From Thioalkalivibrio sp. ALMg11 (GTDB taxonomy: Bacteria; Pseudomonadota; Gammaproteobacteria; Ectothiorhodospirales; Ectothiorhodospiraceae), in the NCBI RefSeq assembly GCF_000377905.1, contig NZ_KB898879.1, forward strand, positions 1 through 64,000: a DNA stretch of 64,000 nt. Direction: 5' to 3'. Of the stretch, positions 1 through 64,000 are shown piece by piece (the first letter of the stretch is position 1; each line of letters opens with the position of its first letter). Made by a program: the position numbers and the translations under genes. The notes below the pieces were generated by a model, which was not told the origin of the DNA, ran no database searches, and worked only from the letters and a program-made list of their open reading frames with translations.

Positions 1-91
1 CCGGTAGAACCACTACCGGCTGCGGACCGCGCCTTGTCTCGGAAAACCTGGGGCACCAACGCGAACGTGTACATTAATCAGTGTTTCCCTA
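1..91. repeat. Right end of a small inverted-repeat (MITE-like) element, cut by the window edge
   Basis: The last 25 bases (67-91) match the right terminal repeat of the complete copy at 42809-43124, ending in GTGTTTCCCTA. The preceding bases also match that copy's interior (hairpin GGTAGAACCACTACC, then CGCGCCTTGTCTCGGAAAACCTGGGG-like sequence). No coding capacity is visible. The terminal TAG, read on the minus strand, is the stop codon of the adjacent diguanylate cyclase gene. Confidence 0.8.
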
Positions 92-1450
92 GCTGACTGG
101 TTGCGCGGTCGGTTGTCCCGGCCCGGGCGCGTCGTCGTCGGGGGGGCTTTGCTCGTTGGGTTCGGCGCCGGCATCCAGGGTGCGCGAGACGACACAGTCA
201 CGGCCCTCGCTCTTCGCCTGGTAGACGGCCTGGTCGGCGACCCGGAAGAGGTCGTTCATGCCGACCTCGCGCCCGCAGGGACGACTGGTCACGCCGAAGC
301 TGGCGGTAATGGTCAGTCCGGCGGGCTTGAGCTCGCGCAGTTGCTGGCGCAGCTCCTCGGCGCGGGTATGGGCATCGAACAGGTCGCGCTCGGGTAGCAA
401 CAGCAGGAATTCTTCGCCGCCGAAGCGCAGGGCGACATCTGTGTCGCGCCCGGTGGTACGCAGCAACTCGCCCACGCCAACCAGGACCTCGTCCCCCACC
501 AGGTGGCCGTGACTGTCGTTGATCTGCTTGAAATGGTCGATATCCAGCAGGATCAGGCTAAGGGCCATGTCCTTCTGGTTGGCTTCGGCGAAGAAGCGTG
601 CGGCGCATTCGGCCAGGACGTTGCGATTGCGCAGGCCGGTGAGGGGATCGATCATCGCCATGTCGTAAAGTGTCTGGCGCTGGCTCTGGACTTCCTCGAA
701 CAGGCGCTTGTTCGCCAGGAGGTTGCCGATGCGGGCGCGGACCTCGTCTTCCAGCACCGGCTTGGTCACGAAGTCGTTGACCCCCAGGCGGAAGAGCTCG
801 GCGCGCCGGTTCGGGTCGTCCAGGCCGGACATCGCGACGATCGGCAGGCTGGTCTTGTCGGGGAACCGGTGGCGCAGGCGGCTGACCAGCCCCATGCCGC
901 TGATCTCGCCCTCGACCAGGATATCGCTCAGGACCAGATCCCAGGCCCCCTCGTCGAAGGCGTCCAGGGCGGCGGAGGCGCTGCTAAAGTGTGCCACTTC
1001 CAGACCTATGCCCTCGAGGATGCGAGTCATCACGCGGGCGACGGTCGGGCTGTCCTCGACATACAGTACGTGCCCCTCGTGGGCGTTTTCCACCGGCCGG
1101 CCGTAGCGTGCGGCCTGGTGGAACAGGTCGCGGATATTGGTCTTGTCGTGGAGATCGGTGGCTCCGGCCTCGAAGGCCGTGCGGCGAATGTCGTGGTCCT
1201 GCTTGGTGGTCAGCAGGATCAGCGGCAGATCGTGGCCGGCAGGCTTGGCGCGCGCCTGGCGGCAGAACTCGATCCCGCTCATGTCGGGCAGGGTAATGGA
1301 GGCGCAGACCAGCTCGAGGTCGTCTTCCTCGATGCGGGCGAGGCCCTCCGCACCACTTGCAGCCATGATCGGCTTGTGGCCGGCGGCCAGGACCATCCGG
1401 CTCCACAGCGCCCGGAATACGCGGGAGTGGTCGACGACCAGGATCTTCAT
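89..1450 (-). CDS. Diguanylate cyclase response regulator, REC-REC-GGDEF (PleD-like layout)
   Basis: This 453-residue cytoplasmic signalling protein should make cyclic di-GMP when its receivers are switched. Residues about 1-120 are a receiver domain, about 125-250 a second receiver and about 270-425 a GGDEF domain. The active site reads RFGGEEF. An RDTD inhibitory I-site sits five residues before it, so product inhibition is likely. In the first receiver the expected phospho-acceptor aspartate is replaced (LVCASITLPDMSG, Ser where Asp is usual), while the second keeps it (DLVLSDILVEG). Only the second receiver is therefore likely to be phosphorylated. The C-terminal tail is a Pro/Asp-rich linker. 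The TAG stop lies exactly on the end of the neighbouring repeat element. No histidine kinase is adjacent, so the input is unknown. Confidence 0.93.
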   Translation of the reverse strand: MKILVVDHSRVFRALWSRMVLAAGHKPIMAASGAEGLARIEEDDLELVCASITLPDMSGIEFCRQARAKPAGHDLPLILLTTKQDHDIRRTAFEAGATDLHDKTNIRDLFHQAARYGRPVENAHEGHVLYVEDSPTVARVMTRILEGIGLEVAHFSSASAALDAFDEGAWDLVLSDILVEGEISGMGLVSRLRHRFPDKTSLPIVAMSGLDDPNRRAELFRLGVNDFVTKPVLEDEVRARIGNLLANKRLFEEVQSQRQTLYDMAMIDPLTGLRNRNVLAECAARFFAEANQKDMALSLILLDIDHFKQINDSHGHLVGDEVLVGVGELLRTTGRDTDVALRFGGEEFLLLLPERDLFDAHTRAEELRQQLRELKPAGLTITASFGVTSRPCGREVGMNDLFRVADQAVYQAKSEGRDCVVSRTLDAGAEPNEQSPPDDDAPGPGQPTAQPVS

Positions 1451-1690
1451 GGCGGGCCGTCCATTGGGCGGTCTCGCCGGGGCGCTGCCGTGCCAGTCTG
1501 TCGGAGCATGTCTGTCGTCATGCTGGGCCCTGACTCCATTCAGTGATCCGCAGGCAAACCCGGATGATGCGCGTCTTCGCGTCGGGCTTCAAACGGGCTG
1601 CCAAGGCGCGCTGGACAGCGCGTGCGGGCACGGGAACAATGCGGTCGTCTGGCGTGCCACGAACACTACAGCCAGGGAAAGGAGTCGGGC

Positions 1691-2179
1691 ATGAGGTATA
1701 TGCAGCGAATAGGGAGTCTGCTGCGGTTCGGCAAGGCCGGCGAACGGCGCACGACGGCACGCCAGGAGGTTGCGCGCGGGCTGCGGGTGCTGGTGGTGGA
1801 TGATTCGCGCACGGTGGTCGCGCTGCTCTCCAGCATGCTCAAGCAGAACGAGCTGGAGCCGATTGGCGTCGGCGATGCCGAGGAGGCGCTGGCTTTGGCG
1901 CGCGAGAATCCACCGGACCTGATCTTCCTGGATATCCTCCTGCCCGGGATGACCGGGTTTGCCATGCTGCGCCAATTGCGCCGGGACCCCGCCACTGCGA
2001 AGGTGCCGGTGATCATGATCAGCGGCAACGAGGATGCGGTGGAGCAGTTCTTCCTCGATCGCATCGGCTCCGACGACTTCATGAAGAAGCCCTTCGGCCG
2101 CGGTGAGGTGTTCACCCGCATCGAGCGCCTGGTGGCGAAGGGGCGTCTGCCGGCACGCCCGACGCGCTTCTCCGGGTAA
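1691..2179 (+). CDS. Single-domain response regulator (CheY/PilG-like receiver)
   Basis: The 162-residue protein has a basic 30-residue N-terminus followed by one receiver domain. Its motifs are VLVVDDSRT (acidic pocket), DLIFLDILLPGMTG (phospho-acceptor Asp), a conserved Ser in VIMISGNE and Lys in FMKKPF. No output domain follows, so it probably acts by protein-protein contact, as PilG/PilH or CheY do. The start was chosen because GAAAGGAG lies about seven bases upstream of this ATG; an earlier in-frame start lacks such a site. It is divergent from the diguanylate cyclase and convergent with the deaminase gene. Its partner kinase is not in the window. Confidence 0.85.
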   Translation: MRYMQRIGSLLRFGKAGERRTTARQEVARGLRVLVVDDSRTVVALLSSMLKQNELEPIGVGDAEEALALARENPPDLIFLDILLPGMTGFAMLRQLRRDPATAKVPVIMISGNEDAVEQFFLDRIGSDDFMKKPFGRGEVFTRIERLVAKGRLPARPTRFSG

Positions 2180-2212
2180 CATTCGCAGTTTGGCGGGCGT
2201 CTCCCTCGGCGC

Positions 2213-3262
<1,050 letters not shown>

Positions 3263-3297
3263 CTAGGCTGGCGCGGGGCTGCGGACAAGTACTGCGG

Positions 3298-3912
3298 TTA
3301 GCCGAGGGGCGAGAGCAGCTCGCGGAAGAACCGCGCTAGCAGGGCGGGCTCCAGCCACAGCATGAAGGCAATGCCCCAGGCGCCGCCCCACAGGTGGGCG
3401 CTGTGGTTGATGTTGTCGCGATTCTGCCGCTGGGCATAGAGCGAATAGCCGACATAGACGGCCGCGAACACGATGGCCGGTACCGGGATGAAGAACACGA
3501 ACAACAGGGACCACGGCTGCAGCAGGATGTAGGCGAACAGCACCGCGGAGACCGCGCCGGAGGCGCCCAGCGAGCGGTAGCCCGGGTCGCGCAGATGGCG
3601 CAGGTGGCTTGGCAGGCTGGCGAGGAGGATGGCGGCCAGATAGAACAGGACGAACCCGCCCATGCCGATCTCCGGTACCAGTACGCGTTCCATGGCCATG
3701 CCGAAGAAGAACAGCGTGATCATGTTGAACGCGAGGTGGGTGCCATCGGCATGGATAAAGCCGTGGGTCACCAGGCGCCAGTATTCGCCGCGCTGCACCG
3801 ACGGCGGGTGATGGATCATCGCCTGCAGCCAGCGCGGGTTCTGCCACGCGAGCAGGGAGACCACGACCGTGGCGACGATCAGGTACAGCGTCACACTCGG
3901 TTCAAAGTTCAC
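3298..3912 (-). CDS. Rhomboid-family intramembrane serine protease
   Basis: This 204-residue integral membrane protein has about six hydrophobic segments. Family signatures are WRLVTHGFIHADGTHLAFNM (N-terminal loop with His/Asn), the catalytic serine in LGASGAVSAVLFA and a later INHSAHLWGGAWG that supplies the catalytic histidine. Together they form the Ser-His dyad of rhomboids. The start is the GTG that follows GGGAG by seven bases. It overlaps the end of the AMMECR1-domain gene by 11 bases, so the two are probably translated from one message. The substrate is unknown. Confidence 0.85.
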   Translation of the reverse strand: MNFEPSVTLYLIVATVVVSLLAWQNPRWLQAMIHHPPSVQRGEYWRLVTHGFIHADGTHLAFNMITLFFFGMAMERVLVPEIGMGGFVLFYLAAILLASLPSHLRHLRDPGYRSLGASGAVSAVLFAYILLQPWSLLFVFFIPVPAIVFAAVYVGYSLYAQRQNRDNINHSAHLWGGAWGIAFMLWLEPALLARFFRELLSPLG

Positions 3913-4480
3913 CAGCGAACTCCCGTGATCCGTAGCGCCAGGCCTGCAGGCCGTCGGGCCAGCGACCCGGCGCCAGCCCGGCCTTGTGCAGCAGGGCATC
4001 GAGGAACGCCTCGGGGTCGGGTAGCTGGTCCCAGACCGCCGGGAGGAAGGTGGCGCGGCGCGCTCCGGCCTGGATGACCAGACCGTCCCGGCCCGGCTGT
4101 AGCTGATCTAGCAGGCCCTCGCGATGCGCGGCCTCCATCGGCCGCGACGCGGTCAGCAGCGTGACCGAATAGGCGAGACCGGCCAGTTCCGTCGCACGCA
4201 GCGGCGGAAAGCGCGGATCATTGAGCGCCGCTGCCCGGGCGTTGTGCAGGACGTCCGTGGCCAGGGGGCGGTGGGCCTCCAGCGTGCCGATGCAGCCGCG
4301 CAGGGCGTCCCCTCGCTTCAGGGTGACGAAGCTGGCGCCGGGCGCGGGCAGCGGGGCGGGCTCCTGTTCCAGGGCAATGGTGCTGGCGGGGGTTTCGTGC
4401 GCGGCCCGCCGGATGGCATCTGCAGCCAGTTCCAGCAGGCGGTCACGCGCCTGTGTGGGCAGTTCGATCGTGGGCGTCAT
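3902..4480 (-). CDS. amrA: AmmeMemoRadiSam system protein A (AMMECR1 domain)
   Basis: The 192-residue protein consists almost wholly of an AMMECR1 domain. It includes the near-invariant GDALRGCIGTLEAHRPLATD stretch (about residues 56-75), the NDPRFPPL motif and the LTASRPM segment. The molecular function of AMMECR1 is unsettled. In bacteria and archaea it travels with a Memo-like protein and a radical-SAM enzyme, as here. Its ATG overlaps the stop of protein B by four bases (ATGA), which implies translational coupling. Its own 3' end overlaps the rhomboid gene. Confidence 0.88.
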   Translation of the reverse strand: MTPTIELPTQARDRLLELAADAIRRAAHETPASTIALEQEPAPLPAPGASFVTLKRGDALRGCIGTLEAHRPLATDVLHNARAAALNDPRFPPLRATELAGLAYSVTLLTASRPMEAAHREGLLDQLQPGRDGLVIQAGARRATFLPAVWDQLPDPEAFLDALLHKAGLAPGRWPDGLQAWRYGSREFAGEL

Positions 4481-5277
4481 TGCAGCATCCAGGCGCCGTA
4501 GCCGACCACCTGGTCGCGCGGGCCGGGGGTGTCGCCGGAGTTGCGCTGGTCCAGCGTGGTGATGGCGAGACCGCGCTGTCGCGCCAGCCGCAACAAGCCC
4601 GCAAGCGGCCGGCAGCCGCAGGCCTGTTCCGGGCCCAGGGCGTGTTCGTCCAGTCGTTCGATGGCCCGAGTGCTGGCCGTATCCAGGCGGCACGCGGTGG
4701 CGTAGTCGTGGAAGTGGGAGAGATCCGAACTGACGATGATCAGGGTTTCGGGGCCGCCCCACAGTCGGTCCAGAACCGTCGCGACCTGCTCGGACGAGGC
4801 ATCCCCGACCACCAGCGGGACGAGCTCGAATGTCCCCAGTGCCACCTGCAGGAACGGCAGGTGGGCCTCCAGGCTGTGTTCCGGTCCGTGGGCGATGTCC
4901 AGGGCCTGGACGCCGGGCAGGTGCGCGATGGCTTCCAGGGCTTTGCGGTCCACGGGGATGTCTCCCAGCGGGCTGCGGTAGGCCGTTGCCGTAGTGGTCG
5001 CGATCCCGCGGAAGGGCACGCGATGCGACGGGCCCAGGAGCACGACGCGCCGGACCTGACCCGCCAGGGGACGGATGCGCGCATAGGCAGAGGCCGCCAC
5101 CGGGCCGGAGTACGGGTAGCCGGCGTGCGGTGCGACCAGGGCCTTGGGTGGTGCCGCGTTGGTTGCGGGCGAGACGGCATCAAGCAAGCCGGTGACCATG
5201 GCGCGCAGATCCGTGGGGTCGGCCGGGTAGAACTGGCCCGCGATGGCGGGCTCGCGGATGCGGGGCTGTGCCGTCAT
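4477..5277 (-). CDS. amrB: AmmeMemoRadiSam system protein B (Memo-like)
   Basis: This 266-residue protein belongs to the Memo family, which is related to ring-opening dioxygenases. Visible motifs are REPAIAGQFYPADP near the N-terminus, APHAGYPYSGPVAASAYARI (metal-site His), LGPSHRVPFRG, PEHSLEAHLPFLQ and VVGD/SSDLSHFHDY. These contain the conserved metal-binding His and Cys/Asp positions of the family. It is first in the minus-strand unit B-A-rhomboid and divergent from the radical-SAM partner. Human MEMO1 binds iron or copper; the bacterial role is not established. Confidence 0.88.
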   Translation of the reverse strand: MTAQPRIREPAIAGQFYPADPTDLRAMVTGLLDAVSPATNAAPPKALVAPHAGYPYSGPVAASAYARIRPLAGQVRRVVLLGPSHRVPFRGIATTTATAYRSPLGDIPVDRKALEAIAHLPGVQALDIAHGPEHSLEAHLPFLQVALGTFELVPLVVGDASSEQVATVLDRLWGGPETLIIVSSDLSHFHDYATACRLDTASTRAIERLDEHALGPEQACGCRPLAGLLRLARQRGLAITTLDQRNSGDTPGPRDQVVGYGAWMLQ

Positions 5278-5304
5278 CGAGGTTCTCCATCGAACATTAT
5301 GTTG

Positions 5305-5335
5305 TTGAATATTGGGATTGCGTCCTCATATTCAA
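5305..5335. promoter_or_regulatory. 8-bp inverted repeat in the divergent amrB / radical-SAM intergenic region
   Basis: TTGAATAT (5305-5312) and ATATTCAA (5328-5335) form a perfect inverted repeat with a 15-base spacer. It sits in the only 85-bp gap between the two divergent arms of the AMMECR1-Memo-radical-SAM set. A shared operator or promoter elements are plausible, but the regulator is unknown. Confidence 0.35.
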
Positions 5336-5362
5336 GACCATGAATCACTGGCTGGACCGGAT

Positions 5363-6469
5363 ATGAACGACATCCCCGAACATGATGCATTCACCGTCGC
5401 CACGCGCTACTGGCATGCCCTGGAGGACGGCCGCGTGCAGTGCGATCTGTGCCCGCGCTATTGCAAGCTGAAGCCCGGCCAGCGTGGGGCCTGCTTCGTG
5501 CGCGCCAATCTCGACGATGCGGTGGTGCTGACCAGCTATGGGCGTTCCTCCGGGTACTGCGTGGATCCGATCGAGAAGAAGCCGCTCAATCACTTCCTCC
5601 CGGGTAGTCCGGTACTGTCATTCGGCACGGCCGGCTGCAACCTGGCCTGCAAGTTCTGCCAGAACTGGGACATCAGCAAGTCGCGTGAGATCCACACGCT
5701 GGCGGATCGCGCCGATCCCGAGACCATCGCACGTGCCGCCGAGGCGCTGGGTTGTCGCGCGGTGGCCTTTACCTACAACGACCCGGTGATCTTTCACGAG
5801 TACGCCATCGACGTGGCGGCGGCCTGCCGCGCGCGGGACATTCGCACGGTGGCCGTGACAGCCGGTTACATCACCGAGCAGGCTCGCGGCGAGTTTTTTG
5901 CCGCAATGGATGCGGCGAACGTGGACCTGAAGGCGTTTACCGAGCGCTTCTATCACAAGCTGACCGGGGCCCATCTGCAGCCGGTGCTCGACACCCTCGA
6001 GTGGCTGGTGCACGAGACCGATACCTGGGTCGAGATCACCACGCTGCTGATTCCCGGGGAGAACGACAGCGATGCGGAGATCACCTCCATGGCGCAGTGG
6101 GTCCGGGAGCATCTGGGGCCGGATGTGCCCCTGCATTTCACCGCCTTTCACCCGGATTTCAAGATGACCGAACACCCGCGCACGCCGATCGAGACGCTGC
6201 AGCGGGCGCGTCGCATCGCGCGCGAGCAGGGCCTGCATCATGTGTACACCGGCAACGTGCACGACGCGGAGGGCCAGAGCACCTGGTGTGCGGGTTGTGG
6301 ACAACGCCTGATCGGCCGTGACTGGTACGAACTGTCGGACTGGAACCTGACCGCCGATGGCTGCTGCAACGCCTGCGGGGCGTCGGTGCCCGGGGTCTTC
6401 GAGGCACGCCCCGGCGACTGGGGTGCCCGGCGTCAGCCGGTGCGGCTGGCCGATTTCAGGAAGGCTTGA
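5363..6469 (+). CDS. amrS: AmmeMemoRadiSam system radical SAM enzyme
   Basis: This 368-residue radical S-adenosylmethionine protein carries the cluster motif CNLACKFCQNWDIS (CxxxCxxC). N-terminal cysteines in CDLCPRYCKLKPGQRGAC and C-terminal CAGCGQ plus CCNACG pairs probably bind zinc or further metal. The central region has the PflA-like features AFTYNDPVIFHEYAIDVA and NVDLKAF. The family resembles glycyl-radical activating enzymes, but its substrate is not known. The start is the ATG of MNDIPEH; starts further upstream run into the divergent promoter region. It completes the trio with the two minus-strand genes. Confidence 0.9.
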   Translation: MNDIPEHDAFTVATRYWHALEDGRVQCDLCPRYCKLKPGQRGACFVRANLDDAVVLTSYGRSSGYCVDPIEKKPLNHFLPGSPVLSFGTAGCNLACKFCQNWDISKSREIHTLADRADPETIARAAEALGCRAVAFTYNDPVIFHEYAIDVAAACRARDIRTVAVTAGYITEQARGEFFAAMDAANVDLKAFTERFYHKLTGAHLQPVLDTLEWLVHETDTWVEITTLLIPGENDSDAEITSMAQWVREHLGPDVPLHFTAFHPDFKMTEHPRTPIETLQRARRIAREQGLHHVYTGNVHDAEGQSTWCAGCGQRLIGRDWYELSDWNLTADGCCNACGASVPGVFEARPGDWGARRQPVRLADFRKA

Positions 6470-6689
6470 TTCGGAGGGCATGAAAGCTCGCCTCCCGGCG
6501 ACCGCGTCATTCCAGTGACAGGGGCGGATGTGGAGGTGATAACGTGGAGCGGCAAAAGCTCAAGTCGTGAACCGGTTTAAGTGTGGGGAGACCGAGGATA
6601 ACGCTGCGGGCTACTATCGGGTGGAGCGGGCCTACGGGAAATTTTGCCGTATCGCCGGTTGTCCGACGACAGGGATGTGAGACCAGCGA

Positions 6690-7721
6690 ATGACACGACG
6701 GATCGTGATCTGTGCGGATGGAACCTGGAATCGCCCGGAGGAGGATGTCGAGTCGGATGTGCCGACCAATGTCCTGCGCCTGGCGCGGGCCATTGCGCCC
6801 GCCGATGCCGAGGGCGCCCCGCAGCAGGTCTACTACGACTGGGGCGTGGGGGCGTACTACGCGAAGATCTCGGGTGGCGTGACCGGGCGGGGCATCCACA
6901 AGAACATCCAGGACGCCTATCGCTACATCGTGCAGAACTATGCCCCCGGCAGCGAGATCTACCTGTTCGGCTTTAGCCGCGGGGCGTACACCGTCCGCAG
7001 CCTGTGCGGCTTGATCAACAACTGCGGGATCCTGAAGCGACCGGATGCGCGGCTGATCGAGCAGGCCTTTCGGCACTACAAGAACACCGGCGTTAGCCAT
7101 GCGCCCGAGGGGGCAGCCTCGCGTACTTTTCGTGCGAGACATGCGCATCCCTCGCGGGAGATCCGCTTCGTCGGTGTCTGGGATACGGTCGGCGCCCTGG
7201 GCATCCCGTTCTCCCTGCTGGGGATGTTCGATCGTACCGACGAGTTCTATGACACCAAGCTGGGGCCCAATGTGCGCATCGACCGCCATGCGCTGGCGAT
7301 CGACGAGACTCGGGCCGACTTCGAGCCGACCCTGTGGGATCCGCGTCCGGGGCTGGATCTGCAACAGGTCTGGTTCAGCGGTGTGCATGCCGATGTGGGC
7401 GGCGGCTACGCCCCGGATGCCGAAGGGCGTCTCGCATCGGAGGTACCGCTGGCCTGGATGATCGAGCAGGCCCGGGCGGCCGGACTGCAAATGGAAGGGC
7501 ATCTTCCGGATGGATTGCAGCCCGACCCCCTGGCGTCGCTGCACCGCTCGCGGCGGCACATCTATCGCCTGCGACGGCGCTATCGGCGTCCGCTGTACCA
7601 GCCGGGTCACCCGACCGAGCTGCATCCCCGTGCCCTGGAGCGCTACCAGCGGGATGGCGCCTACCGGCCTCGCAATCTGCACGCCCACCTCGAGGAATGG
7701 GGCTGGCCGGATGCCGACTGA
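6690..7721 (+). CDS. DUF2235 alpha/beta-hydrolase (Tle1-like phospholipase domain)
   Basis: This 343-residue soluble protein starts with RRIVICADGTWN, the typical opening of DUF2235 proteins. The nucleophile elbow is YLFGFSRGAYTVR (Ser in GFSRG), followed by IRFVGVWDTVGALG and later WFSGVHADVGGGY, which supply the Asp and His of the triad. The family includes type VI secretion lipase effectors. No secretion genes, immunity-type lipoprotein or VgrG lie nearby and there is no signal peptide, so a housekeeping intracellular hydrolase is equally possible. The reaction is inferred from the fold only. Confidence 0.82.
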   Translation: MTRRIVICADGTWNRPEEDVESDVPTNVLRLARAIAPADAEGAPQQVYYDWGVGAYYAKISGGVTGRGIHKNIQDAYRYIVQNYAPGSEIYLFGFSRGAYTVRSLCGLINNCGILKRPDARLIEQAFRHYKNTGVSHAPEGAASRTFRARHAHPSREIRFVGVWDTVGALGIPFSLLGMFDRTDEFYDTKLGPNVRIDRHALAIDETRADFEPTLWDPRPGLDLQQVWFSGVHADVGGGYAPDAEGRLASEVPLAWMIEQARAAGLQMEGHLPDGLQPDPLASLHRSRRHIYRLRRRYRRPLYQPGHPTELHPRALERYQRDGAYRPRNLHAHLEEWGWPDAD

Positions 7722-7761
7722 ATTCCCCCGGATGGAGTAAACGCTCGCGTTGGGAGGCCGG

Positions 7762-7796
7762 GTCTCCGTTATCCTGTAGGGATAGCAGACGGAGAC
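7762..7796 (+). promoter_or_regulatory. Stem-loop just upstream of the DUF2237 gene
   Basis: GTCTCCGT (7762-7769) pairs with ACGGAGAC (7789-7796), and TATCC pairs with GGATA inside it, giving an imperfect hairpin. The 3' arm contains the GGAG that would serve as the ribosome site for the ATG at 7804. Folding could therefore limit translation. No function has been shown. Confidence 0.35.
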
Positions 7797-7803
7797 TCCC
7801 TCA

Positions 7804-8184
7804 ATGCAGCCATTTCCCTCGAAGAACGTGTTTGGCGGGGCCCTGGAGCCCTGCAGTCGCGAGCCGGCCACCGGGTTTTATCGCGACGGCCGTTGCGCCA
7901 CCGGCTACGACGACCAGGGCATGCATACCGTGTGCGCCGAACTCACCCGCGAGTTTCTCGACTTCTCCCTGGCGCGGGGGAATGATCTGATCACGCCGGT
8001 TCCGGAATTCGGCTTCCCCGGCCTGGAGGCCGGGGATCGCTGGTGCCTGTGTGCGGCGCGCTGGCTGGAGGCGTACCGGGCGGGGGCGGCGCCCGGGGTC
8101 TTTTTGCGCGCGACCCATGAGGAGACCCTTGCGGTGATCCCGCTAGACATCCTCAAGGAACACGCGCGCGACCCAGCGGATTGA
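7804..8184 (+). CDS. DUF2237 family protein
   Basis: This 126-residue cytoplasmic protein matches the DUF2237 pattern throughout. It opens with NVFGGALEPCS, then has GFYRDGRCATG, HTVCAELTREFLDFS and GFPGLEAGDRWCLCAARW. Four conserved cysteines suggest metal or redox chemistry. The domain has no known biochemical function. The gene stands alone between the hydrolase gene and the pseudokinase gene. Confidence 0.85.
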   Translation: MQPFPSKNVFGGALEPCSREPATGFYRDGRCATGYDDQGMHTVCAELTREFLDFSLARGNDLITPVPEFGFPGLEAGDRWCLCAARWLEAYRAGAAPGVFLRATHEETLAVIPLDILKEHARDPAD

Positions 8185-8327
8185 GATCGGGAGCCCTCCT
8201 CGGAGGGTCAGTCGGGGGCGGGGTGGGCCCAACTGGAATACAGGGAGAAGACGGATGGATCCGTACATGGCGGGGCTGACAATCGGTCGGATCGATAGCG
8301 GGGGCACGTGGAATCGGGGGGTGGCCG

Positions 8328-10664
8328 ATGGCTGAGCGCATGGCCGTGCCCGAGATCGAACGCTTCCGGATCACGCGGACGCTGGGCACCAGTGCCCGCG
8401 ACGGGCTCTATGTCGCGCACGACCCGGTGCTGGACCGGCAGGTCGCGATTCGAACGCTGACCAACGCCGCGGCGGACGCTCCGACCCGCCAGGCGTTGCT
8501 CGAGGACGCCCGCCGGTTAAGCCGCTTTCGGCACCCGAACATCGCTCCAATCTTCGAGGCGGGGGACTACGCCGAGGGCGTCTACCTGGTGTTCGAGTAC
8601 GTCGAGGGCGAGACCCTGGACCAAATCCTGGCGCGCGGGCCCTTGCCGATCGATCGCGCCCTGGCCCTGATGCGCGAGCTGCTGGAGGCCACGGCGGCGG
8701 CGCACGAGCAGGGCATCCTGCACGGGGCCCTGCAGCCGGCGAACGTGACCGTGAACCCCGAGGGGCATGCGCGTATCACCGGGCTGGGCATGGCGCTGCC
8801 CGACCCGACCGCGCGCGGCGAGAGCCACCTGCCGGATACGCCCTATTATCTGGCGCCGGAACGGCTGGCGAGCGAGGCCGCGACCGAAGGGTCCGACGTG
8901 TTCTCCCTCGGGGCCTTGTTCTTCGAGATGCTCACGGGCGAGCGCGCGTTTGCCGGCGATACCCCCGCGGCGATCCGGCAGGCGATGCAGGCGGGGGCGC
9001 TTGAGCCGCCCTCCCGCCGCACCGGCAATGGTGACGAACGCTTCGACGCCCTGGTGCTCCGGGCCATCCGCCCGGATCCTGCCGAACGTTTCGCATCGGC
9101 CCGCGAGTTTCGCGAGGCGCTGGTGGCGGCCGTCGAGGGCGAAGGCCAGACGGGCGATGGATCGCAGGACTTCATCCTGCGGCGGATCCGGCGCAAGCCG
9201 GACTTCCCGGGCATCTCCAGCCACATCCGCGAGATTACCCAGTGTTCCGACGACACGATGAAGCGCTCGGTGGCCGAGCTGTCGAACGCCGTGCTGAAGG
9301 ACTACGCCACCACGCAGAAGCTGCTCCGGCTGGCCAATTCACCCTTTTACAGCAACTTTGGCGGCAATATCCGCACCGTTTCGCGCGCGATCGTGCTGCT
9401 GGGATTCGAGCAGGTGCGCACGGCGGCGCTCGGGCTGGTGCTGTTCGAGAACCTCAAGGGCGGGCGTCATTCCGGACGCCTGATGGAGGCCCTGGTCGGC
9501 ACGCTGTTCAGCGCCATGCTGGCGCGTGATCTGGCGGAGCAGGTCGGCGGGGTGGAGAGCGAGCGGGCATTCGTCTGCGCGCTGTTCCACGATATCGGCC
9601 GCATGCTGGTGCTGTACTACCTACCGGAGGAGGCTGACGAAATCCGCATTCGTGTGGGTCAGGGTACGGGCGAGGGCAGTGCCGCACGCCAGGTCCTGGG
9701 TATCTCCTACGAGGCCCTGGCGCGCAGCGTGCTGGAGGACTGGAACTTCCCGCGCGAGATCGTTACATCGGTGGAACGGGCTCCCTCGGGCACGCTGCCG
9801 GCAGCGCGGGATGCCGACCAGCGCCTGCACCGCATCGTCACCCTGGCCTCGGAGATGGGGCAATGCATTACCCAGGCAGATCGCGACCAGCAGAGCGCCT
9901 TGCTCACCGATCTGCGCAAGCGCTATGAACGTGCCCTGGGCGTGGATGCCCGCGGCATGCAGCGGGCCATCAAGTCCGGTCGCGAGCACATGGATCACTT
10001 CCTGATGGTGGTCAAGCTGCCGCCGGAAGGCCGCGAGCCGCTGAACCGGCTGAAGGCGAATCTGGGTGTGCGGATCGATGACAGCGACGCGGTGGATATC
10101 GAATCCGTGGAGGGGAACGGCGAAGCGGCGGCGGCCGCAACGGCCGATCCCGCCGCACAGGCCGCGGTACTGATGGAGACCCTGACCGACATGCTGGACA
10201 GCATGGTGGGCGAGTTCGATCTGAACTCGCTGATGCAGACAACGCTCGAGACCCTGTACCAGACACTTGGCCTGCGCCGGGTGATACTGATGCTCGCCGA
10301 TCGCGAGCATCGGATGCTGGTGGCCCATACCGCCTTCGGGAAGGATGCCGAGACGCTGTCCGGGCGCCTGCGGCTGACGCTCGCGGGCAAGGGCGACATC
10401 CTGTCGCTGGCCCTGGAACAGAAGAAGGACCTGGTCATCACCGACAGCCACGAGGCCTCGATCAGCCGGTATATCCCCGACGAGTTCCGTCAGGCTCTGG
10501 ATGCGCGCAGCTTCCTGCTGCTGCCGCTGGCGGTGCGTGATCGCTGCGTCGGGCTGCTGTACCTGGAATTGCCGGAAGGCGCGGCCGTGGACCCGACGGT
10601 CCTGCGGGCCCTGAAGGCGGTGCGCAATCAGATGGCCCTGGCCATTCGGCAGGCGCGCGACTGA
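8328..10664 (+). CDS. Pseudokinase-HDOD-GAF signalling protein
   Basis: This 778-residue cytoplasmic protein has an N-terminal Hanks-type kinase fold (about residues 10-265), an HDOD domain (about 285-490) and a C-terminal GAF domain (about 620-775). Three kinase motifs are lost: VAIK reads VAIR (Arg42), HRDLKP reads HGALQP (132-137) and DFG reads GLG (152-154). Phosphotransfer is therefore unlikely and the domain probably works as a binding scaffold. The HDOD part keeps FHDIGRM, but this domain class is usually non-catalytic. The GAF domain may sense a small ligand. It is followed by HD-GYP-like and EAL genes on the same strand, suggesting a link to cyclic-di-GMP control. A second ATG four codons later is possible. 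Confidence 0.85.
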   Translation: MAERMAVPEIERFRITRTLGTSARDGLYVAHDPVLDRQVAIRTLTNAAADAPTRQALLEDARRLSRFRHPNIAPIFEAGDYAEGVYLVFEYVEGETLDQILARGPLPIDRALALMRELLEATAAAHEQGILHGALQPANVTVNPEGHARITGLGMALPDPTARGESHLPDTPYYLAPERLASEAATEGSDVFSLGALFFEMLTGERAFAGDTPAAIRQAMQAGALEPPSRRTGNGDERFDALVLRAIRPDPAERFASAREFREALVAAVEGEGQTGDGSQDFILRRIRRKPDFPGISSHIREITQCSDDTMKRSVAELSNAVLKDYATTQKLLRLANSPFYSNFGGNIRTVSRAIVLLGFEQVRTAALGLVLFENLKGGRHSGRLMEALVGTLFSAMLARDLAEQVGGVESERAFVCALFHDIGRMLVLYYLPEEADEIRIRVGQGTGEGSAARQVLGISYEALARSVLEDWNFPREIVTSVERAPSGTLPAARDADQRLHRIVTLASEMGQCITQADRDQQSALLTDLRKRYERALGVDARGMQRAIKSGREHMDHFLMVVKLPPEGREPLNRLKANLGVRIDDSDAVDIESVEGNGEAAAAATADPAAQAAVLMETLTDMLDSMVGEFDLNSLMQTTLETLYQTLGLRRVILMLADREHRMLVAHTAFGKDAETLSGRLRLTLAGKGDILSLALEQKKDLVITDSHEASISRYIPDEFRQALDARSFLLLPLAVRDRCVGLLYLELPEGAAVDPTVLRALKAVRNQMALAIRQARD

Positions 10665-10709
10665 CGTCGGCCGCCCCCCGCGCGCGTCCGCGGGTGGGGG
10701 CGGCCGACG
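10665..10709 (+). terminator. Strong hairpin after the pseudokinase gene
   Basis: CGTCGGCCGCCCC (from 10665) pairs with GGGGCGGCCGACG (ending 10709) around a short GC-rich loop. There is no run of T after it, so it is a weak candidate for intrinsic termination and may instead stabilise the 3' end. Confidence 0.4.
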
Positions 10710-10864
10710 CAGTGTCGATCGCGTCCCTCGGTACGTCGGATTTGGCCGGCGGGTTCCGGTATTTGCGAACGCCTAGCGGGTTCCGCACTAAAGCGCTGTT
10801 CCGCCTCGGGGGGCGGCGCTAGGGTAGAGGGGATGCAAAGCTGGTCGGATATTGTGGCGGCCAG

Positions 10865-12136
10865 ATGCGACAGTTGGACAACAGTTGTATGACCTGGGGA
10901 CTGTTACAGCAGGAGATTCCGGCCTCCGATCTGCAGGTTGGCATGTATGTCAGCCAGCTCGATCGCCCGTGGCTGGAGACGCCCTATCTGGTCGAGGGGG
11001 TGCGGATTCGCTCGCAGGACGATATCGACGAGCTCGCCCGGCATTGTGTGCACGTATTCGTTGATCTGGAGAAGAGCGCGCCGGAGTCGCTGAGCCGGTT
11101 GCCACGGGCCACTGCGTCCGCGCGGGATGCGGCGACGGCTTCGAGCCGGGCCGAGGCCGCCCAGTTCCGCGGCATGACGGTGTATCGCGATCACTGCTCG
11201 GTGGAGCAGGAGCTCCCGGCGGCAAAGGAGGCTCAGGCGATTGCCGGGCGTGTGCTGGAGCAGATCCGTGCCGGCATGGAGCGCAATCCCGGGATACGTC
11301 TGGCGGCGGCCCGCGAGGCTTCCGAGGCGTTGCGCGAGAGTGTGGAGCGCAACCCCGACGCCCTGCTGCTGCTGGCCAGGCTGAGCCACTCGGACGATGT
11401 GCTGTACGGCCACTCGCTCAATGTCGCGATCCACCTTCTGGCACTGGGCCGGCACATGGGGCTGGATCGAGCCGAATTGTCGATCCTCGGGCTGGGTGGC
11501 CTGCTGATGGATATCGGCAAGATGCAAATGTCGCGGGCGCTCCTGGGGAGCAGCACGCGGCTGTCTCCGGATCAGCGGCGCGAGATTCAGCGGCACGTTG
11601 AATATGGCGAGACCATTCTGCAGCACTCCCATGGGATCCCGGAGGGCGTGCGCGATATTGTCGCCCAGCACCACGAACGCGAGGACGGGCGTGGCTACCC
11701 ACGGGGGCTGGTGGCGAACCAGATCAGTGCCTATGCGCGCATGGCGGCTATCGTGGATTCCTACGAGGAGATGCTGACGGAGGGCGGCCTGGCCGGGACC
11801 CCCTTCGAGGCCCTGAAGGAATTGCGGGAGAACGCGCGCTGGGGGCTGAATTCGGCGCTGGTGGACCAGTTCACGCACTGCGTGGGGCTATTTCCCGTGG
11901 GCAGCCTGGTGGAGCTGGACAACGGTGAGGTGGCGATTGTGCTGAGCCACCGCCACACCCAGCGCTTCATGCCCCGGGTGATGCGCATCCTCGATCCGTC
12001 ACATATGCCGTATCCCGACCCGTGGGAGCTGGATCTGGGGTCGCGCGCCCCGGAGTCCGAGGGGGCGCGGCGCCAAATCCTGCGCGATCTTCCGGCGGGC
12101 GCCTACGGGATCGACCCGGCGCGCTATTATCTTTGA
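10865..12136 (+). CDS. HD-GYP-like protein with N-terminal DUF3391, altered HD motif
   Basis: This 423-residue protein begins with a DUF3391 domain (IPASDLQVGMYVSQLDRPWLETP). It continues with an HD-GYP domain (about residues 165-330), the family that hydrolyses cyclic di-GMP. Many signatures are present: YGHSLNVAIH, RHVEYGE, AQHHEREDGRGYP. The central HDxGK motif, however, reads MDIGK (215-219), so the metal-ligand histidine is replaced by Met. Activity may be lost or changed. Two starts are possible, this ATG and one eight codons later, and neither has a convincing ribosome site. It lies between the pseudokinase and EAL genes, all in the same direction. Confidence 0.85.
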   Translation: MRQLDNSCMTWGLLQQEIPASDLQVGMYVSQLDRPWLETPYLVEGVRIRSQDDIDELARHCVHVFVDLEKSAPESLSRLPRATASARDAATASSRAEAAQFRGMTVYRDHCSVEQELPAAKEAQAIAGRVLEQIRAGMERNPGIRLAAAREASEALRESVERNPDALLLLARLSHSDDVLYGHSLNVAIHLLALGRHMGLDRAELSILGLGGLLMDIGKMQMSRALLGSSTRLSPDQRREIQRHVEYGETILQHSHGIPEGVRDIVAQHHEREDGRGYPRGLVANQISAYARMAAIVDSYEEMLTEGGLAGTPFEALKELRENARWGLNSALVDQFTHCVGLFPVGSLVELDNGEVAIVLSHRHTQRFMPRVMRILDPSHMPYPDPWELDLGSRAPESEGARRQILRDLPAGAYGIDPARYYL

Positions 12137-12210
12137 GTAGCGCTGATCCCGTTCATTGGATCCGCGTCGACTGATTTCGCCGCATGGGCGTAGCAGCAGG
12201 AACTCTCCCG

Positions 12211-13488
12211 ATGTCGAAGCTGTTTGAATACCCCGATTTTCTCCGTGCGCTGGACGGGATTTCCCCGTGCCCGCAGGACGCCGGGGCGCAAGCAGCCGTG
12301 ACCGTCATCCAACTGGAAGGACTAAGGGACGTGGACGCGGCCCTGGGGTACGCCGCGGGGGATGAGTTGATTCGGGACGCGGGGCACGCGCTGGCCAGCG
12401 CCTTGCCGGACGGCCTGGTCGGTATCACCGGACGCCATCAGATCACCTGTGCGCAGCCGGCCGTGGCCGGGAGTGGGTTCGCCGAGCTGGCGGCCCACAA
12501 GATGCTGCGGGTGTTGAGCGAACCGTTTGCCTGTGGTGAACGGCAGGTGCTGCTTTGGCCGCGCGCCGGGCTGGCGCTGGCGGGCCCCCGGGGGGCAGGC
12601 CCGCAGGATTTGCTGGCTCACGCCTATGCCGCAGTTCGGCAGGCGCGGCGGGCCCGGGCGCGCCTGCGCCAGTACGCCCCGGAGGCGGCCGCGACCATGC
12701 TGGAGGGCGTGGATCTGTGGTCCCAGCTGGGGCAGGCCATCGAGGAGGGAAGCCTGCACCTCGAGTATCAGCCACAGGTCGCGCTGGCATCGGGCTGCGT
12801 GCAGTCGGTCGAGGCCCTGCTGCGCTGGGATCACCCGCAGTACGGCTCGATCCGTCCGGACACCATGGTGCGCGCGGCGGAAGGAACGGACCTGATGCCC
12901 CGGCTAACCCACTGGGTCTTCAACACGGCCCTGCGCCAGTGTGCCGAGTACCGCCAGGCCGGACTGGACGCGGGGATCTCGGTGAACTTTTCTGCCGATG
13001 ACCTGCAGGAACGGGAGGTGGTGGATCTGGTGGCCCAGTCGCTGGAGGTCTGGCGGGTGCCGGCGGAGAGCGTCACGGTGGAGCTGACCGAAACGGCGGT
13101 GATGGAGAGCCACGATGCCGAGGCGCGTGCGGCCCTGCACGGCATGAAGGACCTGGGCTTGCGGGTGTCCATGGATGACTTCGGTATTGGCTATTCGTCG
13201 ATGGAGCGGCTCCTGTGCATGCCGCTCGACGAGCTCAAGATCGACATGACCTTTGTCCACGAACTGGTGTCCAGCCGGCCGCACCAGCGCATCGTGGAAT
13301 CGATGATCGGGCTGGGCCAGAAAATGGGCTTGAGCGTGGTGGCCGAGGGAGTGGAAGATCAGGAAACCCTCGAGCGCCTGCGCGCGCTGGGCTGTGATCT
13401 GGTGCAGGGTTTTTATCTCGGCCGGCCCGCGCGCCTGGCACAATTCATGGAACAGACGCGGTCGGGCCATGGCCCGGGCACGTGCTGA
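12211..13488 (+). CDS. Cyclic-di-GMP phosphodiesterase, degenerate GGDEF plus EAL
   Basis: The protein has 425 residues. The N-terminal half has the size and pattern of a GGDEF domain but shows no GGDEF active-site sequence. The C-terminal half (about 175-420) is a full EAL domain with VEALLRWDHP, VNFSADDL, VELTETAVM, MDDFGIGYSS, LKIDMTFV and VVAEGVE, so all key metal and base residues appear intact. It should hydrolyse cyclic di-GMP, with the dead N-terminal domain as possible regulator. The start was set at the ATG preceded by AGGA at nine bases. An ATG nine codons upstream (12184) has no such site. Confidence 0.88.
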   Translation: MSKLFEYPDFLRALDGISPCPQDAGAQAAVTVIQLEGLRDVDAALGYAAGDELIRDAGHALASALPDGLVGITGRHQITCAQPAVAGSGFAELAAHKMLRVLSEPFACGERQVLLWPRAGLALAGPRGAGPQDLLAHAYAAVRQARRARARLRQYAPEAAATMLEGVDLWSQLGQAIEEGSLHLEYQPQVALASGCVQSVEALLRWDHPQYGSIRPDTMVRAAEGTDLMPRLTHWVFNTALRQCAEYRQAGLDAGISVNFSADDLQEREVVDLVAQSLEVWRVPAESVTVELTETAVMESHDAEARAALHGMKDLGLRVSMDDFGIGYSSMERLLCMPLDELKIDMTFVHELVSSRPHQRIVESMIGLGQKMGLSVVAEGVEDQETLERLRALGCDLVQGFYLGRPARLAQFMEQTRSGHGPGTC

Positions 13489-13650
13489 ACGCGCCCACTC
13501 AGTCCTCGTTACCGCTCGCCAGCGCACCGACCCCGTAGTCCGTCGCGGGGCAGGTAGTCGGTGAGGTCGTCCACTCGCCCGTGGATGGTCATCCAGCGGT
13601 GGCAAGGCGAGGCTTGGCGGGCGAGGTCCTCATGGGTGATTCCTGGATGA

Positions 13651-14241
13651 TCATGCGCCGCGCCTTCCGGCATCGCGCGAACGCAGGTACAGGTGGATGA
13701 CGATCCAGTCGTACAGGGCATGGGTGACGATGACCACCAGCAGGTTGCCGGTCAGGTAGTAGAGGACGCCGAGGTAGAGTCCGATCACGGTGGCGAAGAC
13801 GAAATACAGTCGGCTGATCGAATGGGCCAGCCCGAATATCAAGGCCGCGACGAGGATGGCCGACTCCGGTGACCAGCGTTCGGTCAGCCAGCCCTGCAGC
13901 ACCCCTCGCACCAGGAGCTCCTCGCCGATGCCGGCGAGGAGCGAGATCAGCAACACCGCGCCGGGGAACGCGTGACGAAAGAGTTGCCGCACGAAATCCC
14001 GCACCTGATCGGCCAGTGCACGGTAGGGTCCCCAGCCGCTGGACGCGAGCGCCCCCAGGAGCACCAGCATGGGCAGCACCGCCAGTGCACCGAGGGCGAC
14101 GGCGTCGAGATTCCAGTCGATCTGCTCGCCCAGCGAGATATCCGCAACTCGGGCCAGGATCAGGGCCAGCGGGATCAGCGCCGCCTGGAAGGCGATGCCG
14201 GCCAGCAGCGGGTGTCGGGCGACGCTGTGGCGCAGGCTCAC
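13651..14241 (-). CDS. CPBP-family intramembrane glutamic endopeptidase (CAAX protease-like)
   Basis: This 196-residue membrane protein has about five hydrophobic helices. Motif 1 is GIGEELLVRGVLQ (EExxxR type), motif 2 is FGLAHSIS and motif 3 is VTHALYDW, the residues that build the active site of Rce1/CPBP proteases. The substrate is unknown; bacterial members act in peptide maturation or stress response. About 160 bases without a gene separate it from the EAL gene and about 160 from the transporter. It is transcribed towards the EAL gene. Confidence 0.85.
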   Translation of the reverse strand: MSLRHSVARHPLLAGIAFQAALIPLALILARVADISLGEQIDWNLDAVALGALAVLPMLVLLGALASSGWGPYRALADQVRDFVRQLFRHAFPGAVLLISLLAGIGEELLVRGVLQGWLTERWSPESAILVAALIFGLAHSISRLYFVFATVIGLYLGVLYYLTGNLLVVIVTHALYDWIVIHLYLRSRDAGRRGA

Positions 14242-14314
14242 GGTCGCATCAATGGAAAACGGATATTCATCACGCGCGAGGATGCCCGATTCCGGGGCCT
14301 GCTGTCCCGGACAA

Positions 14315-14349
14315 GAAAATCCCCGCGCCGCTGGAGCGGCCGCGGGGAT
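14315..14349 (-). terminator. Rho-independent terminator of the BCCT transporter gene
   Basis: On the minus strand a 14-bp GC-rich stem (14319-14349, one bulged base, loop of two) is followed by TTTTCTT. It lies about 55 bases beyond the transporter's stop codon, which fits a normal intrinsic terminator. Confidence 0.75.
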
Positions 14350-14403
14350 GCTTGGGATGCAAATCCGGACGGCCCTTGCCGGGCCATCGAGGGGCGCACT
14401 GCG

Positions 14404-16023
14404 TCAGGCCTTGGCTTCCTCGATGCGGATCAGGGCCAGCTCGTGGAACAGCCCCTTCATCAGGCTGACACACATTACCAGCAGCACGATGACGAACGGC
14501 AGTCCGGTGCTCACCGCCCCGGCCTGCAGGGCATTGAGGGCCGCGGCCCCGCCAACCGCCAGCAAGACACCGGCGACCACGCCTTCGGTTGTGGCCCAGA
14601 ACAGGCGCTGGGACTGCGGGGCGTCGGTCTTGCCGCCGGAGGTGATGGCGTCGATCACCAGCGAGCCGGAGTCCGACGAGGTGATGAAGAACACCAGCAC
14701 CAGGGCAATCGCCAGGAACGACGTGATGGCGGTGAAGGGCAGATGTTCGAGCATCTGGAACAGGGCCAGGGAGGAATCGGAGATGCCCTCTGCCAGGGCG
14801 CCAACGCCATCGCGGGACTGGGTCAGCCCGGAACCGCCGAAGGCACTCATCCAGACCACGGTGACCAGGGTCGGCACCAGCAGCACCGCGGTGACGAACT
14901 GGCGCACCGTGCGCCCGCGCGAGACGCGGGCGATGAACATGCCGACGAACGGCGACCAGGAGATCCACCAGGCCCAGAAGAAGATGGTCCAGGCGTGGTA
15001 GAAGGTCTCGTCGTCGCGTCCGACCGGGTTGCTGAGCGGGATGATGTACTGCACGTACCCGGTGACTGTGGTGCCGATGCTGGAGAGGAATGCGAGGACG
15101 CCCCCGGCGACCATCACGAACAGCAACAACACTGCGGCGAACACCAGGTTGATGTTGCTGAGGAGCTTCACCCCGCCATGGATGCCGCGCATGACCGACA
15201 GCAGGGCAATGATGGTCACGCCGATGATGATGGCGATCTGGGTGTTCAGGCCGGTATCGATGTCGAACAGGAATCCGATGCCCGAAGCGGCCTGCTGCGC
15301 ACCCAGGCCGAGGGAAGTGGCGAGGCCGAACATGGTCGCCAGCACGGCCAGGATGTCGATCACGTGGCCGATCGGGCCCCACACGCGCTCTCCGAGGATG
15401 GGATAGAAGGCCGAGCGAATGGTGAGTGGAAAGCCCTTGTTGTAGGCGAAGAACGCAAGCGCCAGGCCGACGATCGCGTAGATCGCCCAGGGGTGCAGGC
15501 CCCAGTGGTACATGGTCGCCCCGAGCGCAGCCTGCCGGGATTCTTCGGTCCCGCCTTCGATCCCCAGTGGGGTGCCGAACCACTCGGTGAAGTAGCCCAC
15601 CGGCTCGGCTACGCTCCAGAACATCAGGCCGATACCCATGCCGGCGGCGAACAGCATGGAGAACCAGGACATGACGGAGAATTCCGGCTTGGCGTCCTGG
15701 CCGCCGATGCGGATGCGCCCGATGGGCAAGACGACTAGGGCGAGGCAGAACAGGACGAAGATGCTGCCGGCCGACAGGAACAGCCAGTCGAAGGTGCGCC
15801 CGATCCACTGACGCGTGTTGTCGAGGTGCTCGTTGGCCTGTTCCGGAAAGACCAGGGACAGGATGACGAATACGACAATCAGCAGGGCGCTGGTGACGAA
15901 GACCGGATTGTGCAGGTCCAGCCCAAGCGGGTTGACGTTCTGATCACCGATCTCGTGCTCGGTCTCGTACTCGGCTTCCAGTTCTTTTTTCTCGTCTTCG
16001 AGATCGTGCGGATTCTCGCTCAC
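14404..16023 (-). CDS. BCCT-family betaine/choline/carnitine transporter
   Basis: This 539-residue inner-membrane secondary transporter has about 12 hydrophobic segments. The signature tryptophan region is clear (AWTIFFWAWWISWSPFVGMF, then IARVSRGRTVRQF), together with GMGIGLMFWSVAEP and the substrate-binding MYHWGLHPWAIYA. A roughly 40-residue acidic N-terminal tail (EDEKKELEAEYETEHE) precedes the first helix and could act in osmosensing. Family members import glycine betaine or ectoine-type solutes with Na+ or H+. It fits a salt-loving host. It starts at GTG with GAGGAGGAG upstream and ends at a clear terminator, so it is monocistronic. Confidence 0.93.
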   Translation of the reverse strand: MSENPHDLEDEKKELEAEYETEHEIGDQNVNPLGLDLHNPVFVTSALLIVVFVILSLVFPEQANEHLDNTRQWIGRTFDWLFLSAGSIFVLFCLALVVLPIGRIRIGGQDAKPEFSVMSWFSMLFAAGMGIGLMFWSVAEPVGYFTEWFGTPLGIEGGTEESRQAALGATMYHWGLHPWAIYAIVGLALAFFAYNKGFPLTIRSAFYPILGERVWGPIGHVIDILAVLATMFGLATSLGLGAQQAASGIGFLFDIDTGLNTQIAIIIGVTIIALLSVMRGIHGGVKLLSNINLVFAAVLLLFVMVAGGVLAFLSSIGTTVTGYVQYIIPLSNPVGRDDETFYHAWTIFFWAWWISWSPFVGMFIARVSRGRTVRQFVTAVLLVPTLVTVVWMSAFGGSGLTQSRDGVGALAEGISDSSLALFQMLEHLPFTAITSFLAIALVLVFFITSSDSGSLVIDAITSGGKTDAPQSQRLFWATTEGVVAGVLLAVGGAAALNALQAGAVSTGLPFVIVLLVMCVSLMKGLFHELALIRIEEAKA

Positions 16024-16275
16024 CGTCTCCTCCTCGCTTCTTGTTTTTATCGGGTGCCTGCGTCAACCCCGGCGCGCAGCGGCCTCGTTGAGTAAAGATG
16101 GGTAATGGGGAATTTGCAAAGCCCGTGCGCGGATTTGTTGTACGGGCGTTACGTAGATTCGGATCAGCGTCTCCCGGAAGTGGCAGATGCACGCGGACAT
16201 GCTCGCAGTGGCCCCGCGGTCCCTGCACCGTTACCTTAGTAGCGACGATGAACCACCCGTGCAGAGGGGAAACGA

Positions 16276-16581
16276 ATGAAGGCCTTGTTGATTGATCCGG
16301 AGCAGCAGACGATCGAAGGGGTAGACGTCGAAGGGCGTGACGACATCGCCCGGCTGATCGGGTACGACACGCTCGAGTCCGACGAAATCGGGCCGGATGG
16401 CGATCGCCTGTTCTTCGACGAAGAGTGCTTCCTGCGCGGGACCACCGGGCGCTTTCAGATCGACAGCGTGATCCCGGTTTCCGGCAAGGGGCTCGTGGTT
16501 GGCAGTGACGACGATGGCGCGACGCTTAAGGACGTCGCATCCGATCTGGAGTCCATCCGGGGCCGGATGAAGTACCTGTAG
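16276..16581 (+). CDS. Conserved small hypothetical protein (101 aa), acidic
   Basis: I do not recognise a named family with confidence. The 101-residue acidic protein opens MKALLIDPEQQTIEGVDVEG and carries the segments DRLFFDEECFLRG and FQIDSVIPVSGKGLVVG. It has no signal peptide or membrane segment. AGAGGGGAAACGA upstream gives a fair ribosome site. Codon use resembles its neighbours, which supports a real gene. It is convergent with the small zinc-finger gene. Confidence 0.7.
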   Translation: MKALLIDPEQQTIEGVDVEGRDDIARLIGYDTLESDEIGPDGDRLFFDEECFLRGTTGRFQIDSVIPVSGKGLVVGSDDDGATLKDVASDLESIRGRMKYL

Positions 16582-16588
16582 AGCAAGC

Positions 16589-16855
16589 TCAACGCAGCTG
16601 ACTGTCCTTGGAGGCCCGCCGATTGTAGGGGCTGGTGGTCTGCTGTTCGGCGTCCTCTGCTTCCTGGCAGGCCACGCACAGGCGCACGCCCGGCAGGGCC
16701 TGGCGCCGGCCCTCGGGAATCGGCGCCCCGCATTCCTCGCACTCGGTCAGGCTGTCGCCGGCGGGTATCTGGCTGCGCACCCGCTGCAGGGCATCCTCGA
16801 CCGTGTTGTCGATCTGCTCCTGCTCCGCGCCGTCTTTTGCCCATCCGCCTGCCAT
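16589..16855 (-). CDS. DksA/TraR-type C4 zinc-finger protein (YbiI-like)
   Basis: This 88-residue protein has the C4 zinc-finger spacing CEECGAPIPEGR...VRLCVACQ, characteristic of the short TraR/YbiI branch of the DksA family. The N-terminal half (GAEQEQIDNTVEDALQRVRSQ) is helical and short, so it lacks the full coiled coil of DksA. It may bind the RNA polymerase secondary channel, but that is only family inference. The start follows GGAGGA by six bases. Longer readings of the same frame upstream have no supporting site. Confidence 0.85.
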   Translation of the reverse strand: MAGGWAKDGAEQEQIDNTVEDALQRVRSQIPAGDSLTECEECGAPIPEGRRQALPGVRLCVACQEAEDAEQQTTSPYNRRASKDSQLR

Positions 16856-16952
16856 CGCTCGTCCTCCGACCGTGGTCAATAAGTCTGAGACCGGCGCACC
16901 CTGGCCGGAAGTTCCCGTAGCGCAGGTTTCGAGCCACCGTTGGCGAGGCGGG

Positions 16953-18149
16953 CTATCCGTGGCCGAACTCGCGGGCGACGTAGTCGATGTCCTTGTCACC
17001 CCGTCCGGAGAGATTGGCGAGGATCGTCGTGCCCGGGTTCTCGCGGCCGTGCTTCATGGCCCAGGCCACCGCATGGGCGCTTTCCAGCGCCGGGATGATG
17101 CCTTCGGTGCGCGAGAGCTGGTAGAAGGCATCCAGGGCCGCGTCGTCGTTGATCGCGTGGTAGGCGACGCGCTCGGTGGTCTTGAGGTAGGAGTGCTCGG
17201 GGCCGACGCCGGGGTAGTCCAGCCCGGAGGCGATGGAGTGGACCGGGGCCGGGTTGCCGTCCTCGTCGGCCAGCAGCATGCACTTGAAGCCGTGGATCAT
17301 GCCGGGCTTGCCGTAGGTCATGGTGGCCGAGTGCTCGCCGAGCTTGGTGCCGCGCCCCAGCGGCTCCACGCCGTTCAGCTGCACCTGGTCGTCCTCGATG
17401 AAGCCGGCGAACATGCCCATGGCGTTGGACCCACCGCCGACGCAGGCCACCACGTGATCAGGGAGTTCGCCGCCACTCATCTCCAGGTACTGCTCGCGTG
17501 CCTCGATGCCGACCACCGCCTGGAAGTTGCGCACCATCAGCGGGAACGGGTGCGGCCCGACCACGGACCCGATCGCGAACAGGGCCTCGTCTGCCTGCGA
17601 CAGGTAGGACTGGAAGGCGGAATCCACGGCCTCCTTCAGCGAACGTCCGCCGAAGGACACGGGCACCACCTGGGCCCCCATCAGCTTCATGCGGGTCACG
17701 TTGGGTGATTCCTTGGCGATGTCGATCTCGCCCATGTGGATCTCGCACTCCATGCCGAAGTAGGCGGCCGCGGTGGCCAGCGCGACGCCGTGCTGGCCGG
17801 CCCCGGTCTCGGCGATCAGCTTGCGCTTGCCCATGTGCTTGGCCAGCAACGCCTCGCCCATGCAGTGGTTCAGCTTGTGTGCGCCGGAGTGGTTCAGGTC
17901 TTCGCGCTTGAGGTAAATCTGCGCGCCCACCGAGCGGCTCAGGTTATGGGCGTAGTACACCGGCGTCGGGCGCCCCTGGTAGTGCTTGCGGATGTAGCGC
18001 AGCTCGTTCAGGAAGTCCCCGGAGCGCGCCAGGGTCCGATAGGCGTGGTTGATCTCGGCGAAATGCGGCTCCAGCTCCGGTGGCAGGAAGGCGCCGCCGA
18101 ATTCGCCAAAGTAGCCTTCCGGGTTGGGGTAGTCCTTGAGATACGACAT
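16953..18149 (-). CDS. trpB: Tryptophan synthase beta chain, stand-alone copy
   Basis: This 398-residue PLP enzyme condenses indole and serine. The PLP lysine lies in [11 protein letters not shown] and the catalytic Glu in [11 protein letters not shown]. The phosphate-binding loop is [10 protein letters not shown] and the monovalent-cation region [18 protein letters not shown] is clear; the end has [13 protein letters not shown]. Length is normal. Some blocks differ from the usual sequence ([35 protein letters not shown]). There is no trpA or trpF next to it, so it may be a second, TrpA-independent copy. The start is [15 protein letters not shown], the usual beginning; longer forms have no support. 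Confidence 0.88.
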
Positions 18150-18241
18150 GGGCGGTCTCGGTGCCAGGTTGGTGGGCCGGGTCCATATCATCCGTTCCCG
18201 GAACCCGATTGCCAACCCGTGTGGGTCCCGAGCAGCGGTCT

Positions 18242-18865
18242 CTAAGCGGAAAAAGGCAGGTCGTTATAGCGGATTACGCGGTCCATCTGGGCCGGGTCGA
18301 GCTCGAGGCCGTAGTCCTGCTGCAGACGGGTGTTCAGTTCGGCGGCGGTGGTCGGGGCCGGGTCCATCTCGCGGGCGAACTGGCCGACATCCTCGATGAT
18401 GGCCCAGGGGTAGAGGATCCAGCGCCACTCCTGCACGGCCTGACTGTGGAAATCGGCGCGGCAGTGGGTGCTGGTCTTTTCATGCAGCACGGCGGTGCGC
18501 ACGGTGGCCGGCTCGAAGCCCTCCAGGTGGGGGCGGGCGGCCACCAGGGTGTCGCCGGAGTCGTTGACGTCGTCCACCAGCAGGACCCGTTCACCGCGCA
18601 CATCCCCGGCCAGCGGGACGGTTACCGCCGCTCGCTGTTTTTCACGGGCACCCGAGGTGTAGTGCTCGACCTTCAGGCTGAGCAGCTTGTGCACGTGGAG
18701 GAAGTCGCACAAAAAGCGCGCCGGCATGAATCCGCCGCGGGCGATGGCGACGATGCTGTCCGGCCGAAAGTCGCTGGCCCGTATCTGGCGTGCCAGGTCG
18801 TCGGCGGCGCCGACCACCTCCTCGACCGAGATCAACTGCACGGGCATCTTGCCGGGTTCAGCCAT
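18242..18865 (-). CDS. Purine-type phosphoribosyltransferase
   Basis: This 207-residue protein has the PRPP loop [14 protein letters not shown], an early [16 protein letters not shown] and a C-terminal [15 protein letters not shown]. These are features of xanthine/hypoxanthine phosphoribosyltransferases of the Gpt-like archaeal type. Its ATG overlaps the end of pncA by eight bases, and it is last in the macro-pncB-pncA unit. It may therefore act on a base tied to NAD salvage rather than general purines. The exact substrate cannot be read from sequence. Confidence 0.82.
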
Positions 18866-19436
18866 GCTCGGCGATCTCCACGCCCGCTTCCTTCATCTTC
18901 GCGCGCGCCTCCGTGCCGCCCTGCGGCGAAATCGGCAGCGAGGCATAAGGGATCAGGTGAACGTCAAACCCTTCCTTGCGCCCGTCCAGGGCGGTTGCCG
19001 CCACGCATACGTCCAGGGCCAGTCCGCCCAGCCAGATGCGCGTCACACCTCGGTGGCGCAGTTCGTCCGCCAGCCCGGTCTGGTCGAAGGCGGAGTACTG
19101 GTCCTGATCGAAGCGTACCCCCTTGGTGACCTTGATGGTGCCGGTGGGCAGGGCCAGGTCCGCGTGGAAGCGTGCCCCGGGCGAATCCTGCAGGCAGTGC
19201 GGGGGCCAGGGCCCACCTCGTTCCGCGAAGCTCGCATGTCCGGCCGGGTGCCAGTCGCGCGAGGCATAGACCGGAATATCCAGCGCGGCGGCCGCCTCCA
19301 GCCAGCGGTTAAGTTCCGGGATCACGGTATCCCCGTCCTCGATGGCCAGCGCGCCGCCGGGGCAGAAATCGTTCTGTACGTCGATCACCAGCAGGGCGTC
19401 GCCGGCTTGCAGGTGATTGTGCGGATCGTTAGTCAT
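18858..19436 (-). CDS. pncA: Nicotinamidase
   Basis: This 192-residue cytoplasmic amidase converts nicotinamide to nicotinate. The triad is visible: Asp in LLVIDVQNDFCPGG, Lys in TIKVTKGV and Cys in GGLALDVCVAATAL. Zinc-site residues appear in RDWHPAGHASF. It overlaps pncB by eight bases on one side and the phosphoribosyltransferase on the other. Its product is the substrate of PncB just upstream, so the gene order follows the Preiss-Handler salvage route. Confidence 0.93.
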   Translation of the reverse strand: MTNDPHNHLQAGDALLVIDVQNDFCPGGALAIEDGDTVIPELNRWLEAAAALDIPVYASRDWHPAGHASFAERGGPWPPHCLQDSPGARFHADLALPTGTIKVTKGVRFDQDQYSAFDQTGLADELRHRGVTRIWLGGLALDVCVAATALDGRKEGFDVHLIPYASLPISPQGGTEARAKMKEAGVEIAEHG

Positions 19437-20850
19437 TTGAGTGGTCTCCGTCTCCAGTTTCGGACGTTCGACCCGATGCGGCGTAGCGGGCCTGAATGGT
19501 GCGGGTCACTGCATCCTGATGGGCCTGCAGCGCCGGACTGATGGCCACAGGGTACGGCGTTTCGGCGGGCTCGATGGCGCGGATCCCGGGCGGCAGTTGT
19601 TCCAGTTGCCCGCGGGCATATTCGCGCAGCGTATCCAGGTCGCGAGCATGTCCCGGCAGGCGCTGGCCGTCACGCATCACGGGCTGCAGCAGCGGCTCCC
19701 CGGGCTGGGTCTCATCCTCGCGCCCGATGGTGTCGCCCGCGAACCGGTTGCCTTCCCGACGCCGATAGATCTGCTTGGCGCCCGGCAGAATGGGCTTGCC
19801 GCTGGAGAGCTTGAGACGCCCCTCGCCGGCGTATTCGGCCAGCTTGTAGGCAATGTCCAGGTCGGGGGCATCGGTGGCAATGCCCATGCTGGTGCCGACC
19901 CCGAAGGCATCGATCGGTGCAGCGTGTGCCAGCAGCTCGGCAATCACGTCTTCGTCGAGCCCGCCGCTGGCGAAGATCCCGACCCGTTGCAGGCCCGCAT
20001 CATCCAGCATTCGTCGTGCCTGCCGCGCCAGCGCTCCCAGGTCACCGGAGTCGAGGCGAACGGCGCGTACGCGGAAGTCATCGCCCAGCTCACGGTTCAG
20101 CTCGATGACCCGGCGCACCCCTTCGAGGGTGTCGTAGGTATCCACCAGCAGGACCGTTTCCGGATAGAGACGGGCAAACGCGGCGAAGGCCTCGGATTCG
20201 TCATGGTGCGCCTGGATGTAGCTGTGGGCCATGGTTCCGCTCACCGGTACGCCGTACTGCTTGCCTGCCAGTACATTGGAAGTGCTGGCGACGCCCGCGA
20301 TATGGAAGGCGCGCGCGCCCTTCAGTGCGGCATCCAGCCCGTGCATGCGGCGAGCCCCGAAATCGACCACCGGCCGGCTGCCGGCCGCGGTCACCAGGCG
20401 GGCGGCCTTGCTGGCCTGCACCGTTTGCAGATGAATCTGGTTCATCACCAGGGTCTCGATCAGCTGGGCCTCGGGGAGCGGCGCGGTGACCTCGAGGATG
20501 GGCTCGTTGGCGAAGACCGGGGTGCCCTCGGGCACGGCGCGGACCGTGCCGGAGAAGCGGAAGGTCTCCAGCCAGCGCAGGAACCGGTCGGAGAAGCGGT
20601 CGAGGCCGCCCAGGTAGTCGAGATCCGACGGCTCGAAACGCAGGCCTTCGAGTTGTTCCAGGACCGTATCCAGTCCGCAGGCCAGGAGGTAGTTGCGTCG
20701 GTGCGGCAGGCGGCGCACGAACAGACTGAAGACCGCCGACTCGTGCAGGTCCTCTTCGAAATAGGCCTGGAGCATGGAGAGCTCGTAGAGGTCGGTGAAG
20801 AGCGCCAGGCCGTCGCCATTCGCGGTCATTGTGCGCCCGGCCCCGGTCAT
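19429..20850 (-). CDS. pncB: Nicotinate phosphoribosyltransferase
   Basis: This 473-residue enzyme makes nicotinate mononucleotide from nicotinate and PRPP. Motifs include LFTDLYELSMLQAYF at the N-terminus, RPVVDFGARRMHG, SNVLAGKQYGVPVSGTMAHS, RAVRLDSGDLGAL and FASGGLDE. It is of the longer two-domain bacterial type. The ATG at 20850 overlaps the macro-domain stop as ATGA, supporting that start; an internal ATG seven codons later is less likely. It sits between the macro gene and pncA in one operon. Confidence 0.92.
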   Translation of the reverse strand: MTGAGRTMTANGDGLALFTDLYELSMLQAYFEEDLHESAVFSLFVRRLPHRRNYLLACGLDTVLEQLEGLRFEPSDLDYLGGLDRFSDRFLRWLETFRFSGTVRAVPEGTPVFANEPILEVTAPLPEAQLIETLVMNQIHLQTVQASKAARLVTAAGSRPVVDFGARRMHGLDAALKGARAFHIAGVASTSNVLAGKQYGVPVSGTMAHSYIQAHHDESEAFAAFARLYPETVLLVDTYDTLEGVRRVIELNRELGDDFRVRAVRLDSGDLGALARQARRMLDDAGLQRVGIFASGGLDEDVIAELLAHAAPIDAFGVGTSMGIATDAPDLDIAYKLAEYAGEGRLKLSSGKPILPGAKQIYRRREGNRFAGDTIGREDETQPGEPLLQPVMRDGQRLPGHARDLDTLREYARGQLEQLPPGIRAIEPAETPYPVAISPALQAHQDAVTRTIQARYAASGRTSETGDGDHSND

Positions 20851-21380
20851 GCGCTCAGCTCCTCCAGGATCCGGACGTGGATGTCGTGATCATCCTTGCT
20901 GTGCAGCACGAAGCGGATATGGCTGACGGCATCCAGTCGAGGCGTAGCGGCGATCACGGTCTCCAGGGCGATGCGGGCGGCTTCCTCGACTGGGTAGCCG
21001 AAGGCCCCGGTGGACAGCGCGGGAAACGCGATACTGGCGGCTCCGGCCTCCTCGGCGCGGGTGAGGGCGTTGCGATAGCAGGCCGCCAGAAGGCGGCTGG
21101 CCGGTTCGTCGTGCCCGTAGACCGGCCCCAGGCAGTGGATCACGAAGCGATTGGGCAGGTTGTGGGCGCCGGTCAGTACGGCCTGTCCCGGCTCGATCGG
21201 GGCCAGGGGCTGGCACTCGCGCTCCAGCCCGGGCCCCGCGGCGCGGTGGATGGCCCCGGCCACGCCGCCCCCGGGCCGCAGCCAGGCGTTGGCGGCATTG
21301 ACGACCGCATCCATGTCGCGCTGGAGGGTGATATCGCCCGTGGTGCATTCGATGGTGACGCCGTGGACCTTGACGCGCAT
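20847..21380 (-). CDS. Macro-domain ADP-ribose hydrolase (O-acetyl-ADP-ribose deacetylase-like)
   Basis: This 177-residue macro domain shows GDITLQRDMDAVVNAANAWL, GGGVAGAIHRAAG (diphosphate loop), YRNALTRAEEAGAASIAFPA and LSTGAFGYP. These residues bind ADP-ribose and support hydrolysis of O-acetyl-ADP-ribose or mono-ADP-ribosyl groups, as in YmdB. It is first in an operon with pncB, pncA and a phosphoribosyltransferase. That location suggests recycling of NAD breakdown products. Assignment to this operon rests on the ATGA overlap with pncB. Confidence 0.9.
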   Translation of the reverse strand: MRVKVHGVTIECTTGDITLQRDMDAVVNAANAWLRPGGGVAGAIHRAAGPGLERECQPLAPIEPGQAVLTGAHNLPNRFVIHCLGPVYGHDEPASRLLAACYRNALTRAEEAGAASIAFPALSTGAFGYPVEEAARIALETVIAATPRLDAVSHIRFVLHSKDDHDIHVRILEELSA

Positions 21381-21475
21381 GTGTTCTCCCCCGGTCTCTG
21401 AATGGTCTCGGCCACTTCGGCCCCTGCCTCAAGCATAGGGCACCCATTTCGGTCGGGTGAACAGTCGATCCCTAC

Positions 21476-22471
<996 letters not shown>

Positions 22472-22563
22472 GTGCCTGATTGTACGCCGGCGCCTGCCCG
22501 CTGCAGGCGTCGGCAATCACGGCGGGGTCTATAGTCGAAGGGAGGCATTGCGGAGGGCGCGCC

Positions 22564-23034
22564 ATGAGTATTGCCAGGACCCTGAACAACTTTATGGACG
22601 AGCATGCGGTGACTTACCAGCTGGTGCACCATCCGCATTCCGAGTCGGCCAGCCGCACCGCCGAGGCGGCCCATGTGCCGGGCGACGCCGTGGCCAAGGC
22701 GGTACTGCTGGTGGAGGACGGGCAGTATCTGCTGGCCGTTGTTCCCGCCACCCGCCGCGTGAAACTGGGGCAGTTGCACCGGTTGCTGGGCGAACACGTG
22801 GGCCTGGCCACCGGCGGTGAGGTTGCCAGCGTCTTCGCCGACTGCGAGCGTGGTGCGATCCCCGCCCTTGGGCCCGCCTACGGGCTGGCGACCCTGGTGG
22901 ATGAAAGCCTGCTGGAGCAGCCGCACGTGTACTTCGAGGCCGGCGATCACGAGTCGCTCGTCCAGCTGCGCGAAGCGGACTTCGTGTACCTGCTGGGCGA
23001 GGCGAGGCACGGCCAGTTCAGTGCGCATGTGTGA
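22564..23034 (+). CDS. YbaK/EbsC-domain aminoacyl-tRNA deacylase
   Basis: This 156-residue single-domain protein resembles free-standing editing domains that hydrolyse mischarged tRNA. It has VTYQLVHHPHSESA, the catalytic-type lysine in AKAVLLVEDGQY, the substrate loop ERGAIPALGPAYGLAT and VYFEAGDH. GGAGGG lies close before the ATG. It is followed in the same direction by the deaminase gene after about 95 bases. Which tRNA it clears cannot be told from sequence. Confidence 0.87.
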   Translation: MSIARTLNNFMDEHAVTYQLVHHPHSESASRTAEAAHVPGDAVAKAVLLVEDGQYLLAVVPATRRVKLGQLHRLLGEHVGLATGGEVASVFADCERGAIPALGPAYGLATLVDESLLEQPHVYFEAGDHESLVQLREADFVYLLGEARHGQFSAHV

Positions 23035-23128
23035 CATTAAATCCATCAGCGACTCGAGGTTGTGGAGTCGATTTTGCGCCACCCGTTCGTCTATGGTCGG
23101 GCCGAATGCTGCGAGTTGAGGCGACTGA

Positions 23129-23575
23129 ATGACGACGATGGATCCGTTTCTGGAGATGGCGCTGGACGAGGCGCGCGAGGGCCTGGGCGAGGCGGGGATC
23201 CCGATCGGTTCGGTGCTGGTGCACCGGGGCGAGGTGATCGGGCGTGGGCACAACCGGCGGGTGCAGCAGGGCAGCGCGATCCTGCATGCGGAGATGGATG
23301 CGTTGGAGAACGCCGGCCGCCAGCCGGTGCAGGTGTATCGCGAATGCACGCTCTACACCACGCTTTCACCCTGTGCGATGTGCAGCGGGGCCATCGTGCT
23401 GTACGGCATCCCGCGAGTGGTGATCGGGGAGAACGAGTCGTTCCTGGGGGAGGAGGCGTGGCTGCGCGGTCACGGCATCCAGGTGGACGTGGTCCAGGAC
23501 CCGGGCTGCCGCGAGCTGATGCGTTCGTTTATCGAGACGCACCCCGAGCTGTGGCACGAGGATATCGGCCACTGA
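23129..23575 (+). CDS. Nucleobase deaminase, close to yeast-type cytosine deaminase Fcy1
   Basis: This 148-residue zinc deaminase has LHAEMDALEN (His ligand and catalytic Glu) and LSPCAMCSGAI (two Cys ligands). The flanking wording is strikingly like Saccharomyces Fcy1: GIPIGSVLV, GRGHNRR, QGSAILHAEMDALENAGR, LYTTLSPCAMC, YGIPRVVIGEN and a C-terminal WHEDIGH. TadA tRNA deaminases differ in these regions. Deamination of free cytosine is therefore the best guess; guanine or other bases are alternatives. A repeat element begins about 40 bases after its stop. Confidence 0.85.
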   Translation: MTTMDPFLEMALDEAREGLGEAGIPIGSVLVHRGEVIGRGHNRRVQQGSAILHAEMDALENAGRQPVQVYRECTLYTTLSPCAMCSGAIVLYGIPRVVIGENESFLGEEAWLRGHGIQVDVVQDPGCRELMRSFIETHPELWHEDIGH

Positions 23576-23616
23576 GCCGGTTAGCCGGCGTGAGAGCCGG
23601 GCCCGGCGTTTCCCTC

Positions 23617-23902
23617 AGGGAGATGCTGATCCATTCGCGCCTCCGCGTTGGCGCCCCATTTTTTCCGAGACAAGGCGCGGTGCGCAGCGCCGTAGTCATT
23701 CTACGGTCAAGCGGCGCAACGCAGTATCGGGGAAAATGGGGCACCAACCCCTTGAGGGCTCGGCCGCCTTTGCCTTCTAAATTCGGGCCCGCTGACCGTG
23801 TTGCGGCTCGCGAATAAAGCTCGGCTATGCGTCACTCACCGAGCCTTGTCAGCGAGCAAAATCAGTTCGAGCGCGGAGGCGCGAATGGATCAGCATCTCC
23901 CT
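23617..23902. mobile_element. MITE-like element with 31-bp perfect terminal inverted repeats
   Basis: Bases 23617-23647 (AGGGAGATGCTGATCCATTC...) and 23872-23902 are exact reverse complements over 31 bases. The interior (about 220 bp) holds further hairpins and sequence shared with the copies at 29395-29694 and 42809-43124, such as GTTGGCGCCCC, GAGACAAGGCGCGGTGCGCAG and TTGTCAGCGAGCAAAAT. No protein is encoded. It fills the whole 326-bp gap between the cytosine deaminase gene and the next gene, whose TGA stop overlaps its last base. It is non-autonomous; the source transposase is not in the window. Confidence 0.8.
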
Positions 23903-24975
23903 CAGGGTGTCTCGAGCCGCTGCTGATCGGCGTAGGGGTAGTCGCTGGCCTCCAGGTTTTCCTGAAAGGTCTCCAGGCGTTCCACGGCGAGGTCCGTGCG
24001 GTTGAACTGGGCAATGTGGAACAGGGCATCCCCCTCGTTGATCAGCGGCAGGTTGAGCTGACCGATGATGATGCCGGAGGCCGGGGCGAGGATCTCGGCC
24101 TCGGTCTCGCCAAAGGGGTCGGAGACGATCGCCAGGCGGGTCTGGTCGCGGACCACGCGGTCCCCGTGGCGCACGAAGGTGCGCAGGATGCCGCTTTGCG
24201 GCGCGCGGACCCAGCCGCTGGTGCGCGCCATGATGGGTTCCTTGGGCGGGCGCCGGCGTACGGCCGGCAGCATCCCCAGGTGACGCATGACCTCGATGAT
24301 GCCGTGCACCCCGCCGCGTATGGAGAGCTCGTCGAAGCGCAGGGCCTCGCCGGCCTCGTACAGCAGGATGGGGACGTCCCGTTCCGCGGCGGCTTCGCGC
24401 AGGGAGCCGTCGCGCAGGGCCGAGTTGAGGATCACCGGGGCCCCGAAGGCGCGCGCCAGATCCAGGGTCTCGGCGTGATCGAGGTTGGCGCGGATCTGCG
24501 GCAGGTTGGAGCGGTGGATGGCGCCGGTGTGCAGGTCGATGCCGTGGGTGCAGTGCTGCACGATCTCGCGCATGAACAGGCGCGCGACGCGAGCCCCCAG
24601 TGAGCCCTTCGGCGAGCCGGGGAAGCAGCGGTTCAGGTCACGCCGGTCCGGCAGGTAGCGGCTCTGGTTGATGAAGCCGTGCATGTTGACCACAGGGATG
24701 GCAATCAGTGTGCCCTTCATGCGCCGCAGGGCCGGCACCTTCAGCAGGCGGCGGATGATCTCGACGCCGTTGATCTCGTCGCCGTGGATGGCGGCGCTGA
24801 CGAACAGCACAGGCCCCTTGCGGCGACCGCACAGCACCTGTACCGGCATGTTGGTCGGCGTGTGGGTGTACAGCGCCCCCAGTTCCAGCTCCACTGTGCG
24901 CCGCTCGCCGGGTCGGGTGGTGGTGCCGCCAATCGTGATCGGCTGGTTGCGCAGCGACCGGGGTATGCCGGGCAT
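23902..24975 (-). CDS. Succinylglutamate desuccinylase/aspartoacylase-family protein, RimK-linked
   Basis: This 357-residue zinc carboxypeptidase-like protein has the metal motif AAIHGDEINGVEI, then NMHGFINQSRYLPDRRDLNR and GIDLHTGAIHR (second His ligand). The C-terminal part (about 255-330) is lipoyl-like beta structure, as in the AstE/AspA family. It sits directly after rimK and the retropepsin-like gene on the same strand, a grouping common in gammaproteobacteria. It may trim amino-acid amides, but its substrate is unproven. The stop codon lies on the end of the adjacent repeat element. Confidence 0.87.
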   Translation of the reverse strand: MPGIPRSLRNQPITIGGTTTRPGERRTVELELGALYTHTPTNMPVQVLCGRRKGPVLFVSAAIHGDEINGVEIIRRLLKVPALRRMKGTLIAIPVVNMHGFINQSRYLPDRRDLNRCFPGSPKGSLGARVARLFMREIVQHCTHGIDLHTGAIHRSNLPQIRANLDHAETLDLARAFGAPVILNSALRDGSLREAAAERDVPILLYEAGEALRFDELSIRGGVHGIIEVMRHLGMLPAVRRRPPKEPIMARTSGWVRAPQSGILRTFVRHGDRVVRDQTRLAIVSDPFGETEAEILAPASGIIIGQLNLPLINEGDALFHIAQFNRTDLAVERLETFQENLEASDYPYADQQRLETP

Positions 24976-24993
24976 CAGGGAGCCACCGAATAA

Positions 24994-25033
24994 CGTGCAT
25001 ATTCACGCGCGCGTCGCTTTTGCGTGCTCATCA
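24994..25033. repeat. Probable fragment of the inverted-repeat element
   Basis: The 15 bases GTCGCTTTTGCGTGC here are identical to a stretch just inside the left end of the element at 42809-43124. The flanking bases also resemble its end. No partner terminus is nearby, so this looks like a decayed or truncated copy within the rimK operon. Confidence 0.4.
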
Positions 25034-25072
25034 GCCGCTGCGAGTGAAGTGTAGCCCTGCGACTCGAGGACA

Positions 25073-25978
25073 CTAGCCGCTCCCTTTGGTCTTCGTCCGG
25101 TTGGGCTTGGCGTTCTTCTCGATGAACTCGATGATCATGCCCGCCACGTCCTTGCCCGAGGCATTCTCGATGCCCTCCAGGCCGGGCGAGGAGTTCACCT
25201 CCATCACCACCGCGCCATGGTTGGAGCGCAGCAGATCCACGCCACAGACGTTCAGGCCCATGACCTTGGCCGCGCGTACGGCCGTGGCACGTTCTTCCGG
25301 GGTAATCCGGCACAGGGAGGCGCTCCCGCCGCGGTGCAGGTTGGAGCGGAACTCGCCTTCCTTGGCCTGGCGCTTCATCGCGGCGACGACCTTGTCCCCG
25401 ATGACGAAGCAGCGGATGTCCGAGCCCTTGGCCTCCTTGATGTACTCCTGCACCAGGATGTGCTGTTTCAGGCCCATGAAGGCCTGGATCACGCTTTCGG
25501 CGGCCTGCTTGGTCTCGGCGAGCACCACGCCCAGCCCCTGCGTGCCTTCCAGCAGCTTGATCACGCAGGGCGCGCCGCCCACGGTCGCCAGCAGGTCATC
25601 GATGTCGTCCGGCGAGTGGGCAAACCCGGTTACCGGCAGGCCGATGCCGCGGCGCGAGAGCAATTGCAGGCTGCGCAGTTTGTCGCGCGAACGCGAGATT
25701 GCCACCGACTCGTTCAGCGGATAGACGTTCATCATCTCGAACTGCCGCAGGATGGCGGTCCCGTAGAAGGTGATCGAGGCCCCGATCCGCGGGATGACCG
25801 CGTTGAACTGGTCGAGGATGTCGCCCTTGTAGTGGATCTGCGGGCTGTGCGCGGTGATGTTCATGTAGCAGCGCAATGGATCCACCACGCGGACCTCGTG
25901 GCCCCGCTGGTCCGCGGCCTCAACCAGGCGTCGGGTGGAATAGAGTTTGCTGTTGCGCGAAAGGATGCCGAGTTTCAT
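25073..25978 (-). CDS. rimK: RimK-type ATP-grasp glutamate ligase (ribosomal protein S6 modification)
   Basis: This 301-residue ATP-grasp enzyme adds glutamate residues to the C-terminus of ribosomal protein S6. It begins [20 protein letters not shown]. It has the [11 protein letters not shown] segment, the ATP-binding [17 protein letters not shown], the [17 protein letters not shown] motif and the metal-binding [15 protein letters not shown]. Length matches E. coli RimK. Its ATG overlaps the stop of the upstream retropepsin-like gene as ATGA. A basic tail ([13 protein letters not shown]) ends it. Confidence 0.94.
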
Positions 25979-26478
25979 TCAGGCGCCTGCTGGGCTGTTG
26001 AGAGTGAAGGTCGATGGCTGGCGACAAACGAGGTCTGGGGGTCGACAAGGAAGCGACCGCGCATGGCCTCGCGGCCGAGCAGCATGCGAAAAAGCATGGT
26101 ATCGCGGCTGGTCAGGGAAAGTTCAACCGGCAAAACCAGGGCACCAAGTTGTACGTGGGTGATGATGAAGTAGCGCTCCCCGGTGTGGCCACCGGAATCA
26201 GTCACCTTGCGGACATCCAGCACCGGTGCCTCACACCAGATTTCGGTCTCGGAATCGTGCTGGTGGGGGTGAATGCCGAAGCGCACCCACTCGTGGCCAT
26301 CGCGAGTGAAGGGTTCGATCCGGAAGGTATGCAGCGCGGAACTGCGTGCGCCGGTATCGACCTTGCACTTGATCGCGGGGATGCCGAGATCGGGCAGGCC
26401 GACCCATTCGCGCCAGCCGAGGATGGGCCGGTCGCGGATATCGGGTGGGGTCTGGCTGGAAGGGGACGGGCGATCCAC
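25975..26478 (-). CDS. RimK-associated retropepsin-like (ATP-dependent zinc protease family) protein
   Basis: The 167-residue protein has [32 protein letters not shown], where VDTGA is the aspartic-protease-type active-site turn. [18 protein letters not shown], the matching second motif, comes near the end. The family is called ATP-dependent zinc protease or RimB and is typically coupled to rimK. Whether it cleaves the glutamate tail added to S6 is debated. The GTG start was picked because GGGAG lies six bases upstream and residue numbering matches the family. It is translationally coupled to rimK. Confidence 0.82.
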
Positions 26479-26588
26479 GTCGGCTCCCGGAAAGTAAAGG
26501 ATGGAAGCCTCACTATAACGAATCGCCGGCCCGGCGCGAGTGACCTGCGGCGGGTCACCTGCTCCCTGTACGGGGGACGAGGAAGTGC

Positions 26589-27053
26589 TTAGTCCTCGGC
26601 GATTGCCGCGTTGGTCAGGTTGTTCAGCGCATTGCTCATGGTATCGAGGATGTCGTCGCGGTCCTCGATCCCGTGGCGCTCGGCTATCCATTCCGGATCG
26701 TTGTAGGCCAGCCAGGTCTGGCCGTCCGCGTCGGTCCACGCCAGGGCCTTCATCGGCAGGTCGATGCCGGCCGTCTGCTGGCTGGTGAACATTTGGCTGC
26801 CCAGCGCCGGGTTGCCAAACATCAGGAGTTCGGTCGGGCCGAGTTCGATATCCACGCCGTCCGCCTTGGCGGCGTGATCCCAGCGCAGGGCGACGCCGAT
26901 ATCGTTGGCCGCCAGGGCGTTCTCCAGCCGGTCCAGGGTTTCGGAGGCCGAATGCGGGCTGGCCTTGGCGATCATCCCGGGTACGTCGGCGGCCAGCACC
27001 GGGGTCGCGGTCAGGGCCAGGGGCAGCAGGACGGTCAGTAGCGTCTTCTTCAT
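26589..27053 (-). CDS. Secreted DUF302 protein
   Basis: This 154-residue protein has a clear signal peptide (MKKTLLTVLLPLALTATPVLA) and therefore acts in the periplasm. The mature part is a DUF302 domain: GMIAKASPHSASETLDRLENAL, then GPTELLMFGNPALGSQMF and a tail with WLAYNDPEWIAERHGI. DUF302 has no agreed biochemical role; some members occur with sulfur or metal stress genes. A secreted DsrE-like gene is immediately upstream on the same strand, 220 bases away. Confidence 0.85.
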   Translation of the reverse strand: MKKTLLTVLLPLALTATPVLAADVPGMIAKASPHSASETLDRLENALAANDIGVALRWDHAAKADGVDIELGPTELLMFGNPALGSQMFTSQQTAGIDLPMKALAWTDADGQTWLAYNDPEWIAERHGIEDRDDILDTMSNALNNLTNAAIAED

Positions 27054-27274
27054 GACAAAGTCCTTGTCCAGTGATGGGTTCGTTGAGTGCGTGGCGACAA
27101 TCAGCCAAGCGGCTGCGTCATCACGCCTGTTGAAGCTAGACGACCCCTGCAAACTTTTTCAGTGACTGGTTCGCAGAACCATGATTCGGCCGTGGGACGA
27201 TGCCTGTACGTGCCCATTGCGGCACGTGAGGTGCCGCCCGGCTGCGGGGGCCGGGAGGTGGCCTGCGCAGACCG

Positions 27275-27778
27275 CTACTGCATCAGCAAGTAGCCTTCGT
27301 GCTGCAGCTCGATGATCTCGGCATCGGCCATGGGCACCACGTTCACGAAACCGTGGATGTCCTCCAGCTCGATACCGCGCAGGCGGGCCGAGGCCTCGCA
27401 CATGCGGAACTCGATGTTGCCGGCCTGGGTGAGCGAGCGCGCACGGCGCATCAACTCTTCATGCTCGCCGAACTCGTCGCGAGTGAAATACGGGACCTCG
27501 GCACCGTGCAGGACCATCACGATGTGCGATTCGAACGGGTCGGCCTCGTAGATGTTGTTCAGCATGCTCACGCGGTCCAGTACTCCCTCCAGCTCGCGGG
27601 GGCTGCTGGTGTACACGTCATAGACCACCTTGCGGGGTTCGTACTGCCGGTCCATCTTTTCGGCCGAGCCCCACGGCAGATTGTCGTCCGCACTGGCCGC
27701 CAGCGGCGTGGCCAGGAGGCTGGCGGCGGCCAGCAGGATCAGCAAGAGGCGGGTCAGCGGGCGGTTGTTTCGTTTCAT
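27275..27778 (-). CDS. Secreted DsrE/DsrF-like protein
   Basis: The 167-residue protein has a basic start and a hydrophobic signal peptide ending near ATPLAASA. The mature domain follows the DsrE-like pattern: KVVYDVYTSSPRELEGVLDRV, IVMVLHGAEVPYF, then IEFRMCEASARLRGI with the conserved cysteine and a C-terminal IIELQHEGYLLMQ. DsrE proteins carry sulfur on cysteine in sulfur-oxidising bacteria. This periplasmic subtype is less understood. The start follows CAAGGAGTCCCCG. Downstream lies the DUF302 gene. Confidence 0.85.
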   Translation of the reverse strand: MKRNNRPLTRLLLILLAAASLLATPLAASADDNLPWGSAEKMDRQYEPRKVVYDVYTSSPRELEGVLDRVSMLNNIYEADPFESHIVMVLHGAEVPYFTRDEFGEHEELMRRARSLTQAGNIEFRMCEASARLRGIELEDIHGFVNVVPMADAEIIELQHEGYLLMQ

Positions 27779-27859
27779 CGGGGACTCCTTGTGGCAGTGG
27801 CTCGTGCTCGTATGGGATGGACGTTTGGGCGCTGCAGAGCCTTCCATGACGGCTGCGCC

Positions 27860-28948
27860 TCACATCCGGGTTTCCGGCCCCTGGCTGCGCAGTACGCGCT
27901 CGAGGATCGATTCCATCGCAAAGGTGATCCGCCGGCCCAGGGTCTGGGGACGGTGGTAGGTCAGCTCAAAGACATCCGCCTCGCGGGTCAGTTCCAGCAG
28001 CAGGTCGTCGCTGGTGCGCAGTTCGTCGGCCAGCCCCATCTCGCGCGCCTGTTCGCCGTACCAGTGCTCGCCGGTGGCGACCTGCTCCAGGTCCAGTTGC
28101 GGCCGGTAGCGGAGAAGGAAGGTCTTGAACAGCTCGTGGGCCTCTTCCAGCTGTTCGCGGAATTTCTTGCGGCCCTCATCGGTGTTCTCGCCCAGCATGG
28201 TCAGGGTGCGCTTGTACTCGCCGGCGGTGAGCAGCTCGACGTCGATATCGTTGCGCGACAGCCAGCGGTGAAAGTTGGGGATCTGCGCCACTACGCCGAT
28301 GGAGCCGAGAACCGCGAACGGGGCGGCGACGATGCGGTGACCGACCGCCGCCATCATGTAGCCGCCGCTCGCGGCGACGCGATCCACCGCCACGGTCAGG
28401 TCCAGCCCACCCTCGCGCAGGCGCGCCAGCTGGGCGGCCGCGAGCCCGTAGGAGGGCACCAGCCCGCCCGGGCTCTCCAGGCAGACGATGGCGCGGTCCT
28501 GCTCCGGACGCGCCATGGTGAGGATGGCGGTGACTTCCTCGCGCAGGCTCTCCACGCTGGAGGCGCGGATATCGCCGTCGAAGCGCAGGACGTACACGCG
28601 CGGGCGTTCGGCGGCCGCGCCGTCGGATTGTGCGTCGCTCGGGTGGTCGGTCTCTGCGGTTCCGGAGGAGGCCTCGGTGGTCGAGTCCCCGGTGCCCTTG
28701 CGCGCCAGCTTGCGCGTGGCCCAGTTGCGCAGGCGTTCCACCCGGCCGCGGCGGCGTTCCACCGCCCGGCGCACGGTCTTCTCCATCCGCTCGAAGCGAT
28801 CGTTCAGGCGTTTGACGTTCAAGCGGTCCGGCCTGCCTTCCCGCGACCGGGCGACCAGGCCGGTGACCGCACTCAACACAATGAGCGCGGCAATGACGGC
28901 GGTGACGGCCTTGGCGAGGAAGAGTCCGTATTCCTGAAGAAATTCCAT
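27860..28948 (-). CDS. sohB: Inner-membrane serine protease SohB (signal peptide peptidase A family)
   Basis: This 362-residue protein has one N-terminal membrane helix (about residues 8-32) and then a long charged, Arg-rich linker to about residue 112. The S49 peptidase domain has RFDGDIRASSV, VCLESPGGLVPSYGLAAAQL, the catalytic Ser in VAASGGYMMA and the catalytic Lys in TAGEYKRTLTMLGEN. It should cleave peptides at the periplasmic face of the membrane. The long linker is unusual only in its charge. It is divergent from the small unknown gene at 29000. Confidence 0.92.
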   Translation of the reverse strand: MEFLQEYGLFLAKAVTAVIAALIVLSAVTGLVARSREGRPDRLNVKRLNDRFERMEKTVRRAVERRRGRVERLRNWATRKLARKGTGDSTTEASSGTAETDHPSDAQSDGAAAERPRVYVLRFDGDIRASSVESLREEVTAILTMARPEQDRAIVCLESPGGLVPSYGLAAAQLARLREGGLDLTVAVDRVAASGGYMMAAVGHRIVAAPFAVLGSIGVVAQIPNFHRWLSRNDIDVELLTAGEYKRTLTMLGENTDEGRKKFREQLEEAHELFKTFLLRYRPQLDLEQVATGEHWYGEQAREMGLADELRTSDDLLLELTREADVFELTYHRPQTLGRRITFAMESILERVLRSQGPETRM

Positions 28949-28999
28949 TCAATGTCCTTGCGTGATGAGCCGGGTTGTCCGCCCATGCATAATGCCAGC

Positions 29000-29383
29000 A
29001 TGAATACCGATACAGTTGAAGACCCCCGTAGCGCGGGACGGTTTCACGGCCAGGAAGGTTCCGCAGCTGGTCCGGTGCCGGAACCGATCATTCATGCCGG
29101 ATATGCGACCCTGAGCCTGCGCCAGGTCGACGCATGGAACGGGGTGCCCAAGGGCACGGCCTTTCGCCTGTTCAAGGCACGCAAGGATCAGCTGCGCGAG
29201 GGCGTGGACTTCTTCTACATCCCGGAAGGCCGCGACCCCGAACTCACCGAGACCCTGCGCCTGGACGGTCGGATTTACCCCTCCACCGTACACCTGGTCC
29301 TGCTGACGGGCGCCGCCTACGCCCACCTCCGCGAGGAATGGCATGCGCGGACCCACAACCCGGGCTGCGGATGCCCCGAGTAA
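29000..29383 (+). CDS. Small protein of unknown function, phage-antirepressor-like pattern
   Basis: The 127-residue reading has the conserved-looking core HAGYATLSLRQVDAWNGV, AFRLFKARKDQLREGVDFFY and RIYPSTVHLVLLTGAAYAHL. This order resembles DNA-binding N-termini of phage antirepressors (regulator choice followed by a TAGY-like end), but I cannot name a family. It ends Cys-rich (NPGCGCPE). In-frame ATGs also occur at 28952 and 28985. The 29000 start leaves room for a promoter against divergent sohB. None has a good ribosome site. A repeat element follows at once. Confidence 0.55.
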   Translation: MNTDTVEDPRSAGRFHGQEGSAAGPVPEPIIHAGYATLSLRQVDAWNGVPKGTAFRLFKARKDQLREGVDFFYIPEGRDPELTETLRLDGRIYPSTVHLVLLTGAAYAHLREEWHARTHNPGCGCPE

Positions 29384-29394
29384 TCCCAGGGGGA

Positions 29395-29694
29395 CGCGGA
29401 TTAATGGTCCCGTTCGCGCTCGAGTCGATTTTGCTCGCTGACAAGGCGCGGCGACTGCCGTGCAGTCGCTCTGCACAAGGGAGCCGCAACGCCGTCAGCG
29501 GGCCCGACTTTAGAAGGCAAACGCGCCCGAGCCGCGTCATTCAATGGTTTGTGGGGTTGGCGCCCCAGGTTTCCCGACCCTGCGTTGCGACCCGAGACAG
29601 GCAAAAACCGGCCGGTACCATCACTACCGGCTGCGCGCCGCGCTTGGTCTCGGGAAACCTGGGGCACCAACGCGAGCGGGTAGATTGATCCGCG
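29395..29694. mobile_element. MITE-like element copy, imperfect 24-bp terminal repeats
   Basis: The ends CGCGGATTAATGGTCCCGTT... (29395) and ...GCGGGTAGATTGATCCGCG (to 29694) are inverted repeats matching at about 19 of 24 positions. The interior is clearly homologous to the element at 42809-43124: CGCTCGAGTCG, ACAAGGCGCGG, ACTGCCGTGCAGTC, CTGCACAAGGGA, GGGGTTGGCGCCCCAGG and ACCATCACTACCGGCTGCGC. It fills the gap between the small unknown gene and the LysR gene and contains the probable LysR start codon. No transposase is present. Confidence 0.75.
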
Positions 29695-30575
29695 TCACCC
29701 TCGAGCAGTGGCGCATGCTGCAGGCGGTGGTGGAAGCCGGCGGCTTCGCGCGTGCTGCGGAACGGGTGCACAAGAGTCCGTCGAGCATCAACCACGCGGT
29801 GCAGAAGCTGGAAGAACAGCTGGGCGTCGACGTCTTCGAGGTAAAGGGCCGCAAGGCGGTGCTCACTGCGGCCGGCGAGGCGCTGCTGCGCCGGGCCGGC
29901 CACCTGCTGGAAGAGGCGGCGGAGATCGAGACCCTGGCCGGGGCACTGGCCGCGGGGGTGGAATCCGAAATCCGGCTGGCGGTGGACCAGCTCCTCCCGC
30001 GCGCGCCGGTGATCGGGGCCCTGGAGGCGTTCTCGCGGGCCTACCCGGCCACCCGTGTCCAGCTGCACGAGGTGGTGCTGAACGGCGGACCGGACATGCT
30101 GTGCGACGCGGCGGTGGATATCCTGCTGGGCCCGGAACTGCCATCCGGCTATCTCGGGAGCTGCCTGGGCGAGCTGTCGATGGTCTGCGTGGCGCACCCC
30201 TCGCATCCCCTGGCGCAGGCCGGGGCGGCGCTGAGACGGCGCGACCTGCAGGCACACCGTCAGGTGGTGGTGCGGGACTCGGGCGCTCAGGCCTCCGGCG
30301 AGGGCGGCTGGGTGGAGGCCGACCAGCGCTGGACGGTCTCGCACATGGGGACGGCCTGCGAGATCCTGCGCTCCGGTATCGGCTTCGCCTGGATGCCGGA
30401 GGACCGGATCGCCAAGGATCTTGCCGCCGGGGGCCTGGTCGAACTGAACCTGGAGGCCGGGGCGCGTCACGCGGTGCCGTTCTACATCACGCATGCCGAT
30501 CGCGACCGCGCCGGCGCGGCCAGCCAGTCCCTGATGGACGCACTGGAACAGGCCTTCCGAGGCGAGCCTAAGTAG
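29685..30575 (+). CDS. LysR-family transcriptional regulator
   Basis: The 296-residue protein has an N-terminal winged helix-turn-helix (LEQWRMLQAVVEAGGFARAA, VHKSPSSINHAVQKLEEQLG) and a periplasmic-binding-like effector domain (about 90-290). The DNA-binding half is canonical. The best start is TTG at 29685, which lies inside the end of a repeat element. No earlier in-frame ATG near the domain start is visible, and the ribosome site is weak (GAGCGGG). The original start or promoter may have been replaced by the insertion. Targets are unknown. Confidence 0.82.
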   Translation: MIRVTLEQWRMLQAVVEAGGFARAAERVHKSPSSINHAVQKLEEQLGVDVFEVKGRKAVLTAAGEALLRRAGHLLEEAAEIETLAGALAAGVESEIRLAVDQLLPRAPVIGALEAFSRAYPATRVQLHEVVLNGGPDMLCDAAVDILLGPELPSGYLGSCLGELSMVCVAHPSHPLAQAGAALRRRDLQAHRQVVVRDSGAQASGEGGWVEADQRWTVSHMGTACEILRSGIGFAWMPEDRIAKDLAAGGLVELNLEAGARHAVPFYITHADRDRAGAASQSLMDALEQAFRGEPK

Positions 30576-30585
30576 CCAACCATCG

Positions 30586-30615
30586 CTTGTGGGAGCGGGC
30601 TTGCCCGCGAAGCCC
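30586..30615. repeat. REP-like palindrome
   Basis: TGGGAGCGGGCTTGCCCGCGA contains the GCGGGC-TT-GCCCGC palindrome typical of REP elements in Pseudomonas and relatives. It lies between the LysR gene and the amidotransferase gene. Confidence 0.6.
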
Positions 30616-30679
30616 CCGCCCGCGCCGGACAATGGCCACAAAGCAGAACCCAACACGAAACCACAACAAGGAACCAACC

Positions 30680-32464
30680 ATGTGCGGGATCGCAGGAGAA
30701 TTCGTCTGGGGGGACCGGCGCGCGAGCAGCGAGGCCGTCGCGCGCATGCTGCCCTGCCTGGAGCGGCGCGGGCCGGATGCCGATGGCCTGTGGGCCTCCG
30801 GTCGAGTGGCCCTGGGCCACCGGCGGCTGTCGATCCTGGACCTGTCGCAGCGCGCGCACCAGCCCATGTTCGACCCGGAGACCGGGCTTGCGCTGGTGTT
30901 CAACGGCGCGATCTACAACTTCCGTGCGCTGCGCACGGAGCTGGAAGGACGCGGCCACCGCTTCTTCTCCACCGGCGACACCGAGGTCATCCTGCGCGGC
31001 TACGCCGAATGGGGCGAGGGCATCGTGGCCCGGCTGCACGGGATGTTCGCGTTCGCGCTGTTTGACGGCAACGCCCAGCGGCTGTTGCTGGCACGCGACC
31101 GCATGGGCATCAAGCCGCTGTACCTGGCCCGCGTCGGTGACGGCATCCGCTTTGCCTCGAACACCCAGGCGCTGCTGGCGGCCGGCGACGTGGACACCGA
31201 GCTGGATGCAGAGGCCCTGCACATGCTGTTCTCGCTGCACGCGGTGGTACCCGCGCCGCGCACCGTGCTGCGCGGCATCCGCAAGCTGGAGCCGGGGCAC
31301 TACCTGAGCATCGACTCGCGTGGCCAGGAGCGGTTGCAGCGCTACTGGACGCTGCATGCGCACCGCCCGGCCGAGCCGGTGTCGGACGCGGAGTGGCAGG
31401 AACGCATCGAGCATTCCCTGCGCCAGGCCGTGCGCAAGCGGCTGGAGGTGGCCGACGTCCCGGTGGGCGTGCTGCTCTCCGGCGGGCTGGACTCCTCGCT
31501 GCTGGTCGCGCTGGCGATGGAGGAGGGTGCGCAGGACCTGCGCACCTTTACGGTCGGCTTTGAGGACCAGCCGGAGGAGAAGGGCTCCGAGTTCGAATAC
31601 TCCGATCCGGTCGCTGAACGCTACGCCACCGACCACCAGGCGACGCTGATTCCCAACGACCAGGTGCTGGCCCGGCTGCCGGAGGCGGTCGGCGCGATGG
31701 CCGAGCCGATGTTTGGCCAGGACGCGGTCGCGTTCTACCTGCTGTCCGAGCAGGTCTCGCAGCATGTGAAGGTCGTGCAGTCCGGGCAGGGCGCCGATGA
31801 GGTCTTCGGCGGCTACTTCTGGTATCCGCAAATGGCCGAGGATCGCCACGGCGACTGGGTGGAGCGCTTCCGTCGCCACTACTTCGACCGCGACCACCCG
31901 GAGATGGCCGAGATGCTGCGCCACCCGCCGGCGAACGACGTGACCGGCGACTGGCTGCGTGAACAGTTCTCCGAGCTGGAGACCGACCGCGCGGATTCCT
32001 TCATCGACGCGGTGCTGGCGCTGGATGCGACCACGCTGATCGTGGACGACCCGGTCAAGCGCGTGGACAACATGACCATGGCCTTCGGCCTGGAGGCGCG
32101 GGTACCGTTCCTGGACCACGAACTGGTCGAGACCGCCGCCGCGATGCCGCCGCACCTGAAGCTGGGCGATGGCGGCAAGGACGTCCTGCGCCGCATCGCC
32201 CGCGGCCGGCTGCCGGACGCGGTGCTGGACCGGCCCAAGGGCTACTTCCCGGTGCCGGCGCTGAAGTACGTTCGCGGCGACTTCCTCGAATTCATGCGTG
32301 ACATCCTCACCTCGCGCGCCGCCCGCGAGCGCGGCCTCTACCAGCCGGCCTACATCGACAAGCTGCTGGACGCCCCGGATGAGTACTTCACCCGCATCCA
32401 GGGCTCCAAGCTCTGGCACGCCGCCCTGCTCGAATACTGGCTGCAAACCCACGTGGATTCTTGA
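30680..32464 (+). CDS. asnO: Asparagine-synthase-type amidotransferase, N-acetylglutaminylglutamine amidotransferase
   Basis: The 594-residue protein has a class II glutaminase domain starting with nucleophile Cys2 (MCGIAGEFVW). A synthetase domain follows with the PP-loop VLLSGGLDSSLLVALAM. The segment VVQSGQGADEVFGGYFWYPQ and the tail VDDPVKRVDNMTMAFGLEARVPFLDHE, plus RPKGYFPVPALKY, are those of the NAGGN (osmolyte dipeptide) amidotransferase group rather than AsnB. It would amidate N-acetylglutamylglutamate-type dipeptides during salt stress. The usual partner ngg (acetyltransferase/ATP-grasp) is absent on either side. Its TGA opens a direct-repeat-type intergenic element. Confidence 0.82.
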   Translation: MCGIAGEFVWGDRRASSEAVARMLPCLERRGPDADGLWASGRVALGHRRLSILDLSQRAHQPMFDPETGLALVFNGAIYNFRALRTELEGRGHRFFSTGDTEVILRGYAEWGEGIVARLHGMFAFALFDGNAQRLLLARDRMGIKPLYLARVGDGIRFASNTQALLAAGDVDTELDAEALHMLFSLHAVVPAPRTVLRGIRKLEPGHYLSIDSRGQERLQRYWTLHAHRPAEPVSDAEWQERIEHSLRQAVRKRLEVADVPVGVLLSGGLDSSLLVALAMEEGAQDLRTFTVGFEDQPEEKGSEFEYSDPVAERYATDHQATLIPNDQVLARLPEAVGAMAEPMFGQDAVAFYLLSEQVSQHVKVVQSGQGADEVFGGYFWYPQMAEDRHGDWVERFRRHYFDRDHPEMAEMLRHPPANDVTGDWLREQFSELETDRADSFIDAVLALDATTLIVDDPVKRVDNMTMAFGLEARVPFLDHELVETAAAMPPHLKLGDGGKDVLRRIARGRLPDAVLDRPKGYFPVPALKYVRGDFLEFMRDILTSRAARERGLYQPAYIDKLLDAPDEYFTRIQGSKLWHAALLEYWLQTHVDS

Positions 32465-32809
32465 CCACAGAGCACACGGAGGGCACGAAGGGATTCAATG
32501 ACGGTTCACAGGAAGGACGCGAAAACAAAGGCTGAAAAGGGACAGGGCGCGACCGTCGAGGTTGGTTCGCACCTGTGTCGGGGCAGTGGCCAGCACCCCA
32601 TCGGCCAGAGGGCTGGCCTCCTACAGGGGGCCAGCCCGGCCGTGTAGGAGCTCAGCCCCCTGAGCGATGGGGCGTCAGCTAGACCCCTTTGGCCGGGGAC
32701 ATCGGCTCGCGCGTGCCAGCCCCTTGGGCCAGGCACCGCGCACCCGAGGGGCGGGGCCCGCTGCGAAGCCTTCTTTGATCCCCTCCGTGATCTCCGTGTC
32801 CTCTGTGGT
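32463..32809. repeat. Gene-free 400-bp region with ACCACAGAG-type inverted ends and REP-like hairpins
   Basis: GACCACAGAGCACACGGAGGG (from 32463) and the reverse-complementary CCGTGATCTCCGTGTCCTCTGTGGT (to 32809) form imperfect inverted ends about 350 bp apart. Between them lies a palindrome-rich stretch (GGGCTGGCCTCCTACAGG...GTGTAGGAGCTCAGCCCC, 32605-32665). No reading frame with gene-like codon use is seen between asnO and moaB. A similar ACCACAGAG end occurs at 43808. Confidence 0.55.
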
Positions 32810-32862
32810 AGACGCTCCCTTGACCATCCCGGTGGTCGTGCATCCAATCAGGGTCCAGGGAC

Positions 32863-33399
32863 TCAGACCTCCTTCAGGCGCGGCATCAGCATCGTGAGGT
32901 TGCAGGGCATGGTGCGGTCGTCCAGCTGGGCCTGGATGATGCGGTCCCAGGCGGTGCGGCAGGCGCCGGTGGAGCCGGGCAGCACGAACAGGTAGGTGCC
33001 GTTGGCGACGCCGGACAGGGCGCGCGACTGCAGGCTGGAGGTGCCGATCTCATCAAAGGACAGCGCCCGGAACAGCTCGCCGAAGCCCTCGATGGTCTTG
33101 TCCAGCAGGACCGAGGCGGCCTCGGGGGTGCCATCGCGGCCGGTGATGCCGGTGCCGCCGGTGGTCAGGACGGCGTCGATGTCGGGATCGGCGATCCAGC
33201 GCGAGAGCTCGGCGCGGATGGCGTAGATGTCGTCCTTTACGAGATTCCGGTCGGCCAGCCGGTGGCCGGCGCCTTCGAGACCTTCCACCAGGGCATCGCC
33301 GGAACGGTCCTCCGCAAGCTCCCGGCTGTCGGAGACGGTCAGTACGGCGATGTTCAGCGGGGTGCGGACCGGGGAGGGTTCCGCTGTCGAATCGGTCAT
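32863..33399 (-). CDS. moaB: Molybdenum cofactor biosynthesis protein B
   Basis: This 178-residue protein of the MogA/MoaB fold binds molybdopterin and helps adenylate it. Motifs are [37 protein letters not shown] and [15 protein letters not shown]. The short N-terminus before PLNIAVL is usual. The ATG of MTDSTAE is preceded by AGGA at about eight bases. It is divergent from rluB. No other molybdenum cofactor genes are nearby. Confidence 0.92.
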
Positions 33400-33458
33400 G
33401 GCAACGTCCTGTTGGTGTATCGTGACGCCCATCTTAATGAGTTGCTGGAGTTCCGGGA

Positions 33459-34463
33459 ATGTCGGAGCGGGTACAGAAGGTCCTGGCGGCGCGCGGGCTG
33501 GGTTCGCGGCGCGAGATCGAGGGCTGGATCGAGCGCGGCGAGGTGCAGGTGAACAACCGCACCGTAAAGCTGGGCGACCAGGTCGACGAGCACGACGTGA
33601 TCCGCGTGCGCGGGCGCATCGTGCGGCGCCCGGAGCATCCGCATCGGTGGATCGTGTATCACAAGCCGGTGGGCGAGATCTGCAGCCGCTCGGACCCCGA
33701 GGGGCGGCGGCCGGTGTTTGCCAGCCTGCCGCGGTTGAAGGGGCAGCGCTGGGTGGCCGTGGGACGGCTGGACCTGAATACCTCGGGCCTGCTGCTGTTC
33801 ACCACCGATGGTGAACTGGCCAACCGCCTGATGCACCCGAGCATGGCCCTGGAACGCGAGTACGCGGTGCGCGTGCTGGGCGAGGTGCCGCCGGCGACCC
33901 AGGACATGCTGCGCGAAGGCGTGGAACTGGAGGATGGTGCGGCCCGCTTCGACAGTCTGGAGGAGCAGGGCGGGGAGGGCGCCAATCACTGGTTTCATGT
34001 GGTCGTCAGCGAGGGGCGAAATCGTCTGGTGCGCCGGCTGTGGGATGCGGTCGGGGTTACGGTCAGCCGCCTGATCCGGGTGCGCTATGGGCCGGTGGTC
34101 CTCGGGCACGGCCTGAAGACGGGCGCGGTGCGCGATCTGGAGACCCGCGAGGTGGCCGGGCTGTACGAGGCGGCGGACCTGCCCGTGCCGGACTCCGTAC
34201 CCACGCGTGGGCGCGGCGGTCCGCGGCGCGATCCGCGCGGCAAGCCGCGGGACAAACGCCCCGGTAAGACGGAGCCGGCGGGCAAGGCCCGCAACAGCCG
34301 GGCGGCGCGCGAGGACGGCTGGAGTTCGTCGCCGCCGAAGAAGCCGGGCAAGTCTTCATCCCCCGCGGGTCGCGGTGGGCCCCGGGGCGCGAAGCCTGCG
34401 GGTGGCCGTCCCGGCGGCCGGTCGGGCGGCGGTGGCAAACCGGGCGGTGGCCGTCAGCGGTAG
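33459..34463 (+). CDS. rluB: 23S rRNA pseudouridine synthase B with long basic Gly/Arg/Pro tail
   Basis: This 334-residue protein modifies U2605 (E. coli numbering) of 23S rRNA. An S4-like RNA-binding domain comes first (ERVQKVLAARGLGSRREIEGWI). The synthase domain has the catalytic Asp in VAVGRLDLNTSGLLLFT, with VMHKP-type HKPVGEICSRSDPEGR before it. About 90 C-terminal residues are low-complexity, rich in Gly, Arg, Lys and Pro, probably disordered and RNA-binding. It is followed after five bases by the endonuclease III-like gene. Confidence 0.92.
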   Translation: MSERVQKVLAARGLGSRREIEGWIERGEVQVNNRTVKLGDQVDEHDVIRVRGRIVRRPEHPHRWIVYHKPVGEICSRSDPEGRRPVFASLPRLKGQRWVAVGRLDLNTSGLLLFTTDGELANRLMHPSMALEREYAVRVLGEVPPATQDMLREGVELEDGAARFDSLEEQGGEGANHWFHVVVSEGRNRLVRRLWDAVGVTVSRLIRVRYGPVVLGHGLKTGAVRDLETREVAGLYEAADLPVPDSVPTRGRGGPRRDPRGKPRDKRPGKTEPAGKARNSRAAREDGWSSSPPKKPGKSSSPAGRGGPRGAKPAGGRPGGRSGGGGKPGGGRQR

Positions 34464-34468
34464 CCCCC

Positions 34469-35110
34469 GTGCGGATTCCCGAGCTTCTGGGTGTCCTGCG
34501 CGCGGAGTACGGTGACCTGCAGTGGTGGCCGGCGGAGACCGCGTTCGAGGTGATGGTCGGCGCCGTGTTGACGCAGAATACCAGCTGGACCAACGTCGAG
34601 AAGGCGTTGGCTAACCTGCGTGCCATTGATGCGCTCTCGTCGGATGGGCTGATGGCCCTGAGCCGTGAGGAGCTGGCCGAACGCATCCGCCCCAGTGGCT
34701 ATTTCAACGTGAAGGCGGATCGCCTGCGCCATCTGCTGGCCTTCCTGGAGGTATCCGGAGGGGTCGAGGGGCTGGCCGCGCTGGACACCGACGCGCTGCG
34801 CGCGGCGCTGCTGGGGGTCAAGGGTGTCGGGCCGGAGACGGCGGACGATATCGTGCTGTACGCCTTCGAGCGCCCGGTGTTCGTGGTGGATGCCTATACC
34901 CGCCGGCTGTTCGAGCGTCTGGACCTGCCGCAGGCTCGGGCTCCGTACGATGCGCTGCGCGAGCACGTCGAGGTCGCGCTGGGGCCGGATGTGGCGGCGC
35001 TGAACGACCTGCACGCGCTGATCGTGGAACACGGCAAGGAGCGTTGCCGTCCGCGTCCGCGCTGTGATGCCTGTCCATTGAGGGAGCGCTGTACCTATCC
35101 TTCAGCATGA
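34469..35110 (+). CDS. Endonuclease III-like DNA glycosylase with 4Fe-4S cluster
   Basis: The 213-residue HhH-GPD protein starts at GTG. The helix-hairpin-helix is LLGVKGVGPETADDIVLYA, the catalytic Asp is in FVVDAYTRR and the cluster ligands are CRPRPRCDACPLRERC. In the usual Nth position the lyase lysine is absent (GVGPETAD), so it may be a monofunctional glycosylase. This matches the COG2231-type branch. The N-terminus has FEVMVGAVLTQNTSW. It is probably co-transcribed with rluB. Confidence 0.88.
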   Translation: MRIPELLGVLRAEYGDLQWWPAETAFEVMVGAVLTQNTSWTNVEKALANLRAIDALSSDGLMALSREELAERIRPSGYFNVKADRLRHLLAFLEVSGGVEGLAALDTDALRAALLGVKGVGPETADDIVLYAFERPVFVVDAYTRRLFERLDLPQARAPYDALREHVEVALGPDVAALNDLHALIVEHGKERCRPRPRCDACPLRERCTYPSA

Positions 35111-35190
35111 ATCATCGGGGAGTTGTCGGTTGCCCCCGCGGCGGTGCGCCGGAACCTGAAAGACACGTACGACTGACCAGGGAGGGCCCC

Positions 35191-35406
35191 ATGCGTTACC
35201 TCTACACCCTGCTGATTATCGTGTTCGTCGCGGTGGTTGCGATCTTTGCGATCCAGAACCTGCGTCTAGTGACACTCAACTTCCTGACCCTGTACGTGAC
35301 GCTGCCGCTGGCGCTGCTGATCGTCGGGATCTACCTGCTGGGCTTGATCTCCGGGGGCGCCCTGGTCGCGCTGCTGAAGCGCTGGATACGCGGCGCCAGT
35401 CGTTGA
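35191..35406 (+). CDS. LapA-domain (DUF1049) small membrane protein
   Basis: This 71-residue protein has two hydrophobic helices separated by a short turn (LYTLLIIVFVAVVAIFAI, then LPLALLIVGIYLLGLISGG) and a basic end KRWIRGASR. NLRLVTLNF between them is typical of LapA/DUF1049 proteins linked to lipopolysaccharide assembly in E. coli. The ATG follows GGGAGGG. Role here is inferred from family only. Confidence 0.85.
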   Translation: MRYLYTLLIIVFVAVVAIFAIQNLRLVTLNFLTLYVTLPLALLIVGIYLLGLISGGALVALLKRWIRGASR

Positions 35407-35439
35407 GCCGGGGTGTGTAGGGCGGGAAGGCCTCCCTTG

Positions 35440-36636
35440 ATGGCGGACATGATGCACCGCCATCCGCTGGCGGTGATCGTGGTGGCCCAGCTGTTCGGCA
35501 CGTCGCTGTGGTTTTCGGTCAACGGGGTCGGGCTGTCGCTGCAGCAGGCGTTGGGCTGGTCGCCTGTGGAGATCGGCTGGCTGACGATGGCCACCCAGCT
35601 TGGCTTTATCACCGGGACCCTGGTGGTGGCCGCCACTGGGCTGGCCGACCATTTTCGCGCCAGTCGGGTATTCGCCATTTCCGCCCTGTTCGGGGCCGGG
35701 CTCAACGCCGCCTTCATACTGCTCGCCGGCGTCTGGGAGTTGGCCCTGCTGGCGCGCTTTCTGGTCGGGCTGGCGCTGGCCGGAGTTTATCCGCTGGGCA
35801 TGAAACTGGTGATCGGCTGGACCCCGCAATACAAGGGCTGGGCGCTGTCGTGGCTGCTCGGCATGCTGACCCTGGGGACCGCGCTCCCGCATCTGCTGCG
35901 CGGCGCCACGCTGGATTTCCCATGGGCCGTTCCGGTGGTGCTGGCGTCGGGCCTGGCGTTGCTGGCCGCGCTGATGATCCTGCGTCTGGGCGACGGTCCC
36001 CACCTGCCGCCACCCGGACGGACACCGGGACTGGGGAAGGGTTTTCGCGCCCTGGGTCGGCGGGACTTCCGGGCCGTGGCCGGGGGCTATTTCGGCCACT
36101 GCTGGGAGCTGTACGCCTTCTGGACGCTGGTGCCCTTGCTGGTGGCGCGCGAGCTGTCGCGGATGGAAGCGGATGCGGCCCTGATCCCCTGGCTGGCCTT
36201 CGGCGTGATCGCGCTGGGACTGGCGGGCTGTGTCTGGGGCGGTCGCCTGAGTCGGGGCCTGGGCAGCCTGCGTGTGGCACGCGTGGCACTGGCAACCTCG
36301 GGCCTGGCCTGCCTGCTGTACCCGCTGCTCGCAGGGCAGTCGCCCTGGTTGCTGTTCGGCCTCCTGACGCTGTGGGGGCTCACGGTGATCGCGGACTCGC
36401 CACAGTTCTCCGCGCTGGCCGCGGACAGTGCGCCGGAGGATGCGGTGGGTTCCGCGCTGAGTGTGATGAATGCGATCGGCTTTGCGCTGACCCTGCCGGG
36501 TATCTGGCTGACCGGCTGGTTGTGGGCGGATGGCGGGGTATGGGTCCTGTGGCTGCTGCTGCCCGGCCCGTTGCTGGGGCTCTGGGCGCTGGCGCGCCTG
36601 TCGGCGCCGCGCCGCTTCAAGGGAGCCGCTGATTGA
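35440..36636 (+). CDS. Major facilitator superfamily transporter
   Basis: This 398-residue protein has about 12 hydrophobic segments. FGTSLWFSVNGVG begins helix 1, and the family loop ATGLADHFRASRVF follows helix 2. The second half has WGGRLSRGLGSLRV. The substrate is not evident. The ATG of MADMMHRHP is preceded by a GGAAGG-like site. An upstream GTG in frame is less likely. Its last codons lie on a fragment of the inverted-repeat element, which appears to supply its TGA stop. Confidence 0.85.
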   Translation: MADMMHRHPLAVIVVAQLFGTSLWFSVNGVGLSLQQALGWSPVEIGWLTMATQLGFITGTLVVAATGLADHFRASRVFAISALFGAGLNAAFILLAGVWELALLARFLVGLALAGVYPLGMKLVIGWTPQYKGWALSWLLGMLTLGTALPHLLRGATLDFPWAVPVVLASGLALLAALMILRLGDGPHLPPPGRTPGLGKGFRALGRRDFRAVAGGYFGHCWELYAFWTLVPLLVARELSRMEADAALIPWLAFGVIALGLAGCVWGGRLSRGLGSLRVARVALATSGLACLLYPLLAGQSPWLLFGLLTLWGLTVIADSPQFSALAADSAPEDAVGSALSVMNAIGFALTLPGIWLTGWLWADGGVWVLWLLLPGPLLGLWALARLSAPRRFKGAAD

Positions 36637-36660
36637 TTCGCACCTCCGCGTTGGCGCGGT
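36628..36660. repeat. Solo end of the inverted-repeat element at the MFS stop codon
   Basis: GCTGATTGATTCGCACCTCC and the following GCGTTGGCGC align closely with bases 23625-23655, the left end of the complete copy (GCTGATCCATTCGCGCCTCCGCGTTGGCGC), with about three differences. The TGA stop of the transporter is inside it. No second end is nearby. Confidence 0.55.
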
Positions 36661-36672
36661 AGTGCGGGACGC

Positions 36673-37380
36673 TCAGGCGTCCGGGGGTGTCGTCAGCAGG
36701 GTCTGTGCGCGCTGGAGCAGCTCGGCGGCGGCATCGGGCTGTTCGCGCAGCGCGCGGCTCCAGTGGGGGAACAGGTTTTGTTCCTCGCGGCCCTCGTGTT
36801 TGGCCAGGGCGCCGGAGATCAGCGCGAAGAACGGGGCCACGGCCCAGGCCTCGTCCACGCCTTCGCTGAATTCGTGTTCCAGCATCGCGGTCTGTTCCAG
36901 GATTTCGTCGTGTTCGCGCAGCATGATCGAGGTCGGGTCCTGACCGTTCGGGCTGCGCGGCAGGTCCAGCAAGGGAACGATCAGCTCGTTTTCCACCTCC
37001 ACGTGGCGGCGCAGGCCGTCGACATAGGCGTGGAAGTCCGGCGCCGCGCCTTCGAGATCGCCGGCGTTGACCTTGTGCAGGGCACTGGCGAACAGCCGGT
37101 CGATGCGCAGGTGATCGCGTTCCAGCAGGTCGACGAGGTCCACGGGGGCGACGTCCTCGCGGCGTTGTACCGAGAGCTTCCACAAGGGCGGGCCGTCTTC
37201 GAGCACCTGCCAGTGGATGGCGTGACGCAGCTGCAGGCTGACCGCGTCCATCAGCATCTTCGGTTCCTGATCCAGCCAGACCTCGAAGACCTGACCGCTG
37301 CGCAGTTCGCGCAGGGTGTAGTACGCGCGGGTGTGGGCATGCTCGGCCAGGCCGCGGAGGTCGAGTACGAAATCAGCCAC
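36673..37380 (-). CDS. DUF2249-hemerythrin fusion protein
   Basis: The 235-residue protein has an N-terminal DUF2249 domain (FVLDLRGLAEHAHTRAYYTL, LWKLSVQRR, residues about 1-85). A hemerythrin four-helix domain follows (about 90-215). Candidate diiron ligands are in LLERDHLRIDRLF, LRRHVEVENELIVPLL, LREHDEILEQT and LAKHEGREEQNLFPHW. Such proteins are associated with nitric oxide or oxygen sensing and iron-centre repair. The GTG start overlaps the end of the upstream hemerythrin gene by eight bases, implying coupling. A longer GTG start at 37422 is possible. Confidence 0.85.
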   Translation of the reverse strand: MADFVLDLRGLAEHAHTRAYYTLRELRSGQVFEVWLDQEPKMLMDAVSLQLRHAIHWQVLEDGPPLWKLSVQRREDVAPVDLVDLLERDHLRIDRLFASALHKVNAGDLEGAAPDFHAYVDGLRRHVEVENELIVPLLDLPRSPNGQDPTSIMLREHDEILEQTAMLEHEFSEGVDEAWAVAPFFALISGALAKHEGREEQNLFPHWSRALREQPDAAAELLQRAQTLLTTPPDA

Positions 37381-37918
37381 GGTCTGCGCCCGTGATGCCC
37401 CGGCGTGCGGCCATGGCGGCACCGATGGCGCGGCGGTCTTCCGGGCTTAGCAGGTGCTCGGCAAAGGGGAGTACGGCGCGCTCTTCCAGATCGAGGTGGA
37501 TGCGGTATTGGTTTATCCACGCGTCGGCACCGTCGAGGTCCGCCGGCTCGCCCGCGGCGATGCGTTGCAGGGCCGGCTCCAGGCGATCCCAGCCGGCCTC
37601 GATCTCGTCATGCTCGGCGGTCAGGCGGTCCAGCCATTCGCACAGTTGCGGGTGACTCTCGGGGTGGCCGCAGTGCTGGCGCAGCACGGGGAACAGGTCC
37701 TGGTCCTCGTCCGCGTGGTGGTTGGGCGCTGCCTCGTGAAAGTAGTTCAGGACCCGTTGCGCGGCGCCTCGGGCCTCCTCGTCAGCGCCTTTGGCGGCCA
37801 AATGGGCGGGCAGGCGCTCGAGGATGTCCAGGGAGTTGAGGATTCGGCGATGGCAGGCCCGCAGCAACTCGATGGGCTGCTGGAATCCGGGAACACTTTC
37901 GTGGAGTTGCGCGTGCAT
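37373..37918 (-). CDS. Hemerythrin HHE-domain protein
   Basis: This 181-residue cytoplasmic hemerythrin-like protein has probable iron ligands in LLRACHRRILNSL, NHHADEDQDLFPVL, TAEHDEIEAGWD and YRIHLDLEERAVLPF. The four helices and spacing are those of the bacterial HHE family, which binds O2 or NO at a diiron site. The ATG of MHAQLHES has GAAGG about ten bases upstream. It is first in a two-gene unit with the DUF2249 fusion and divergent from the membrane/lipoyl/thioredoxin genes, with an FNR-type site between. Confidence 0.88.
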   Translation of the reverse strand: MHAQLHESVPGFQQPIELLRACHRRILNSLDILERLPAHLAAKGADEEARGAAQRVLNYFHEAAPNHHADEDQDLFPVLRQHCGHPESHPQLCEWLDRLTAEHDEIEAGWDRLEPALQRIAAGEPADLDGADAWINQYRIHLDLEERAVLPFAEHLLSPEDRRAIGAAMAARRGITGADRG

Positions 37919-37985
37919 CGGATATCGGACCTTCGCATGGTGGTCAAGAAGCAGGCGACTTTCGCCGAAGCGCTCGCGCCTCGTC

Positions 37986-37999
37986 TTGATCTCGATCAA
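37986..37999. promoter_or_regulatory. Perfect FNR/ANR/DNR-type binding site
   Basis: TTGATCTCGATCAA is an exact match to the palindromic consensus TTGAT-N4-ATCAA bound by Fnr/Anr/Dnr regulators. Its centre (37992.5) is about 41.5 bases from a start site near 38034, given a candidate -10 TATGCT at 38023-38028. This is the class II activator arrangement for the plus-strand genes from 38055. It could also act on the divergent hemerythrin genes. Confidence 0.8.
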
Positions 38000-38054
38000 T
38001 GTAAATCGAATATAGCTTAAAGTATGCTGTGCGAAACCTGCCCTGGAGCGTTTG

Positions 38055-38453
38055 ATGCACCCTCGGAACCGGATGTTCATCCTCGCGGCCCTCGCCTATG
38101 CCCTGCTGGGCGGGCTGCTCGGCATCCTCTGGCTGGCCCAACCCGGCCTGATCCCCGGCAATGTGCCGCGCATCCACGGCCACCTGATGCTGCTGGGGTT
38201 CGTGACCATGATGATCTATGGCGTGGGCCTGCATGTTCTGCCGCGCTTTTCCGGCCGTTCGCTGTTCTCCGAGCGCCTGGGGCATGTGCAGTTCCTGCTG
38301 GCCAATCTCGGGCTACTGGTGATGATCGCGGGCTGGCTGGTCTTTCATAACCCGACCGTCGCGGTCGGCGGGGCGATGGCCTGGGGGGCGATGATCCTGT
38401 TCGCGCTGAATATCGCACTCACCGTGCGTCACTACGGTCCGAAGGGGGCGTAA
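38055..38453 (+). CDS. Small haem-copper-oxidase-subunit-I-like membrane protein
   Basis: This 132-residue protein has four hydrophobic helices. The segment IHGHLMLLGFVTMMIYGVGL with HVLPRFSG after it looks like part of cytochrome oxidase/NO reductase subunit I (conserved His in helices). It is far too short for a catalytic subunit. It could hold haem or act as a small membrane partner. TGGAG lies seven bases before ATG. Its stop overlaps the next gene's start (TAATG), so the two are coupled. It is probably activated through the FNR-type site. Confidence 0.8.
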   Translation: MHPRNRMFILAALAYALLGGLLGILWLAQPGLIPGNVPRIHGHLMLLGFVTMMIYGVGLHVLPRFSGRSLFSERLGHVQFLLANLGLLVMIAGWLVFHNPTVAVGGAMAWGAMILFALNIALTVRHYGPKGA

Positions 38454-38905
38454 TGAGTCATACGGAATACAACGGCTGCGAGCTGCCGGACGACCTGTTC
38501 TACGACCTGGATTATGTCTGGGTCCGTCCGGAGGACGACGGCACCTTTACCCTTGGGATTACCGATCCCGCCCAGACCATGGCGGGCCGGGTGCAGTACT
38601 TCCGCTTTCGCAAGCCGGGTTCGCACCGCGCCGCGGGCAAGCCGGTGGCGCGGCTGGAGTCCGGCAAGTGGGCGGGGGGCATCCCTACGCCATTCGACGG
38701 CACCATCGAGCGCATCAATCCGGCCGTGGAGGCCGATCCGGGGCTGGTGAACGTGGCCCCCTATACCGATGCCTGGGTCGTGGTCATGCGCCCGGACGAT
38801 CCGGAAAAGGCGCTCGAGCGGCTACATACCGGGGCCGAGGCGATTGCGGGTCTGAAGCAATGGGTCGATCGCTACGAGATCCACTGCATGCGCTGCGCGG
38901 ACTGA
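38453..38905 (+). CDS. GcvH-like lipoyl carrier protein (LbpA-like)
   Basis: This 150-residue protein has the fold and order of glycine cleavage H protein, with the lipoyl lysine at Lys72 in ARLESGKWAGGIPTP. The ESGKW wording and the following VNVAPYTDAWVVVM resemble the lipoate-binding LbpA proteins of the sHdr sulfur-oxidation pathway more than true GcvH (from memory, not a search). It ends in a CxxC pair (EIHCMRCAD), which is unusual. No glycine cleavage genes are near. It is coupled to the membrane protein gene upstream and 10 bases from the thioredoxin fusion. Confidence 0.8.
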   Translation: MSHTEYNGCELPDDLFYDLDYVWVRPEDDGTFTLGITDPAQTMAGRVQYFRFRKPGSHRAAGKPVARLESGKWAGGIPTPFDGTIERINPAVEADPGLVNVAPYTDAWVVVMRPDDPEKALERLHTGAEAIAGLKQWVDRYEIHCMRCAD

Positions 38906-38915
38906 GGGCGGGATC

Positions 38916-39584
38916 ATGAAGGTAGAACTGCTGGTATCCGAGTGGTGCGCCTCCTGCCACGATGCCGAGCGCATCTGGCGCGAGGTGTCGGAGAATAAAC
39001 AGATCGACTTCGCGGTGGTGGACATGGGCCAGCCGGAGGGGCGCGAACTGGCGACCCGGCTGCGCATCCGGTCGATCCCCGCCGTGGTGGTCGATGGCGA
39101 GCTCAAGCACATCGGGCTGCTGGATCGGACGGCCGCGACCGAGTTGGTGGGGGCGGCCCCGGAGCGCACACAGAAGGCTGCTCGGCACGTCGGGCTGGGG
39201 CTGTCGGCCTCCAGCCGGGCCTCGGTGCTGGGCGCGATGATCTGGCTGCTGATTGCGGGTGCCGCGTTGCCACTGGGCGGGTTCTTCCTCGAGGGTGCGG
39301 CGCGTCCGGCCGCGCTGCATGGCTTTACCCTGGGTTTTCTTCTGTTGCTGATCATGGGGCTTGGCGAGCATATGCTGCCGCGCTTTACCGGACACCCGAT
39401 CGCTGGTGGCTGGCTGTGGGCCTGGACTCCGCAGGGCCTCGTGCATCTGGCCGTGCTGGGCATGGGGCTTGGCTGGATCCTGGGCGTTGCGATGTTGACG
39501 GCGGTGGGCGCGGTGGCGGCGCTGGCCGGGCTGGCCCTGTTCACCCTTCGGGTCGTCCCGCTGCTGGTACGGCCGTCGGTGTGA
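38916..39584 (+). CDS. Thioredoxin-domain membrane fusion protein
   Basis: The first 85 residues form a thioredoxin/glutaredoxin-like domain with active site WCASC (Cys11, Cys14) and a cis-Pro in RSIPAVVVDG. Residues about 94-220 are four hydrophobic helices. They include LHGFTLGFLLLLIMGLGE and HMLPRFTGHP, which mirror the His/LPRF pattern of the small membrane protein at 38055. The redox domain is at the cytoplasmic side if there is no signal, which is what is seen. This fusion could pass electrons between thiols and a membrane haem or quinone. I know no described homologue. Confidence 0.78.
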   Translation: MKVELLVSEWCASCHDAERIWREVSENKQIDFAVVDMGQPEGRELATRLRIRSIPAVVVDGELKHIGLLDRTAATELVGAAPERTQKAARHVGLGLSASSRASVLGAMIWLLIAGAALPLGGFFLEGAARPAALHGFTLGFLLLLIMGLGEHMLPRFTGHPIAGGWLWAWTPQGLVHLAVLGMGLGWILGVAMLTAVGAVAALAGLALFTLRVVPLLVRPSV

Positions 39585-39633
39585 GCTGCAGGCACGATAG
39601 AATTGCGTCTCGCGCAGCCAACGGAGTCCTCCT

Positions 39634-39981
39634 GTGAGTCTTTTCGAGAAGCGTATTAGCGAGCTGGAACAAAGCCTGCCGCATCTGGAACCAGGGGCAG
39701 TGACGCGCTGGCTCGAGGAAGGGGAACCGTTTCTGCTGGTGGATGTGCGTCAGCCCGAGGAGGCGGCCGCGGGGACTATCGAGGGTGCGATCAACATCCC
39801 GCGGCCCAAGCTGGAGGCCGGTATCGAGTCTCATATGGCGGATGCGGACCAGCCCGTCGTGGTGTTCTGTGGCGGGCGTGGCCGGTCCCAGCTCGTGGCC
39901 GACAGCTTGCGCACGATGGGTATCAATGCGTATGTGCTGCGTGGGGGCTACGCGGCGTGGCGGGAGGCCGAATCCCGGTAA
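39634..39981 (+). CDS. Rhodanese-domain protein
   Basis: This 115-residue single rhodanese domain has the active-site Cys in VVVFCGGRGRSQLVAD and FLLVDVRQPEEAAAGTIEGA. It has VLRGGYAAWREAE at the end. It probably carries a sulfane sulfur on the cysteine. The GTG start follows GGAG at six bases. The gene lies 49 bases after the thioredoxin fusion and may be last in the same operon. Confidence 0.88.
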   Translation: MSLFEKRISELEQSLPHLEPGAVTRWLEEGEPFLLVDVRQPEEAAAGTIEGAINIPRPKLEAGIESHMADADQPVVVFCGGRGRSQLVADSLRTMGINAYVLRGGYAAWREAESR

Positions 39982-40151
39982 GATCCTGATCGGAGCCCGG
40001 CAGACGATTCGATTGCCGTGACCAATCCCTATAGCTTTTTGGTCGGTGCTTGGCTAGTCTCGAGATTCGTTTCCCGGTTTCCGGAAAATCCCTGAATATT
40101 CTTGCCTGGCGCGTCTCCCCGGAGGCGCGTTCTGCATTCTGGAGTAAGAAA

Positions 40152-40562
40152 GTGAACAAGCCGAAGATCATCGTCTCCGCCACGGACATGGAGCGCCTGG
40201 ACAAGCTGCTGGAATCGCTTCCGGATGGCAGTTTTCCCGGCAAGGCCGATCTCGAGTCCGAACTGGATCGCGCGGATGTCGTGAATTCGCACGATGTCCC
40301 GGGTTCGGTGGTGACGATGAACTCGAAGGTCCGGTTCCGGGTGATCGAGTCCGGCGACGAGTTCTCGATGACACTGGTGTACCCGCGTGATGTGGACGAG
40401 AGTGGTGGCACGCTGTCGATCCTGGCGCCGGTGGGCAGTGCGTTGCTGGGCCTGTCCGAGGGCGAGGAGATTGAATGGCCGCGCCCGGGCGGGGGGCAGA
40501 TGCACGTGCGGATCGTGGAGGTCGAGTACCAGCCGGAGCGTGCGGGCGAGTACCACCGCTGA
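40152..40562 (+). CDS. rnk: Regulator of nucleoside diphosphate kinase (GreA/GreB C-terminal domain)
   Basis: This 136-residue protein matches Rnk: a short coiled start (IIVSATDMERLDKLLESL), then the Gre-like FKBP-fold domain with VVTMNSKVRFRV, TLVYPRDVDESGGTLSILAP and GSALLGLSEGEEIEWPRPGG. It binds RNA polymerase in E. coli. The GTG start fits the family N-terminus. The alternative upstream starts read through the rhodanese intergenic region. It is convergent with imuB. Confidence 0.9.
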   Translation: MNKPKIIVSATDMERLDKLLESLPDGSFPGKADLESELDRADVVNSHDVPGSVVTMNSKVRFRVIESGDEFSMTLVYPRDVDESGGTLSILAPVGSALLGLSEGEEIEWPRPGGGQMHVRIVEVEYQPERAGEYHR

Positions 40563-40577
40563 CACGGCGGCCCCCCC

Positions 40578-42170
40578 TCAGCCCCAGTAGCCCTGGCGAT
40601 ACCACTGGCCGCTGCGCAGGCAGCGGTACAGCCAGAGTCGGCGGCCCTGCCGGTCGCGGGTCCGGGCGTAGTCGCGGCGCGCATCCTGGCCTTGGTCCCA
40701 CCAGCCGTCTTCCAGCCGCCCCAGCCATTGGGGCTGGTCGGGGGGCGCGGCGGGTTCGGGGCCCTGTAGCCAGAGGGCGGTTCCGCAGGCCCGCTGACCC
40801 GGGGTTGGAGCGGCAGGGTCCGGGGTGGCGGCGAGATCGTGCCGCGGCCTCTGGGCATCCTCCGGCCTCGGTGTGCGGTGATTGACCAGACGGGCGACGG
40901 CCTGCTCGCCCAGCCGGGCGCGCAGGCGGGCCAGCACCGCGGGTAGCTGATCCGCCGGTGGTGTACTCGCCGGATCCTCGGCGAGCAGGCTGTTGCCCCG
41001 GGCCGGCGGGTCCAGCAGGCGGGGTGCCTGCAGGCGCAGGCCGATGACCGCGGCCGGCAGGGTCTCGCGATCCAGACGGGTCTGCCACAGGGGCAGCCAC
41101 TCGCCGGCGCGGATGCCCGGCTGTCCGCGTTCCAGCGAGAGGCGGGTGCGCCCCTCGCGGTGGGCCAGTTCCAGTGTCATCCCCTGCAGGCTGCGGTTCA
41201 GGCCGCGCAGCTGCGCCTCGGCCTGGCGCAGCAGGCGTTTTAGCGGGAAGGCCAGGGCCGCCGTGGCGTGGATCTCGTGCTCCAGTCGCAGGGACAGGTC
41301 CAGCACCGGGGGTGGCGCAAAGCGGGGCAGGGTCTCCGCGCGCCGCGCCAGCAGTCGGTCCAGCAGGTCCAGCAACTCCGGTCCGTGGCGTCGGGCCAGC
41401 TCGGGGCGCGACAGGCGCAGAAGATCGCCCAGCTGGCGCAGGCCCACGGCGCGCAGACCCTCGCGGGTCGCGGCGGCCAGCGGCAGGGCCTCCAGCGGCA
41501 CCGGAGACAGGATGCGGCGCAGGGCCTCGGGGTCTTCCGCGATCGCGGGGTTGCGCAGGCGGGCCAGAAGGCGGGCGGCGGCGGGGCTGCGGGCCAGTCC
41601 GATACGGGGATGGAAGCCCAGTTCGGTCAGGGTGTCCCGCGCCTGGTCGCGCAGGGTCTCGAGGCCGCCGAACAGGCGGCGGCTGCGCCCGACCTCGACC
41701 AGGATGCGTTGTGCCTCCGGCTCCGGGTGTACGTGGTCGGAAAACTGTAGCAGTACGCCGGCCAGCATCTTCAGCTGGGCCCGCAGGGCGTCCGGGTCAT
41801 GCTCGACCAGTTCCGGGGTATCCAGCACCGCCAGCGCATCCCCCAGCGCCATGCCGGGGCGGGCACCCGCCTGACGCGCGGCGCGGTTGGCGGCGTGCAC
41901 CCGGGGGGCGGGACTGGACTCTACCACCAGCAGGGGGCGCTGCAGCCGCGCGGGATCCGGCTCCGCCCGGGCCAGGGCCTCCAGCGCGAGGTGTGGCAGG
42001 TCGATCGCCATCCAGTGTTCCTGCCGCGGCCGGGCGTCGCGGGTGGCGGTGTGCGTCTCCGGTGGCCGGGGTGCGGTCGCGGGCGTGGCTGCGGCCGGAA
42101 GCAGGCTCAGTTGCTGTCGGGCCGGTTCCGGGGGTATGGCCGCACGCGAGGGACGGGCAGGCTGGCCCAT
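40578..42170 (-). CDS. imuB: ImuB, inactive Y-family polymerase-like mutagenesis protein
   Basis: The 530-residue protein resembles Y-family polymerases but lacks their acidic active site (WMAIDLPHLALEALA replaces the usual Asp motif). This is the hallmark of ImuB, a bridge for the mutasome with the sliding clamp. LVEVGRSRRLFGGLETLRDQ, then ARPEL and the C-terminal GWWDQGQDARRDYARTRDRQ are typical. An unusual 50-residue Pro/Ala-rich N-terminus contains QLSLL (about residues 20-24), like a clamp-binding pentapeptide. It starts one base after the imuA stop. The partner polymerase dnaE2 is not nearby. Confidence 0.9.
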   Translation of the reverse strand: MGQPARPSRAAIPPEPARQQLSLLPAAATPATAPRPPETHTATRDARPRQEHWMAIDLPHLALEALARAEPDPARLQRPLLVVESSPAPRVHAANRAARQAGARPGMALGDALAVLDTPELVEHDPDALRAQLKMLAGVLLQFSDHVHPEPEAQRILVEVGRSRRLFGGLETLRDQARDTLTELGFHPRIGLARSPAAARLLARLRNPAIAEDPEALRRILSPVPLEALPLAAATREGLRAVGLRQLGDLLRLSRPELARRHGPELLDLLDRLLARRAETLPRFAPPPVLDLSLRLEHEIHATAALAFPLKRLLRQAEAQLRGLNRSLQGMTLELAHREGRTRLSLERGQPGIRAGEWLPLWQTRLDRETLPAAVIGLRLQAPRLLDPPARGNSLLAEDPASTPPADQLPAVLARLRARLGEQAVARLVNHRTPRPEDAQRPRHDLAATPDPAAPTPGQRACGTALWLQGPEPAAPPDQPQWLGRLEDGWWDQGQDARRDYARTRDRQGRRLWLYRCLRSGQWYRQGYWG

Positions 42171-42171
42171 C

Positions 42172-42804
42172 TCAGGCCTCCGGCGGTTCGGGAACCTGCA
42201 GGGGGTGGCCGGAGCGGGCCCAGTGGCCCGCCCCCTTCAGGCAGTGCAGTTCCAGGCCGGAGTCTGCGGGCTGCCAGCGCAGGCGCTGGTGGGCCGGCGA
42301 GGGCTGTGCCGCGGCGTTTGGTGGCCGGTACAGGATCGCGCAGGCCCGGCTCTCGCTGGCGGCCAGACGCAGCCGGCGCAGCAGAGCCGTCTCCACGGGG
42401 CCGCTCAGCCAGGCGAGCAGGACGCCAAAGGCGGGGTCACGCAGGCACTGCTCGCCGGCCCACAGGGTGTCGCGATCGTGCTCGGTATGGATCAGCAGGA
42501 CCCGCTCCGGCGGGATGCCGAGTGTCTGCCAGCCGGGCAGCCAGGGCGTGGCCGGCGGTGCGATCAGCGCGATCCAGTAGCCGTCGCGGCCGCAGGCGGC
42601 GAGCATGGGGACCAGCAGCCGGGTCTCGCCGCAGCCGAACGGGGCGCCCAGCAGTTCGATCAACTGGCCGCGGGGCCAGCCGCCGCCCAGGGCCCGGTCC
42701 AGCTCGGCATGGCCGCTGGGCCAGACCGGGGCATTCGGGGCCGGAGCCGCACTGCGGCCGCGCCAAAGCGCCGGGTGGTCGAGCAGGGTATCCAGCGCGC
42801 TCAT
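42172..42804 (-). CDS. imuA: ImuA, RecA-like SOS mutagenesis protein
   Basis: The 210-residue protein starts MSALDTLLDHPALWRGR, the usual ImuA opening. It has a RecA-like ALGGGWPRGQLIELLGAPFGCGETRL stretch of Walker-A type lacking the classic GKT, LLIHTEHDRDTLWAGEQCL and a C-terminal WQPADSGLELHCL. It acts with ImuB and DnaE2 in error-prone repair. Only four bases separate its ATG from the repeat element at 42809-43124, leaving no visible ribosome site or SOS box directly upstream. It is likely translated from a lexA-started message. Confidence 0.9.
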   Translation of the reverse strand: MSALDTLLDHPALWRGRSAAPAPNAPVWPSGHAELDRALGGGWPRGQLIELLGAPFGCGETRLLVPMLAACGRDGYWIALIAPPATPWLPGWQTLGIPPERVLLIHTEHDRDTLWAGEQCLRDPAFGVLLAWLSGPVETALLRRLRLAASESRACAILYRPPNAAAQPSPAHQRLRWQPADSGLELHCLKGAGHWARSGHPLQVPEPPEA

Positions 42805-42808
42805 GGCT

Positions 42809-43124
42809 TAGGGAAACACTGATTCATGTACACGCTCGCGCTCGAGTCGCTTTTGCGTGCGAACAAGGCGCGGTGACTGCCGTGCAGTCATTCTGCACAA
42901 GGGAACCGCAACGCCGTTCCCACGCCCGTTTTCATCAACAATGGGCGGCCGAGCCCCTGCATTCAATGGCTTGTGGGGTTGGCGCCCCAGGTTCCCCGAT
43001 CCTGCGTTGCGCCCCGAATCCATCAAAAACGGGCGGGTAGAACCACTACCCGCTGCGCACCGCGCCTTGTCTCGGAAAACCTGGGGTGCCAACGCGAGTG
43101 TGTACATGAGTCAGTGTTTCCCTA
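42809..43124. mobile_element. Complete 316-bp MITE-like element between lexA and imuA
   Basis: The left end TAGGGAAACACTGATTCATG (42809) plus five more bases is the reverse complement of 43100-43124 with a single mismatch in 25. The inside has nested hairpins (GGGTAGAACCACTACCC, GTTGGCGCCCCAGG against CCTGGGGTGCCAAC) shared with copies at 1-91, 23617-23902 and 29395-29694. It encodes nothing. The last three bases supply the lexA stop codon on the minus strand. Target-site duplication cannot be judged reliably. Confidence 0.85.
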
Positions 43125-43739
43125 GGCCTGTGGGTCGAGATCGCGCAGCACGCCCACGCCGATCCCCTCGATGGCCAGTTCCTGGCGCTCGAGGTCGATC
43201 TCGATGGGGGCGAAGTCGGGGTTCTCCGGGAGCAGGCGCACCTTCGGGCCGTCCTGGGCGAAGCGCTTCACGGTGACCTCGTCCTCGATGCGGGCGACCA
43301 CGATCTGGCCGGCCCGGGCCTCGGGGGTCTGGCGCACGGCCAGCAGGTCGCCGTCGAGGATGCCGGCGTCGCGCATGCTCTCGCCGTGCACGCGCAGGAG
43401 ATAGTCCGGGCGGGCGCGGAACAGGGCGTCGTCGACCCGGTAGTGGCGCTCGATATGCGCGGTGGCGAGGATCGGCGAGCCGGCGGCGACGCGTCCGATC
43501 AGGGGGAGTTCAGCCGGTGCGCCACGGGCGGCACCGGGCAGGCGGATGCCGCGGGAGGTACCGCCCAGCAGCTCGATCGCGCCTTTCTTCTCCAGGGCCT
43601 TCAGGTGGCACTCGGCCGCGTAGGGCGAGCGGAAGCCGAAGGCCCGTGCGATCTCGCTGCGGGTCGGTGCCGTGCCCTGCGTGGCGATGGTCTCGGCGAT
43701 GTAGTCGAAGATGGCTTGCTGGCGTGCAGTGAGCGACAC
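43122..43739 (-). CDS. lexA: LexA SOS repressor
   Basis: This 205-residue protein has an N-terminal winged HTH ([24 protein letters not shown]). A C-terminal autoprotease domain follows, with cleavage site Ala-Gly in IGRVAAGSP, catalytic Ser in [11 protein letters not shown] and Lys in [10 protein letters not shown] near-perfect SOS box lies 16 bases upstream of its ATG, so it is self-regulated. It heads a lexA-imuA-imuB unit, now separated from imuA by a repeat element. Its TAG stop lies on that element's end. Confidence 0.95.
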
Positions 43740-43754
43740 GGGGTGCCCTCCGAT

Positions 43755-43774
43755 AACTGTTTATATATACAGTA
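43755..43774 (-). promoter_or_regulatory. LexA-binding SOS box
   Basis: AACTGTTTATATATACAGTA matches the 20-bp LexA consensus TACTGTATATATATACAGTA at all but two positions, including the CTG-N10-CAG core. It sits 16 bases before the lexA ATG, as expected for autoregulation. Confidence 0.92.
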
Positions 43775-43807
43775 TAGGGGTGGCTCGCCGGAGGGCAAGG
43801 GCGATTG

Positions 43808-44043
43808 CACCACAGAGGACACGGAGATCACGGAGAGGGAAGGTGATTCTTGGTTGGAACGACTCCTTGGCTGGCCGCCCCTGCATGGCTGGATTCCCGC
43901 GTTTCGATCCCGTCGTAGGATGCTGTTGAGCGAAGCGAAACGCATCAATCCGGGAACCTGGCCACCCTGGGATGGCTACACGATGCGATTCGCTTCGCTC
44001 ATCACATCCTACCGGCCCTCGACCTTCTTCGTGCCTTCGTGGT
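43808..44043. repeat. Repeat-rich 330-bp gene-free region between lexA and the Lrp-type gene
   Basis: It holds an ACCACAGAGGACACGGAG end at 43808, like the one at 32463, and a reverse-type CTTCTTCGTGCCTTCGTGGT near 44024-44043. Inside is a REP-like pair: GTAGGATG...GAGCGAAGCGAAACGCATC (43915-43946) against GATGCGATTCGCTTCGCTC...CATCCTAC (43982-44012). Together they look like a composite palindromic element. No gene is seen. Confidence 0.55.
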
Positions 44044-44071
44044 CCATCCGTCCTGCCTCTTGAGGTGGTGC

Positions 44072-44563
44072 TCAGGTGGGGGTGTAGTCCAATGGCAGGG
44101 CGGTGCGGTCGACCACACGGCGGAGCACGAAGCTGGAGTGCACGCTGTCCACGCCCTCCAGCCGGGTGATCCGCCGCAGCAGGAATTCCTGGTAGGCATC
44201 CATGTCGGGGACGACCACCTGCAGCATGTAGTCGGCGGACTGGCCGGTGATCAGGTAGCAGTGCTGGACCTCGGGGTAGCTCGCCACGGTCTCCTCGAAA
44301 TGGGCGAAACGTTCCGGGGTGTGGCGGTCCATGCCGATATGGATCAGGGCGGTCAGTTCCAGGCCCAGGCTGCGCCGGTCCAGCAGGGCTACACGGCTCA
44401 GCAGGACGCCCGCCTGCTCCAGCGCGCGCACCCGCCGCAGGCAGGGGGAGGGGCTGAGCCCCACGCGATCCGCCAGGGCCTGATTGGACAGGCTCGCATC
44501 CTCCTGGAGGATCTCGAGGATGCGGCGGTCGTAGCGGTCGAGTCGGTGCGGTTCGGGTTTCAT
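44072..44563 (-). CDS. Lrp/AsnC-family regulator
   Basis: The 163-residue protein has an N-terminal HTH (LDRYDRRILEILQEDASLSN, ADRVGLSPSPCLRRVRALEQ) and an RAM effector domain (HIGMDRHTPERFAHFEETVA, CYLITGQSADYMLQVVV, SSFVLRRV). It is most like Lrp-type amino-acid-responsive regulators. It is divergent from leuA. The intergenic region holds TTGCGCAA-type inverted repeats, likely its operators, so control of leuA or itself by leucine is a reasonable inference. Confidence 0.9.
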   Translation of the reverse strand: MKPEPHRLDRYDRRILEILQEDASLSNQALADRVGLSPSPCLRRVRALEQAGVLLSRVALLDRRSLGLELTALIHIGMDRHTPERFAHFEETVASYPEVQHCYLITGQSADYMLQVVVPDMDAYQEFLLRRITRLEGVDSVHSSFVLRRVVDRTALPLDYTPT

Positions 44564-44591
44564 GGGGTAAATATTGCGCGATAACGGCTTT

Positions 44592-44614
44592 GTTGCGCAA
44601 GGATAGTGCGCAAC
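44592..44614. promoter_or_regulatory. Inverted repeat in the lrp-like / leuA intergenic region
   Basis: GTTGCGCA (44592-44599) and TGCGCAAC (44607-44614) are perfect reverse complements with a seven-base spacer. Further TTGCG and GCGCAA half-sites occur in the surrounding 100 bp (ATTGCGCGATAA at 44573, ACTATTGCG at 44612). Multiple spaced half-sites are typical for Lrp-type octamers. Confidence 0.55.
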
Positions 44615-44742
44615 TATTGCGTTCGTAGGGAAAAACGCAAGGTTATGCCGGGTGCAATGCGTTAGGATAATGCACAGAGAGAAATCCGGTATGCCGCACA
44701 CGGCCAACAGGCCGCGCCGCACCCGAACAGGAGACGAACACG

Positions 44743-46428
44743 ATGGCCTTCGATCACACCAAGTACGCCCCGTTCCCGCCGATCGACAAGTCCGATCGCC
44801 GCTGGCCGGCGCAGCAGACCACTGTCGCCCCGCGTTTCTGCGCGGTGGATCTGCGTGATGGCAACCAGGCGCTGGTGCACCCGATGAGCGTGGAACAGAA
44901 GATGCGCTTCTTCGATGTGCTGGTGGGGATCGGTCTGACCGAGATCGAGATCGGCTTCCCGGCCGCCTCGCAGATCGACTACGACTTTACCCGCCGCCTG
45001 ATCGAGGAGGACCGTATCCCCGAGGGCGTGTACATCCAGGTGCTGACGCAGGCGCGCGAGGACCTGATCGCCAAGACCTTCGAGGCGCTGAAAGGGGCCC
45101 CGCGCGCGGTGGTGCACGTGTACAACTCCACCAATCCGGCGCAGCGCGAGCAGGTTTTCCGCATGGACCGCGACGGCGTGCGCGGCATCGCCGAAAACGG
45201 CGCACGCTGGGTGCGCGATCATGCGGCGAAGTACCCGCAGACCGACTGGATCTTCCAGTACTCGCCGGAGAGCTTCTCTACCACCGAGCTGGATTTCGCG
45301 GTCGAGGTGGTCGATGCGGTGAACGCCATCTGGCGCCCGGATCAGGGCCAGAAGGTGGTGATCAACCTGCCGGCCACGGTCGAGTCCGCCACGCCGAACG
45401 TCTTCGCCGACCAGGTCGAATGGTTCTGCGATCAGGTGCAGTACCGCGAGCACTTCTGCATCTCGCTGCATACGCACAACGACCGGGGCACCGGCGTGGC
45501 CGCGGCCGAACTGGGCCTGCTGGCCGGGGCCGACCGTCTGGAGGGCACGCTGTTCGGCAATGGCGAACGCACCGGCAACATGGATCTGGTCACCGTCGGC
45601 ATGAACCTGTACTCGCAGGGCATTGACCCGACCATCGATCTGTCCGATATGGAGCGGCTGATGGACGTGTACAAGGAGTGCACCGACATGCCCATCAACC
45701 CGCGCCACCCGTGGGCGGGCGAGTTGGTCTACACCGCCTTCTCCGGCAGCCACCAGGACGCGATCCGCAAGGGCCTGGCGCATTACAAGGAGAAGGGAGA
45801 CCACTGGAACGTGCCGTACCTGCCGATCGATCCGAGCGATCTGGGCCGGCGTTACGAGGAGGTTGTGCGCATCAACAGCCAGTCCGGCAAGGGCGGCGTG
45901 TCGCACGTGCTGGAGCGCGACTACGGCATGGAGTTGCCGCGCTGGCTGGCGATCGAGTTCGCCCGCATCGTGCAGAAGGATGCCGAGACCTCGCAGATCG
46001 AGGTCTCCTCGAAGCGCATCCACGAGCTGTTCGAGCAGCACTACCTGACGCCGGTTACCGGCTGGGATCTGGTGCGCTACGAGATCGAGAAGGACGGCCC
46101 GGTGGTGCGGCTGGATGCGACCATGGGCCCGCCCGGGCGTGAATCCCGCCTGCGGGGCGAGGGCCACGGCGCGGTCGCGGCGCTGACCTCCGCCATGCAG
46201 GCCGAGCGCGGCGTACAGGTGAAGGTCACCCACTTCGACGAGCACGCGATGGAGTCCGGCACCGAGGCCCGCGCCATGGCCGCCGTGGATGTGCAGGTTG
46301 ATGGCGAACGCTCCGTGGGTGTCGCCCTGGGCGAGGACACCACGGCCGCCACGCTGCAGGCTGTGCTGAACGCCACCGGCCGTCGCCTGGGCGAGCGCGC
46401 CGTGGAGCCAGCCGCCGTCAACGCCTGA
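44743..46428 (+). CDS. leuA: 2-Isopropylmalate synthase
   Basis: This 561-residue enzyme condenses 2-ketoisovalerate with acetyl-CoA, the first step of leucine biosynthesis. The active-site start is RFCAVDLRDGNQALVHPMS, and the metal site is FCISLHTHNDRGTGVAAAELG, then GTLFGNGERTGNMDLVTVG. A C-terminal regulatory domain (about 430-555, MGPPGRESRLRGEGHGAVAAL) should bind leucine for feedback inhibition. The length is that of the long type II LeuA. GGAG lies before the ATG. The divergent neighbour is an Lrp-type regulator. Confidence 0.93.
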   Translation: MAFDHTKYAPFPPIDKSDRRWPAQQTTVAPRFCAVDLRDGNQALVHPMSVEQKMRFFDVLVGIGLTEIEIGFPAASQIDYDFTRRLIEEDRIPEGVYIQVLTQAREDLIAKTFEALKGAPRAVVHVYNSTNPAQREQVFRMDRDGVRGIAENGARWVRDHAAKYPQTDWIFQYSPESFSTTELDFAVEVVDAVNAIWRPDQGQKVVINLPATVESATPNVFADQVEWFCDQVQYREHFCISLHTHNDRGTGVAAAELGLLAGADRLEGTLFGNGERTGNMDLVTVGMNLYSQGIDPTIDLSDMERLMDVYKECTDMPINPRHPWAGELVYTAFSGSHQDAIRKGLAHYKEKGDHWNVPYLPIDPSDLGRRYEEVVRINSQSGKGGVSHVLERDYGMELPRWLAIEFARIVQKDAETSQIEVSSKRIHELFEQHYLTPVTGWDLVRYEIEKDGPVVRLDATMGPPGRESRLRGEGHGAVAALTSAMQAERGVQVKVTHFDEHAMESGTEARAMAAVDVQVDGERSVGVALGEDTTAATLQAVLNATGRRLGERAVEPAAVNA

Positions 46429-46469
46429 GCCCAGCCAAGTCCCCGAACCCATGTTGGGCCCGGGGTCTC

Positions 46470-46557
46470 GTAGGGTGCGTTGAGCAAAGCGAAACGCACC
46501 GTTGTATCGGGGCGCGTGTGCGCGTGATGCGATTCGCTTCGCTCATCGGCATCCTAC
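46470..46557. repeat. REP-like composite palindrome
   Basis: GTAGGGTGCGTTGAGCAAAG and the following CGAAACGCACC (46470-46500) pair imperfectly with GATGCGATTCGCTTCGCTCA and CATCCTAC (46526-46557). It is the same type as 43915-44012. It lies between leuA and vapC, at the convergent 3' ends. Confidence 0.7.
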
Positions 46558-46580
46558 GGCGGGGTTTGATGCCGGAGGCG

Positions 46581-47024
46581 TCAGAATCGACGAACGGACA
46601 GCCCCATCGATGAAGCCGCGTCCGCGAGGACGTTGTTTGCGGTGGCGATTACTGGAATCTCATGGTGACGCGCGGTGGCGATGTGCAGTGCGTCCAGCGT
46701 CCGCAATGGGTGTTCGGGATAGCGGGTGATCAGGTTGGTCGCTTCGTCGAACAGTGAGTCGTCGAAGGGATAGAGTTGTAACGAGGTGCTGGAAATGTCG
46801 TCCTGGAAGGTGGCGAAGATAATCGTTTCCAGCTCCTGCGATAGCTCCCCCATGCGTCGGCGTCGTGCGAGCAGGGACCGCAGTTCGGTCGCTACCAGGC
46901 GGCTGATGATCGCGACGTCGACGCCCTGCAGATAGTCGACGAAGGCCTCGGATCCCGGTTCGTTCAAGTACCACTTGGCCAGGGCACTGGTGTCGAGGTA
47001 GCTCCGTTCATCCGCGCTCGTCAC
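46581..47024 (-). CDS. vapC: PIN-domain toxin (VapC-type)
   Basis: The 147-residue PIN-domain protein has the first acidic residue in SYLDTSALAKWYLNEPGSEA, a middle Glu in VATELRSLL and a final Asp in LRTLDALHIATARHH and VIATANNVL. These make up the metal site of an RNA-cleaving nuclease. It overlaps the antitoxin gene by 17 bases, the usual toxin-antitoxin order. Its target RNA cannot be read from sequence. Confidence 0.88.
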   Translation of the reverse strand: MTSADERSYLDTSALAKWYLNEPGSEAFVDYLQGVDVAIISRLVATELRSLLARRRRMGELSQELETIIFATFQDDISSTSLQLYPFDDSLFDEATNLITRYPEHPLRTLDALHIATARHHEIPVIATANNVLADAASSMGLSVRRF

Positions 47025-47235
47025 GCTCTTCCCTCAGGAGGGTTTCCGAAGGAACCAGTGGTCCGGTTCGCTGGCGAAGTTCGTGGTGGTCGGGGCGCTG
47101 GCGCCCGCGACGAACGGGCAGGACCCGTGCAATGGGCTTTCCGTGACGGGTGATGGTGATTTCCCCGGACGCCTGGACGATTTCGTCCAGATGCCCAATG
47201 GAGGCTCGCATCTCGCGGACGTTAAGCTCTTTCAT
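47008..47235 (-). CDS. Phd/YefM-type antitoxin
   Basis: This 75-residue protein begins MKELNVREMRASIGHLDEIV, with the typical ITITRHGKPIARVLPV of Phd-type antitoxins, followed by an Arg-rich disordered C-terminus that would bind the toxin. It precedes and overlaps vapC. An inverted repeat 17 bases upstream is a probable autoregulatory operator. Confidence 0.87.
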   Translation of the reverse strand: MKELNVREMRASIGHLDEIVQASGEITITRHGKPIARVLPVRRGRQRPDHHELRQRTGPLVPSETLLREERDERG

Positions 47236-47251
47236 GGTGTCACCCTCAAAT

Positions 47252-47278
47252 GTGCTTCACATATCGATATTGAAGCAC
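47252..47278 (-). promoter_or_regulatory. Inverted repeat upstream of the antitoxin gene
   Basis: GTGCTTCA (47252-47259) and TGAAGCAC (47271-47278) are perfect reverse complements. They flank an AT-rich core containing ATATCGATAT. The location just before the antitoxin ATG suits binding by the antitoxin complex. Confidence 0.6.
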
Positions 47279-47326
47279 GCCGCCGTGTGTTCGGCAATGA
47301 CAAGGCCGAGTTGGGCGCAAAGGCGT

Positions 47327-48169
47327 CTACCGGACGCGTTTCTCCAGCATCGTCTGCATGCGGGTCAGGCGTTCCTGGAGCTTGAGCGTTTCCTGCTGTA
47401 TTCCGTGGATCTCCGCATGCAGGGCCTGGTTCTCCTCGTGCACGCTGTCGTGGATCATCTGCTGCTCGATCTCGATGGCGCGGTCATGCATGCGCTGCAT
47501 GGCATCCACGATGATCGCGATGAACAGGTTCAGTACGGTGAACGTGGCGATCAGGATGAAGGGTACGAAGAACATCCAGGCCCAGGGGTATACCTCCATC
47601 ACCGGGCGCGCGATGTCCTCGGACCAGCCCTCTAGCGTCATCACCTGGAACAGGCTGTACATGGTGGAGCCGAGGGTGCCGAACTTCTGCGGGAAGGACT
47701 CGCCGAACAGGCCGGTAGCGATGATCGCGAACACGTAGAAGATCAGCACCAGCAATCCCATGATGGAGATGATGCCGGGGATCGCCCGCAGCAGCGCCTC
47801 CACGATGAATCGCAGCTTCGGCACCATGGAGACCAGGCGCAGCAGACGCAGCACACGCAGCACCGAGAACGGCCCGGCGGCCGGGATCAGCGCGATCCCC
47901 ACCACGAAGAAGTCGAACACATGCCACGGGTTGCGCCAGAAACGCAGGCGATAGACGAACAGCTTGGCCAGCACCTCGGCGGTGAAGATCGACAGGATGA
48001 TGGCGTCCGCGCTCAGGATCACCGGACCCATCCAGCCCATTACGGTGTCCGAGGTCTCGAGCCCCAGCGTCAGGGCATTCAGCAGGATCAGGCCAATGAT
48101 GAAGCGCTGGGTCAGCCGGGCCTCGATAAAGTGTTCCAGGCGCGCGCGCAGCGTGGGGGTTTCGCTCAT
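47327..48169 (-). CDS. Voltage-gated cation channel of BacNav type with TLEGWSED filter
   Basis: This 280-residue protein has six membrane segments and one pore, as in NaChBac. The voltage sensor S4 is FSVLRVLRLLRLVSMVPKLR with regularly spaced Arg. The pore filter is TLEGWSED (178-185), where most sodium channels of this class have TLESW. Gly at this position is a feature of the native calcium channel CavMr, as I recall. The C-terminal tail (about 235-280) is a coiled coil that should assemble a tetramer. The ATG of MSETPTLRARLEHF was chosen since the family starts here. Confidence 0.87.
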   Translation of the reverse strand: MSETPTLRARLEHFIEARLTQRFIIGLILLNALTLGLETSDTVMGWMGPVILSADAIILSIFTAEVLAKLFVYRLRFWRNPWHVFDFFVVGIALIPAAGPFSVLRVLRLLRLVSMVPKLRFIVEALLRAIPGIISIMGLLVLIFYVFAIIATGLFGESFPQKFGTLGSTMYSLFQVMTLEGWSEDIARPVMEVYPWAWMFFVPFILIATFTVLNLFIAIIVDAMQRMHDRAIEIEQQMIHDSVHEENQALHAEIHGIQQETLKLQERLTRMQTMLEKRVR

Positions 48170-48320
48170 GGTGTCGAAGGTCGTCGCAGTGCTTGGGGAC
48201 GCGCAAGAGTAGGGTAAAGCATGGATTCCGGCAATCGCGGGTGCACAAGCACGCGCCACTTCGGAGTGCCGGGTAGAAGGCACGAATGGACAGCCCCCGG
48301 GGAACGGAAGGAGAGTGCGG

Positions 48321-48923
48321 ATGTGGGATGAACGTTACGCCGAGGACGACTACGTCTACGGCACCGAACCGAATGATTTTCTGCGTGCGGCGGTGGCCAA
48401 CGTGCCGCGCGGCCGGGCCCTGTGCCTGGCCGAGGGGGAGGGCCGCAACGCGGTGTTCCTGGCGCAGCAGGGGTTCGACGTGCTGGCGGTGGACAGCTCC
48501 GCGGTCGGGCTGCAGAAGGCCCAGCGCCTGGCCGGGGACCGAGGTGTGCAGATCGAGACCCTGGTGGTGGATCTCGCCGACTACGCGATCGAGCCGGACT
48601 CCTGGGACCTGATCGTGTCGATCTTCTGCCATTTGCCGCCCGGGATTCGGCGCCGTCTGCATGCCGGGGTGGTCGCGGGCCTGCGCCCGGGTGGGATGTT
48701 CATCCTCGAGGCCTACACCCCGAAGCAACTGGAATGGGGCACGGGAGGGCCGCCCGCCGCGGAGTTGATGATGACGCGGGACGCGCTGATCGAAGAGCTG
48801 GACGGGCTGGAATTCGAAGAAGCAGTGGAGCGCGAACGCGACGTGATCGAGGGGCGTCTCCACACCGGGCGCGGAGCGGTGGTGCAGGTTCTGGCGAACA
48901 AGCCGCCGCAGGACTGGGGCTAG
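48321..48923 (+). CDS. Class I SAM-dependent methyltransferase (TehB-like)
   Basis: The 200-residue protein starts MWDERYAEDDYVYGTEPNDFL and has the SAM motif LCLAEGEGRNAVFLAQQGFDVLAVD. FCHLPPGIRRRLHAGV and GMFILEAYTPKQL follow. It is most like the TehB/thiopurine-type small-molecule methyltransferases. The ATG at 48321 is chosen since AGGAG lies eight bases upstream; the GTG at 48315 is too close to it. The substrate is unknown. Confidence 0.85.
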   Translation: MWDERYAEDDYVYGTEPNDFLRAAVANVPRGRALCLAEGEGRNAVFLAQQGFDVLAVDSSAVGLQKAQRLAGDRGVQIETLVVDLADYAIEPDSWDLIVSIFCHLPPGIRRRLHAGVVAGLRPGGMFILEAYTPKQLEWGTGGPPAAELMMTRDALIEELDGLEFEEAVERERDVIEGRLHTGRGAVVQVLANKPPQDWG

Positions 48924-48954
48924 GGGCGCGTGTTCCTGGGTTGCCGCACCCGGT

Positions 48955-49557
48955 TCAGAGCGGTGCGGGCGGGACGGCGACACCGGCCTCGCGCAGCCAG
49001 TTTCCCAGGGTGATCAGCGGTAGACCCACCAGCGCCGTCGGGTCGTCGCCGCTCATGCGCGCGAACAGGCTGATGCCCAGCCCCTCGGACTTGAAGCTGC
49101 CGGCACAGTCCAGCGGCTGGTCCAGGGCAACGTAGCGCCGGATCTCCTCGGGGCTCAGCTCGCGGAAGGTCACGGTGAACGGAACCTGGCCCGTCCGCAC
49201 CTTCCCGGTGGCAGTGTCCAGCAGGCACAGGCCGGTGTGGAAGGTCACCGTTTCCCCGGACAGTGCCGCGAGTTGCACCTCGGCGTGGACGCTGTCGCCG
49301 GGCTTGCCGAGGACATGCCCGGCGTGGCTGGCGTTCTGGTCGGAGCCGATGACGAGATGGTCGGGATATACATCGGCGACCGCCCGGGCCTTGGCCTCGG
49401 CCAGGCGCGCCACCATCGCCTCGGGCAATTCATGCGCCAGAGGGGTCTCGTCCACCGCCGGGCGCGCGGTCTCGAATGGCAGATGCAGCCGCTCCAGCAG
49501 TTCGGCGCGATAGCGCGAGGTGGAGGCGAGCACCAGTTTGCGTGTTGTATCAGCCAT
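48955..49557 (-). CDS. Maf-family nucleotide pyrophosphatase (YceF-like)
   Basis: This 200-residue protein has LVLASTSRYRAELLERL, the phosphate/metal motif VDETPLAHE, IGSDQNASHAGHVLGKPGD and GSFKSEGLGISLFARMSGDD. These place it with YceF, which hydrolyses m7GTP and related modified nucleotides. Its ATG overlaps the 3' end of the carboxylase subunit gene by eight bases, so it may be co-translated, although the functions seem unrelated. Confidence 0.9.
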   Translation of the reverse strand: MADTTRKLVLASTSRYRAELLERLHLPFETARPAVDETPLAHELPEAMVARLAEAKARAVADVYPDHLVIGSDQNASHAGHVLGKPGDSVHAEVQLAALSGETVTFHTGLCLLDTATGKVRTGQVPFTVTFRELSPEEIRRYVALDQPLDCAGSFKSEGLGISLFARMSGDDPTALVGLPLITLGNWLREAGVAVPPAPL

Positions 49558-51385
49558 CGTCGCCGTCGATCTCGATCAGGGCATCGTCCGGGTTGGCGGC
49601 GGCCCCCTTGGTAACGTTCACCGCGGTGACCGAGCCGGATACGGGTGCGGCGATCTCGGATTCCATCTTCATCGCCTCTAGCACCAGCACCGGCTGCCCG
49701 GCTTCCACGTTGTCGCCCTCGGCCACCAGCACGTCGATGATGGTGCCGGGCATGGAGGTGGTGACGTCGCCCGGCCGGGTCGCGCGGCGCGACTTCTTGC
49801 CTCCGCTGCCCCCGCGGCTGCGTTCGACGCCGCCGTTGCTGGCGGTCTCGATGCTGTCCAGGGTCTCGATCTGGACCTCTTCCGGCATCCCGTCGACCGT
49901 CACGTACATCGGGCGCGTGTCCTCCCGGTGGTGGCCGGACCCGTTCACCTGGATGTGATAGGTCTCGCCGTGGAAGGTGACGTTGAACTCCACCGGGGCC
50001 GGGCAGCCGGCCTGGGTGTTCTCCGGCAGGTTGAGCGGTTCCGGGTTGAGCGTGCCGTCGCGGCGCTGCTCCAGAAATTGCCGTCCTACTTCGGGGAACA
50101 GGGCGAAGGTCAGGACATCCTCCGGTCCCCGGGCGAGATCCCCGATCTCGCGGGTCAGGGCGCCCATCTCCGGCTGCAGCAGGTCGGCCGGGCGGCAGTC
50201 GATGACGTCGGCATTGCCGATGGCCTGTTGCCGCACGACGCTGTTGATCGGGCCGGGCGCGCGGCCGTAGTGCCCGGTCAGGTACTGCTTCACCTCGTTG
50301 GTGATGGTCTTGTAGCGCTCCCCGGCGAGCACGTTCATCACCGCCTGGGTGCCGACGATCTGCGAGGTGGGGGTTACCAGCGGTGGGTAGCCGAGGTCCT
50401 CGCGTACCCGCGGGATCTCTTCCAGCACCGCGTCGAAGCGATCCAGCGCGTTCTGGTCGCGCAGCTGATTGGCCAGGTTGGAGATCATCCCGCCGGGCAC
50501 CTGGTTGATCTGCACGCGCGTGTCGACGCCGGTGTATTCGCTCTCGAAGCGCTGGTACTTCTTGCGCACCTCGTGGAAGTACAGCCCGATCTTCTGCAGC
50601 GCGACCAGGTCCAGGCCGGTGTCGTGCTCGGTACCGGCCAGGGCGGCGACCATGCTCTCCGTCGGCGGGTGGCTGGTGCCCCCGGCGAAGGCCGAGATCG
50701 CGGTCTCGATATGCCGGCAGCCGGCCTCTATGGCTTGCCAGTGGCACAGCTCGGACAACCCCGATGTGGCGTGCGCGTGCAGGTGGATCGGCACGTCCAG
50801 GGCGTCGACCAGCTCGGTCACCAATTCATGGGTGGCGCTGGGGGTGAGCAGCCCGGCCATGTCCTTGATCGCGATGCTCTGCGCGCCCATGGCGACCAGC
50901 TCGCGGCCAAGAGCAACGAATTCGGCGGCCGAGTGCACCGGCCCGGTGGTGTAGCACAGCGTGCCCTGGGCATGGCCGTCGGCCTCGCGCGTTGCCTCGA
51001 TTGCGGTGCGCAGGTTTCGCGCGTCGTTCATCGCGTCGAAGATACGGATGATGTCGATCCCGCCCGCGACCGAGCGCTCGACAAAGGCGCGCACCACGTC
51101 GTCTCCGTAGTGGCGATAGCCGAGCAGGTTCTGCCCGCGCAGCAGCATCTGCAGCGGGGTGTTCGGCAGCGCGGCCTTCAACTGATGCAGGCGCTCCCAG
51201 GGATCCTCCTTGAGAAACCGCACGCAGGCGTCGAAGGTTGCGCCGCCCCAGGCCTCCAGCGAGTGGAAGCCGATGGCATCCATCTGCTCGCAGATCGGCA
51301 GCATGTCCTCGGTGCGCATGCGCGTGGCGATCAGGCTCTGGTGGCCGTCGCGCAGGGTGACATCGGTGATGTGAACTCGATCCAT
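49550..51385 (-). CDS. Pyruvate carboxylase subunit B / oxaloacetate decarboxylase alpha subunit
   Basis: This 611-residue protein contains a carboxyltransferase domain (VHITDVTLRDGHQSLIATRM, IAIKDMAGLLTPS, HLHAHATSGLSEL). A conserved PYC-type linker region follows. The C-terminal biotinyl domain has the biotin lysine in VLEAMKMESEI. Paired with the biotin carboxylase gene just upstream it forms the two-subunit pyruvate carboxylase, making oxaloacetate. A Na+-pump decarboxylase is less likely because the beta and gamma subunits are missing. The start is the ATG of MDRVHITDV. Confidence 0.9.
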   Translation of the reverse strand: MDRVHITDVTLRDGHQSLIATRMRTEDMLPICEQMDAIGFHSLEAWGGATFDACVRFLKEDPWERLHQLKAALPNTPLQMLLRGQNLLGYRHYGDDVVRAFVERSVAGGIDIIRIFDAMNDARNLRTAIEATREADGHAQGTLCYTTGPVHSAAEFVALGRELVAMGAQSIAIKDMAGLLTPSATHELVTELVDALDVPIHLHAHATSGLSELCHWQAIEAGCRHIETAISAFAGGTSHPPTESMVAALAGTEHDTGLDLVALQKIGLYFHEVRKKYQRFESEYTGVDTRVQINQVPGGMISNLANQLRDQNALDRFDAVLEEIPRVREDLGYPPLVTPTSQIVGTQAVMNVLAGERYKTITNEVKQYLTGHYGRAPGPINSVVRQQAIGNADVIDCRPADLLQPEMGALTREIGDLARGPEDVLTFALFPEVGRQFLEQRRDGTLNPEPLNLPENTQAGCPAPVEFNVTFHGETYHIQVNGSGHHREDTRPMYVTVDGMPEEVQIETLDSIETASNGGVERSRGGSGGKKSRRATRPGDVTTSMPGTIIDVLVAEGDNVEAGQPVLVLEAMKMESEIAAPVSGSVTAVNVTKGAAANPDDALIEIDGDDG

Positions 51386-51405
51386 GGTCAATCCGGTGTC
51401 GGGGG

Positions 51406-52824
51406 TTATAACCCGTGGTGGGCGGCGAGGGCGGCGGCGACCGCCACGGCCAGCTGGCGGTCCGAGCGCTTGCTGGGGGACTGCGTCAGTTCCGGGTGGG
51501 CCGCGACAAACCCGGTATCGAAGTGCCCGCTGCGGAAGATCGGGTGGGCGACGATCGCGAGGTGGAACGGGATCGTCGTCTTGACCCCGAACACGCCCAT
51601 ATCCCGCAGGGCACGATTGGCGCGGGCCAGCAGGTCGTCCCATTCAAGGGCCCAGCAGATCAACTTGGCGCACATCGAGTCGTAATGCGGCGGGATGGTG
51701 TAGCCGGTGTAGATCGCGCCGTCGGTGCGCACGCCCGGGCCGCCCGGGGCGAAGTAGCGGGTGATGCGACCGAAGCTCGGCAGGAAGTCGTTCTTCGGGT
51801 CTTCCGCGTTGATGCGGAATTCCATGGCATAGCCGCGGCGGGTGATCTGGGACTGCTCGTAACGCAGCGGCTCGCCGGCGGCGATGCGCAGTTGTTCCTG
51901 CACGATGTCGACCCCGGTGATCATCTCCGTAACCGGATGTTCTACCTGAAGCCTCGTGTTCATCTCCATGAAATAAAAGGAATCGTCCGAGTCCATGAGG
52001 AACTCGACGGTGCCCGCGTTCTGGTACCCGACCGCGAGCGCCGCCCGCACGGCCAGTTCGCCCAGATACTGCCGTTGCGTCTCATCCAGCTGCGGCGACG
52101 GGGCGATTTCCACCAGCTTCTGGTGGCGGCGCTGCACCGAGCAGTCGCGCTCGAACAGGTGGATTGCATGGCCGTGGGCATCGCCGAGTATCTGCACCTC
52201 GATGTGCCGCGGATTGACCACGGCTTTCTCCAGGAAGATCTCGGTACTGCCGAAGGCGCGGGTGGCCTCGGAGCGCACGCGCTCGAAATTGTGCTCCAGG
52301 GCGGCGGCATCCTCGCACAGTCGGATCCCGCGCCCGCCGCCGCCATTGGTGGCCTTCAGCATCACTGGGTAGCCGACGCGTTCGGCGACCTCGAGCGCGG
52401 CCGAGACGTCGGCGAGGTTGCCCTCGGAGCCGGGTGTGACCGGTACGCCGGCCTCGATCATCGCTTGGCGCGCGGCGACCTTGTCGCCCATGCGGCGGAT
52501 CACCGAAGCGTCGGGCCCCACCCACGTCAGGTTGCGTGCCGCGCAGGCCGCGGCAAAGTCGGGATTTTCGGAGAGGAATCCGTAGCCCGGGTGCACCGCG
52601 TCGCATCCGGCGGCGCGCGCGACGCTGATCAGGCGATGGATGCTGAGATAGCCGCCCATGGAGTCCGGGCCGATGGCATAGGCCTCGTCGGCCTTCTTCA
52701 CGTGCAGGGCGTGGCGGTCGGCGTCGGTGTAAACCGCGACCGAGATGATCCCCATTTCGCTGCATGCCCGGATCAGGCGCACGGCGATTTCGCCCCGGTT
52801 GGCAATGAGCAGCTTGCGAATCAA
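51406..52824 (-). CDS. Biotin carboxylase subunit of pyruvate carboxylase
   Basis: The 472-residue ATP-grasp enzyme carboxylates biotin. It opens with KLLIANRGEIAVRLIRACSE, and has VMLKATNGGGGRGIRLCED, KLVEIAPSPQLDE and MEMNTRLQVEHPVTEMITG. A TTG start at 52824 gives the length usual for the PycA subunit (471-472). No ATG is available there and the ribosome site is poor, so the start is less certain. The carboxyltransferase/biotin subunit gene follows 20 bases later. Confidence 0.87.
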   Translation of the reverse strand: MIRKLLIANRGEIAVRLIRACSEMGIISVAVYTDADRHALHVKKADEAYAIGPDSMGGYLSIHRLISVARAAGCDAVHPGYGFLSENPDFAAACAARNLTWVGPDASVIRRMGDKVAARQAMIEAGVPVTPGSEGNLADVSAALEVAERVGYPVMLKATNGGGGRGIRLCEDAAALEHNFERVRSEATRAFGSTEIFLEKAVVNPRHIEVQILGDAHGHAIHLFERDCSVQRRHQKLVEIAPSPQLDETQRQYLGELAVRAALAVGYQNAGTVEFLMDSDDSFYFMEMNTRLQVEHPVTEMITGVDIVQEQLRIAAGEPLRYEQSQITRRGYAMEFRINAEDPKNDFLPSFGRITRYFAPGGPGVRTDGAIYTGYTIPPHYDSMCAKLICWALEWDDLLARANRALRDMGVFGVKTTIPFHLAIVAHPIFRSGHFDTGFVAAHPELTQSPSKRSDRQLAVAVAAALAAHHGL

Positions 52825-52900
52825 ACGGAAGGCCCCGGGCAGGTCGATGACAACCCGAGTATCGACGTCGTTTGGGGCGGCTGCAAGTTTCTGTTTCGCT

Positions 52901-52929
52901 TTGACAGATCGCGCTCGCGCGCGTATATT
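52901..52929 (+). promoter_or_regulatory. Sigma-70 promoter of yceD-rpmF
   Basis: TTGACA (52901-52906), a spacer of 17 bases and TATATT (52924-52929) match the sigma-70 consensus almost perfectly. A transcript would start about 52936, 19 bases before the yceD ATG. No operator is apparent. Confidence 0.85.
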
Positions 52930-52954
52930 CCGCGCCCTTGCAACCGAGCCGTTT

Positions 52955-53476
52955 ATGAGTCGCATCCCCGTTTCTCTTGACCCGTGGCAACCGCGTGCGC
53001 GGCACCTGGAATTCGAGGGTGACCTGCGTGCAGAAGAGCTGCCGCGGTTACGTGCCGATGCCCTGCCGGGGCACCCGCTGCGGGTGCACGCGCGATTCCT
53101 GCTGGAACGCGGGGCGCTGGACGAGATACGGCTGAGCGGGACGATTACCGGCGAGCTGTGGCAGACCTGCCAGCGCTGCCTGCAGCCGATGGCATGGGAG
53201 TTCTGCCTCGAACCGGATGCCGTGCTGCTGCCGCCGGAAGGCACTCCGGCCGGCATGAGCGAGGGCGATGACTTTGTCGCTCTCGAGGCGGACGGCCTGC
53301 TGCGCCCCGCGGCATGGGTCGAGGAAGAGGTCCTGCTGGCGTGGCCGCTGGTGCCGCGCCATGCGGACTGCGAGCCCGCCGCCGGGGCCGAATTCGAGGA
53401 AGGCGAGGGCGCCGAAAATCCGTTCGCGGTGCTCGAACAACTCAAGAAGGGCGGCCCGGACCGGGGCGGCTCATGA
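52955..53476 (+). CDS. yceD: YceD family protein (DUF177), rRNA/ribosome-associated
   Basis: The 173-residue protein matches YceD: LSGTITGELWQTCQRCLQPM with a CxxC pair, then WVEEEVLLAWPLVPRH and CxPAAG-type CEPAAGAEF. E. coli YceD has a role in 23S rRNA metabolism and is always followed by rpmF, as here. A consensus promoter lies just upstream. The ATG is immediately preceded by GCCGTTT, giving a poor ribosome site, but the family starts here (MSRIPVSLDPW). Confidence 0.9.
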   Translation: MSRIPVSLDPWQPRARHLEFEGDLRAEELPRLRADALPGHPLRVHARFLLERGALDEIRLSGTITGELWQTCQRCLQPMAWEFCLEPDAVLLPPEGTPAGMSEGDDFVALEADGLLRPAAWVEEEVLLAWPLVPRHADCEPAAGAEFEEGEGAENPFAVLEQLKKGGPDRGGS

Positions 53477-53586
53477 CGTGAGCGCCGGCCGGGGCATTGT
53501 CCGGGCCGAACCGTTATACTTGCGCCCGCTTTGACACCGGGCTCACTCCCGTCGTCACGGGATTTTGATCAATCTGGAGATGCATC

Positions 53587-53784
53587 ATGGCTGTTCAGCA
53601 ACGCCGCAAGACTCGTTCCAAGCGCGACATGCGCCGCTCCCACGACAGTCTGACGGGCGCCACCCTGTCCACCGACTCGACCACCGGCGAGATCCATCGT
53701 CGTCACCACATGACCCCGGATGGCTTCTATCGCGGTCGTCAGGTGATCCAGCAGGCCGTCGAAGTCGACGAAGACGAAGATTAA
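53587..53784 (+). CDS. rpmF: 50S ribosomal protein L32
   Basis: This 65-residue basic protein starts [19 protein letters not shown], the standard L32 beginning. The C-terminal tail is acidic (VEVDEDED). GGAGATGCATC precedes its ATG. The CxxC zinc pair of some L32 versions is absent, a zinc-free form common in proteobacteria. It belongs to the yceD-rpmF-plsX-fabH cluster. Confidence 0.95.
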
Positions 53785-53883
53785 GGTCCAGGGAATGACT
53801 GTCCCGGGGCCACGGCTGCGTTTGCGCCGTGGCCTTTCCGCGTTTGAATACGGCCGCATTGCGGTCGTCCGTCGGGCCCGAGC

Positions 53884-54912
53884 ATGACTGCCAGTTTTAC
53901 CATCGCACTGGACGTGATGGGCGGCGACTACGGTGCGTCCGTCATCCTTCCGGCTGCGCGCCGTTCACTGAAGGTCGCAGACGATTTCCGCCTGCTGCTG
54001 GTCGGTGACCAGGAGACCGTCGAGTCCGGGATATCCGGCTGGTCCGCGAGCGAACGCGAGCGGGTCGAGATCGTGCATGCCAGCCAGGTGGTCGGCATGG
54101 ACGAGCTGCCGGCCGTGGCCCTGCGGACCAAGCGCGACTCCTCCATGCGGGTAGCCATCGACCAGGTGAAGAACGGAGTCGCCCAGGCCTGCGTCTCCGC
54201 CGGCAACACCGGTGGGCTGATGGCCACCGCACGTTACGTCCTGAAGACCCTTCCCGGCATCGACCGCCCGGCCATCGCGACGGCCCTGCCGTCGATGAAG
54301 GGGCATACCCACATGCTCGACCTGGGCGCCAATGTGGATGTCGAGGCCGCGCATCTGTATCAGTTCGCGGTGATGGGATCGGTTCTGGCGAATGCCGTGG
54401 ACGGCCTGGAGGCCCCGCGGGTCGGTCTGCTGAACATCGGCTCCGAGGCGATCAAGGGCAATGACCGCGTGCGCGAGGCCGGCCGTATGCTGGAGGCGTC
54501 CAGCCTCAACTACATCGGCTTTGTCGAGGGCAACGACGTCTACTGTGGTGATGTGGACGTGGTGGTCTGTGACGGCTTTGTCGGCAACGTCGCGCTGAAG
54601 ATTAGCGAAGGCGTGGCCAAGATGATCTCCTCCAACATGAAGGCGGAGTTCGGTGCATCGGTATTTTCTCGACTGTCCGGCCTGTTCGCACTGCCGGTCC
54701 TGCGCCGGATCCGCCATCGCTTCGACCACCGCCGCTACAACGGGGCCTCTCTCCTGGGCCTGCAGGGCGTGGTGATCAAGAGCCACGGCAGCGCCGATGA
54801 ACTGGCCTTCGAGCACGCGATCCGCATTGCCCGCATCGAGGCCGAGGCGAACATCTCCAATCGCATCGACAAGCAGCTTGGCCAGCTCCTGGGCCAGGAG
54901 ACAAGCGAGTGA
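53884..54912 (+). CDS. plsX: Phosphate acyltransferase PlsX
   Basis: This 342-residue enzyme makes acyl-phosphate from acyl-ACP for phospholipid synthesis. It opens with [20 protein letters not shown], then has [44 protein letters not shown] and [19 protein letters not shown]. The length is standard. It lies 99 bases after rpmF and overlaps fabH (GTGA). Confidence 0.95.
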
Positions 54913-55871
54913 AGCATGCACGCATCAGCGGTACCGGGAGCTATCTGCCCGAGCGCATCCTGACCAATGCCGAGCTGGAGGCGATGGTCGATACCTCGGA
55001 TGCCTGGATTCGCGACCGCACCGGAATCCGCGAGCGGCACATCGTCGCCGAGAACGAGGTCACCTCGGATCTCGCGCTGAAGGCCGCCGAACGCGCAATG
55101 GACGCCGCCGGCATCCGCGCCGCCGATCTCGACCTGATCCTGGTGGCGACCACCACCCCCGACCAGATCTTCCCCAGCACCGCGTGCATCCTGCAGGCCA
55201 AGCTGGGCGTGGGGGGCTGCCCGGCCTTCGATATCCAGGCGGTCTGCAGCGGGTTCGTGTACGCCCTGGCCACCGCCGATCGTTTTATGCAGAGCGACGA
55301 GATCCGCCACGTGCTGGTCGTGGGGGCGGAGACGCTCTCGCGCATTACCGATTACACCGACCGCGGGAACTGCATCCTGTGGGGCGACGGTGCGGGTGCC
55401 GTGGTCCTGTCGCGTTCGCCGGACCCGGGCATCATCTCCACGCACCTGCATGCGGACGGCCACCACAAGGGCCTGCTGGAGGTTCCCGGTGGTGTGTCGC
55501 AGCCAAGCGACAACCCGGATCTCGACTTCATTCGCATGGAGGGCCGGGCGGTCTTCCGCGTGGCCGTGAATACCCTGGACCAGATCGTCGACGAGACCCT
55601 GGAGTACAACGGGATCGACAAATCCGAGCTGGACTGGCTGGTGCCGCACCAGGCGAACATCCGCATCATCCAGGCGACCGCGAAGAAGCTGAACATGTCC
55701 ATGGACAACGTCGTGGTCACGGTGGATCGCCACGGCAACACCTCCGCCGCGTCGATCCCGCTGGCATTGGATACCGCCGTGCGCGACGGTCGCATCAAGA
55801 AGGGCGACCTGATCCTGACCGAGGCCTTTGGCGGCGGCTTCACCTGGGGTTCCGCGCTCATCCGGATGTAA
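54909..55871 (+). CDS. fabH: 3-Oxoacyl-ACP synthase III
   Basis: The 320-residue enzyme starts fatty acid chains from acetyl-CoA and malonyl-ACP. The triad is intact: Cys in [13 protein letters not shown], His in [11 protein letters not shown] and Asn in [15 protein letters not shown]. The GTG start overlaps the plsX stop by four bases. In most gammaproteobacteria fabD, fabG and acpP follow; here they do not. A repeat fragment and a CYTH gene follow. Confidence 0.95.
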
Positions 55872-55904
55872 CCGGGGTTCGTCACGGATAACCCGGATGC
55901 GTCA

Positions 55905-55967
55905 TCGCGAGGCGCGCAGTGCCGTGGCGATCTCCCGGGGGGCTCCCCGGCGTCCTAGGGAAACACT
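55905..55967. repeat. Remnants of two repeat families between fabH and the CYTH gene
   Basis: GTCATCGCGAGGCGCGCAGT (from about 55903) and the following GCCGTGGCGATCTCCCG are of the same type as the arms at 57129-57264. TAGGGAAACACT at 55956-55967 is identical to the outer end of the element at 42809. Both look truncated. Confidence 0.5.
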
Positions 55968-55981
55968 AAGGAGCATTCGGC

Positions 55982-56458
55982 ATGGGCCGCGAGATCGAAC
56001 GCAAATTCCTGCTGGCCAGTGATGCCTGGCGTGACCGCGTCGTGCGTGCGCAGCGTATGCGCCAGGGCTACCTGTGCGGCAACGACCGCGCGTCCATCCG
56101 CGTGCGAGTGGACGAGGGCGGTGCCAACCTCAACATCAAGAGCGCGACCCTCGGCGTGGAACGCGACGAGTACCAGTACGACATCCCCGTCGACGAGGCC
56201 CATCGCCTGCTGGACACGCTGGCCGGCCCCCAGGTCGAAAAGACCCGCCACTGGGTGGATGTCGAAGGCTGGGAATACGAGATCGACGTGTTCGAGGGCG
56301 CCAATGCGGGCCTGATCGTGGCCGAACTGGAACTCCCGAGCAGCGATGCCGAGTTCCCGCGCCCCGACTGGCTGGGCGAGGAGGTCTCGCACGACCCGCG
56401 CTACTACAACACCGAGCTGGCACGGAACCCCTACCGCGAGTGGCCGGATGCCTCCTAG
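55982..56458 (+). CDS. CYTH-domain phosphatase (inorganic triphosphatase-like)
   Basis: The 158-residue CYTH domain begins with the signature REIERKFLL (ExExK). Charged strands typical of triphosphate-binding tunnels follow: GYLCGNDRASIRVRVD, NIKSA, YEIDVFEG and VAELELPS. It is small, like bacterial tripolyphosphatases of the NeuTTM group. It probably cleaves triphosphate; adenylate cyclase activity is a less likely option. It overlaps the uracil-DNA glycosylase gene by 11 bases. Confidence 0.9.
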   Translation: MGREIERKFLLASDAWRDRVVRAQRMRQGYLCGNDRASIRVRVDEGGANLNIKSATLGVERDEYQYDIPVDEAHRLLDTLAGPQVEKTRHWVDVEGWEYEIDVFEGANAGLIVAELELPSSDAEFPRPDWLGEEVSHDPRYYNTELARNPYREWPDAS

Positions 56459-57104
56459 GGACACGTTGAGTAGTCCGCGCGAGATTTTCGCCGCGGACTG
56501 CCGCGCCTGTCCGCGGCTGGCGGGCTTTCTGGAGGATGTACGGGCGAAACACCCGGATTATCACGCCGCCCCGGTGGCGTCCTTCGGCGCACTGGACTCG
56601 CGGCTGCTGATCGTTGGCCTGGCGCCCGGCATGCACGGGGCCAATGCCACCGGGCGCCCGTTCACCGGCGACTACGCCGGCGTGCTGCTGTACCAGACCC
56701 TGCACGAACACGGCTTTGCCAGCGCGCCGGAGAGCGTGCGCGCGGACGACGAGCTGGAGCTGATCGACTGCCGCATCACCAACGCGGTCAAGTGCCTCCC
56801 GCCACAGAACAAGCCGACCACCGAAGAGATCCGCACCTGCAACGGTTTCCTCGCCGCCGAGATGGCGGCCATGCAGCCGCGCGTGATCCTGGCGCTGGGC
56901 AAGATCGCCCACGATGCCATCCTGCGCGCCAAGGGCCTGCCGCTGTCCAGTCTGCGCTTCGCCCACAGCGCCGAACACGAGCTGGATGCACACACCCGCC
57001 TGATCGACTCGTACCACTGCTCGCGCTACAACACCCAGACCCGCCGCCTGACCCCCGCCATGTTCGACGAACTCTTCGCCCGCATTCGGACTCAGCTCGG
57101 ATAG
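56448..57104 (+). CDS. Uracil-DNA glycosylase, type 5 (UdgB)
   Basis: The 218-residue protein has the CRACPRLAGF start of the 4Fe-4S cluster-bearing UDGs. The motif GLAPGMHGANATGRPFTGDY (with an Ala-rich pocket rather than GxDPY) and the second motif SYHCSRYNTQTRRLTPAMF match type 5 family members. It removes uracil or deaminated bases from DNA. The ATG at 56448 overlaps the end of the CYTH gene, and other starts upstream lie inside it. Confidence 0.9.
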   Translation: MPPRDTLSSPREIFAADCRACPRLAGFLEDVRAKHPDYHAAPVASFGALDSRLLIVGLAPGMHGANATGRPFTGDYAGVLLYQTLHEHGFASAPESVRADDELELIDCRITNAVKCLPPQNKPTTEEIRTCNGFLAAEMAAMQPRVILALGKIAHDAILRAKGLPLSSLRFAHSAEHELDAHTRLIDSYHCSRYNTQTRRLTPAMFDELFARIRTQLG

Positions 57105-57128
57105 TCATCCCGGTCAGGGATTCCAGTC

Positions 57129-57264
57129 TGTCCATCATTGCGAGGCGCCAAAGGCGCCGCGGTACAAAAGCGCGAAGCGAGTCATCTCCGAAGGTTGCCC
57201 CCGTATAGGCCCCGCCGATCCAGCGGATTGCCGCGGCGCCTTTGGCGCCTCGCAATGATGGACA
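57129..57264. repeat. Perfect 34-bp inverted repeat enclosing 68 bp
   Basis: Bases 57129-57162 (TGTCCATCATTGCGAGGCGC...) and 57231-57264 are exact reverse complements over all 34 positions. Each arm holds an inner palindrome, GGCGCCAAAGGCGCC. The 68-bp centre includes AAGCGCGAAGCGAGTCATCTCC-type sequence. It lies between udg and uvrC and may be a BIME-like or MITE-like unit. No gene is in the gap. Confidence 0.85.
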
Positions 57265-57350
57265 GAGGATGACCGCCGCGGGGCGGGATGGCGTTGGGCG
57301 GGCGCGGGCTATGCCGGGCGGCGGGGGAGTTCCGGTATCCTGAAGGGATC

Positions 57351-59177
57351 ATGAGTACCTCCGAGACCGGATTCGATCACAAGCGCTTTGTGCAGACGCT
57401 GACGCAGTCGCCCGGCGTGTACCAGATGCTGGATGCGTCGGGGAACGTGTTGTACGTCGGCAAGGCGCGCAACCTGAAGAGCCGGGTGCCGAGCTACTTC
57501 CGTGGGAGCGACGACCGCGGGCCGCGGATCCGCTCGATGGTGCGGCAGATCGCGGATATCCGTGTCGCGGTTACGCATACCGAGGCCGAGGCGCTGCTGC
57601 TGGAGGCCAATCTCATCAAGCGTCACCGGCCGCGCTACAACGTGCTGCTGCGCGACGACAAGAGCTACCCCTACATCTACGTCTCGAACCAGGAATACCC
57701 GCGCCTTGGGTTTCATCGCGGCGCGCGCAAGAAAGGCATGCGCTACTTCGGGCCGTACCCCTCGGCCGGTGCGGTGCGCGAGAGCCTGGCACTGCTGCAA
57801 AAGCTCTTCCAGGTGCGCCAATGCGAGGACAGCGTGTTCGCACACCGCTCTCGGCCCTGCCTGCAGTACCAGATTGGGCGTTGCACCGCGCCCTGTGTCG
57901 GCTATATCTCTCCGGAGGACTACGCGCGCGACGTCGAGGCGTCGGTCAAGTTTCTGGAAGGGAAGAGCGAGGCCGTGATCGAGGAGCTGATGGAACGTAT
58001 GGAGGCGGCCTCGACGCGCCTGGACTTCGAGCATGCCGCTCGCCTGCGCGACCAGATCGCGCGGCTGCGCCAGATCTCAGAACAGCAGTTCGTCTCCGGC
58101 GGCGAGGGAGACGCCGACGTGTTTGCCCTCGCGCAGGAGGCGGGGACCTGCGCGGTGGAGATTTTCTTCGTGCGCAATGGGCAGAACCTGGGCAACAGCG
58201 AGCTGTTCCCGAACGTGCCGGAGGCGACCGAGACCGACGAGATTATGGCCGCGGTGCTGGCGCAGTACTACGCAGAACGCGAGCCGCCGGCGCGCATCCT
58301 GCTGTCGCACGAGCCGCAGGGCGCCGAGACCCTGGAGGCTTACCTGGCCGAACGGCGGGGCGGGAAGGTTGCCCTGGCCTGGTCGTTGCGCGGCGACCGC
58401 GCACGCTGGCTGGACATGGCGCGCCGCAATGCCGAACTGGCCCTGAAGACCCGGATTGCCAGCCAGGCCGGACAGACGGCGCGCCTGGATGCGCTGACCA
58501 CCGAGCTGGGTCTGGAGGAGACGCCCAAGCGCATGGAGTGCTTCGACATCTCGCACACCAGCGGCGAGGGCACGGTGGCCTCCTGCGTGGTGTTCGGGCC
58601 GGACGGGCCGATCAAGTCGGACTATCGGCGCTTCAATATCGAGGGCATCGAGCCGGGCGATGACTACGCGGCGATGCATCAGGCGCTCAGCCGGCGGTTT
58701 GCGCGGCTGAAGAAGGGCGAGGGCCAGGAACCGGATATCCTGTTCATCGATGGCGGCAAGGGCCAGGTGACCCAGGCACTGAACGTGCTCGCGGATCTGG
58801 GGCTGGACCACATCAAGGTGGTGGGGGTGGCCAAGGGCGAGGGGCGCAAGCCGGGCATGGAAACCCTGATATTGAGCGGGGTAGAGGCGCCCTCTATACT
58901 CCCCACGCATTCTGGTGCGCTGCATTGGATCCAGCAGATCCGCGACGAGGCGCACCGCTTTGCGATTACCGGGCACCGCGCCCGCCGCGCGAAGGCGCGC
59001 AAGGAGTCCACCCTGGAGGCCATCCCGGGGCTGGGGCCGAAGCGGCGCAGCGCGCTGCTGAAGCACTTTGGCGGCCTGCGCGGGGTCAGCCGGGCCGGGG
59101 TCGAGGAGCTGACCAAGGTGCCGGGGATTCACCGCCGGCTCGCGCAGGCGATCTACGACCAGTTTCACGAGAGTTGA
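57351..59177 (+). CDS. uvrC: Excinuclease ABC subunit C
   Basis: The 608-residue nuclease makes both cuts in nucleotide excision repair. The GIY-YIG domain is SPGVYQMLDASGNVLYVGKA, with RNLKSR after it. It has a UVR/Cys-rich region (RPCLQYQIGRCTAPCVGYI), and an RNase H-like C-terminal half with MECFDISHTSGEGTVASCVV, plus helix-hairpin-helix motifs AIPGLGPKRRSALLKHFGGL at the end. It begins at the ATG of MSTSETGFDHK after a GAAGG-like site. pgsA follows nine bases later, a conserved pairing. Confidence 0.95.
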   Translation: MSTSETGFDHKRFVQTLTQSPGVYQMLDASGNVLYVGKARNLKSRVPSYFRGSDDRGPRIRSMVRQIADIRVAVTHTEAEALLLEANLIKRHRPRYNVLLRDDKSYPYIYVSNQEYPRLGFHRGARKKGMRYFGPYPSAGAVRESLALLQKLFQVRQCEDSVFAHRSRPCLQYQIGRCTAPCVGYISPEDYARDVEASVKFLEGKSEAVIEELMERMEAASTRLDFEHAARLRDQIARLRQISEQQFVSGGEGDADVFALAQEAGTCAVEIFFVRNGQNLGNSELFPNVPEATETDEIMAAVLAQYYAEREPPARILLSHEPQGAETLEAYLAERRGGKVALAWSLRGDRARWLDMARRNAELALKTRIASQAGQTARLDALTTELGLEETPKRMECFDISHTSGEGTVASCVVFGPDGPIKSDYRRFNIEGIEPGDDYAAMHQALSRRFARLKKGEGQEPDILFIDGGKGQVTQALNVLADLGLDHIKVVGVAKGEGRKPGMETLILSGVEAPSILPTHSGALHWIQQIRDEAHRFAITGHRARRAKARKESTLEAIPGLGPKRRSALLKHFGGLRGVSRAGVEELTKVPGIHRRLAQAIYDQFHES

Positions 59178-59186
59178 GCCACTGCC

Positions 59187-59738
59187 ATGTTTCCCCAATT
59201 GCCCACCTGGCTGACCTGGTCGCGGATCGTGATGATCCCGCTGCTGGTGCTCGCGTTCTACAGCCTGTCCATGCCGCAGGGCGGGATCGTGGCGGCCATC
59301 ATCTTCGCCCTGGCTGGTGTGACCGACTGGCTGGACGGCTATCTGGCACGGCGCTGGGAGGCGACGAGTCGCTTCGGGGCGTTCCTCGATCCGGTGGCGG
59401 ACAAGCTGATCGTCGCCGCGGCCCTGGTGCTGGTGGTGGACCACAACCCCGAGCTCGGCATTGCGCTGGCCGCGATCGTCATCATCGGGCGCGAGATCGC
59501 GATCTCCGCGCTGCGCGAGTGGATGGCCGAGGTCGGTGGCAGCGCCAAGGTCGCGGTGTCGTGGGTGGGCAAGGTGAAGACCACCGCGCAGATGGTGGCG
59601 ATCTTCCTGCTGCTGTGGGCCGAGCCCATTGTCGGCCTGCCCACCTTCGTGATCGGCGAGTGGCTGCTGTACCTGGCCGCCGCCCTGACGCTGGTCTCCA
59701 TGATCCAGTACATGCTGGCGGCCGCGCGCTCGCAGTAG
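59187..59738 (+). CDS. pgsA: CDP-diacylglycerol-glycerol-3-phosphate 3-phosphatidyltransferase
   Basis: The 183-residue membrane enzyme makes phosphatidylglycerophosphate. The CDP-alcohol phosphotransferase signature is complete: VTDWLDGYLARRWEATSRFG and the following AFLDPVADK. It has about five hydrophobic helices. It is directly downstream of uvrC. Confidence 0.95.
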   Translation: MFPQLPTWLTWSRIVMIPLLVLAFYSLSMPQGGIVAAIIFALAGVTDWLDGYLARRWEATSRFGAFLDPVADKLIVAAALVLVVDHNPELGIALAAIVIIGREIAISALREWMAEVGGSAKVAVSWVGKVKTTAQMVAIFLLLWAEPIVGLPTFVIGEWLLYLAAALTLVSMIQYMLAAARSQ

Positions 59739-59762
59739 CCGGCGCGTGTGCCAGTCGGCATT

Positions 59763-59810
59763 TTGGAGGTGCACTGCAGCCACCTCTTGGAGGTACACTG
59801 CAGCCACCTC
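59763..59810. repeat. Two tandem 24-bp palindromic repeats
   Basis: TTGGAGGTGCACTGCAGCCA plus CCTC is followed directly by a second copy that differs at one base (59763-59786, 59787-59810). Each unit is itself an imperfect hairpin (GAGGTG against CACCTC around CTGCAG). It lies between pgsA and the GGDEF gene and may bear on the expression of the latter. Confidence 0.7.
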
Positions 59811-59834
59811 CCCGGTGCTGCGCGCGGACCGCCC

Positions 59835-61184
59835 ATGCCCGTTTCCGATCTCGATCTCGACAACAGCCAGACCCTGGAGGCGCTCCAGGATCTGTTGCCG
59901 GGATTCGTCTATCAGCTGCGCATGACACCCGACGGGCATTTCGACTACCCCTACGTGGGCGAAGTCGCGGAGCGCTGGTTCGGCGTAGATCGGGAGGCCC
60001 TCAAGAAGGATGCAGGGCCGTTGCTGGACTGTATCCATCCCGAGGACCGCGAAGCGGTGATGCGGAGCACGATGGAGTCGGTCGAGCATTCGCAACCAAG
60101 GAACCGCGAGTTCCGCATGCAGTGCCGCGGCAACGCCGTGATCTGGCTTTCCGCCTATGACACGACGCGCCGGCTGGCGGATGGCACCCGCGTCTGGACC
60201 GGCTTTGCGACGGATATCTCCGCGAGCAAGGAGCTCGAGGCGTCCCTGCGCCAGAGCGAGGCACAGTTCCGCGCCTTGGTGGAGACGGCCAGCGACGTGA
60301 TCTACTCGCTGCGCCCGGACAGGGTGTTCACCTACGTCTCGCCCAATTGGACTGAAAATCTCGGTTATCCGATCAGTGCCGCCATCGGCCACTCCATCGA
60401 CGAGTATGTGGCCCCTGAGGATGTCCCCGCATGCGATGCCTTCCTGCAGCGAATCGCGGAGACCGGTCAGAAGGATAGCGGCATCGAATACCGCATCCGC
60501 CATCAGGACGGGTATTACCGCTGGCACACCAGTAGTGTCTCGCCGATGCTGGACGAGGAGGGTCAGGTGACGGCGTTTCTCGGCATTGCGCGGGATATCA
60601 CCGAGCGCAAGGCGACCGATGCCCAGATGCAGCGCCTGGCCCATTACGATCCGTTGACCCAGTTGCCCAATCGGACCCTGTTTTACCAGATGCTCGACCA
60701 CGAGCTGACCGGCGCGCGCCGCGAGGGCCAGCAGGTCGCATTGATGTTCGTGGATCTGGACGAGTTCAAGCCGGTCAATGACCAGCATGGTCACGCAGCG
60801 GGGGATCTGCTCCTGCGTCTGGTGGCCGGCCGGCTGTTGGGTTCCATAAGGGAGAGCGATGTGGCGGCGCGCATTGCGGGTGACGAGTTTGTGGTGATGC
60901 TGCCGCGCTTCCACTCGGTGGAGGAGAGCCGGGCGCAGGCCGCGGCAATCGGCGAGAAGATCCGGGCCGCGCTGGCCAAGCCGTTCGATTGCGCCGGACC
61001 CGAGGTGCAGATCTCCTGCAGTATCGGGATCGCCCTGTTCCCGCTGGATGCAACGGACGGGCCCGCCCTGTCGCGGGCGGCGGATGCGGCGATGTACGTG
61101 GCCAAGAATGCCGGGCGGAACCAGATGGTGGTATACGACCGGGCGGTGCACGGCGCGGAGGCGCTTGGCTACCGCGGGTATTGA
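59835..61184 (+). CDS. PAS-PAS-GGDEF diguanylate cyclase
   Basis: This 449-residue soluble protein has two PAS domains (about residues 15-135 and 140-265, the latter with ETASDVIYSLRPDRVFTYVS). A GGDEF domain follows (about 275-440). The active site is RIAGDEFVVML (AGDEF, a form often active) with an RESD I-site five residues before it. It should make cyclic di-GMP in response to a PAS ligand or redox state. The start after the tandem repeats is preferred. An in-frame GTG start further up would read through the repeats. Confidence 0.88.
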   Translation: MPVSDLDLDNSQTLEALQDLLPGFVYQLRMTPDGHFDYPYVGEVAERWFGVDREALKKDAGPLLDCIHPEDREAVMRSTMESVEHSQPRNREFRMQCRGNAVIWLSAYDTTRRLADGTRVWTGFATDISASKELEASLRQSEAQFRALVETASDVIYSLRPDRVFTYVSPNWTENLGYPISAAIGHSIDEYVAPEDVPACDAFLQRIAETGQKDSGIEYRIRHQDGYYRWHTSSVSPMLDEEGQVTAFLGIARDITERKATDAQMQRLAHYDPLTQLPNRTLFYQMLDHELTGARREGQQVALMFVDLDEFKPVNDQHGHAAGDLLLRLVAGRLLGSIRESDVAARIAGDEFVVMLPRFHSVEESRAQAAAIGEKIRAALAKPFDCAGPEVQISCSIGIALFPLDATDGPALSRAADAAMYVAKNAGRNQMVVYDRAVHGAEALGYRGY

Positions 61185-61208
61185 CCTGCCGGCAATCTGC
61201 GGTAGAAT
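61181..61208 (+). promoter_or_regulatory. Promoter for the tRNA-Gly gene
   Basis: TTGACC (61181-61186), a 16-base spacer and TAGAAT (61203-61208) form a sigma-70 promoter starting at about 61215, a dozen bases before the tRNA. It overlaps the stop codon of the upstream GGDEF gene. Confidence 0.75.
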
Positions 61209-61226
61209 ACGCGCCGTTGACGAAGA

Positions 61227-61302
61227 GCGGGAATAGCTCAGCTGGTAGAGCACAACCTTGCCAAGGTTGGGGTCGCGAGTTCGAATCTCGTTTCCCGCTC
61301 CA
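61227..61302 (+). tRNA. tRNA-Gly (GCC)
   Basis: A 76-base cloverleaf with acceptor GCGGGAA pairing TTCCCGC, D-arm AGCTCAGCTGGTAGAGC, anticodon stem-loop CCTTGCCAAGG (GCC) and T-loop GTTCGAATC. CCA is encoded. Confidence 0.97.
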
Positions 61303-61313
61303 ACAGATTCCTG

Positions 61314-61340
61314 AAACCCCGGTTCGCCGGGGTTTTCTGT
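61314..61340 (+). terminator. Rho-independent terminator after tRNA-Gly
   Basis: AAACCCCGG-TTCG-CCGGGGTTT followed by TCTGTTTT forms a stable stem and U-rich tail 12 bases after the tRNA. Confidence 0.9.
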
Positions 61341-61393
61341 TTTAGCCTCCGGAGATGCAACGGTGTCTCCCGGGCCTGAAACCACCCGATACA

Positions 61394-61467
61394 GGCTGGG
61401 TGGCAGAGTGGTTATGCAGCGGATTGCAAATCCGTGTACGCCGGTTCGATTCCGACCCCAGCCTCCA
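61394..61467 (+). tRNA. tRNA-Cys (GCA)
   Basis: A 74-base cloverleaf: acceptor GGCTGGG with CCCAGCC, anticodon stem-loop GGATTGCAAATCC (GCA) and T-arm CCGGTTCGATTCCG. CCA is encoded. Confidence 0.96.
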
Positions 61468-61481
61468 TCATTGCAGTACCT

Positions 61482-61520
61482 GCGAAAGGCCGCCCCGAAG
61501 GGCGGCCTTTCGCGTTCTTG
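61482..61520 (+). terminator. Strong hairpin terminator after tRNA-Cys
   Basis: GCGAAAGGCCGCCC (61482-61495), loop CGAA and the perfect complement GGGCGGCCTTTCGC (61500-61513) form a 14-bp stem. Only a short GTTCTTGG follows it. Confidence 0.75.
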
Positions 61521-61688
61521 GTGCCGGTGCCCGCAGGGGCGAGGGTCACGCCGTGTTTGCGCCTGACGGCGGGCTGTGACCCTGCACCAGGCTCAGTCGA
61601 GGCGGTCCCGCCCGCGGCGGCCTCGTGTTGCAGTTGATGCCGGGACTCAAGTTGCGCCTCCAGCGCGCATTGGCGGGCATGGCATGCC

Positions 61689-64000
61689 ATGGCACTATGC
61701 GAGCGTCGGTCTAGTCGAGAAAGTGTGGTGCGCGCAACGGATTGTCCCCAATCGACCCGAATCTGGTGGCCCCTGCGGGGGAGAGACACGCGCCGGGGCC
61801 TCGGCCTCTCGTTTCTTTGCCTGCTGTTTACGTTCTGGACGCCGTCCTCCGTGGCCTCCGAGCCGGATCTGCGCGTGGGCGTGTACGACAACGCACCCAA
61901 AGTCAGCGTGGACGAGCACGGGGAGGCCGACGGCCTGTTCGTCCGCCTGCTGGACTCGATCGCCAGCCGCGAGCATTGGCAGATCGAGTACGTCCCCTGC
62001 GAATGGGCGCAATGCCTCGCCGATCTGCGCGAGGGCCGGCTGGATCTGATGCCCGATGTGGCCCGGACCGACACGCGCGAGGCATTCTTCGACTTTCACC
62101 AGATTCCGGTGGTCCAGGGCTGGAGCCAGGTGTACGCGTTCCCGCAGTCCGGGTTCAGCAGCCTCGAATCCCTCGGATCCCGGCGCATTGCCGTGCTGGA
62201 GGGATCGGTGCAGGAAAGCCACCTGCGCCGGCAACAGATCCACAACCCGGATCTCGAGTACCAACTGGTTCCCTACAGCAATCTGCCAGCGGTACTGTCC
62301 TCGGTGCAGGAAGGCGAGGCCTCGGCCGCCGTCAGCAACAACTTCTACGGACGCCAGCACGCCCGCGCCCACGGGCTGGCGGAGACACCCATTACCTTCG
62401 GCCAGGCGGGCCTGCACTATGCGGCCAGGCCGGGGACCCAGGCGGACCGGCTGGCACTGATCGACGCCTACCTGGAGCGCTGGAAGCCGCTGGCGGGTTC
62501 GCCGTACCAGGAGGCTCTCGGGGCCACGTTGCTCGCGGAAGACGAACCGGGGCTGCCCGACTGGGTGCTGTGGATACTGCTCGTCGCGCTGGTGCTCGTT
62601 GTGCTGCTTGCGGTCACGGGCGTATTGCTGCGCTGGCAGGTGCGCCGGCGTACCCATGAGCTGCGCGCGGTCAACCAGCGCCTGGAGCATGTGCTGGGCA
62701 GTGGCCCTGCGGTGATCTATCAGCTTGACGCCCGTAGCTTCCGGCCCTTGTGGGTGAGTCCCAATCTGCAACGCCTGTACGGGATTGACCCGGCGAGTGC
62801 GATGCGCCCCGACTGGTGGGAAAACCAGTTGCACCCCGAAGACCGGGCAAACGCCCTGCGCGAGAACGAGCAGCTGCTGGAGGAGGGCGAGCTCGTTCGC
62901 GAATTTCGCCTGTTTGACGGCTGGGGCAAGCTGCGCCACGTGCGCGACGAGATGAGTGTGGTGTCGGGCAGCGGCGGGCAGGAGATCGTCGGCAGCTGGA
63001 CCGATCTGACCGCCAGCATGGAGCAGAAGGAACAGCTGCGGCAGATGACGCACTACGACGCGCGCACCGGCCTGCCCAACCGCGCCCTGTTGCAGGACCG
63101 TCTGGGGCACACGGTGGAGCGCGCCATGGCGGACGGCGAGGCGCGCTGGATCGTGCTGATGGACCTGGACCGCTTCCGCAACGTGAACGAGACCCTGGGG
63201 ACCGCGGCGGGGGATACCGTGCTGCAGGGCATTGCGCAGCGCCTGAGCCAGGCCCTGTCGCCCGAGGACACGGTAGCCCGCATCGGTGCCGACGAGTTCT
63301 GCCTGATCATCGAGCGCCCGCCCGAGGAAGCCCTCGGCACCTTCGTGCAGTCGCTGATCGATACGTTGCGAGCCCCCTTCGAGATCGCAGGGCGCTCGTT
63401 GGTACTCACGGCGAGTGTCGGTTTGGCGCGCTTCCCGGGCGACGGCCAGACCCGCGAAGAGCTCCTCACCGCCGCCGAGCTGGCGATGCAGGAGGCGCGG
63501 CGCCGGGGAGGGGACAGCTGGTGCGCCTACGACGCCGAGATGGGCACCCTGACCGAGCATCGGCTGTTCCTGGAAAACGACTTGCGGCAGGCCATCGTCA
63601 ACCACGAGTTCGTGCTCCACTTCCAGCAGCAGTTCAACCTGGCCAGTGGCGAGTGCGTGGGAGTCGAGAGCCTGGTGCGCTGGAACCATCCGCACCGGGG
63701 CATGGTATCCCCCGCGGAGTTCATCCCGTTGGCCGAGGAGACCGGCCTGATCCAGGCGATCGATCGCTGGGTTCTGGAGGCCGCCTGCCGCCAGCTCGCG
63801 ATCTGGGACGAGGCCGGCCGGGACATCCCGTTGATCGCCGTAAACCTGTCGGCGCGCGAGCTGCACGACGAGCAACTCGTCACCACCGTACGCGAGACCC
63901 TGGAGCGCTTCGCCATCGCGCCCGAACGCCTGGAGGTCGAGCTGACCGAAACCATGATCATGGAGTATCCGGAGCGTGCCCTGGCGGTCCTGCGCCGGCT
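61689..64000 (+). CDS. Periplasmic-binding-domain sensor with PAS, GGDEF and EAL (3' end outside window)
   Basis: The reading frame is open from the ATG at 61689 to the window end (770 residues, incomplete). It has a hydrophobic signal (LSFLCLLFTFWTPSSVAS), then a bacterial solute-binding domain type 3 (EPDLRVGVYDNAP to about 285). A membrane helix (VLWILLVALVLVVLLAVTGV), a PAS domain (about 330-450) and a GGDEF domain with RIGADEF (second Gly lost) follow. An EAL domain with GVESLVRWNHP, AVNLSARELHD and VELTETMIM begins after it. It should sense an extracellular amino-acid-like ligand and break down cyclic di-GMP. A GTG at 61725 is another possible start. Confidence 0.85.
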   Translation, partial: MALCERRSSRESVVRATDCPQSTRIWWPLRGRDTRRGLGLSFLCLLFTFWTPSSVASEPDLRVGVYDNAPKVSVDEHGEADGLFVRLLDSIASREHWQIEYVPCEWAQCLADLREGRLDLMPDVARTDTREAFFDFHQIPVVQGWSQVYAFPQSGFSSLESLGSRRIAVLEGSVQESHLRRQQIHNPDLEYQLVPYSNLPAVLSSVQEGEASAAVSNNFYGRQHARAHGLAETPITFGQAGLHYAARPGTQADRLALIDAYLERWKPLAGSPYQEALGATLLAEDEPGLPDWVLWILLVALVLVVLLAVTGVLLRWQVRRRTHELRAVNQRLEHVLGSGPAVIYQLDARSFRPLWVSPNLQRLYGIDPASAMRPDWWENQLHPEDRANALRENEQLLEEGELVREFRLFDGWGKLRHVRDEMSVVSGSGGQEIVGSWTDLTASMEQKEQLRQMTHYDARTGLPNRALLQDRLGHTVERAMADGEARWIVLMDLDRFRNVNETLGTAAGDTVLQGIAQRLSQALSPEDTVARIGADEFCLIIERPPEEALGTFVQSLIDTLRAPFEIAGRSLVLTASVGLARFPGDGQTREELLTAAELAMQEARRRGGDSWCAYDAEMGTLTEHRLFLENDLRQAIVNHEFVLHFQQQFNLASGECVGVESLVRWNHPHRGMVSPAEFIPLAEETGLIQAIDRWVLEAACRQLAIWDEAGRDIPLIAVNLSARELHDEQLVTTVRETLERFAIAPERLEVELTETMIMEYPERALAVLRR

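What the first reader, a model, noticed from the sequence alone, without database searches (positions are those of the whole stretch)
36673..39981. Candidate undescribed low-oxygen/NO redox-sulfur module
Two hemerythrin genes (one fused to DUF2249) are divergent from a small haem-copper-oxidase-like membrane protein, a lipoyl carrier, a thioredoxin-membrane fusion and a rhodanese. The first two plus-strand genes overlap, the third follows after 10 bases, and the rhodanese lies 49 bases on. Hemerythrins and DUF2249 are known from NO/O2 response; lipoyl carriers and rhodaneses carry sulfur or redox groups. I know of no described pathway with this gene set. Joint function is inference.
Basis: partly seen in the sequence, partly recalled or inferred. 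Interest (0 to 1): 0.78.

Follow-up and report, generated by a model that had tools for sequence, protein, structure and literature searches.

The report
Oxygen-controlled lipoyl redox cassette, sulfur oxidizers
Sulfur-oxidizing bacteria carry a small, apparently undescribed gene cassette, probably switched by an oxygen or nitric-oxide sensor, that seems to link a lipoic-acid carrier of their sulfur-oxidation machinery to two haem-protein-like membrane proteins, and may be an electron outlet of that machinery.

Summary
The conserved core is three co-directional genes: a 132-aa, 4-helix haem-copper-oxidase-like protein (hcoS), a lipoyl carrier (lbp3) and a thioredoxin fused to a second 4-helix hcoS paralogue (trxTM). 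Hemerythrins recur beside it; the rhodanese was seen only in the window's own genus (Thioalkalivibrio). lbp3 is not GcvH but a third branch of LbpA, the lipoate-binding protein of the sHdr sulfur-oxidation pathway, with an invariant Cys-x-x-Cys tail. Of 369 class genomes, 11 of the 12 with hcoS also carry sHdr, against 11 of 357 without. Of 52 named loci, 36 have a perfect TTGAYNNNNRTCAA (FNR/DNR) box 40-75 bp upstream of hcoS (background 0.26%); elsewhere the divergent gene is often a Crp-family, apparently DNR-type, regulator. In this genome the box is one of six perfect ones; two others lie upstream of ccoN and soxB. Invariant histidines align with the H-x-H of CcoN helix X. Best reading: an O2/NO-controlled redox accessory of sHdr, in which LbpA3 and a membrane Trx/haem pair exchange electrons with the quinone pool. 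Haem and electron flow are inferred, not shown. My paper searches found no description of it.

The parts
36673..37380 (-). DUF2249-hemerythrin gene (start GTG 37380 inferred; ORF open to 37422)
   Evidence: Pfam DUF2249 7e-9, Hemerythrin 1e-14; orthologues start at the same M/VADF; divergent partner, not beside every cassette
37373..37918 (-). Hemerythrin gene (start ATG 37918 inferred; longest ORF begins 38080)
   Evidence: Pfam Hemerythrin 2e-17; orthologues with shorter N-termini; far below the RIC/YtfE equivalog cut-off
37986..37999 (.). FNR/DNR box TTGATCTCGATCAA, in the divergent promoter region, 55 bp before the hcoS ATG
   Evidence: only perfect match in the window, 0.01 expected; one of 6 places in the genome, control 0; conserved at this position elsewhere
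38023..38028 (+). possible -10 element TATGCT; would place the box near -42, as in class II FNR promoters
   Evidence: read by eye from the sequence; inference, not tested
38055..38453 (+). hcoS: 132-aa, 4-helix haem-copper-oxidase-like membrane protein with invariant H41-x-H43 and H60
38453..38905 (+). lbp3 (LbpA3): GcvH-fold lipoyl carrier, lipoylation motif ESGKW (K72), tail C145-M-R-C148
   Evidence: GCV_H 5e-30; own group beside LbpA1; K72, C9, C145, C148 in 38 of 38 loci
38916..39584 (+). trxTM: thioredoxin domain (WCASC) fused to a 4-helix hcoS paralogue with H135 and H152
39634..39981 (+). single-domain rhodanese, 49 bp downstream; genus-level neighbour, probably not core
   Evidence: Rhodanese 9e-18; found only in Thioalkalivibrio loci L083-L091, 9 of 53

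Best explanation
The cassette is an accessory redox module of the sHdr-LbpA sulfur-oxidation pathway, switched on by an FNR- or DNR-type regulator when O2 falls or NO appears. Lbp3 (LbpA3) is a lipoyl carrier that docks with the sHdr system or with LbpA1/2 and takes over electrons (as dihydrolipoyl) and possibly sulfane sulfur. Its lipoyl group and CMRC tail exchange dithiol/disulfide with the cytoplasmic Trx arm (WCxxC) of trxTM. The 4-helix parts of trxTM and hcoS pair in the membrane and hold b-type haem through the invariant histidines (hcoS H41/H43, H60; trxTM H135, H152), passing electrons to the quinone pool. In this genome the chain would then run to the cbb3 oxidase, whose gene also has an FNR box upstream. 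The hemerythrins would sense or buffer O2/NO. Shown here: conserved gene order, conserved box, presence of an FNR gene here and of a DNR-like gene elsewhere, LbpA ancestry, sHdr co-occurrence, invariant residues, haem-copper-oxidase-like fold. Inferred: regulation itself, lipoylation, haem binding, pairing, direction of electron flow, quinone as acceptor.
For: LbpA branch: tree of 84 sequences, Lbp3 (31 rows) one group (93/89), joined to LbpA1 (99/93), GcvH outside. sHdrB2 at 466 bits or more in 11 of 12 hcoS genomes against 11 of 357 others of the class (Fisher 2e-14, kinship not corrected); counting only the full three-gene cassette it is 10 of 11 against 12 of 358. The Trx domain is lost in 5 of 12 lbp3-less loci and in 0 of 38 lbp3 loci (p 0.0004), as if Trx served lbp3. 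Perfect box in 36 of 52 loci at 40-75 bp against 0.26% of random windows. Six perfect boxes in 3.04 Mb, near ccoN, a di-haem peroxidase-family gene and soxB among others. FNR over its cut-off in the genome. H-x-H of hcoS aligns with the H-x-H of CcoN helix X. Published gap: the oxidant of LbpA is only proposed (dihydrolipoyl dehydrogenase), no such gene is apparent in bacterial hdr-like clusters, and the need for two LbpAs is unexplained (PMC6067878, Discussion part 1 of 2).
Against: No sHdr subunit gene lies in the stretches fetched around the cassettes (up to about 6-8 kb each side, shorter at contig ends), so the link is co-occurrence only, and relatedness is not corrected. 6 of 26 lbp3 genomes have no sHdrB2 at 460 bits (all six are titled MAGs; completeness is known only for one, about 75%, held also as G380), and 2 of 12 lbp3-less genomes do have it. 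hcoS+TM without lbp3 exists in genomes without sHdr, so the membrane pair can act without this carrier. One hcoS genome with sHdr (G192) has neither lbp3 nor trxTM. 11 of 22 sHdr genomes in the class lack hcoS, so it is not essential to sHdr. Haem, quinone and complex formation are untested; fold scores are near the helical-bundle background that the tool warns of, and the single-domain CcoN match is weak (i-E 0.1). 15 of 52 loci have no good box at that place.
Confidence: 0.45

Rival explanations
1. Protection instead of electron export: the module guards lipoyl thiols of the sHdr pathway against NO/nitrosative or O2 damage. The NnrS-like haem proteins bind or remove NO, Trx and Lbp3 denitrosate or re-reduce lipoyl groups, hemerythrins bind O2/NO.
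For: Crp-family gene in 26 of 53 named loci, DNR-like in the one compared with solved structures (L104); weak NnrS match in 9 of 11 hcoS members; recurrent hemerythrin/DUF2249; NnrS and COG4309 appear in predicted NO-responsive regulons (PMC1274295, passages; that COG4309 is DUF2249 is recalled).
Against: The own genome and G020, G135 show a single COX1-family gene at E 1e-10, so probably no NorB-type NO reductase; here the regulator found is FNR with an N-terminal Cys cluster. The box alone cannot tell FNR from DNR.
Confidence: 0.25
2. Reverse flow: at low O2 quinol electrons pass through hcoS/trxTM to Lbp3, which reduces sulfane sulfur or polysulfide, making stored sulfur an electron sink or recycling LbpA.
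For: Same anatomy and promoter box; a Trx-fold arm would be a natural reductant.
Against: Lipoamide is a low-potential couple (-0.29 V, PMC6067878), so quinol would need energy input; no energy-coupling subunit seen in the cassette.
Confidence: 0.12
3. Assembly factor for cbb3 oxidase: a small oxidase-like protein and a Trx protein that help fold or load haem/copper into CcoN, under the same type of box.
For: Box upstream of ccoN in this genome; hcoS resembles CcoN.
Against: Does not explain the lipoyl carrier or the sHdr link; the Trx domain begins at residue 1 without a leader, so it is probably cytoplasmic (inference).
Confidence: 0.08
4. Neighbouring genes with no joint function.
For: Small genes; flanking genes differ between lineages.
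Against: Same order and promoter box in beta- and gammaproteobacteria with different flanks; Trx loss seen only where lbp3 is absent.
Confidence: 0.03

Closest known systems
sHdr-LbpA lipoate-dependent sulfur oxidation (LbpA1, LbpA2)
   Same: lbp3 shares the family, the ESGKW lipoylation motif and the N-terminal GC motif, and is joined to LbpA1 in the tree; mostly the same organisms
   Different: encoded away from shdr, in its own cassette with an FNR/DNR box; a third group with a CMRC tail; neighbours are Trx and haem-oxidase-like membrane proteins
Haem-copper oxidases (CcoN of cbb3; NorB)
   Same: hcoS fold likeness and H-x-H as in helix X of CcoN
   Different: 132 aa, four helices, about one third of an oxidase; the CuB-site histidines lie in other helices (recalled), so it cannot be an oxidase by itself
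NnrS
   Same: weak sequence match; NnrS is a haem-copper membrane protein of NO-responsive regulons
   Different: NnrS model is 371 positions; hcoS covers about 110 and scores below the cut-off
Membrane thiol:quinone systems (DsrMK, HdrDE, DsbB; recalled)
   Same: proposed logic: cytoplasmic thiol carrier to membrane haem to quinone
   Different: no sequence relation was tested; lipoyl protein plus Trx arm in place of DsrC/CoM

Membership tests
LbpA (sHdr lipoate-binding proteins) | GcvH fold with lipoylation Lys in ESGKW, distinct from GcvH ESVK | tested here: met
   ESGKW or ESSKW in all 31 Lbp3 tree rows, ESVK in all 10 GcvH rows; K in 38 of 38
LbpA (sHdr lipoate-binding proteins) | falls with LbpA1/2 and apart from GcvH in a tree | tested here: met
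   100/100 for LbpA1+LbpA2+Lbp3 against GcvH
LbpA (sHdr lipoate-binding proteins) | encoded in an hdr-like gene cluster | tested here: not met
   no sHdr subunit gene in the 69 loci searched (the two sets of loci share some genomes); own shdr cluster is on another contig. So it is an LbpA-related branch, not a classic LbpA1/2
LbpA (sHdr lipoate-binding proteins) | is lipoylated and needed for sulfur oxidation | not testable with these tools
   needs mass spectrometry and a mutant
GcvH | score over gcvH cut-offs | tested here: not met
   79.8 against 115.85, and 96.9 against 117 bits
Haem-copper oxidase subunit I | COX1 score over cut-off and about 12 helices with CuB histidines | tested here: not met
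   25.5 against 34.8 bits; 132 aa, 4 helices
NnrS | score over PF05940 cut-off | tested here: not met
   16.7 against 28 bits
FNR/DNR regulon | TTGATnnnnATCAA box in the promoter and a cognate regulator in the genome | tested here: met
   box; FNR 254.6 bits over the 228 cut-off; DNR-like gene beside the L104 cassette
FNR/DNR regulon | regulator-dependent transcription | not testable with these tools
   needs RNA data
RIC/YtfE iron-sulfur repair | score over TIGR03652 cut-off | tested here: not met
   20.7 and 18.9 against 204.7 bits

The most novel reading that the evidence does not exclude
A new class of membrane thiol:quinone oxidoreductase: two one-third-size haem-copper-oxidase relatives (hcoS and the trxTM membrane half) form a di-haem conduit, with a built-in thioredoxin arm that unloads a dedicated lipoyl carrier (LbpA3), so that sulfur oxidation by sHdr feeds the quinone pool directly when O2 is scarce.
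Probability: 0.28. Interest if true: 0.85.

Novelty: new variant of a known kind. Interest (0 to 1): 0.7.

Why it matters
[quoted passage not shown] This cassette supplies a third LbpA group with its own putative membrane redox partners and an O2/NO box, so the question becomes testable with one operon. It would also be a case in which pieces of the respiratory oxidase fold serve thiol chemistry.

Tried and rejected
GcvH identity: rejected by cut-offs and tree. Iron-sulfur repair (RIC/YtfE) for the hemerythrins: scores far below cut-off. Rhodanese as part of the module: found only in own-genus loci, 9 of 53. Strict denitrification partner: only one COX1-family gene found in the own genome; I did not check which hits of other genomes are NorB. 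Betaproteobacterial flanks (glnA, ntrBC, xth, oligopeptidase A) are housekeeping and gave no functional lead. phmmer of hcoS alone against PDB found nothing at E 1; the 11-row profile did. The viral fold library gave no match under E 0.5 for hcoS. The second look for trxTM listed only matches to its Trx half; its membrane half was not tested separately. A search for further LbpA classes in print returned, by titles and abstracts, only unrelated papers.

Rows dropped before counts: 122 of 369 genomes had some hit at E 0.001; I counted the 12 below 1e-30, the other genomes being at 3.6e-8 or weaker (probably other COX1-family genes; not each checked). In one search, two of 24 genomes (G309, G375; 34-36% identity, under 180 bits) were dropped. 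In one search, hits under 170 bits were not counted as sHdrB2. Of the 67 loci (L136-L149) with weak hcoS were dropped. Only 40 of the 67 loci were handed; the Thioalkalivibrio loci L083-L092 were among those left out. In notebook entry I wrote 27/21 for lbp3/sHdr; the script count is 26/20 and is the one used. The random-window background was drawn from the same loci, boxes included.
Full report
What is there. The window lies in a genome of 3.04 Mb that is close to Thioalkalivibrio: the nearest named locus is T. versutus AL 2 (L083, hcoS 99% identical). The six genes are at the stated places with the stated spacing and Pfam families. The long hemerythrin ORF start is misleading: orthologues start later, which leaves a divergent promoter region at 37919-38054.

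The core. I searched 369 genomes of the class with hcoS. 122 have some hit at E 0.001, but only 12 are below 1e-30; the rest are at 3.6e-8 or weaker and were not counted. Of the 12, 11 have hcoS, lbp3 and trxTM in this order; G192 has hcoS but neither partner. In 47 family genomes, 15 have an lbp3 relative at 65% identity or more; the next best hits, at about 50%, are LbpA-like. A scan of named species genomes gave 67 loci, 53 with a clear hcoS (E below 1e-20 in my profile); of these 50 have trxTM, 38 lbp3, and, anywhere in the fetched stretch, 26 a Crp-family gene and 18 a hemerythrin-like gene. Titles of lbp3 holders include Thioalkalivibrio, Sulfuriferula, Thiobacillus and Sideroxydans; Sulfuricella and one Gallionellaceae locus have hcoS+TM without lbp3. 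These are groups of sulfur or iron oxidizers (recalled). One Gemmatimonadetes MAG has a distant hcoS alone (L135). The rhodanese is seen only in L083-L091. Flanking genes examined in Betaproteobacteria are housekeeping.

The switch. The window has one perfect TTGATNNNNATCAA, at 37986-37999, mean 0.01 in shuffles. The genome has six places, with none for the reversed control pattern. Three of the other five lie upstream of ccoN, of a di-haem cytochrome c peroxidase family gene, and, about 385 bp away, of soxB (cut by the end of the stretch, so under its cut-off); the neighbours of the other two gave no clear lead. Across 52 named loci with enough upstream DNA, 36 have a perfect TTGAYNNNNRTCAA 40-75 bp before hcoS, against 0.26% of 10,600 random windows; by subtraction, 27 of 43 without the nine near-identical Thioalkalivibrio loci. 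Fifteen of the 52 score under 9 of 10 there; some of these have a box further up (L131 at 160 bp; L080, same contig as L092, at 233 bp). In many loci the divergent gene is a Crp-family regulator by my profile; the one I compared with solved structures (L104) is closest to DNR (3dkw, 1.9e-47). The own genome has three Crp-family genes over the cut-off, one an FNR over its curated cut-off with an N-terminal Cys cluster. So the sensor may be FNR here and DNR elsewhere. The box fits both; DNR binding to an FNR-like box is described in PMC1274295 (passages).

The lipoyl protein. lbp3 scores under both gcvH cut-offs. The own genome has four GcvH-like genes, namely a GcvH, an LbpA1/LbpA2 pair beside shdr, and lbp3, plus a weak fifth match inside a long ORF. 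In a tree of 84 sequences from these loci, Lbp3 (31), LbpA1 (21), LbpA2 (22) and GcvH (10) are each one group; Lbp3 support 93/89, LbpA1+Lbp3 99/93 (the tool warns of few columns and some long branches). I labelled the groups by motif before building, with C[ML]RC as the Lbp3 label; the tree agrees with the labels. Lys72, Cys9, Cys145 and Cys148 are in 38 of 38 named lbp3 loci.

The sHdr link. sHdrB2 at 466 bits or more is in 22 of 369 class genomes (same size of draw and shared handles): 11 of the 12 with hcoS and 11 of the other 357. For the full cassette it is 10 of 11 against 12 of 358. The exception, G380, is about 75% complete; it seems to be the same MAG as L093, so it counts in both surveys. 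The Trx domain is missing in 5 of the 12 lbp3-less loci and in 0 of 38 lbp3 loci; the other 7 lbp3-less loci keep CxxC but not the W before it. The dependency thus seems to run: membrane pair, then Trx, then lbp3, the last mainly where sHdr is present. No sHdr subunit gene was found beside a cassette, and relatedness of genomes was not corrected for.

How it most likely works. At low O2 (FNR) or with NO (DNR), hcoS, Lbp3 and trxTM are made. Lbp3 takes electrons, perhaps sulfane sulfur, from the sHdr system; its dithiol and CMRC tail hand them to the Trx arm, then to haem and quinone. In this genome they could go on to cbb3, the only haem-copper oxidase found. This would add an outlet to the dihydrolipoyl dehydrogenase route proposed in PMC6067878 (Discussion part 1). 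Steps shown: conservation, control site, ancestry, co-occurrence, residues, fold likeness. Steps inferred: regulation and all chemistry.

Known or new. I saw passages of PMC6067878, PMC6382920, PMC12423496, PMC10332631 and PMC1274295 and, of PMC6067878, part 1 of the Discussion. The passages of PMC6382920 mention LbpA only beside hdr; hemerythrin, NnrS and thioredoxin do not occur in its main text. None of the passages describes this cassette, nor did the listings of searches, within the open-licence library. The 2024 paper on sulfur transfer to sHdr was not held, so print coverage is incomplete. I rate it a new variant of a known kind: a third LbpA group with new partners, with a bolder reading kept as the novel case.

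Noticed in passing
L099 / L077 (Thioalkalivibrio halophilus HL17, G012): Its lbp3 is only 65% like that of the window, no hemerythrin gene or good box was found beside it, and its lbp3 groups with a distant MAG (L132): likely acquired separately.
   Followed up: partly
L105 and L121 (one MAG, FK4.bin111): Two similar hcoS-lbp3-trxTM copies in one assembled genome.
   Followed up: no
G000:C4:255081 (L189) and G000:C1:234397 (L185): Two of the six perfect FNR boxes of the genome lie upstream of soxB (about 385 bp) and ccoN, hinting at O2 control of thiosulfate oxidation itself.
   Followed up: partly
L101, L110, L114, L118, L124: Four Sulfuricella MAGs and one betaproteobacterial MAG keep hcoS and the second 4-helix protein but lack both lbp3 and the Trx domain at the locus.
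   Followed up: partly
L066:8768-9643 (+): Hemerythrin with an extra C-terminal stretch of about 100 aa, beside a cassette.
   Followed up: no
L134 / L075 (G192): hcoS without lbp3 or trxTM, next to a hemerythrin-like gene and a Crp-family regulator.
   Followed up: no
L069:9911-10279 (-), L070:10932-11372 (-): A SirB-like small membrane protein gene lies near the cassette in two lineages (label recalled, no family search).
   Followed up: no
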